A DNA stretch of 24,805 bases, taken from the IMG/VR virus record IMGVR_UViG_3300003690_000082, positions 1 through 24,805 of that record; one strand, 5' to 3'. The notes beneath the pieces were generated by a model that worked only from the letters and a program-made list of their open reading frames with translations, had not been told where the DNA came from and did not search any database. Shown here in pieces: positions 1 to 24,805 of the stretch. A program made the translations under genes and the position numbers. Numbering within the stretch: position 1 is the stretch's first letter; each line of letters begins with the position of its first letter. The stretch is from a virus.

Positions 1-2
1 AA

Positions 3-185
3 AGGAATTTCCCAGGCGAAAGCCTTTCAACACATAAGACTCTTGCCATTACCAGTACAACGAAACAAGTATTTCCGCGAATGAGAACCCGGCAGGCGGT
101 TTTGAGGTGGGGTAGCGCAACTGCGGGATGTGGGTGGAGACTTGGACACTTAAGACTTGACACCAAACCGGACGGGAAAAGGTAA
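3..185 (+). CDS. C-terminus of a phage virion protein (tail/stabilisation type), 5' truncated
   Basis: An open frame enters from the left edge and ends in TAA at 183-185, giving about 60 residues. The last residues, GWRLGHLRLDTKPDGKR, resemble the conserved C-terminal end (W-x-LG-x-x-R-x-D-x-x-x-DG-x-R) that I associate with podovirus head-to-tail stabilisation or tail-nozzle-like structural proteins; this is recall by eye, not a search. The stop overlaps the next start as TAATG at 183-187, so it is translationally coupled to the following small virion gene, which supports the frame being real. A TTGACA at 157-162 lies inside this frame. The N-terminus and exact family cannot be read from this window. 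Confidence 0.6.
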   Translation, partial: RNFPGESLSTHKTLAITSTTKQVFPRMRTRQAVLRWGSATAGCGWRLGHLRLDTKPDGKR

Positions 186-397
186 TGCCAGGGCCAAGAG
201 GAAGCATAGGTTTCTATCCGAATATGCAGAATCCGATGAAGGAATACAGTCAGCCGGAGGAAAGCCAGTTTAGACAAAATTTGTCGTTTCAGCTTCAGTT
301 TATATATAACGCAATAGATAATGTTTCCAGAATTAAAACGAAAAGTTCCTCGGCTGCGGCATTCAGACATGAGTTCATGCTCAGGAGAAGTTCCTGA
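185..397 (+). CDS. Small hypothetical virion-region protein (70 aa)
   Basis: Unrecognised 70-residue protein. The ATG at 185 overlaps the upstream stop (TAATG) and its own TGA overlaps the next ATG (TGATG at 395-399), so it is locked into a coupled translational chain. The N-terminus is Pro/Gly rich (MPGPRGSIGFYP), the middle is polar and Gln-rich with a short amphipathic stretch (QLQFIYNAIDNVSRIKT), and the C-terminus is basic (FRHEFMLRRSS). There is no signal peptide or membrane segment. Its position between structural genes suggests a minor virion or morphogenesis role, but no function can be assigned. Confidence 0.6.
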   Translation: MPGPRGSIGFYPNMQNPMKEYSQPEESQFRQNLSFQLQFIYNAIDNVSRIKTKSSSAAAFRHEFMLRRSS

Positions 398-729
398 TGG
401 GAGATTCATTTGAGATACTGGCTCAGGCAGTAGGAGATAACTCCCTGAACGATACGCTGACGGTAGCTTCTGAAACGCAGATTATCATTAGCAAGATCGT
501 TATTACCGAAACGGCCGGCGGAACGCCCACATATTCGGTATCTATAGCCAAAGCTGGCGCAACCAATGCTGATAAGCAATACCTGGCCAAAGATGTCGCC
601 CTAACCGCCAGGCAAAGAGTCGTTTTAGGAGAAGGAATTACGCTGGATGAAACGGATGTTGTCAGATTTGATGGCTCAACTTCAGCCGTGACAATTCAGA
701 TATTCGGCGTTAATATAACAAATAATTAG
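397..729 (+). CDS. Small beta-rich virion protein (110 aa)
   Basis: 110 residues dominated by short alternating Thr/Val/Ile strands (SETQIIISKIVITETAGG, SAVTIQIFGVNI), the look of a small all-beta decoration, tail or neck-associated phage protein. Similar short beta proteins with a VTIQIFGV-like ending are common next to tail genes of environmental phages; this is inference from composition and position. The ATG overlaps the upstream TGA by one base, and an AGGAG site lies before it within the previous gene. There are no Cys residues, signal peptide or membrane segment. The next gene follows after 12 bases. Confidence 0.6.
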   Translation: MGDSFEILAQAVGDNSLNDTLTVASETQIIISKIVITETAGGTPTYSVSIAKAGATNADKQYLAKDVALTARQRVVLGEGITLDETDVVRFDGSTSAVTIQIFGVNITNN

Positions 730-741
730 GAGGGTAGGGTC

Positions 742-2754
742 GTGGCAAAGTTCATGGATGATTGGGGATGGTCATTAGGTCTTGGAGCGCTGGTAGGGGG
801 ACTCGGGGGCTTTGATAATCCTGCGGCGTGGGGTTCGGCTAGCGGTGCGTTACTTAATGCGATCAGAGGAAAGAATATTGGGAAGGGAGCCCTTGCTGGT
901 GGAATCGGTGGATGGGGCGGCGGTATGGGTAGGCAATCTTGGGATAGGTCGGTGGCAGACCCAGGATTGAGGGCCGCTCATGCAGCAGAGCAGGCTAAAC
1001 TCCCCGCAAAATATAGATCAGCATATAAACGCCCACCATTGAATTTGAGCTGGCATGGCGGCGCAGCCACGCAGAACCCGTATGAGCCAGATCCTTCACA
1101 AATGAAGGCAGCGTGGAAGGACCCTAAATTTGCCGCACAATATATGATTGCAAAAGCAGGTGCTCCTCAGGGTCAATCTACCCTTGCGAAGTGGGCATGG
1201 CCTATAGGCGCTGGTGGCGCAGCATATTATGCTACCAAAGAAAAACTGGATAAAGATTACGACAAAGATTTAGAAAAACTGAGAGCGGCCGGTGAAGCAG
1301 CTAAAGAATATCCTGTTGGAGCAGAGGGTTTTGCTCATTTCCAAGCAGCTGTAAGGGCGTGGAAAAGGGGAGATAAAGAATTAAGGGCAAAGTATGAAAC
1401 ATTGGCTGATCTTTTGGTTGCATATGGGCAGGGGGAAAGAGAAATAGCAGGAATAGATGTTAGTAAGTACGATGCCCCATCGGTATTTATAGGGCCAGAA
1501 AAGTTTGATGAACAACAACAAACAGTAACTGCGGCTGAAGGTGGATACATCGAAGGATACCTGAAAGGCGGTGATGTGGATGTGATGGATACCCTTTCCG
1601 ATGCCGCTGGTGGTGTGGGGGGTGGCCTTTCCGATGCTGCTAAATGGTATGGCGGAGAGATGAGTGATACCACTAATATAGATAGGATGAATTCCCAGGT
1701 TGGCGCCCTAGGCGGCGAGGAAATTACCGATGTAATTCCAAAGGGAATTATTGAGCAGATAATAGAATGGATAATTGCAAATGGCGGAGAACCAACTTTG
1801 GACGCTATTATTGCGAAAGCTGAGGAATGGGGCGTCCCGGTTCCACCGTCACTGAAGGCGAAAGATGAAATGCAGAAAAGAGCCATTCGAAGGCATATGC
1901 CAACGGCTGATCCTGAACCATTAGCCGGTATGGGAGCTCCACTGCCGCCTAGCCTGCCCACGGGTCCGGGTTTAGGACAACCAGCCGGTATGGGCGCCCC
2001 ACTGCCGCCTGGCCTGCCCCCTGGCCTGCCCATGGGTCCGGGTTTAGGACAACCAGCCGGTATGGGCGCCCCCCCGGGTATGGGAGTTCCTGTCAGACGC
2101 GCCTGGGGAGGCCCGGCATCCCCTTACTGGGATCGATACCAGTACGGAGGTGAAGTCATGCCTCCCACTAGGCCGGTTTTAGGACAACCAGCCGGTATGA
2201 GCGCTCCACTGCCGCCTGGCCTGCCGCCTGGGCCGCCTTTAGGGCAACTGACCACTGGCCTGCCGCCTGGGCCGCCTTTAGGGCAACTGACCACTGGCCT
2301 GCCGCCTAGGTCGGCTTTAGGGCAACCTACCGGTATGGGCGTTCCACTACCGCCCGGCCTGCCGCCTGGGCCGGGTTTAGGGCAGCCTGTCGGTATGAGA
2401 GCTCCACTGCCGCTTGGCCCGCCCACTGGACCGGCTTTAGGGCAACTGCCCCCTGGCCTGCCGCCTAGGACAGGTTTAGGACAACCAGCCGGTATGCCGC
2501 TTGGGCCGGGTTTAGGGCAACTAGCCGGTATGGGAGTTCCTGCTAGACGTGCATGGGGTGGCCCAGCAGCCCCATATTTGGATCGATATGATGACGGCGG
2601 ATACGCCCACGGCGGATCGCCCTTTCCAAGGCAAGATGATATTCCTGCCATGTTAAGTGACGGCGAATTCGTGATGACCAAGGATGCCGTGGATGCTGCC
2701 GGCGGGCCGGGTCCGATGTATGATCTTATGTACGATCTTGAGGGAAGGGTTTAA
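742..2754 (+). CDS. Large virion protein with Gly/Pro-rich tandem-repeat domain (670 aa)
   Basis: Starts with GTG at 742, placed by an AGGAGGG Shine-Dalgarno at 728-734 that overlaps the previous stop. The N-terminus (about residues 10-65) is Gly/Ala-rich and hydrophobic, followed by a charged helical region (about 150-235). A GGYIEGYLKGG element lies near 268-278. A long Pro/Gly/Leu repeat occupies about 393-605 (units such as GLGQPAGMGAPLPPGLPPGP). The C-terminal motif DDIPAMLSDGEFVMTKDAV is known from tape-measure-related and other virion proteins of marine and other phages. I infer a structural or tape-measure-associated protein, not an enzyme. The repeat region is much richer in GC than the surroundings and carries a perfect 39-bp duplication, so its length probably varies. 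The next gene begins two bases after the stop. Confidence 0.75.
   Translation: MAKFMDDWGWSLGLGALVGGLGGFDNPAAWGSASGALLNAIRGKNIGKGALAGGIGGWGGGMGRQSWDRSVADPGLRAAHAAEQAKLPAKYRSAYKRPPLNLSWHGGAATQNPYEPDPSQMKAAWKDPKFAAQYMIAKAGAPQGQSTLAKWAWPIGAGGAAYYATKEKLDKDYDKDLEKLRAAGEAAKEYPVGAEGFAHFQAAVRAWKRGDKELRAKYETLADLLVAYGQGEREIAGIDVSKYDAPSVFIGPEKFDEQQQTVTAAEGGYIEGYLKGGDVDVMDTLSDAAGGVGGGLSDAAKWYGGEMSDTTNIDRMNSQVGALGGEEITDVIPKGIIEQIIEWIIANGGEPTLDAIIAKAEEWGVPVPPSLKAKDEMQKRAIRRHMPTADPEPLAGMGAPLPPSLPTGPGLGQPAGMGAPLPPGLPPGLPMGPGLGQPAGMGAPPGMGVPVRRAWGGPASPYWDRYQYGGEVMPPTRPVLGQPAGMSAPLPPGLPPGPPLGQLTTGLPPGPPLGQLTTGLPPRSALGQPTGMGVPLPPGLPPGPGLGQPVGMRAPLPLGPPTGPALGQLPPGLPPRTGLGQPAGMPLGPGLGQLAGMGVPARRAWGGPAAPYLDRYDDGGYAHGGSPFPRQDDIPAMLSDGEFVMTKDAVDAAGGPGPMYDLMYDLEGRV
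1918..2601 (+). repeat. Degenerate Pro/Gly-coding repeat block with duplicated Arg-Arg-Ala-Trp cassette
   Basis: In-frame repetitive DNA encoding many variants of a unit close to LGQPAGMGAPLPPGLPPGP (unit lengths are multiples of 3 nt). A 25-residue non-proline cassette beginning GMGVPVRRAWGGPASPYWDR (2077-2150) recurs as GMGVPARRAWGGPAAPYLDR (2527-2601), each followed by a Tyr- and Gly-rich turn. The repeats flank and surround the cassettes, so the block looks built by repeated in-frame duplication. All duplications keep the frame. Confidence 0.85.
2218..2295 (+). repeat. Perfect 39-bp tandem duplication
   Basis: Two identical, adjacent 39-bp copies (2218-2256 and 2257-2295), each encoding GLPPGPPLGQLTT. 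There are no differences between copies although the surrounding repeat units are diverged, which points to a recent duplication inside the Pro-rich domain. Confidence 0.9.
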
Positions 2755-2756
2755 TC

Positions 2757-3845
2757 ATGGTTGACACTTCTTTTCAAGGATTTCCAACTACAGTTCAACA
2801 ATCAGTTCAATTTTTAGACCCGTACAGCAAAGCCCAACAAGTCCAGTTGATGGAAGAGGCGAGGCGCGTTGCGCTGGAACGAGTTGAAATCCCCAAGCAA
2901 GAGGTTGCGGAGTTTACGCCAGATCAGGAAAAAGCTTTTAGGTTATCGCGTCAGGGTGTAGGTGCATATCAGCCACTACTCACCCAGGCTGGTAGCGTTG
3001 ACGCTCAGGGTAATCTGACAGGACTGTACGGGCAGGCTGCCGGTCAATATGGCGCGGTTGGAGCGCCGGGCGTAAGGGGTACTGGTCAAGTTGGCGCAAT
3101 AGAAGAAGGACTTGACCTTACTCGCAGAGGAATCGCTCCAACCACCGAAGGATTAGCTGCGATTGAAGGGTTAAAGACGGGTTCGCAAGCATATCAAAGT
3201 CCGTTTCAGCAGGCTGTTATTGATGAAGGCCTTAGAGAAATTAACCGCCAATCAGATATCGATGCTCAGAAGATAGGAGCGCAGGCGGCGAATGTCGGAG
3301 CATTCGGCGGATCCCGGCAAGGAGTTCTTGAAGCTGAACACCTTCGGAATACGCAGTCTAGGCGCAATCAATTTATTGCTCAGATGAATTTGCAAAAATA
3401 TAATCAGGCTCAAAAGATGGGACTTGATGCGGCCAGTGCTTACAATGTGGCAGGAAAACAATACGGTCAAATAGGCGGTCAGTTAGCCACCATTGGTGGT
3501 GGTTTTGGAACTGTTGCTCAAGGACAGGCTAATATTGCTGAGGGCGTTGGTGCCCTTGGTCAGGCTGGCGCCCAACTAGGAATGCAGGACATTAATGTTT
3601 TATCTCAACAAGGCGCGGTTCAAAGAGCGGCAGATCAGGCGCGAGAAGACGTAAAATATCAACGGCAACTTCAAAAGGAATACGAACCCTACCAGAGAGT
3701 TAGTTTCGTGTCGGATATTCTCCGCGGAACTCCATCTGGTGGTCAAACACTCTCCGTGTCAGCGGCACCTCTTCCGAACCCATTTACTCAGGCCCTTGGT
3801 ACAGGACTGGCAACGGCTGGACTGTTCGCTCCGAGGAGAAATTAA
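2757..3845 (+). CDS. Gln/Ala/Gly-rich internal virion protein (362 aa)
   Basis: 362 residues, starting at ATG 2757 two bases after the upstream stop, with GAAGGG as the likely ribosome site. The sequence is rich in Gln, Ala and Gly. The central block QQAVIDEGLREINRQSDI, followed by GAQAANVGAFGGSRQGVLEAE, is a pattern I recognise from structural proteins of marine podoviruses, where it follows the DGEFVMTKDAV-type protein just as it does here. Long helical stretches (about 130-300) alternate with Gly-rich turns, and there is no signal peptide. I infer an internal or tail-associated virion component; the molecular role is unknown in the family. Confidence 0.7.
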   Translation: MVDTSFQGFPTTVQQSVQFLDPYSKAQQVQLMEEARRVALERVEIPKQEVAEFTPDQEKAFRLSRQGVGAYQPLLTQAGSVDAQGNLTGLYGQAAGQYGAVGAPGVRGTGQVGAIEEGLDLTRRGIAPTTEGLAAIEGLKTGSQAYQSPFQQAVIDEGLREINRQSDIDAQKIGAQAANVGAFGGSRQGVLEAEHLRNTQSRRNQFIAQMNLQKYNQAQKMGLDAASAYNVAGKQYGQIGGQLATIGGGFGTVAQGQANIAEGVGALGQAGAQLGMQDINVLSQQGAVQRAADQAREDVKYQRQLQKEYEPYQRVSFVSDILRGTPSGGQTLSVSAAPLPNPFTQALGTGLATAGLFAPRRN

Positions 3846-3850
3846 TAGTC

Positions 3851-4225
3851 ATGGCTAAAATGGAAATAGTTGTCACGGCAAACATCGACGGCCGGCCGGT
3901 TCCTGGAACGCCTTACAGGCGTGTTGTGGATGTGGACGAATCTCAGGTTTTCTCTTACGAGGAGGCGGATGATGGAAACTCAACCACTTTCTCTGTCATT
4001 CCTATGGCCCAACTGGCCACGATCAAATGTCTTGTAGTAAACCCGGATCAGGCGGTCACAATAAGGCTTGATGGCCAGACCGATGCGGGTATTGCTCTAT
4101 CGGCCGGCGGACTGCTCTGTATCGTGGATGCCACGATCGATGCTGGTGCCGGCTCGAGCAATGCTTCTGTCAACAATAACAGCGGATCCACGGCTGTTCT
4201 GAATGGTGGCGGCGGAGGGACATAA
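3851..4225 (+). CDS. Small beta-rich virion-region protein (124 aa)
   Basis: 124 residues starting at ATG 3851. The ribosome site GAGGAG lies in the end of the preceding gene, and the stop overlaps the next start (TAATG at 4223-4227). Alternating short strands (KMEIVVTANIDGRPVPG, QAVTIRLDGQTDAG) and an Asn/Ser/Gly-rich, flexible C-terminus (SVNNNSGSTAVLNGGGGGT) suggest a beta-sandwich decoration or fibre-adaptor type of protein. It resembles in style the 110-aa protein encoded at 397-729. I cannot name the family. Location inside the late module argues for a virion role. Confidence 0.6.
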   Translation: MAKMEIVVTANIDGRPVPGTPYRRVVDVDESQVFSYEEADDGNSTTFSVIPMAQLATIKCLVVNPDQAVTIRLDGQTDAGIALSAGGLLCIVDATIDAGAGSSNASVNNNSGSTAVLNGGGGGT

Positions 4226-5937
4226 TGGCAAGAAACACTCTTGATAGGCGCCTATTTAACCCGCCTACGCCTCCTGCCCCCCTTCGAAACTCCCAAGAAC
4301 CTCCCCGAGGTCTAGAGGCCCTACGTCTAGAGGCCCTACTTCGACAGGCCGAGGGCTATGGCGGCGGTGACACAGGCCCCAGAATGCCGTCAGGACCCGC
4401 CCTGATGGCCGCGGGGGCCTCTCTCATGGCGGGAGGCCGAAACCCCTACGGCACGACTTCGGGCGTATTCAGCGAGATGGGAGCGGCTCTGGCGGCCGCT
4501 AACGCCGTACAGGCCAGGGAGTCTGCCATTGAGGCGAAACAAATAGAATCTCGTAAAACTCGCCGGGCGGCCAATGTCAGGGCTATTTGGAAGGATCAAG
4601 CCAGAGCGAAGGAGAAACTTGAGGCAAGAACTGCGGCTTCCCTGAAAGAAACGAGAACGGCAAACCAAAAGATTAGAAAGGGAATCGCCGATGCGGCTTC
4701 CACAGAAGCCAATGAGGAATTATGGCTCGTTGACCGCGAAAGCGAAATACACGGATGGGAAACTTCAATAGAAGATTTGCAACGAATTTATAAAATGGCA
4801 CAGATGGACAAGGAGGCAAGGGTCAAGGCGAAGGTTGGTGCCGAAGAAATAAGCAAAATTTACACTGATATCATTAATAGCGGCGAGGAAGTTATATCTG
4901 CGAAGGTAGAAAAATATGTTCAAAGGCTTCCCGGTGGGCTGAGTGATCCTGGTCTTGATGTTAAGTACTTACGAAAAGCATTAAGGAAAATCAAAGTTGG
5001 CCAAAAAAAGGATACAGAAGGAAAAGAAAGACTTAAAAGATATAATGTTCTTGCAAAGACAATAAGAGATTCAGGATCTCCAGAGGACATTAAAATTTTA
5101 ACCCAAGCTATTATGGACTTTGGAAAGAAGGGATTATTAGGCTTTGATGAAGAGAATCTTCAACTTCTTGCCAGTAATGCCGCGGGAGTAGGTGCAGAAT
5201 TAAAGGCAATGCGCACCCTCCAAGGAAGTGATTCCGTAGCCAATCTCATAAAACAAAGAGATCAATTCAAAGAGGGTTCGAAGAAATGGATACTGCTAAA
5301 CAAAAGACTTTCACTAAAAGTTAATAGAGCTAACAAATTTATGGGCGTAGATGACAAGGGAAATGTAATAATTCTTGAGGGGCCTCTTGCTTCAAAGTGG
5401 TTAACAAACCTTGTGAAATCAAGAACGCAAACAAAAGTTTTTCAGGGCGAAAGAATAATTCTTGAACTATATGATTTTTACGATAATCACATGAAAGAAC
5501 ATTACTTTGGAGCTAGAGGTCAATTCACGGCATTTTTAAACTCCATAAGTCAGTTTTTACCATTTCTTTATGACGAAGGGTTTACGAAGAGTCGAGTTCA
5601 CATGGGCGCGGTTCAGGAAAAGGGAATCGCTCTTATGAGAGCCTTTCCTGGCAAAAGAATGTTACCTGTTTATGTGGATACTATAAAAAAACTCTTCCCT
5701 ACAGATACCCCTTTTAAAGGTGGGAGGGATGCCGAAACGAGAGTTCAGGCACTTATAGAAATATTCAGGGAAAGAACTATGTTTGCGCAAGGTAAGCTGG
5801 ATCCAAGTGTAAAATCTATCGTTGATCCGGAAACGACCATACATGATATTCTCAAGAGGGTTAGGGATAAGAAAATAAGTTATGGCGTGGGGCTTCAATT
5901 CTTGCGAATACACCCTGAATTCAGAAAGGGTCGGTAG
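4225..5937 (+). CDS. Hypothetical virion protein with helical N-terminal region (570 aa)
   Basis: 570 residues with ATG at 4225 coupled by TAATG to the previous gene and preceded by GGAGGG. Residues 1-55 are Pro/Arg-rich and contain a duplicated LEALRLEALL. Next comes a Gly/Ala/Met stretch (GPALMAAGASLMAGG) of a kind found in several podovirus internal proteins, then a strongly charged, probably coiled-coil region (about 95-210, ARAKEKLEARTAASLKETR). The rest is a mixed alpha/beta, Lys-rich region without a motif I know. There is no signal peptide. Base composition becomes AT-rich from about 4700 onward, unlike the 5' third. I infer an internal virion or injected protein from its neighbours. 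Confidence 0.6.
   Translation: MARNTLDRRLFNPPTPPAPLRNSQEPPRGLEALRLEALLRQAEGYGGGDTGPRMPSGPALMAAGASLMAGGRNPYGTTSGVFSEMGAALAAANAVQARESAIEAKQIESRKTRRAANVRAIWKDQARAKEKLEARTAASLKETRTANQKIRKGIADAASTEANEELWLVDRESEIHGWETSIEDLQRIYKMAQMDKEARVKAKVGAEEISKIYTDIINSGEEVISAKVEKYVQRLPGGLSDPGLDVKYLRKALRKIKVGQKKDTEGKERLKRYNVLAKTIRDSGSPEDIKILTQAIMDFGKKGLLGFDEENLQLLASNAAGVGAELKAMRTLQGSDSVANLIKQRDQFKEGSKKWILLNKRLSLKVNRANKFMGVDDKGNVIILEGPLASKWLTNLVKSRTQTKVFQGERIILELYDFYDNHMKEHYFGARGQFTAFLNSISQFLPFLYDEGFTKSRVHMGAVQEKGIALMRAFPGKRMLPVYVDTIKKLFPTDTPFKGGRDAETRVQALIEIFRERTMFAQGKLDPSVKSIVDPETTIHDILKRVRDKKISYGVGLQFLRIHPEFRKGR
4310..4339 (+). repeat. 15-bp perfect tandem duplication
   Basis: GTCTAGAGGCCCTAC occurs twice back to back (4310-4324, 4325-4339) inside the 570-aa gene, duplicating five codons without a frameshift. 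Confidence 0.85.
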
Positions 5938-5939
5938 TA

Positions 5940-8900
5940 ATGTCAACGCCAGAAGAGTTTTTAAGAAAGTCTCTTGGTAAAAGACCAAGGCCAAATCTTA
6001 CCCTTGGTGGTGGTCGTTGGATGTCTAGAACTCAAGACGATCCATACGAAAGCGAAAATACTAGGGCCCTTAGATTGGCGAAAGAAGGTGGGTATGATCT
6101 TACAATTGGAGCGGGTGCTGGATTGAGAGCGAGATTGGCTTGGCAACCGGATCCGAAAGTAAAAGAAGAAATTCTTACAAAAACTTTGGGCAGTGGAAAC
6201 TGGAAAAGGAATGAGTCAGGAGCTCTTCTTGTAAAAGTCAAAGACCCTAAAGATGCCAGTAAAGACATTTGGACATTAGTTGACGAAAGAGGACTTTCTT
6301 GGGGAGATCTTGCTGATTTCGCTGGTTCTGCTCCAGAAATTGTTGGAGGAATTCTTGCATATGCGGCAGGAACAGCACTTGGTATTACACCGGCAGGTTG
6401 GGGCGTTGCTGGGCTGGCTCTTCTGTCTGCACTTGGAGCGCAGCTTTTTGGAGCTGGATCGGAAGGAATATCAAATCTAATTGAAGACGTAAAACGATCC
6501 GCTGATATGCTTACAAGAAGAGCTACCGGCGTTGTTGCCGAAACAGCTGTTGGTGTAGCAGGAGGATCTTTAGTACGCATCGCCCAAAAAACTGTTGGAA
6601 GAGGTGTTGCACCCTTTGGTAAATATGTAAGAGATTTTGACAACTTAAAAGTGCAAGCGGCGGCGGATAGATTTGAACAAGAAACCGGAGTAAGGCTTGT
6701 TCGCCCTGCCGCTGAAGTAACACAGTCTCCACTTCTTCGGCGTTTGCGGGGAATATCATCGAAAGTTCCTGGCAGTGCTGGAATTATTGAAGTAAGCGAA
6801 AGAGAAGCTGACGAAGTTATAAGGTTGTATCAAAGACATGTTGCCGGAGATGCGATAGAAGCCGGAGAAATTGGCGCATTAATAGCAAAAATTGTAAATA
6901 AAGAGCGTAAAGCCCTTCTGGGTGAAGCCGCTGCTTTACGGGTCGAAACTGAAGCAAAAGCCGTAGCGGGACTTGAAAGAGTTGGAAAAAAACTTTCTCC
7001 AGTACAGCAAAGTATTGAGGATTCATTTCAAGTTGCTATAAATGGTGCAAAAAAATCAAGAAAAGTATTCAGGGATAAAATTAAGGGTATGTATCAAGAT
7101 GTAAGAGATGCTATTGGAACTGATGATGCCTTCGTTTCTACCACATCGCAAAAAACAGCAATTCAGAAAATAATTGAAAAAATGCCCAAAGAAGAAGGCG
7201 GTGAAATGGCGGAAGCTTTTGTTACGCCGGAGCTTCGCCGTTTTCTTTTGAGTTATGATAATTTAGCAAAAAAACAAACATTAGACTCAACATTAACAAT
7301 TAGAAGAATGGTGAACGATGCTATGACTGAAGGTGATGCCCTTCCTAAGAGTTTTGTTCATCACCTTGGAAAATTAGCCAAAGCGGTAACGAGAGATTTG
7401 CGAAGATCCGCCTCTAAACACCCAAACAAGGAAGTTAAAAGACTTCTTGATTTGGCTGCAAGTGCATATAAAAAAGATTTCGAAAAGTTTTTGCAACCAG
7501 GGGTAGTTGAAATATTCCGAGAAGGAACACAAAAGGGAGTGGCAACCGCAGCAACCATTGCTGGCAAACTTGTCGGAAAAGGAAATATTGATGTAGCTAA
7601 GAATTTAAAGGCTGTTCTCTCTCCAAAGGACTGGGGGCAAGTTCGAAAGGGTATTTACAATAGTGCTCTTGAAAGTTCAAAATCAATTCGTAGACCCGGT
7701 TTTATGCAGCCAAAAGTTCTTTTGGATGCTATTGATGGTATGTCTGAAGAAATGAAAAAAGAGGTTTTCGGGAAAAATTATCCCGCTCTTATTAGGAACC
7801 TGAGAACTTATGCGGCCAGACATAATGAGCTTCCCCTTGAAGAGGCGATGATCCCAAAGGGAGATGTTTTGACTCCTACATACGATCTTATTGGCGGTCT
7901 GAAAAGAGCCGCCGAGATGGAGGCTAGGGCACAGAAAGATTACGAAAATCTAATCATAAAACCATTCATTCGTAATGAAATTGGAGAATCTTCAATACAA
8001 CCGGAAGAATTTATTCGACACATGTTAAAAAATGGAAACGTACAGCAAATCAACGAAGCTATGTCGATATTTTCTCCTGAACTTCAACAAAAAATTAAAG
8101 ATAAGGCTGTTCAGCATATTTTCGAAGATTCCGCCAGGCCAGCAACGTATGTTGATAAAATCAGATTCCTTTCTGGACGTACAGCTCAAGGAGATCCAGG
8201 CTCTGCATCATATCCAACATATTCTATTCCTATTATGAGCGGAAAGAAATTGGTTGAAAATCTACGAAGAGGATACGGATCCGATCAGTCTTCAGCAAGA
8301 GCAAGACTAGAAGCACTTATTGGAAAAGAAACTTTAAGAAAGTTAGATGATTTGGGGGTTATTTCTGCCGCAAGAGAAAAAGCCAGCGAAGAATCGGCTG
8401 CTGCTGGTGGACTTATTGCTGGTTCGGTTATTGCGGATATTGCGAGTGGTGGACTTAAGGGTATTGTTCAAACGGCTAAGTGGAGATTTATTGCCAGGGT
8501 CATGGAAAGCAACCTGGGACACAAATGGCTTACCAGTGGTTTGAATATGCCAAATCTTCATGGACTTACAAAAGCAGCCATTTTGGGTTCACAAACAATT
8601 ACTCGTCTTAAAGAAGAGTTTGTTAAAGACCCTGATTTATTGAATCAAATTTTAGAACAGCTTGGACTTCCTCCGATCACTGGGGAGGATGAAGTTCCTG
8701 ATAAATCAGATCCAGCCAAAGCATGGTTAGATGATCAACTGAAAAATCCACCCGCGCCGGCCGCACCACCTGCACCTCCGCCGGCCGCGGGACCTGGACT
8801 AATGGCCGCACCACCTCCGCCACCCGCATCGCCCGCACCTTCGCCGGTCGAACCCATCGCATCCGCGCCGGCCGCGGGACTTGGAATGATGGCCGCGCAG

Positions 8901-9023
8901 GCGCCAGTCGAACGATCTATCAGCGCAGGCGTGGCGGGCAAAGATCCTAGAACTCAAGCATTACTCAGGCAACTCCAGAATAAAGACTACTCTACCTTTA
9001 ACGATCCCATGGCGATGGCTTAA
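5940..9023 (+). CDS. Giant internal/ejection-type virion protein (1027 aa)
   Basis: Longest gene in the window; ATG at 5940 two bases after the upstream stop, with AAAGGG as ribosome site. Residues 134-172 form a long Ala/Gly/Leu hydrophobic stretch (GILAYAAGTALGITPAGWGV...) that could enter a membrane. Around it are amphipathic helical segments, and most of the protein (200-900) is helical and Lys/Glu-rich. Residues about 930-1000 are a Pro/Ala linker carrying AAGPGLMAA and AAGLGMMAA copies, coded by a sharp GC-rich island at about 8745-8935 in otherwise AT-rich DNA. Size, position at the end of the structural run and a hydrophobic segment fit podovirus internal or ejection proteins that form a DNA-delivery channel. 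No lytic transglycosylase motif was seen, so the role is inferred. Confidence 0.65.
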   Translation: MSTPEEFLRKSLGKRPRPNLTLGGGRWMSRTQDDPYESENTRALRLAKEGGYDLTIGAGAGLRARLAWQPDPKVKEEILTKTLGSGNWKRNESGALLVKVKDPKDASKDIWTLVDERGLSWGDLADFAGSAPEIVGGILAYAAGTALGITPAGWGVAGLALLSALGAQLFGAGSEGISNLIEDVKRSADMLTRRATGVVAETAVGVAGGSLVRIAQKTVGRGVAPFGKYVRDFDNLKVQAAADRFEQETGVRLVRPAAEVTQSPLLRRLRGISSKVPGSAGIIEVSEREADEVIRLYQRHVAGDAIEAGEIGALIAKIVNKERKALLGEAAALRVETEAKAVAGLERVGKKLSPVQQSIEDSFQVAINGAKKSRKVFRDKIKGMYQDVRDAIGTDDAFVSTTSQKTAIQKIIEKMPKEEGGEMAEAFVTPELRRFLLSYDNLAKKQTLDSTLTIRRMVNDAMTEGDALPKSFVHHLGKLAKAVTRDLRRSASKHPNKEVKRLLDLAASAYKKDFEKFLQPGVVEIFREGTQKGVATAATIAGKLVGKGNIDVAKNLKAVLSPKDWGQVRKGIYNSALESSKSIRRPGFMQPKVLLDAIDGMSEEMKKEVFGKNYPALIRNLRTYAARHNELPLEEAMIPKGDVLTPTYDLIGGLKRAAEMEARAQKDYENLIIKPFIRNEIGESSIQPEEFIRHMLKNGNVQQINEAMSIFSPELQQKIKDKAVQHIFEDSARPATYVDKIRFLSGRTAQGDPGSASYPTYSIPIMSGKKLVENLRRGYGSDQSSARARLEALIGKETLRKLDDLGVISAAREKASEESAAAGGLIAGSVIADIASGGLKGIVQTAKWRFIARVMESNLGHKWLTSGLNMPNLHGLTKAAILGSQTITRLKEEFVKDPDLLNQILEQLGLPPITGEDEVPDKSDPAKAWLDDQLKNPPAPAAPPAPPPAAGPGLMAAPPPPPASPAPSPVEPIASAPAAGLGMMAAQAPVERSISAGVAGKDPRTQALLRQLQNKDYSTFNDPMAMA

Positions 9024-9298
9024 TTGTTATCTGGTATAAACCCATCTGGCATCTTTGGATACATATTCCTGAGAATCGTATCTTCGTCAGCTGCTTCCAT
9101 TAGTATATGTGCCGATATTGCGTTCATATTGTAGGCCATTTCCCTGACAGAAAGAAGGTTTTTGAATTGCCTGGTGGTACTGATCAAGATCGCGCTGTAA
9201 ACTTCCTCTGCCTTTGACACATCCATATCATCGCGTATGCTTTCTGCCAGTTCGTTAATTTTTTCCGACACTCTGTTTAGAATTTCCGTTCTTTCCAT
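9020..9298 (-). CDS. Lone minus-strand hypothetical protein (92 aa)
   Basis: A 92-residue, acidic, mostly helical protein (MERTEILNRVSEKINELAES...). ATG at 9298-9296 is preceded on its strand by a purine-rich GAGAGAGAGG. Its stop and that of the 1027-aa gene are read from the same TTAA (9020-9023), so the two genes are convergent with a four-base overlap. Its start is only 17 bp from the divergent start of the nuclease gene at 9316. It is the only minus-strand gene between the virion and replication modules. No family recognised and no HTH, Cys pair or membrane segment seen. A regulator or small morphogenesis factor is possible, but that is a guess from placement. Confidence 0.7.
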   Translation of the reverse strand: MERTEILNRVSEKINELAESIRDDMDVSKAEEVYSAILISTTRQFKNLLSVREMAYNMNAISAHILMEAADEDTILRNMYPKMPDGFIPDNN

Positions 9299-9315
9299 TG
9301 TGGAGCCTCTCTCTC

Positions 9316-9651
9316 ATGGTTCGGAAATGGCACAGTAAATTTCGCGCCAGAAAAACAAAAACGGACGGTATCATTTTCGACTCCAAAAAGGAAGCAATTC
9401 GGTATCTCGAATTAAAGACCCTTTTCGAGCGAGGCGAAATAAAAGACCTGAAATTACAATTTAAGTTTGACTGCATAGTCAACAACAAGAAAATTTGCTA
9501 CTACCTAGCCGACTTCGTTTACCTTGATTGTGAAGGGGAAATAGTGGTCGAGGATGTGAAATCGGACTACACAGCAAAAAACCCTGTCTATCGATTGAAG
9601 AAAAAGTTGGTCGAAGCACTACATGATGTGGTTATTACTGAGGTAAAATAG
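9316..9651 (+). CDS. DUF1064-like PD-(D/E)XK nuclease (111 aa)
   Basis: Matches the phage DUF1064 pattern: KWHSKFRARKTKTDGIIFDS, then KKEAIRYLELK, an EIKDLKLQFKF strand, and LADFVYLDCEGEIVVEDVKS. Residues E26, D66 and D80-x-K82 sit where a PD-(D/E)XK nuclease has its metal-binding acids and lysine. The family is usually 100-130 aa, so this is full length. In-frame starts exist at TTG 9298 and ATG 9316; I choose 9316 because the family homology begins at KWHSK and GGAG at 9302-9305 lies upstream. A structure-specific (Holliday-junction or flap) endonuclease role has been suggested for such proteins. Here it opens the replication/recombination module, which agrees with that role. Confidence 0.8.
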   Translation: MVRKWHSKFRARKTKTDGIIFDSKKEAIRYLELKTLFERGEIKDLKLQFKFDCIVNNKKICYYLADFVYLDCEGEIVVEDVKSDYTAKNPVYRLKKKLVEALHDVVITEVK

Positions 9652-9652
9652 G

Positions 9653-9681
9653 TTGACAGTCCTTATTTTTTCAGGTAGCGT
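9653..9681 (+). promoter_or_regulatory. Possible sigma70-type promoter before the replication genes
   Basis: A consensus -35 TTGACA (9653-9658) immediately follows the nuclease stop; 17 bases later is TAGCGT (9676-9681), only 3/6 to the -10 consensus. It lies in the 183-base gap before the 9835 gene, the largest gap in the early module, so a promoter here is expected. The weak -10 keeps confidence low. Confidence 0.35.
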
Positions 9682-9699
9682 CTTGAGGCCCGTTAATAG

Positions 9700-9724
9700 A
9701 GGAGGACTTCTTGTGAGGAAATAG
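9700..9724 (+). other. Strong Shine-Dalgarno followed by a three-codon mini-ORF
   Basis: AGGAGG (9700-9705) is followed after seven bases by GTG AGG AAA TAG (9713-9724). The site is as good as any gene's in the window, yet it leads to only Met-Arg-Lys. The rest of the 9652-9834 gap shows no gene. The mini-ORF may be a leader minigene or the relic of a lost gene. Confidence 0.35.
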
Positions 9725-9834
9725 CAGGCTTATTCAGCCAGTAAGAATTTTCAATTTCTCAAAAGCACGGCAAAACGAAAGGCACGGCGAACAGCCACGC
9801 CAATCAAAGTTTACGCCCTGCGAGAGGCAGAATC

Positions 9835-10305
9835 ATGGCAAAGACAAAGCTTCAAGCCGATCTGAAGCAATTCGAAAATACCCTTAAAACTTTGGGGAGT
9901 GATCAGGAATACAGCCCATCGTTTGCCAAGGGTCTTATGGAATTGGCCGATGCATCGGTAAGGGCGGCTCAGGCCGCCAAGAAAAAGATTCAGTCCCTCC
10001 TGATGCAACATCACCATGCAACCACAAAACACCTTTTCGCTCTTGACGGCAAGGACACCGGAACCGTCAATCAACATTTCGGACCGAATCATCAACTGAA
10101 AATCGTCAAGCGCAAGAAGGTGGAATGGGATCAGAATCACCTTGAATTCCTGATGGAGAATCCTGATGTTTCTCCATACATCGAAACAAAATTTAATGTT
10201 AAAGAGGCCGAGTACGACAAGGCACCGATATCCATCAGGGACAGACTTGATGGTGGCCGTACCGTTGTGCCGTCCGATCCTGTTTTCTCAATAGAGGAGA
10301 GGTAG
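9835..10305 (+). CDS. Hypothetical early protein upstream of the Sak4-type ATPase (156 aa)
   Basis: 156 residues, ATG at 9835 with GAGAGG just upstream. The N-terminal half is helical and Ala/Lys/Gln-rich (about 1-60, SVRAAQAAKKKIQSLLMQHH). It then carries a His-rich patch (HHHATTKHLF), a basic strand region (HQLKIVKRKKVEW) and an acidic C-terminus. Proteins of this type commonly precede the AAA_24 ATPase in phage genomes, and the gap to that gene is only three bases, so the two are one operon. Basic residues in the middle might bind nucleic acid, but no catalytic motif is visible. Function unknown. Confidence 0.65.
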   Translation: MAKTKLQADLKQFENTLKTLGSDQEYSPSFAKGLMELADASVRAAQAAKKKIQSLLMQHHHATTKHLFALDGKDTGTVNQHFGPNHQLKIVKRKKVEWDQNHLEFLMENPDVSPYIETKFNVKEAEYDKAPISIRDRLDGGRTVVPSDPVFSIEER

Positions 10306-10308
10306 GCC

Positions 10309-11178
10309 ATGGATATGGTCAGCAAGGCTGAAAGAAACAGGGAACGAAGAGGGCAAAAGATAGCTCTCATCGGGGAAAGTGGTGTAGGTAAAACCACTCA
10401 ACTTTTTTCTCTTCCGCCAAAAAAGACGCTTTTCATTGACCTTGAAGCTGGAGATCTGGCGGTAGATGAATGGGAAGGCGTTTGTGTCCGGCCAAGAACA
10501 TGGGAAGAGTGTACCGACCTCGCTGTACTGGTTGGCGGCATAAACCCTGCTCTTGAAAAAGCAAAGGTTCCGTACTGCAAAAAGCACTACGATCATTGCA
10601 TCAAGAAGTATCCAGAACTTCACAAGAAAATAGCCGATCTCGAATATCTGTTTGTGGATTCGCTAACACACACAGGGCGACTGTCTTTTCAGGAAACCTC
10701 AAACACGCCCGAAGGCCTAAAGGATGCTCGAAAGGCTTATGGAGCGCATGGTCAAAACATGATCAGGTGGCTTACCCAGCTTCAACAAACCAGGCACATG
10801 CACGTTATCTTCCTTTCGATTTTGAATGAAAAGGTTGATGACAATGGTGGCCGGTACTACGACATGCAGATCGAGGGCTCAAAAACCGGAGAAGAGCTTC
10901 CAGGCATCGTCGATGAACTGATCACAATGGTGATAATGGACCCGTTTACTCCGAATCCGTACCGCGCCTTCGTTTGCAAAAAGTTGAATCGCTGGGGATA
11001 TCCCGCCAAGGACAGGGCCGGAAAACTTGAAGAGCAAGAACCGCCAAACCTTGGTGCGCTTATCGAGAAACTGAAAAAGCCCAGATCACAAAAGCTGTTT
11101 GACACCCTGAACTTCGATCTTCCAGCACCGGCAGCCATTGCCGAGGGATCCGAAGACACCCCCCCCGAGAAGGAGTAA
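10309..11178 (+). CDS. AAA_24 / Sak4-type RecA-fold recombination ATPase (289 aa)
   Basis: RecA-fold P-loop ATPase of the phage AAA_24 family, which includes Sak4 single-strand annealing/recombination proteins. Walker A is GESGVGKTT (residues 22-30); an early acidic strand TLFIDLEAGDL (40-50) follows, and Walker B is YLFVDSLTH (113-121). The segment VPYCKKHYDHC (88-97), with Cys and His residues, is typical of this group. A later strand MHVIFLSILNEK (about 164-175) fits the sensor region. The length (289 aa) is normal. The Asp/Glu/Pro-rich tail (GSEDTPPEKE) is probably disordered. It is followed five bases later by a probable SSB gene, the arrangement in which Sak4 proteins act with SSB during recombination-dependent replication. 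Start at ATG 10309, after GAGAGG. Confidence 0.8.
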   Translation: MDMVSKAERNRERRGQKIALIGESGVGKTTQLFSLPPKKTLFIDLEAGDLAVDEWEGVCVRPRTWEECTDLAVLVGGINPALEKAKVPYCKKHYDHCIKKYPELHKKIADLEYLFVDSLTHTGRLSFQETSNTPEGLKDARKAYGAHGQNMIRWLTQLQQTRHMHVIFLSILNEKVDDNGGRYYDMQIEGSKTGEELPGIVDELITMVIMDPFTPNPYRAFVCKKLNRWGYPAKDRAGKLEEQEPPNLGALIEKLKKPRSQKLFDTLNFDLPAPAAIAEGSEDTPPEKE

Positions 11179-11183
11179 GTATC

Positions 11184-11888
11184 ATGAGTCCGATGGATTT
11201 TGGTGTAGATGAGTATGCAGGATCGGGAGAGTACGATGTTCTTCCGCAGGATTCGATTGTCCCGCTAAGAGTCGATCTCGAAAGGGATAAAGAAAACCCG
11301 GACCCAAAAAGCAGTCTGTTTTATCATTCCAACCAGCCGAATTCGAATGTCTTGTTCATGAAATGGAAATTCACGGTTCTGGCTGGAAAATTCAAGGATA
11401 CATGGTTCAGGAACAATCAAACCGTAGCCGGTGGTCAAATAAATGCCAGCGGCCAATCAAAGGGCGCGGTTGTCACTGGGCGCATGGCGAGGCAGATTAT
11501 CGAATCTTCCCGCGGTATCCGTTCGGACGCAACCGATCCCAATAGTGCGGCTGCTCGAGTTCTTCAAAACGACTGGCCGGATCTGGACGGGATGATATTC
11601 CTTGGAAAGGTCGGAATCGAACCCGCAAAACAAGGATATTCAGCCAAGAACAAGCTGGTGGCTGGAATTCCGCCCGATAAAGAAGATTGGTATGACTGGA
11701 GGCAGGGTGGTGGAACACCCACGGCTGTCGCGCCTCCCGCGGTGAATACTCCTAATAATGCCGCGCCACCTGCGACAGCCCCTTCGGTAGCTCCAGTGGC
11801 GGTCCCTGCTGCTGGTTTGACGGGGGGTTTCGAACCTCCGCCAGCCGCTCCTGCCGGCAAAGGTGGTGAGCGTCCAGACTGGGCCTGA
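11184..11888 (+). CDS. Putative phage single-stranded DNA-binding protein (234 aa)
   Basis: Placed directly after the Sak4-type ATPase with a GAAGGAG ribosome site. Residues about 20-170 look like a beta-barrel domain (VPLRVDLERDKENPDPK, NVLFMKWKFTVLAGKFKDTW, GMIFLGKVGIEP) of the DUF669-like phage SSB type. Residues about 178-234 are a Pro/Ala/Val-rich flexible tail ending in GGERPDWA, coded by a GC-rich stretch. A globular DNA-binding core plus a disordered tail with a terminal aromatic is the normal plan of SSBs, where the tail recruits partners. The assignment rests on architecture and neighbours more than on strict sequence identity. Confidence 0.6.
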   Translation: MSPMDFGVDEYAGSGEYDVLPQDSIVPLRVDLERDKENPDPKSSLFYHSNQPNSNVLFMKWKFTVLAGKFKDTWFRNNQTVAGGQINASGQSKGAVVTGRMARQIIESSRGIRSDATDPNSAAARVLQNDWPDLDGMIFLGKVGIEPAKQGYSAKNKLVAGIPPDKEDWYDWRQGGGTPTAVAPPAVNTPNNAAPPATAPSVAPVAVPAAGLTGGFEPPPAAPAGKGGERPDWA

Positions 11889-11893
11889 TTTGA

Positions 11894-11920
11894 CCGTGCG
11901 CTCTTAAGGGCGCCGCACGG
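11894..11920 (+). other. Intergenic hairpin after the SSB gene
   Basis: A perfect 7-bp inverted repeat, CCGTGCG (11894-11900) and CGCACGG (11914-11920), with a 13-base loop that itself holds a CTTAAGG-like core. It starts five bases after the SSB stop. There is no T-run after it, so it is not a classical intrinsic terminator; RNA processing, transcript stabilisation or attenuation are possible. Confidence 0.55.
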
Positions 11921-11998
11921 CCAGTCCCATGGTTGGACGGTTCATTATGTCAAAAGCTAAAACTATCCTTCCGTGGGGCTGGCTCTCTGGGGCTGGCA

Positions 11999-13795
11999 AT
12001 GATTTTACGCTATTACCAAAAAGAAGCGATTGAAAAGGCTAGGGAAAAACTAAAAACTCATAATAACACCCTGATCATCGCCCCTACCGGTGCGGGCAAA
12101 ACCATAATTTTATCTGCACTCATAGAAGGGCTCCACGCTGGTGACGGTGGTGGTGGTCTGTTCGGTCCAAAGAAAACCGTGGTTCTTCAGCACCGCCTGG
12201 AACTGGTAAAACAAAACTCCGAGAAATTTCTGCGTGTAGTTCCCGACTTCCTCCTAAAAACAAGCATTTTGACCGGCAATGAAAAGGATGCCGAGGGGAG
12301 CGTGGTGTTTGCCACCGTTCAAACTCTATCCAGTGAGGCTGGCCTTAACTCGATCACTCACCTTGACTATCTGGTGATCGATGAGGCGCATCATTCAGCT
12401 GCTGATACTTACAAGCAAACCATCGATCATTACCGGGAAATAAACTCCAACCTGAAAGTTGTTGGCCTTACCGCCACGGCTGATCGGGCAGATGGAAAAG
12501 GACTTGGCGATATCTTCGATAACGTGGCCTACAAGATCGAAACCGACATGCTCATTGAAATGGGCTATCTGGTGCCTCCTGACAGTTATGTCATGGATAT
12601 AGGAATCAGCGAGGAAATTGATGAACTCGGACAGAAGAAAAAGAATATGTCGGAGGAAAAATTCAACAAAGCCTTGGCCGGACTCTACGAACCCGTGCAT
12701 TACCGGGTGGTCGAGGAATGGGAAAGAATGGCTTCCAGGAAACATACTATTTGTTTTTGCACGACCATCGATGAAGCTGTTGCGATGTCGGAACTTTTCA
12801 AAGAGAAGGGTCATAACGCAGGATATATACATTCCAGGCTTCCTTGGAAGGAAAACAGGCTTGTTATAGACAAATTCCATTCAGGTGAACTTCAAATTAT
12901 TTTCAATGTCGCCATCCTGACAGAAGGTTTCGATTGCCCCACGGTAAACTGCGTAATGCTAATGCGTTCATGCTCCGCGAAATCCACAATGATTCAGATG
13001 GTGGGCCGAGGACTTCGGCCGGTGGTCGAAGAGAAAGACCGCTGGATGGAAAAACTGGACTGCCTGGTCATGGATTTTGGCGATAGCCTTAAAATTCATG
13101 GCACCTTCAGGTCTGATGTGAATCTCGAAAAGATAAAAGAGCTCAGAAGAGATCACAGGGTCATCCAGTTGATGTGTCCGAAATGCGGGAAACTCATTTT
13201 CGTTGAAGAAGTAGATGAATACTGCCCGAAATGCGGGGAGGAAATCCTGGAAGCAATAGAAGATGGGAGTGATAAAACCGCAAAAGGGCCAATCGGAACG
13301 GGTAGAATTCCACTTAAAAACTTTTCCATGGTGCCGATTGATTTAACAAACAATTCCCCATTTGCCTGGATGGATATGGCCAATATATTCCCGAATGTTG
13401 GGGGGTCGATCATGGTGGCTACCGGGAGGGATCATTTCGTTTCCATGAAAGAGATAGAAAAGGATGTATGGATGTCGGTTGGAATACCAAGAAAGGGGCT
13501 GGCTGAATTTCTCGGTGTTGGCCGGGAGGCCATGGCTTTCGCTTATTGCAATAATTATATGTCGATGCACGAGAATGTTTCCAGCTCCAAAAAGTCATCT
13601 TCTTGGCATCGAGAAACGCCTTCAGACAAGCAATACAAGATGATCAAACGTCTTGGGTGGGATCCGAATGCGGGTGACGGACACCCGAACAATCGATACG
13701 AAGCCGCATGTATTATTTCATTCTGTTTTCACAAGAAAAAGTACAAGGCGGTTTTGGACTCTGTTTTAGAGAAGAGGAGCGTGGTTCATGGATAA
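11999..13795 (+). CDS. SF2 DEAH-box DNA helicase with zinc ribbon (598 aa)
   Basis: ATP-dependent superfamily 2 helicase. Counting from ATG 11999: motif I APTGAGKT (28-35), motif II DEAH (128-131), motif III TATA (158-161), then motif V-like ILTEGFDCP (307-314) and motif VI QMVGRGLRP (333-341). A CPKC-x12-CPKC zinc ribbon (393-412) follows, and the C-terminal 170 residues end in a SDKQYKMIKRLGW-type module seen in phage helicases. The frame stays open upstream to a TTG at 11933, but MILRYYQKEAI is the usual helicase beginning. The ribosome site before 11999 is weak (GGGG), so coupling or a leader hairpin may control it. It sits between SSB and small replication genes, implying unwinding during replication or recombination. 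Confidence 0.85.
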   Translation: MILRYYQKEAIEKAREKLKTHNNTLIIAPTGAGKTIILSALIEGLHAGDGGGGLFGPKKTVVLQHRLELVKQNSEKFLRVVPDFLLKTSILTGNEKDAEGSVVFATVQTLSSEAGLNSITHLDYLVIDEAHHSAADTYKQTIDHYREINSNLKVVGLTATADRADGKGLGDIFDNVAYKIETDMLIEMGYLVPPDSYVMDIGISEEIDELGQKKKNMSEEKFNKALAGLYEPVHYRVVEEWERMASRKHTICFCTTIDEAVAMSELFKEKGHNAGYIHSRLPWKENRLVIDKFHSGELQIIFNVAILTEGFDCPTVNCVMLMRSCSAKSTMIQMVGRGLRPVVEEKDRWMEKLDCLVMDFGDSLKIHGTFRSDVNLEKIKELRRDHRVIQLMCPKCGKLIFVEEVDEYCPKCGEEILEAIEDGSDKTAKGPIGTGRIPLKNFSMVPIDLTNNSPFAWMDMANIFPNVGGSIMVATGRDHFVSMKEIEKDVWMSVGIPRKGLAEFLGVGREAMAFAYCNNYMSMHENVSSSKKSSSWHRETPSDKQYKMIKRLGWDPNAGDGHPNNRYEAACIISFCFHKKKYKAVLDSVLEKRSVVHG

Positions 13796-14240
13796 GGAAA
13801 CCCAGCGAATATTAGGAAAGATTCAGAGACAAATCGACAAAGGCGAGAGCCTCGCCGCGGCGGCCAGCAAGGTTGGATGGCGGCGGCAAAGAGCTCACGC
13901 CCACCTGGCGAGAGGGAATCTCACGATCAAGGAAAAGGTCTTTCCCAAAACAAAAGTCGATGCCCCCGAGATTTACCGAAAATTCGGAAAGGTTGTCGCG
14001 CATATGATTGAAGACAAAAAATACGGAAGCACCTTACTGATGGTTGCCACATTTTTTGTTCAATTTGTTGCAGATATTGATGACAAGAAAGCCTACAACG
14101 TGGTGATTACTCGATTCGCAAACTGGATCCTGGATAAAGCGCCTCACAGAAATTCCGTTCAATTCCTTTTGTATTGTTCCAACCCTAACACCAGTCTTCT
14201 AAGAAAAGTGTGTGTAGCGAGGTACTTGATCAATGCCTGA
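13788..14240 (+). CDS. Hypothetical replication-region protein (150 aa)
   Basis: Starts at ATG 13788, eight bases inside the end of the helicase gene, after GAGGAG. The N-terminus is basic with a possible helix-turn-helix-like stretch (GESLAAAASKVGWRRQRAHAHL, about 18-39), which might bind DNA. The rest is helical with a hydrophobic centre (STLLMVATFFVQFVADI, about 82-98) and two Cys near the C-terminus. I do not recognise the family. Overlaps on both sides place it in the helicase/nuclease operon. Confidence 0.65.
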   Translation: MDKETQRILGKIQRQIDKGESLAAAASKVGWRRQRAHAHLARGNLTIKEKVFPKTKVDAPEIYRKFGKVVAHMIEDKKYGSTLLMVATFFVQFVADIDDKKAYNVVITRFANWILDKAPHRNSVQFLLYCSNPNTSLLRKVCVARYLINA

Positions 14241-14643
14241 AAAGTTTGAGTTCCTTAAGGGCGATGAAACCGTCTATTCCTCCAGCCTGGATGTCTTTGG
14301 CGGGAAAGAACACCAGGCCTGGGGCGCCTGTATTCCTAAGGTAGCCGAACTTCTGGGTGAGTGCGGCTGGGAAACTCGCTTGAATGAACTATCGAAAGAT
14401 AAGATCAAGCAGCTCATCCTGATCATCACGCTTGAATTTGAAAAATGGATGAAGCTAGAGCAATTGCCGGAAGGTGAGGCTCCGTTGTTTTTCAATACAA
14501 AAGTTAAAATAGACCTTCCCAAAGAGAAGGGCGGTTCTACGGGTGGCCTCATCCCGCCTGACATGGAAACGCCAACAAGGCCGAATACCGGTCCTGTAAC
14601 CGATGCTGATTTTCCCTGGGAAACTGATGGCGAACAATTTTAA
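14233..14643 (+). CDS. Hypothetical acidic-tailed protein (136 aa)
   Basis: ATG at 14233 overlaps the previous gene by eight bases. Residues 1-85 look globular and helical (WGACIPKVAELLGECGWETR, KIKQLILIITLEFEKWM). Residues about 100-136 are Pro/Gly-rich and finish in the acidic aromatic tail DADFPWETDGEQF. Such a tail recalls the partner-binding tails of SSB-type proteins, so an accessory role in the replication complex is possible. No domain family was recognised, and the tail similarity could be coincidental. Confidence 0.6.
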   Translation: MPEKFEFLKGDETVYSSSLDVFGGKEHQAWGACIPKVAELLGECGWETRLNELSKDKIKQLILIITLEFEKWMKLEQLPEGEAPLFFNTKVKIDLPKEKGGSTGGLIPPDMETPTRPNTGPVTDADFPWETDGEQF

Positions 14644-14654
14644 GGAGCAAGTAA

Positions 14655-14732
14655 ATGAGAAACGGGAGAAATAAATACAGGAACGAAGAGAGAAGGAAGG
14701 GGGGCCTGGCCAATGACTCAAATGACCGGTAA
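14655..14732 (+). CDS. Possible 25-aa basic micro-protein
   Basis: ATG at 14655 follows an AAGGAG site (14642-14647) with seven bases spacing and reads MRNGRNKYRNEERRKGG to a TAA at 14730-14732. It overlaps the start of the Cas4-like gene (14713) in another frame. Very short and Arg/Asn-rich; it may instead serve only to couple translation into the nuclease gene. Confidence 0.3.
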   Translation: MRNGRNKYRNEERRKGGLANDSNDR

Positions 14733-15498
14733 TAATTATTTCGCTCGTGTCATAAAAAATATTGAGAAAGGACAGCTTAAAAAACAAAAGAAGCAAAAGC
14801 CTCGAAACTATATCGGAGGCTCAGGCCTTGGACGGGAGTGTGAAAGGCGCATCCAGTATGACCTGACCCATCCCGGCATGAAAGAGATGCCAGAGATGCG
14901 GATGGTTCGCATTTGGGCCCTGGGTGATGCCATTGAAACTTACCTGAAAACTCTCTTGATAGAGGCTGGGTTCGATCTCTGTACGATTAAGGTGGACGAA
15001 AACGGGGACCCGATTTTAGACGAAGAAAGCAAAGAACAGCAGTATAGCTTTTCGATGGGTGATGGTCGGGTCAGGGGCCATATTGATGGTATTTTGCGGA
15101 GTGGCCCAAACATCATGATCTACCCCGCCCTATTTGAAGCCAAGTCGGCCAAACACTCATCGTTCAACAAGTTCGTCAAAAATGGTCTTGCTGTAGAAAA
15201 CCCCTCTTACTATGCTCAGGTTCAATTTTATCAAAAATGCATGAAACTCCTGAACCCGGCTCTCTGGATCATGATGAACAAGGATAATTCAGAAATCTAC
15301 GCTGAACTTGTTCCTCATCATCCTGCCTTCGCGGATTCTCTTGTCGCCAAGGCAGAAAGAATTCTTGAGGCCACTGACACCGGAACCCTTCTTCCGAGAG
15401 GGTTCAACGACAAAACTAACTGGCACTGTAAATATTGTGATTTCCAGAAAGAATGCTGGAAGGAAGAAGAGGCGACTACACCGGAATGGGCGGGATAG
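14713..15498 (+). CDS. Cas4/RecB-like PD-(D/E)XK exonuclease with Fe-S cysteines (261 aa)
   Basis: Phage nuclease of the Cas4/RecB-like PD-(D/E)XK group. Residues seen from ATG 14713: GLGRECERRIQ (38-48) with C43; WALGDAIE (68-75); the GHIDGIL motif with H123 and D125; FEAKS with E142 and K144; and YYAQVQFY with Q169, which is motif QxxxY-like. The C-terminal cysteines C239, C242 and C248 together with C43 match the four ligands of the 4Fe-4S cluster of this family. All catalytic positions are present and the length is typical. Enzymes of this type resect DNA ends and are often paired with annealing ATPases, which agrees with the Sak4-type and SSB genes upstream. It overlaps the primase-helicase gene by 13 bases. 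Confidence 0.85.
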   Translation: MTQMTGNNYFARVIKNIEKGQLKKQKKQKPRNYIGGSGLGRECERRIQYDLTHPGMKEMPEMRMVRIWALGDAIETYLKTLLIEAGFDLCTIKVDENGDPILDEESKEQQYSFSMGDGRVRGHIDGILRSGPNIMIYPALFEAKSAKHSSFNKFVKNGLAVENPSYYAQVQFYQKCMKLLNPALWIMMNKDNSEIYAELVPHHPAFADSLVAKAERILEATDTGTLLPRGFNDKTNWHCKYCDFQKECWKEEEATTPEWAG

Positions 15499-17675
15499 AT
15501 TTCGGCCAGTTCAACAATGAAAACCGGCAAGAATTTAATCCCCACCGAATAGATGACTTAAAAAGAAGCCTGAATGGTTGTGTACTTGAATTCTTGCAAT
15601 GGCTCTTTCCCGAGGGAAAGTTAAAGGGACACGAGTACACCATAGGCACCATCGAAGGTGGCGTTGGAAAATCCACCAGTTTTAATGTGTTGGCTGGAAA
15701 GGAGGGCGTGGGCGGAGATTTTGCTACAGGAGATTTTACTGGCGATTTGATCGATGTCTACTGCAAGGCTACCGGAAAAAATTTCAAGGAAGCCCTCCCT
15801 GAACTTGAGGAATGGACAGGAATTCCTGCCGTCAAGGAGGCCTCTGAAAATCCGGATATCCTCAACATATCTAACCTGCTGCCGGCAGACTTTGATATCC
15901 ATAGCGTTCCGAAATCACAAATTACATTTTATACCTATAAAGACTACGACCTGAATACCCTTCTAACAATCAAGAGAGTATCTCACTCAAGCGGGAAAAA
16001 GAGTTTCTATCCCGAATTTCCCGATGGTTCTAAAAAGATACCAGAAGACTTTGTTCGTCCTCTTTATAACCTTCCCGGCATCAATGGCGCCAGTACGGTA
16101 ATTGTTGTTGAAGGAGAGAAATGCGCCGATTACCTCAACTCTCTTGGCCTGGTGGCCACCACCAGTATTGGCGGAGCTGCCATTCCGCCAGAAAAAACAG
16201 ACTGGAACCCCCTTGAAGGAAAGGTCGTTGTCCTTTGGCCGGACAATGATGATGCTGGAGTAAAACACCAGAAAAGAATACTCGAACGCCTCAAGAAGCT
16301 GGGTGTTCGGAAAATTCGACTGGTTAAACCTCCGAGAAATGTGGATGAGAAATGGGACGCAGCTAATTGCGAACCAAAACTTATCAAGAAGCTTCTTTCT
16401 GCGGCAAAGGTTATTTACCGTCCTATCGATATCATGACCGAGGAGTTTTCCGCCAAAAGTTATGATGAGCACCCGCCAAAAAGGGAGTTCCTTATAGATG
16501 GTGGGTTCGGACTGAATTCATGCTCCATCCTGGCGGCCGAGGGTGGCACCGGGAAGAGTTTTATGTTTCTCGATCTGGCAATCAAGGTGGCTTTTGGAAC
16601 TATCTACCAAGAAGAGGCCTTTGGCGGACAGATCCAGCAGTCAGGAAGCGTGGTGTACTTCTCTGCTGAAGATGGAAGACCAGACATTCACGAGAGAATT
16701 AATTTGGTGGACATAGGAAATCCACCCAGGAGATTCAAAAACACTCCAAATGAATTGAGAATCATTCCCATGCCATCACTTGGAGTGACATTCCCCCTCT
16801 TCTATATGAGGGATGGAATACTCACCGAAAGCGATAACTGGTCGAGTATACGAGAGTCCATTCTCGAGATGGATAACCTGAAACTCATAATTCTAGACCC
16901 GCTCTCCATGCTGGTACATGCAGATGTAAATGCCGATCCATCCATGGGTTCTTTGATCATGGCAGAGTTCAACCGCCTGGCGGTAGAAACGAATTCAGCC
17001 GTATTGATATCCCACCATTTCTCGAAAGGAAATTACGATGCTCCTATTGATACTCCCGAGAAAGCTAGACAGCATGTAAGGGGGACCACAGCATTGGTAG
17101 ATTCGGCCAGAAATGTCTTTTGCCTTTGGAAAGCTACGAAAACTCAGGCCACTGAATCTCTGGCTAACCTTGGAGAGGAATATCAAAGAAATAAAATTTT
17201 TTATGGCGCTACAGTTAAAAGCAATTACCTCACCGAGGACTCGATAAAAACATTTAAAAGAGACTACACCGGAGTTCTTGTTTGTATCGAGAAGAATTAT
17301 GACTCCTCCAAAAATAAGTCGGATAATTCTCTCAATGAGGAAATCAAAAGAATTATTGCCAAAAGATCCCTCGAAGGCCGGCCGGTAACTCTGAAGGGCG
17401 AGGATAAACTTGCGCATGGAGAATTGATAGGAAAATATCAAGATATGATTCAGGGCGTGGAGGGTCTGGACAGCGCTATTAAAAAATTGGTTGATTTTGA
17501 TCCTGATGTCTTTCAGTGCGGAAGCACTGGAAATGACACCTATCAACTCGATGTAAAGGGAGGACAATATTATGTGCGATGGGTCAAAGCCGGTTACATT
17601 AAGGATCACGGGGGTGAGTCTTTTCCGTGCCTTCCAGAGGGACAGGCCGGACTTAAGGGGTTGACAGGCCCCTAG
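15486..17675 (+). CDS. Primase-helicase fusion (TOPRIM plus RepA-like AAA_25 ATPase), 729 aa
   Basis: Replicative primase-helicase. Residues 30-95 are a primase N-terminal domain of the G-GGDFATGDFTGDLIDVY type but without the usual zinc-ligating Cys cluster. A TOPRIM domain follows, with VIVVEGEKCADYL (205-217; catalytic E210), then VVVLWPDNDDAG (247-258; D253, D255). The ATPase domain has Walker A AEGGTGKSF (351-359), YFSAEDG (391-397) and Walker B LIILDPLSML (467-476), and LISHHFSKG (508-515) matches hexameric RepA/DnaB-like helicases. The C-terminal 170 residues are variable. The frame stays open to ATG 15453, but 15486 keeps only a short overlap with the nuclease gene. No DNA polymerase gene is in the window, so host polymerase or one elsewhere is needed. 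The stop lies in a hairpin. Confidence 0.85.
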   Translation: MGGIDFGQFNNENRQEFNPHRIDDLKRSLNGCVLEFLQWLFPEGKLKGHEYTIGTIEGGVGKSTSFNVLAGKEGVGGDFATGDFTGDLIDVYCKATGKNFKEALPELEEWTGIPAVKEASENPDILNISNLLPADFDIHSVPKSQITFYTYKDYDLNTLLTIKRVSHSSGKKSFYPEFPDGSKKIPEDFVRPLYNLPGINGASTVIVVEGEKCADYLNSLGLVATTSIGGAAIPPEKTDWNPLEGKVVVLWPDNDDAGVKHQKRILERLKKLGVRKIRLVKPPRNVDEKWDAANCEPKLIKKLLSAAKVIYRPIDIMTEEFSAKSYDEHPPKREFLIDGGFGLNSCSILAAEGGTGKSFMFLDLAIKVAFGTIYQEEAFGGQIQQSGSVVYFSAEDGRPDIHERINLVDIGNPPRRFKNTPNELRIIPMPSLGVTFPLFYMRDGILTESDNWSSIRESILEMDNLKLIILDPLSMLVHADVNADPSMGSLIMAEFNRLAVETNSAVLISHHFSKGNYDAPIDTPEKARQHVRGTTALVDSARNVFCLWKATKTQATESLANLGEEYQRNKIFYGATVKSNYLTEDSIKTFKRDYTGVLVCIEKNYDSSKNKSDNSLNEEIKRIIAKRSLEGRPVTLKGEDKLAHGELIGKYQDMIQGVEGLDSAIKKLVDFDPDVFQCGSTGNDTYQLDVKGGQYYVRWVKAGYIKDHGGESFPCLPEGQAGLKGLTGP

Positions 17676-17690
17676 AGGGGTGTGTACTGT
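17661..17690 (+). promoter_or_regulatory. Promoter-like TTGACA overlapping a C4/G4 hairpin at the primase-helicase stop
   Basis: TTGACA (17661-17666) lies in the last codons of the primase-helicase gene; 18 bases later is TACTGT (17685-17690), 3/6 to a -10 box. Between them CCCC-TAGA-GGGG (17669-17680) forms a small hairpin, with ACA/TGT pairing outside it and the TAG stop codon in the loop. There is no T-run. It may separate the DNA-replication operon from the downstream accessory genes. Confidence 0.35.
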
Positions 17691-17709
17691 TCTTGTTGAA
17701 GGGGGGTAT

Positions 17710-17898
17710 ATGTCATATTCAGAGAGGTATGACGGCAAACGCCGGGTGATTCGAAGGGCCTTGAAGCTGATGGATAGAATAAAGAAGATGGAAAAAGAAC
17801 AAGACGCTCTCAAGAATGAGATAGATGTTTTAAAGGGTAGAATGACTGGTGGCGATAGGGCCGCATACGATCTGGTGGTTATTGACGAAAGGAAATGA
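17710..17898 (+). CDS. Small coiled-coil protein (62 aa)
   Basis: 62 residues beginning at ATG 17710, directly after a GAAGGGGGG ribosome site; an in-frame GTG at 17680 lies in the upstream hairpin and is less likely. Residues 16-52 are heptad-like and charged (LKLMDRIKKMEKEQDALKNE), so it should form a coiled coil. The stop overlaps the ATG cluster of the next gene. No family recognised; a small adaptor or oligomeric accessory protein is plausible. Confidence 0.6.
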   Translation: MSYSERYDGKRRVIRRALKLMDRIKKMEKEQDALKNEIDVLKGRMTGGDRAAYDLVVIDERK

Positions 17899-17900
17899 TG

Positions 17901-18101
17901 ATGGCCTATCTTCTGGTAATATTCTGGATGGGAGGTGCATCGATCACGGTTATTGAACCTCCACTGCTGTTACATCCTCGTAGATCTGAAATTTCAGGTT
18001 TAAGGAGATGCGTTCAGATGGCACATTCAATTCGAAAGCATTTCAAGAAAAATGCGATCATTAAAATTAAATGCGTCCCCGAAAGGATGCCCAGAAAATG
18101 A
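17901..18101 (+). CDS. Small protein with N-terminal hydrophobic segment (66 aa)
   Basis: Three consecutive ATG codons (17895, 17898, 17901) are possible; 17901 has the best spacing to GGA at 17891-17893. The N-terminus MAYLLVIFWMGGASITVIE is hydrophobic and could be a membrane anchor or signal-like segment. The remainder is basic with two Cys (RRCVQMAHSI, KIKCVPER). Similar short one-segment proteins with two spaced Cys occur in many phage early regions, with unknown roles. The TGA overlaps the methyltransferase start as ATGA (18098-18101), implying coupled translation. Confidence 0.6.
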   Translation: MAYLLVIFWMGGASITVIEPPLLLHPRRSEISGLRRCVQMAHSIRKHFKKNAIIKIKCVPERMPRK

Positions 18102-19462
18102 AATATGGTTCTGTTTGCTCGGGAATCGAAGCGGCCACCATGGCGTGGGAACCACTTGGCTGGAAGCCGCAGTGGTTCGCCGAAATAGAGAAGTTCCCGT
18201 CTGAAGTGCTGAAACAGAGATACCCGGAGGTAAAAAACATTGGCGACTTTACGAAAATTACCGCAGCAGATGGAGCTATCGACCTCCTCGTCGGAGGAAC
18301 CCCATGTCAATCCTTTTCTGTTGCAGGCAAACGAGCGGGACTGGATGACCCTCGTGGCAACCTCACGCTTGAATTTGTCCGGTTGCTCCGAAGAACTAAG
18401 CCGAAGTGGTTCGTATGGGAAAACGTACCCGGCGTACTTTCCATCGACAAGGGACGCACCTTCGCAGAGTTCCTTCAAGCGGTGGAGGAGTGCGGGTATG
18501 GGTGGGCCTACCGGGTGCTTGACGCTCAATATGTCAGAACACACGGTCATCCCCGAGCAGTTCCCCAGAGACGAAGGCGTGTCTTCGTTGTCGGATATCT
18601 TGGAAACCAAGAATGTGCCGGAGCGGTACTCTTTGAGTCAGAAGGCGTGTGCGGGAATCCTCCGCCGAGCCGATCGAAGGGGAAAGTCGCTTCCACCCTT
18701 CCTGCGTCAGGTGCTGGCACGAGTCGCCCGGATGGACCGGGACTTACCCAAAAATACGAATTCTGCATAACCGAAAAAGATGCGGCCAAACCATTAGGTT
18801 CGCAGGGTAGTGGTTCTGGCTGGCGCAACGATCTTGATCACGAAACCTACATTCCAATACTGGAGGCAGGTGCCAAAAGCGATCCGATGTACACACTCCA
18901 AGCAAAAAAACAGCACGCCATAGGAATTGGAAAGGATAGCGGTCAGGACGCCTCAGGCGCCCCTCCAGCCGTTGCTTTCACTCAGAATAGCCGTGATGAG
19001 GTCAGGGCCATAGGAGGCGATGGCGGTGTCGCTGGGGCCTTGTCTGTGGATGTCGGGGTGAAACAGCAAACATATGTCATGTCGGCAAGGCAAGATCCGG
19101 ATGTTCGGATAGAAATATCGCCGCCGATGGGCAAGGAAGACTACGGCCATGCCATGGCAACCGACAATGTATCTCAAACGCTGAACCAGAGGGACGGTAA
19201 GGGGCCGGGTTCGTACATGAACGGCTCTTTACAGGGATGCCAGATGGTTTCTGGTATGGTCAGGCGTCTAACACCAACAGAATGTGAGCGTCTTCAGGGG
19301 TTTCCTGACGATCACACCCGCATCGCGTGGCGAGGTAAAGCCGCCGAGAACTGTCCTGACGGTCCTCGCTACAGGGCTATAGGCAACTCCATGGCCGTCA
19401 ATGTAATGGAATGGATCGGCGAGAGAATACAGATGGTGGAGGATATTATCAATGATAGTTGA
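18098..19462 (+). CDS. Orphan C5-cytosine DNA methyltransferase (454 aa)
   Basis: Transfers methyl from S-adenosylmethionine to C5 of cytosine in DNA. From ATG 18098: motif I variant YGSVCSGIEAATMAW (3-17), motif IV GGTPCQSFSVAG (66-77) with catalytic C70, motif VI WENVPG (107-112), and motif VIII-like QRRRRVFVVGYL. Near the end are motif IX RRLTPTECERLQGFPD and motif X YRAIGNSMAVNVMEW. About 200 residues between VIII and IX form the variable target-recognition region, low-complexity and Gly/Ser-rich in part. All key residues are intact. No restriction endonuclease is beside it, so it probably protects phage DNA from host restriction or regulates expression. The target site cannot be read from sequence. 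Start overlaps the previous stop (ATGA). Confidence 0.9.
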   Translation: MKYGSVCSGIEAATMAWEPLGWKPQWFAEIEKFPSEVLKQRYPEVKNIGDFTKITAADGAIDLLVGGTPCQSFSVAGKRAGLDDPRGNLTLEFVRLLRRTKPKWFVWENVPGVLSIDKGRTFAEFLQAVEECGYGWAYRVLDAQYVRTHGHPRAVPQRRRRVFVVGYLGNQECAGAVLFESEGVCGNPPPSRSKGKVASTLPASGAGTSRPDGPGLTQKYEFCITEKDAAKPLGSQGSGSGWRNDLDHETYIPILEAGAKSDPMYTLQAKKQHAIGIGKDSGQDASGAPPAVAFTQNSRDEVRAIGGDGGVAGALSVDVGVKQQTYVMSARQDPDVRIEISPPMGKEDYGHAMATDNVSQTLNQRDGKGPGSYMNGSLQGCQMVSGMVRRLTPTECERLQGFPDDHTRIAWRGKAAENCPDGPRYRAIGNSMAVNVMEWIGERIQMVEDIINDS

Positions 19463-19736
19463 TCAGCCGGAAAAATTTTCTGAGGACCCTTTTGTGGTTG
19501 AAACACCAAGTCTTACTCCATTCAATTGCAGTTCTCAGAGGAATGAATGGGAAGAACAGAATTGTACCGGTAAGTGTACATACGAATTCAATAAGGCAGG
19601 GTTCACCTGCGATATCCAAAAGGCAATTTACAAGAGCGAAAATGTCACGATAGATATAGCCACCCGAATGGGCTTTATTATCAACAAGGATAAACATGGA
19701 TGGAATTGTCCGGAGTTCAACCCAAAAGGAAATTGA
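19452..19736 (+). CDS. Cys-rich hypothetical protein (94 aa)
   Basis: 94 residues; ATG 19452 lies 11 bases inside the methyltransferase gene, with GGAGG upstream. Five cysteines at 26, 38, 42, 53 and 86 (NCTGKC, FTCDIQ, WNCPEF) suggest a small zinc-binding fold. The remainder is mixed polar sequence with a short helical GFIINKD-type segment. Overlap implies co-expression with the methyltransferase. A metal-binding DNA- or protein-contact role is possible; family unknown. Confidence 0.6.
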   Translation: MIVDQPEKFSEDPFVVETPSLTPFNCSSQRNEWEEQNCTGKCTYEFNKAGFTCDIQKAIYKSENVTIDIATRMGFIINKDKHGWNCPEFNPKGN

Positions 19737-19737
19737 T

Positions 19738-20139
19738 ATGAAAGCACCGAAACGCATTGATGCCGGCACGGAGCCTACCATACAGGATCAGAAGGCGTGG
19801 GAGTGGTATGCCGCCAAAGAGATCAGGGAGGGCGGAACCAAGTCCATGGCCGAGATAGTCGGCGTGATCAGGAAGTATTCCACTCCCATGATCAAGTTCA
19901 TGGCCGATGTGCCAGTGAAAATGACGCTTCGAACAAAAATTCCAGGCTCTCCACATTTCCAGGATATATGCTCCAACATCATCAAGGTGGGGCAGGAGCG
20001 CGGCCTGGCAGTCAGAAAACTTGATAGTCCCATGTTATTTGAGTCCTTTCTTTTCGAGGGCCGAAGAGCGTGGCCGGTCGGTTACAAGGAGGGGTTTGAC
20101 GATCACGAATATGAGGAAAGTCCTATAATTCTGCCCTAA
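19738..20139 (+). CDS. Hypothetical protein (133 aa)
   Basis: 133 residues starting at ATG 19738, one base after the previous stop, with AAAGGA as ribosome site; an upstream in-frame ATG at 19696 lies inside the preceding gene and is unlikely. Mixed alpha/beta: a helical N-terminal half (QKAWEWYAAKEIREGG, SMAEIVGVIRKYSTPM), a central strand-like part (VPVKMTLRTKIPGSPHF) and an acidic C-terminus (GFDDHEYEESPIILP). I cannot name the family. It closes the methyltransferase gene cluster before a 135-base gap. Confidence 0.6.
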   Translation: MKAPKRIDAGTEPTIQDQKAWEWYAAKEIREGGTKSMAEIVGVIRKYSTPMIKFMADVPVKMTLRTKIPGSPHFQDICSNIIKVGQERGLAVRKLDSPMLFESFLFEGRRAWPVGYKEGFDDHEYEESPIILP

Positions 20140-20152
20140 TACGCCCCGAAAC

Positions 20153-20173
20153 AGGAGGAGTTAGATGGTTTGA
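20153..20173 (+). other. Strong Shine-Dalgarno with two-codon mini-ORF
   Basis: AGGAGG (20153-20158) followed after six bases by ATG GTT TGA (20165-20173). An ideal initiation site yields only Met-Val, resembling phage lambda bar-type minigenes. It lies in the 135-base gap 20140-20274. Confidence 0.4.
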
Positions 20174-20206
20174 GCGTGTGATTTGTTGGGTCCAAACTGA
20201 TCGAAG

Positions 20207-20243
20207 GTCAGCCCCGCCATTCACGGTGCCGCGCGGGGCTGGC
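20207..20243 (+). other. Strong GC hairpin before the 20275 gene
   Basis: CAGCCCCGC (20209-20217) pairs perfectly with GCGGGGCTG (20233-20241), extended by a wobble pair and a G-C pair to 20207/20243, with a 15-base loop. No T-run follows, and a GGAGG ribosome site comes 21 bases later, so it could be a leader structure, a processing site or a weak terminator. Confidence 0.6.
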
Positions 20244-20274
20244 CGGGAGAATTCAGAAGGAAAGGAGGCGTCAG

Positions 20275-20550
20275 TTGAAAATTAAAATACCGATCGATAT
20301 CAACGATAATGTAGTACAGGTTGAAATGGACCTTGGCCAAATAAATTGCGATGTACAAAACCTTGAGCTTTCCACGATCAGTATGCCGCCGGAAGGTACA
20401 TTCGGAATGGCCACCAGAAGTATCACCATCGAAAGTTCAAGAATCGGAACACTGAACATTCTCATGAAGGCATCCGACCCGGATAAACTTCTCTTTCCAG
20501 GGGAGCTAACTGGCGGGTCCGTGCCGCCATCCAGAGAGTTATATGAATAG
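20275..20550 (+). CDS. Hypothetical protein with TTG start (91 aa)
   Basis: Start TTG at 20275 is fixed by AAAGGAGG (20261-20268) six bases upstream; no ATG lies near. The protein is rich in short strands (LKIKIPIDINDNVVQVEMDL-type N-terminus with initiator Met) and a middle segment SITIESSRIGTLNILMKA, likely a small beta fold. It has one Cys and no membrane segment or signal. Unrecognised. The rare start codon may limit expression, and the hairpin at 20207-20243 precedes it. Confidence 0.55.
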   Translation: MKIKIPIDINDNVVQVEMDLGQINCDVQNLELSTISMPPEGTFGMATRSITIESSRIGTLNILMKASDPDKLLFPGELTGGSVPPSRELYE

Positions 20551-20565
20551 GAGGTATAGCCGGCC

Positions 20566-20838
20566 ATGAACGACAAGGATAAGGACCCACGTCCACAGAT
20601 CGCGGGAGAGGCTCAGTTCAAGGCATCAAAATCATCTGAAGAAAATGGCGGTATCGAGGAGCCAAAACCGAATAAACCGGAAGGCACCATTGCGCTGGAT
20701 CGTACGGATATTCGGGTACTGGGCTTTTGTCTCGACCATTATATGAAACTTCCCGAGAAGCCCGAGGATGGCCCGCCAGAACAATTTCTCCTGGAGGCCA
20801 TGGGGCAAATAAAACTGCTGCTGGGAGAGTGGAAATGA
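20566..20838 (+). CDS. Hypothetical acidic protein (90 aa)
   Basis: 90 residues, ATG 20566 after an AGGAGG at 20549-20554 that overlaps the previous stop. The first 45 residues are Lys/Glu/Pro-rich and probably disordered (NDKDKDPRPQIAGEAQ). The second half contains a compact helical part (IRVLGFCLDHYMKLPEK, FLLEAMGQIKLLLGEWK). Its TGA overlaps the next ATG as ATGA at 20835-20838. Family unknown; two small coupled genes here may form a functional pair of acidic and basic proteins. Confidence 0.55.
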   Translation: MNDKDKDPRPQIAGEAQFKASKSSEENGGIEEPKPNKPEGTIALDRTDIRVLGFCLDHYMKLPEKPEDGPPEQFLLEAMGQIKLLLGEWK

Positions 20839-21038
20839 AATTTAATTCAGGGGAACGCGACAGGAGAACGAGAATGAAGAAAACTACACGCAGAAAAAAA
20901 GGGGTGCAGTCCACCTCGAAGACACCATCACGCCGCTCCAGGCCATGGGGAAGACGAGCGGATGATGTCCCAAAAGAGGAGGATAATGAGAGTCTGGAGT
21001 GGCTGGAAGGGGAACAAAAACGACCCAATATGTGGTAA
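20835..21038 (+). CDS. Small highly basic protein (67 aa)
   Basis: ATG at 20835 overlaps the upstream stop (ATGA). About one third of the first 45 residues are Lys/Arg (RDRRTRMKKTTRRKKG, SRRSRPWGRR), and the C-terminus is acidic (EEDNESLEWLEGEQ). It may bind nucleic acid non-specifically, but a motif is lacking. An internal ATG at 20874 with its own GGAG could give a 54-aa form. It is the last gene before the 600-base non-coding control region. Confidence 0.5.
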   Translation: MKFNSGERDRRTRMKKTTRRKKGVQSTSKTPSRRSRPWGRRADDVPKEEDNESLEWLEGEQKRPNMW

Positions 21039-21042
21039 CTAA

Positions 21043-21078
21043 CCACCCGTTTTCGCCTCCAGATAGGAAAATGGGTGG
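21043..21078 (+). other. 12-bp-stem hairpin at the start of the 600-bp non-coding region
   Basis: CCACCCGTTTTC (21043-21054) pairs with GAAAATGGGTGG (21067-21078), 11 Watson-Crick pairs and one G-T, with a 12-base loop. It begins five bases after the stop of the basic-protein gene. It lacks a T-tract in either direction, so it is only a candidate for transcription termination or RNA processing. Confidence 0.6.
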
Positions 21079-21109
21079 CCAAGGGACAAGTGCTTGAAAC
21101 ATATAGCCG

Positions 21110-21510
21110 TGTCCTCCCTGGACAGAAGGTCAGGTAAAATAAAAAGAATTGTCTTATTGTCCCAGGTGGGAATGAGCCGAATATCCATATATATATAAGA
21201 AAAGCGGCCATTCCTGCTTTGGACATACCCTGGGGGGCGCCTCATGCTGTCCCAGGTGGGAATGGGCTTAATAAGTATACCCAACAAAGGAATTCAGGAT
21301 ATTCTAACTTTGGACAGTACGTTAAAGCGAAATGCGGCCAAAATGAAAAGTACATTCTAATGTCAGCGGGCTGGAAACGTATAGTCCATGGGGCGAAAGT
21401 CCATTCCCTTAATGTAACTTCTGATGGTTGTATGGTGTCATTGTCCTTGTCGGACAAATGACCGTATGCCAATAAAAACATATCCCTACAGCTTGTGGTC
21501 ATGTCGGACA
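21110..21510 (+). promoter_or_regulatory. Operator or iteron array: five TGTCC-N5-GGACA-type dyads
   Basis: Within the gene-free stretch 21039-21639 two perfect dyads TGTCC-N5-GGACA occur at 21110-21124 and 21442-21456. Three degenerate ones (8/10 positions) lie at 21158-21172, 21248-21262 and 21496-21510. The second and third are also parts of a 17-bp exact direct repeat TGTCCCAGGTGGGAATG (21158-21174, 21248-21264). Tetramers GACA/TGTC total about 15 here, against roughly 5 expected by chance. An A/T-rich tract (21136-21160) and a TA run (about 21189-21199) lie between sites. This is what an operator cluster or an origin with iterons looks like; which one cannot be read from sequence. Confidence 0.55.
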
Positions 21511-21531
21511 GCACGGTTTTCCATTTTCGGC

Positions 21532-21551
21532 TACTCTCTATAGAGAGAGTA
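21532..21551 (+). promoter_or_regulatory. Palindrome resembling a T7-type promoter core
   Basis: CTCTCTATAGAGAG (21534-21547) is a perfect 14-bp palindrome within an 8+8 bp inverted repeat TACTCTCT-ATAG-AGAGAGTA. The segment ACTCTCTATAGAGAGA matches the T7 late-promoter core ACTCACTATAGGGAGA at 14 of 16 positions, while the upstream specificity part does not match. It faces the HNH gene 90 bases downstream. It could be a single-subunit RNA polymerase promoter or simply a symmetrical protein-binding site. Confidence 0.4.
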
Positions 21552-21558
21552 AGTAACG

Positions 21559-21578
21559 GGCCGCTTTTATGAGCGGCC
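21559..21578 (+). other. GC hairpin downstream of the palindrome
   Basis: GGCCGCT (21559-21565) pairs with AGCGGCC (21572-21578) around a 6-base loop TTTATG. It would lie at the 5' end of any RNA started at the 21542-21543 palindrome, as 5' stabilising hairpins often do. No T-run follows. Confidence 0.5.
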
Positions 21579-21639
21579 GTACATTGGAGAAAAATGATAA
21601 AATGGACGCCCCAAAAATGATACGAAAAGGAGAAAAAAT

Positions 21640-22446
21640 ATGACCCCGGAATGGGACGCGCCTACAGCTGAAAAAATAATGGAATCGGGCCTGGGTTGGA
21701 GTGAAGAAGCAAGGTGGAACGGAAACCGGGGGGTAGAATGGATAAATCGATGCAATAACCTGATCTCTCCGTGTAGCTGGGATAAAGAATATCTTAAAAA
21801 TGGAGTGCCTAGAATTAAAGCCAATGGTCATAATTTCTTGGCCAAACCAAGATTCCTGGCAATTAAGGCGTATCGACAAACACTTATCAAACTCTTTCCA
21901 GAACCCTTTACGAAAAATAAGGACCCAGTAAGTATCGTGGTGTTCTGCCTCTGTGGATATTCAAATTGCGTGAATCTAAACCATTTGCCAATTATCTTCA
22001 GACAACATAAAGCCGGCCTGAACACTTTCAGAATCGAAACGGATGGAAATGATGGCTGGTGGTCTGGAGCCGAACACTTCTACGCCTCCTACAAAGCCTA
22101 CCTGTTCGAGGACGCTGCCGCACAAAATGCCAGGGAAGGAACACGGAAACATCAAAGACGAATTCAAGCAAAACTCGCTAGAAGAAAAAGAAAATATACG
22201 GAAGGTGAAAGAGCTCGCGCTATTACAATGCTATCAGATGGAAGTATTACATACGAAATGTACAAGGAAATGAAAGCCATATTCCTTGGACTTAGCGAGG
22301 ATATCTTCGACCAAACAATGATTATCTACGCCACGAGAGCAAGAGATATTCGGGAAGGTAAAATTCAACCAGGATATTTGCCGGATGCAAGAAAAAACCC
22401 GTTCAAAGGATTCAAAACCGAAAAGAAAAAAAATGAGCGGTATTGA
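21640..22446 (+). CDS. HNH-type endonuclease, probably free-standing homing enzyme (268 aa)
   Basis: Strong ribosome site AAAAGGAG before ATG 21640. Residues 103-116 read CLCGYSNCVNLNHL, the C-x-C...N-C-x-N-x-x-H-L core of HNH enzymes of phage homing-endonuclease type, with the metal-side Cys pair and H115. The expected preceding His is not obvious, so activity is uncertain. Residues about 165-190 are very basic (RKHQRRIQAKLARRKRKY), then GERARAITMLSDGSITYEMY resembles a helix-turn-helix DNA-recognition tail. The C-terminus is Lys-rich. It stands alone after the control region, as mobile HNH genes often do. It could have been acquired by transfer. Confidence 0.7.
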   Translation: MTPEWDAPTAEKIMESGLGWSEEARWNGNRGVEWINRCNNLISPCSWDKEYLKNGVPRIKANGHNFLAKPRFLAIKAYRQTLIKLFPEPFTKNKDPVSIVVFCLCGYSNCVNLNHLPIIFRQHKAGLNTFRIETDGNDGWWSGAEHFYASYKAYLFEDAAAQNAREGTRKHQRRIQAKLARRKRKYTEGERARAITMLSDGSITYEMYKEMKAIFLGLSEDIFDQTMIIYATRARDIREGKIQPGYLPDARKNPFKGFKTEKKKNERY

Positions 22447-22463
22447 TGCCGCCGGAGTAAAAT

Positions 22464-22898
22464 ATGCTGCATAACCGGCGTCCCAGGAAAAAATGGGTAG
22501 GTAATGATGCGCTGAACCTGAAAATTAAATTTCCGGTGGCTGAGCGGTATCTCAGAGACTCGCAAATGCCAGATACAATGCGGTGGTATCCAGAGTATGC
22601 CTGGGCCGTCATGGGTCCAAGTACCACCGTCCTGGGATGTGCGGGAGTCTTTGACTTCGGATGGTTCCTCGTCGGTAGCCTGTGGGTGCATCCAAGTATA
22701 CGGGGTCAAGGGTGGGCACGAAAATTAACCGAGGCCCGTATCGAATATCTGAAAACAAATAAGAATCGGTTCCCGAAACTGTTAATTTCACGGCCCAATA
22801 ACCAGGCATCCAGACATACACTCGTATCCGTAGGATTCAAACCCACAGATATCAATGATGGGGAAGGTGATATTATCTATGTCGCATACCTGATATGA
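22464..22898 (+). CDS. GNAT-fold N-acetyltransferase (144 aa)
   Basis: Transfers acetyl from acetyl-CoA to an amine. The diagnostic acetyl-CoA loop LWVHPSIRGQGWARKLTE (73-90), R/Q-x-x-G-x-G/W type, is followed by a helix. KLLISRPNNQASRHTLVSVGF (105-125) has the usual Asn/Gln and GF pattern of the acceptor end, and the strand EYAWAVMGPSTTVLGCAGVFDF lies before it. The fold is full length at 144 aa. ATG 22464 has GGAG six bases upstream. Target unknown: phage GNATs may modify host RNA polymerase, tRNA, antitoxins or defence proteins. The TGA overlaps the next ATG (ATGA), so it is co-translated with the Cys-rich protein. Confidence 0.8.
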   Translation: MLHNRRPRKKWVGNDALNLKIKFPVAERYLRDSQMPDTMRWYPEYAWAVMGPSTTVLGCAGVFDFGWFLVGSLWVHPSIRGQGWARKLTEARIEYLKTNKNRFPKLLISRPNNQASRHTLVSVGFKPTDINDGEGDIIYVAYLI

Positions 22899-23092
22899 GA
22901 GACTGTATGAATTGCCGGCATGCAAGATGGGAAATATCATCGCATACCGGAGAATGTGTGTTCCCGCTTCCAAGGTGGATCCTGGAAATAACCGGCAAAG
23001 GAGGAAAAATAAATACGAAGTATCCATATACCAACTGTCCCGCATGGGAAAAAATGAACAAAAAGGTTGAAATTAATATATATTGTCCGTAA
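22895..23092 (+). CDS. Cys-rich mini-protein (65 aa)
   Basis: 65 residues coupled to the acetyltransferase by ATGA at 22895-22898. Cys at 4, 7, 21 and 48 (CMNCRHARW, GECVFPLP, TNCPAWE) form a probable zinc- or Fe-S-binding site; C64 is extra. The pattern CxxCxHA...GxCxxPLP...NCPAW is one I associate with small conserved phage proteins of unknown function. A GKGGK loop lies in the middle. No membrane part or signal. Confidence 0.6.
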   Translation: MRDCMNCRHARWEISSHTGECVFPLPRWILEITGKGGKINTKYPYTNCPAWEKMNKKVEINIYCP

Positions 23093-23115
23093 CTAACGCG
23101 GAAAGGAAACGCGAA

Positions 23116-23811
23116 ATGATAAAAACCCCAGGCCTGAAAATAAAAAAACCAGCATTAAGTATAGTCGCAAAAGAATCGAAGAAAAAAACCAGAACACGAA
23201 AAAAACCCGAACCGATCGTGCCAGAAGAAGACGGTCTGCACTCTAGCCCTGAACAAAATCTAGTCGATGTGGCACACTCGCAAATGGACGCAGGAACTAA
23301 AAAAATTCTGGAGTCTATGTATTTGCACGGAATGAGTATCAAACAAGCCTGCGAACATGCAGGTGTTAAATATTATCGCTCTAAAATGATCGTCGCACGT
23401 TCAGAAGTCGCTAAAGCATATATCGAGCATCTACTTGAAAGAGCCGCCGTTATACGCGAATTCGGAGTGGATGACCTGCACCTCGTGGAACTGGTTAAAA
23501 TACGAGATATGGCCAGAAATACCGGCCAGGGAGCAGCAGCAACTCGAGCGCATGAAATATGTATGAAAGCAATCGGCCGCCTTTCAAAGGAAGAAAGGCC
23601 TCAAGATTCACTTAAATCAGTCAAGGAAATGACAAGGAAAGAAATGCTCGAAGAATTTTCTAGATATAAGATGAAGGCTGACGGGGAACCGCTTGTTTCT
23701 ACTGAGAAATCAGTCCAAAAAGAGAAGGCGGAGCTGCTGGCGCGCGGGTCGCGCCCCGCCGCCATTCTATCGCCCCCCAACGACATCGGCGCGCGCATTA
23801 ATTTCGCGTGA
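23116..23811 (+). CDS. terS: Probable small terminase subunit (231 aa)
   Basis: Start at ATG 23116 with AAAGGA upstream; an in-frame TTG at 23083 is less likely. Residues 1-35 are Lys/Arg-rich. A helix-turn-helix-like segment follows (LESMYLHGMSIKQACEHAGV, 65-84), which would recognise the packaging site. A helical oligomerisation region around VKIRDMARNTGQGAAATRAHEICMKAIGRL (127-156) has the look of small-terminase helices, with a long flexible tail behind it. The C-terminal 27 residues are coded by abruptly GC-rich DNA (from about 23730). A generic HTH regulator is the main alternative. The large subunit is not adjacent; instead a repeat-rich zone follows that might hold its recognition site. 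Confidence 0.55.
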   Translation: MIKTPGLKIKKPALSIVAKESKKKTRTRKKPEPIVPEEDGLHSSPEQNLVDVAHSQMDAGTKKILESMYLHGMSIKQACEHAGVKYYRSKMIVARSEVAKAYIEHLLERAAVIREFGVDDLHLVELVKIRDMARNTGQGAAATRAHEICMKAIGRLSKEERPQDSLKSVKEMTRKEMLEEFSRYKMKADGEPLVSTEKSVQKEKAELLARGSRPAAILSPPNDIGARINFA

Positions 23812-23832
23812 CTGCGCGCGTATCCGTTTTAT

Positions 23833-23924
23833 ATGGGAGCCATCGCCGGCGCGCGCGCACGACAAATAATGTCGTTTCTGGACAAATAATGTCTGCCGAT
23901 GGGAGCCACCGCCGGCGCGCGCGC
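23833..23924 (+). repeat. Two 26-bp GC-rich direct repeats with alternating CG tracts
   Basis: Copy 1 (23833-23858) and copy 2 (23899-23924) begin ATGGGAGCCATCGCCGGCGC and differ at one base (T/C). Each ends in an alternating GC run of six to twelve bases, a Z-DNA-prone pattern. The copies are 66 bp apart (start to start) and flank the paired GACA-N5-TGTC sites. No gene is seen in 23812-24207. Confidence 0.85.
23861..23893 (+). promoter_or_regulatory. Twin 13-bp sites GACA-N5-TGTC with 20-bp phasing
   Basis: The identical sequence GACAAATAATGTC appears at 23861-23873 and 23881-23893. Each is an inverted pair of GACA/TGTC half-sites around an all-A/T spacer. Centres are 20 bp apart, about two helical turns, so two protein dimers could bind on one face. 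It follows the probable small-terminase gene. Confidence 0.6.
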
Positions 23925-23942
23925 GCGGCCATTAAATAGTCT

Positions 23943-24103
23943 TGGGTTTTGGTATGTTTTAGTGGGTTTTGGTAGGTTTTGGTATGTTTTGGTTTGATAG
24001 GTTTTGGTGGGTTTTGGTAGGTTTTGGGTTTGGTGGGTTTTGGTATGTTTTGGTAGGTTTTGGGTTTGGTGGGTTTTGGTATGTTTTGGTAGGTTTTGGG
24101 TTT
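23943..24103 (+). repeat. G/T-rich tandem repeat array with 36-bp period
   Basis: About 160 bases made of GGTTTTGG-type units on the plus strand. Two identical 36-bp copies (24019-24054 and 24055-24090) and a 13-base partial third (24091-24103) follow a more degenerate portion. Many GG/GGG runs give G-quadruplex potential, with an adenine/cytosine-rich complement. Open frames in both strands (12-residue repeating peptides) are by-products of the 36-bp period, not supported genes. Confidence 0.8.
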
Positions 24104-24207
24104 CCAGGCGCCGGCGGCCGGCCTGGCGATGAGCTCTTGAGCGAGATAAACTCCAGGCCAGCCACGGCAGCTTATGCCGGCCCAGAGTCTCCCGGTGCTA
24201 GCTGTTT

Positions 24208-24393
24208 TTATTCATAATGTTTTACAGCGGCGGAAATAATGCGTTCCCGTTCCCGCTCCGAAAAAGTTGGCATGAGATAGTTCCCCGATCCAGACTGCGC
24301 CGTGAGCAGGTCGAAGGCCGATTTGGTATTCCACTGTTGCTTGAAAACATCCCAATACTTTACTCTTCCGTCATTTCGGATTTTGGTTTTCAC
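24208..24393 (-). CDS. Hypothetical minus-strand protein (61 aa)
   Basis: Starts with GTG at 24393 on the minus strand; GGAGG precedes it by seven bases and the start overlaps the upstream gene's stop by GTGA. 61 residues, mixed charged (KTKIRNDGRVKYWDVFKQQ), with a helical end (SERERERIISAAVKHYE). No motif recognised. Last gene of a three-gene minus-strand operon running toward the repeat zone. Coupled translation and good ribosome sites support a real gene. Confidence 0.6.
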   Translation of the reverse strand: MKTKIRNDGRVKYWDVFKQQWNTKSAFDLLTAQSGSGNYLMPTFSERERERIISAAVKHYE

Positions 24394-24581
24394 TCTCCGA
24401 CCTCCATGTTTGTGGGGTCAGGAATGACACTGTTGAGTTTTTCGTACAGCTGACCGCATGTGGACAGCGCGCGAGGCGACAGCCGCTCGCCGCAATATTC
24501 GCGAATGTTTCCAAGAGCATCCTCCAGCACCTTGACCTCCTCTACGGCCAGTTCAACTTTCACGACCAGTTCAACTTTCAT
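24390..24581 (-). CDS. Hypothetical minus-strand protein (63 aa)
   Basis: ATG at 24581 overlaps the preceding stop as TAATG, with GGAGG about nine bases upstream. The start is an 18-bp tandem duplication (MKVELV followed by VKVELA), so a second start, GTG at 24563, exists in the same frame. The rest is helical and acidic, with two Cys. Family unknown; middle gene of the minus-strand operon. Confidence 0.6.
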   Translation of the reverse strand: MKVELVVKVELAVEEVKVLEDALGNIREYCGERLSPRALSTCGQLYEKLNSVIPDPTNMEVGE

Positions 24582-24805
24582 TATTCGATGACCTCCGTGA
24601 TAGTGTGAAATGCTTTTTTGAGTTCATTGATCAGACCGTGCCGGCCAGTGGTCACACCTCGGTCGTAGGCACTTTCGCTTATGACACGCGCCTCTTGCGC
24701 CATCTCTTTTCCGCGCTCGACTCCAGCGTAGAATTTCTCGTTCAGGTCGCCGACATTGAAGGCTCGGGTTTCGAGAACTGATTTGCGGCCCTGCTCGTAA
24801 CCATT
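24581..24805 (-). CDS. Hypothetical minus-strand protein, N-terminus outside window
   Basis: Open on the minus strand from the window edge to TAA at 24583-24581, 74 residues seen (NGYEQGRKSVLETRAF..., then AYDRGVTTGRHGLINELKKA). It is a helical, charged protein without a motif I recognise. The stop overlaps the next start (TAATG). The true start lies beyond the right edge. Confidence 0.6.
   Translation of the reverse strand, partial: NGYEQGRKSVLETRAFNVGDLNEKFYAGVERGKEMAQEARVISESAYDRGVTTGRHGLINELKKAFHTITEVIE

Follow-up and report, generated by a model that had tools for sequence, protein, structure and literature searches.

An array of three facing pairs of TGTCC half-sites lies in gene-free DNA of a phage represented by IMG/VR record IMGVR_UViG_3300003690_000082 (24.8 kb; this whole stretch is referred to as the window). 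Here, we report that the two words of each pair stand at a constant distance (TGTCC-N(57-59)-GGACA), that the same geometry is kept in a diverged relative, and that the array is probably a site where phage proteins assemble to start genome packaging or copying. Our tentative first choice, which we put a little short of an even chance, is a packaging-initiation (cosB/pac-like) site on whose three facing pairs a candidate small terminase subunit (TerS) would assemble.

The sole phage found to share the neighbouring genes is a syntenic relative (segment L020 of the 60.8-kb record G001; possibly incomplete, with genome-wide counts covering about 59 kb). It was recovered via a two-sequence primase alignment, has the gene order of the window with 44-76% protein identity for most genes, and likewise has a gene-free stretch (L020:20850-21420) followed by homologues of the HNH-like and TerS-like genes. 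Single-sequence scans with the HNH-like, TerS-like and primase proteins returned no relatives, a further HNH scan, queried with an alignment, returned the same phage and nothing else, and DNA searches of the array region against phages and plasmids gave no meaningful match. An exact 16-mer (TGTCCCAGGTGGGAAT) had 10 matches in viral contigs, about the chance number for a collection of that size, and was discarded. All statements on conservation therefore concern two genomes. The description of the region as gene-free in the initial annotation holds in this comparison: no open frame there is clearly conserved in the relative, and stop-to-stop frames gave few peptide matches (11-30 residues), all weak and scattered.

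Half-sites alternate strictly in orientation and form facing pairs (Table 1), which in the relative measure 62, 63 and 62 bp start to start. In both genomes, gaps of exactly 22 and 125 bp separate the pairs. Outside the cores and two islands, the two arrays resemble each other poorly; with these gaps identical and sequence diverged, distance was kept while sequence changed. Within the window, the left half of unit 2 is nearly identical to that of unit 1, and unit 3 shares only the core with units 1 and 2, being degenerate outside it. In the relative, all six half-sites repeat a single 25-bp motif, with no greater likeness inside a unit than across units; when each half-site was left out in turn, it outranked all other positions in about 59 kb.

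The arrangement is exclusive to the array. TGTCC/GGACA words are clustered (10 in 430 bp, against a maximum of 7 across 300 shuffles), and TGTCC-GGACA pairs at 62-64 bp occur three times in the window, three times in L020 and nowhere else in the roughly 59 kb of the relative. When all 1,024 five-letter words were tried, TGTCC alone gave three such pairs within 400 bp in L020; in the window, TGTCC was joined by one CG-rich low-complexity word. A scan for the geometry with no prescribed word, over 3.35 Mb (both strands counted), matched only the window phage and L020. A genome-wide scan of repeat density, also tried as a detector, did not single the array out.

Table 1. Positions of the array, neighbouring features and comparable repeats (window coordinates unless another segment is named)
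Feature	Position	Strand	Details
Perfect TGTCC-N5-GGACA dyad	21110-21124		outside the conserved geometry; without counterpart at the equivalent L020 position
Unit 1	21158-21225		TGTCC 21158-21162, GGACA 21221-21225; 63 bp start to start; counterpart L020:20984-21050
Unit 2	21248-21316		TGTCC 21248-21252, GGACA 21312-21316; 64 bp start to start; counterpart L020:21073-21140
Island between units 2 and 3 (125-bp gap)	21344-21365		TGAAAA(G/A)TACATT(C/G)TAATGTCA; 20/22 identical in L020
Unit 3	21442-21510		TGTCC 21442-21446, GGACA 21506-21510; 64 bp start to start; counterpart L020:21266-21332
Island after unit 3	21505-21533		23/29 identical in L020; includes invariant CATTTTCGGCTA at 21522-21533
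Short palindrome	21532-21551		core CTCTCTATAGAGAG; L020 position occupied by an unrelated, equally perfect palindrome, TTATTATTAATAATAATAA
G+C-rich inverted repeat	21558-21578		same place in L020; no T-run behind it
HNH-like protein, 268 aa	21640-22446	+	homologue (58% aa identity) downstream of the relative's array; similarity to HNH families sub-threshold
Helix-turn-helix TerS-like protein	23083-23811	+	62% aa identity in the relative; 1.5 kb downstream of the array
DSL-LC04 inverted repeat	L138:20562-20597 and 20729-20764
HTVC023P inverted repeat	L140:11622-11648 and 11816-11842

The initial annotation had taken the unit to be a TGTCC-N5-GGACA dyad, present twice in perfect form (21110-21124, 21442-21456) and three times with 8 of 10 positions matching (from 21158, 21248 and 21496). 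These five are all in the sequence, as are the exact 17-bp direct repeat TGTCCCAGGTGGGAATG at 21158 and 21248 and the excess of TGTC/GACA tetramers, estimated there at about threefold and measured at 3.7-fold over 21040-21639. The choice of unit was nonetheless wrong. With up to 2 mismatches, the N5 dyad occurs 15 times in the window versus 8.55 (standard deviation, 2.9) in shuffled controls, 10 of the 15 outside the array. Its loss from related phages with conserved flanking genes had been named as grounds for abandoning it, and this is the state of L020, which retains the flanking genes yet has no N5 dyad, not even one with a single mismatch. The perfect dyad at 21442 turns out to be unit 3's left half-site. 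What survives of the proposal is a putative binding-site array adjoining the HNH-like gene, backed by recurrent half-sites, an exclusive motif and a geometry kept in a diverged relative.

Unit centres may be bent. The roughly 59 kb of the relative contain three exact matches to the consensus for the DNA-bending protein IHF (WATCARNNNNTTR), two of them centred in array units (position 34 of 67 in unit A and 35 of 68 in unit B); units A and B are alike, so that the two are not fully independent. The best IHF site of unit C, with 2 mismatches, is also at position 34. No IHF match was found in the window, whose unit centres are 67-88% A+T; the centre of unit 1 (87%) carries a TA run, and an A/T run is found in this unit only.

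Assembly on such an array might proceed as follows. A phage DNA-binding protein would settle on the three facing half-site pairs of double-stranded DNA. Half-sites within a pair are six helical turns apart (62-64 bp), which puts both on the same face of the DNA, and a bend at the pair centre, made by IHF in the relative and by A/T-rich DNA in the window, would fold the pair back so that one dimer could grip both half-sites. The fixed 22- and 125-bp gaps would then bring three such loops together in a single complex. The small terminase subunit encoded downstream would be the likeliest reader; were the TerS-like protein the reader, the array would be a packaging-initiation site.

Candidacy of the TerS-like protein rests on gene position and weak similarity. 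Its gene occupies the genome position of the annotated terS of phage DSL-LC04, and the two proteins gave a weak profile match (hhalign E value, 4e-4; 36 residues); no terminase small subunit family matched above threshold. The TerL and portal proteins of G001 are closest to those of HTVC027P, 023Pt_psg01, DSL-LC04 and HTVC023P (TerL, 52-56%), phages of 57-62 kb whose annotated terS lies several kilobases from terL, between the replication genes and terL, as does the TerS-like gene of the window. In DSL-LC04 and HTVC023P, the gene-free DNA directly before terS holds imperfect inverted repeats (36 nt and 27 nt, respectively; Table 1), which may serve these two phages in packaging or as an origin. 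The array resembles these regions in its position relative to terS and terL and in having long inverted repeats; repeat sequence, arm length and spacing differ, and those regions have no TGTCC array.

Between the array and the TerS-like gene stands the HNH-like gene. Conservation of its product is highest in the C-terminal 80 residues. The protein keeps CGYSxCxNxxHL, and the first His of usual HNH motifs is seemingly missing; it may bind DNA instead of cutting it. Structures predicted for the HNH-like and TerS-like proteins were of low confidence (pLDDT, 43 and 51), and a fold search with them returned nothing. In the relative alone, a 194-aa open reading frame with a weak HNH match (L051:2390-2974, minus strand) lies between the array and the HNH-like homologue; it may be a homing endonuclease that inserted next to the array.

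Lambda cosB offers the closest parallel in design. Of its three TerS sites, R2 faces the opposite way from R1 and R3, and IHF bends the DNA between R3 and R2 so that a TerS dimer can dock on these two together (PMC4669245, PMC4856287); in HK97, cos cleavage is aided by an HNH protein (PMC11331095). Like cosB (R3-I1-R2-R1), the array would combine opposed sites flanking a bend, of which the orientation alone is observed here, with fixed spacing and adjacent packaging-type genes. Unlike cosB, it has three facing pairs rather than R3/R2 plus R1, a pair spacing of six turns and an unrelated site sequence, no cosN was identified, and the exact IHF consensus is confined to two units of the relative. 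We therefore describe the array as cosB-like in design, short of established membership in lambda-type cosB. The array also recalls pac sites of the SPP1 pacL/pacR type, in which TerS contacts several regions set at fixed intervals about a central segment. SPP1 TerS boxes have no common sequence (PMC4856287), whereas half-sites here share a core and, in L020, the 25-bp motif.

This cosB logic, tripled beside HNH-like and TerS-like genes, ranks packaging first and an origin second. Against packaging stand the HNH-like gene intervening before terS, the weak TerS identity, the different repeats carried by the structural-gene relatives, the occurrence of the array in two genomes only, the degenerate unit 3 of the window and its missing IHF match; no physical genome end was seen at the array, and neither contig ends there. 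A bolder proposal, which we regard as possible and hold more loosely, is that of an undescribed packaging or replication-initiation site consisting of three bent loops of identical geometry, with six half-sites and an IHF-type bend in each loop, in which selection would hold the spacing to the base pair and let the recognition sequence drift along with the protein that reads it. If our first-choice reading is right, the array would supply a testable cis-site for widespread podovirus-like phages of about 60 kb, for which no described packaging or replication signal was found, and a clear case of nucleoprotein-site spacing outliving sequence. Such sites would be sought through conserved distances between inverted words, not through sequence conservation.

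A replication origin is the leading rival, though we consider it less likely; here an initiator of the phage, possibly its primase-helicase or some protein not recognised as such, would occupy the half-sites, and bending or looping would open the DNA. The replication genes come upstream of the array within one gene series, and neither a DNA polymerase nor a known initiator was recognised, for which reason the phage would depend on a cis-site for the host's machinery. Origins commonly hold repeats, A/T tracts and IHF sites; multiple motif copies in gene-free DNA, with possible IHF help, are also found in the iteron origins of plasmids and phages. Iterons, however, are direct repeats, whereas the half-sites here alternate in strict facing pairs. 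Conservation of the A/T tract does not extend to L020, the GC-skew minimum named as a check in the initial annotation is absent and no other skew change marks the array, and the annotated genes nearest to it are HNH-like and TerS-like rather than an initiator gene. The replication initiator suggested in that annotation as the binding protein keeps a place among the candidates and loses the first one, since a packaging site fits the surroundings better.

Structured non-coding RNA, in which each 67- to 69-nt unit would form an imperfect hairpin and two further hairpins would come after, was initially favoured for its good folding and now appears improbable. Unit 1 of the window and unit A of L020 do fold far better than shuffles (z scores, -5.1 and -4.7), plus-strand arm pairing within units is best or tied best among arm permutations, and in L020 a wholly different yet still perfect palindrome takes the place of the one after unit 3. 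The two strands of the region, however, fold about equally well, and arm mismatches are balanced between G-T (20) and A-C (21) instead of showing the strand bias of wobble pairing; such balance implies no strand preference and makes a double-stranded DNA site likelier than RNA. Half-sites of different L020 units are as alike as those within one, linkers that would be unpaired (22 and 125 nt) are exact in length, and no Rfam family scored above its gathering threshold, the hits being generic sub-threshold hairpins (among them P26 in L020). Strand pairing may still have some role, given the plus-strand arm pairing and the replaced palindrome.

Least probable is an operator or enhancer cluster controlling the genes from HNH onwards through a looping repressor or activator: the array is directly upstream of a gene run and looped repressors also use half-sites in helical phase, but neither the window nor about 59 kb of the relative holds a further site, no promoter scored above chance, and no gene next to the array was recognised as a repressor or regulator. 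The repressor named in the initial annotation likewise found nothing in its favour, dispersed copies of the site being absent, and its partition protein found no partition system among the annotated genes.

Two islands are the exceptions to the poor likeness between the arrays (Table 1). The one in the 125-bp gap contains an inner dyad, ACATT-NN-AATGT. In the one after unit 3, a likeness of CATTTTCGGCTA to the I2 segment of lambda was considered and is too short to claim.

The genomes are mosaic. In the window (9298-17675) and G001, the replication module (Sak4-type ATPase, helicase, exonuclease and primase-helicase) resembles that of Wolbachia phage WO and AcaML1, and the structural module is of the HTVC023P/DSL-LC04 type, elsewhere accompanied by a DNA polymerase. 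As for an attP with integrase arm sites, no integrase gene was found among the 25 of 43 families listed, G001 being possibly incomplete. After the TerS-like gene, a T/G-rich tandem repeat (23945-24105) comprises about 16 copies of GGTTTTGGTA-like units; the dyad GACAAATAATGTC stands twice ahead of it (23861-23873, 23881-23893), and the record of the relative ends just before this point. At the other end of the window (2002-2532), tandem repeats of 12-60 bp encode Gly/Pro-rich stretches of a 670-aa open reading frame.

Follow-up and report, generated by a model that had tools for sequence, protein, structure and literature searches.

Tandem repeats of the Borg elements have, in the excerpts of PMC9879509 drawn on here, periods of 3n where they are genic, while the intergenic ones mostly do not and are of mixed period. 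The array described in this work, from an uncultured phage, shares with them its extrachromosomal tandem character, the 3n period of genic and the mixed period of intergenic repeats, a strand composition bias and an apparently recent origin. Borg repeats, however, are A-biased, perfect and pervasive (same excerpts), whereas the phage array is made of G and T with partly diverged units. Short G-rich arrays in spacers, some of them between convergent genes, are also described for Xanthomonas and Nostoc (PMC4692102, in part); those are GGGAATC heptamers with G3 tracts, whereas the phage array carries mostly GG tracts, and Xanthomonas holds well over a hundred heptamer sites per genome (same part of PMC4692102) against a single array here. 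At the level of RNA, the leftward transcript of the locus recalls the rut sites as defined in sections of PMC9160355 and PMC6407284, with a C-rich, G-poor and unstructured RNA followed by a hairpin, but the candidate tract of this locus is a tandem repeat. A fourth likeness is to the pac site of SPP1 and SF6, which also has direct repeats near an HTH gene, although that site lies where a proven small terminase gene begins and contains other repeat boxes (PMC4737164, in part).

Composition and periodicity of the array

The DNA analysed, referred to as the window, is the whole 24,805-base virus record IMGVR_UViG_3300003690_000082. As the first-pass annotation had stated, it contains a real array of about 160 bases with exact 36-bp copies, which occupies positions 23943-24103 (161 nt, no strand assigned) and is built from GGTTTTGGTA-like decamers with a higher-order period of 36. 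The strand asymmetry pointed out in the same annotation was confirmed over the full 161 nt, the + strand having 86 T, 64 G, 11 A and no C. The corresponding C-free run is 162 nt long, and the next longest in the window reaches 34 nt. Eighty distantly related IMG/VR loci, obtained from a four-sequence primase alignment and used only as a baseline (813,547 bases), showed no C- or G-free run longer than 111 nt; one of 174 nt occurs in L011, which belongs to a set of 17 loci retrieved because they carry decamer arrays.

TRF described the array as 4.1 copies of period 36 (90% matches, score 236, 23958-24103) and also as 16.8 copies of period 10, in keeping with a minisatellite, whose units follow one another head to tail and measure at least about 10 bp. 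It is the top-scoring TRF row in the window and the 80 related viral loci together, which bears out the earlier remark that phage intergenic DNA is seldom so repetitive. Maxima of the autocorrelation fall at 10 (0.72) and 36 (0.78), and the longest exact repeat measures 57 nt, with copies starting at 24011 and 24047. Composition does not account for this order: when the array was shuffled 500 times with its dinucleotides preserved, autocorrelation never exceeded 0.63 and no repeat was longer than 19 nt, both short of the observed values. The array is moreover graded, with diverged units on the left and perfect ones on the right, where the 36-bp period is perfect over 24011-24103, probably its youngest part. 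Spacing between anchors along the array runs 10, 10, 10, 10, 15, 10, 10, 16, 10, 10, 16, 10 and 10; the 36-bp period first proposed therefore stands, with the basic unit corrected to a decamer in 10-10-16 spacing.

Genes and spacers around the array

The array lies at a point of gene convergence, in agreement with the first-pass annotation. From the left comes a + strand gene (23116-23811) with a helical, HTH-like product of unproven family, and from the right three short - strand ORFs are transcribed toward the array (24208-24805 as called: 24208-24393, 24390-24581 and 24581-24805, the last one open), which overlap by a few bases and have GGAGG-type ribosome sites at two of their starts. An 18-bp tandem duplication (24544-24580) is found at the start of one of these short ORFs.

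The array, with a GC fraction of 0.40, is separated from the genes by two GC-rich spacers (0.60 and 0.66), each predicted to form a strong hairpin in the leftward, - strand RNA: -54.7 kcal/mol (z -2.0) for 23812-23942 and -51.4 kcal/mol (z -2.4) for 24104-24207. On the + strand, the spacer RNA does not fold more strongly than shuffles do (z 0.37). GACAAATAATGTC occurs as two exact copies at a distance of 20 bp (23861-23873 and 23881-23893), flanked by two 37-nt direct repeats (at 23833 and 23899); in the leftward RNA these copies fold into small hairpins carried by a long GC stem. This pair could possibly represent operators or an old element end. The paired 13-mers at 23861-23893 resemble insertion-sequence ends, but such an assignment was dropped, the paired motif being unmatched in viral contigs and the spacer in phages and, apart from two weak GC-rich matches of 32-33 nt, in plasmids.

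Origin of the array in a repeat-prone genome

Searches for relatives of the locus returned little. No viral contig matched a stretch of the array searched as an exact string, the spacer had no match in phages and only two weak matches of 32-33 nt in plasmids, both to its GC-rich part, and Rfam and tRNA scans were empty. Used as single queries of IMG/VR, the HTH gene, the primase-helicase and a 1027-aa protein each returned no relative, and the HTH and 1027-aa proteins were also without match in the phage search. What the 80 loci have in common with the window are replication genes and a methyltransferase; they share neither its spacer nor its HTH gene and, apart from short segments of the 1027-aa protein, hardly any of its structural genes. 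The replication block of the window (9298-17675) comprises resolvase-like, Sak4-like, helicase, Cas4-domain exonuclease and primase-helicase genes, which have relatives among the 80 loci, where nearly all structural genes have none. A C-5 cytosine DNA methyltransferase follows at 18071-19462, recognised in two matched stretches.

A three-unit decamer pattern (GTTTTGGTNN x3) occurs in two viral contigs of the same sequence and in 15 genome contigs from unrelated phyla. With a relaxed two-unit pattern, 3 of 398 genomes of one phylum were hit, one of them the seed, compared with 5 of 398 for the backwards control, and a widespread decamer family was rejected on these counts. The decamer arrays found elsewhere are alike in composition but arose as independent repeats and do not form a family. 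Two of them, at 7394 in L001 and 6408 in L002, are identical together with their flanks, on IMG/VR contigs with different sample numbers, and in L009, an Alistipes MAG, a degenerate, roughly ten-base-periodic spacer adjoins the decamer array from 1231.

The genome itself is rich in repeats. TRF-covered bases amount to 23.5 per kb of the window, and still to 17.1 when the array is left out, compared with 3.3 pooled in the 80 related viral loci; the window ranks second of 81 behind L032 (53.4 per kb), so its density is high but not unique. Such a density is better read as a general trait of the genome than as the mark of a special site. Apart from the array, every TRF repeat of the window scoring at least 50 lies inside an ORF and has a period divisible by 3. 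Strong tandem repeats with periods of 12, 36, 39 and 60 are present at 2002-2532, in the Pro/Gly-rich part of a 670-aa ORF (742-2754), the C-terminal part of which weakly matches tape-measure families.

Altogether, we regard it as probable, if well short of certain, that the array is an intergenic, non-coding minisatellite that grew by slippage in a repeat-prone and otherwise poorly related phage. The observed sequence, its periods, its frame-breaking steps and the repeat-rich genome are what this interpretation builds on. A GGTTTTGGTA-like decamer in the convergent spacer would first have been duplicated, by slippage during replication or by unequal recombination, after which a 10+10+16 block would have turned into the 36-bp higher-order unit, and this unit would have been copied again recently to give the identical right-hand copies. 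The convergent spacer may tolerate the array because it interrupts neither a promoter nor a reading frame there, and tandem repeats presumably arise readily in this phage, or through the replication of its host, genes included. A dedicated function would then be unnecessary, and if the array affects leftward transcription at all, it would do so as a side effect; slippage, recency and lack of function are the parts of the minisatellite account that we infer. The absence of C over 161 nt and the strong hairpins on both sides are, nevertheless, more orderly than slippage alone requires.

Functional and coding alternatives

The leading functional rival, to which we give a clearly smaller though serious chance, is a selected Rho-dependent terminator. 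Transcripts of the leftward - strand operon would expose in the array a G-free, C/A-rich and single-stranded rut tract, on which Rho would load and then free the polymerase at the next GC-rich hairpin, before it produces antisense to the + strand operon. The leftward RNA of the array is unstructured (MFE 0 kcal/mol), lacks G for 161 nt and sits between the hairpins of -51.4 and -54.7 kcal/mol. Its %C-%G, calculated in 78-nt windows, reaches 44.9, the maximum of the whole stretch (35.9 is the next value outside the array) and a value that none of 83 other viral loci reaches (their best is 42.3), and the only G-free 78-nt windows that obey the C-spacing rule, 48 in number, fall within it. The leftward RNA of the array is thus the window's most extreme Rho-utilisation-like tract. 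An unstructured 78-nt tract with C in excess of G and spaced C residues is present in this RNA, and the predicted hairpin of 23812-23942 falls within the 150 nt downstream in which a GC-rich hairpin or pause site is expected. A G-free unstructured tract followed by a hairpin corresponds to the sequence description of a Rho-dependent terminator, as given in portions of PMC6407284 and PMC9160355, and the placement of the predicted terminator would stop the leftward operon.

Several observations argue against such a terminator. A loose rut rule fires in 51 regions of the + and 75 of the - strand of the window and therefore has little specificity. The longest chain of YC dinucleotides at 9-13 nt spacing has five members, a six-member chain not being found. 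Moreover, any G-rich, C-free repeat would give similar scores. Rut properties do not follow the efficiency of strong terminators either, according to a portion of PMC9160355. The orientation rule expected of a Rho function did not appear across the 17 unrelated decamer loci (16 distinct), whose gene context by crude ORF calls is mixed: convergent in L007, L009, L012 and L016, co-directional in L001/L002, L004, L011 and L013, divergent in L003, L008, L014 and L017, and one-sided or not clear in L005, L006, L010 and L015. Rut sites, to our knowledge, do not usually take the form of tandem repeats, and no tandem-repeat rut at convergent genes was found in the open-access literature, which does not prove its absence in print.

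A pac- or cos-like packaging site, at which a terminase ring of the adjoining HTH protein would bind one decamer, matching one helical turn, with each HTH, appears improbable. The SPP1 pac site does have direct repeats at its small terminase gene, and within small terminase rings neighbouring HTHs stand about one DNA turn apart, in the part of PMC4737164 used here. The adjoining gene (23116-23811) is likewise HTH-like, with weak, sub-threshold similarity to sigma-70 region 4, but its product has no Pfam or PHROG match at E ≤ 0.01 and no terminase match in Pfam, PHROG or NCBIfam, and its low-confidence helical model (mean pLDDT 62.1) gave no fold match with E ≤ 0.001. No large terminase was recognised adjoining this gene, and the jumps of 15-16 bp in the array break the helical phase. 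The "probable small terminase" of the first-pass annotation is consequently not established; the product is likely an HTH DNA-binding protein, and a terminase is possible. Nothing was found in support of the packaging or fork-stopping roles once suggested for the array, and its description as telomere-like comes down to a likeness of letters. The array is not at a contig end but stops 702 nt inside a contig that may itself be a fragment, a position that bears on the contig alone.

Still less credit can be given to a quadruplex or replication fork barrier formed by the G-rich strand. Many GG tracts do fall on one strand, but quadruplex prediction, which the earlier proposal had called for, returned for the array a G4Hunter maximum of 1.2 and no G3 motif, hence neither four short-loop G3 tracts nor a score clearly above 1.2, with absolute values of up to 1.88 elsewhere in the window. 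The quadruplex potential of the array is borderline. Hardly tenable, finally, is a conserved protein-coding repeat (PKPTKTYQNPPN on the - strand), for although 36 is divisible by 3 and the array is crossed by ORFs of 68 (-) and 82 (+) codons, most unit steps (10, 15, 16) cannot be divided by three, those of 10 and 16 shifting the frame, and the - strand ORF across the array has no family match.

Understood as a minisatellite, the preferred interpretation, the array would be of little import beyond showing that this phage genome is prone to repeats. There is, at rather long odds, a more specific scenario in which repeat expansion built a long G-free rut tract between hairpins that insulates the rightward operon from antisense, with a strength tunable through copy number. 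If the rut reading were true, slippage could create and tune a transcription terminator.
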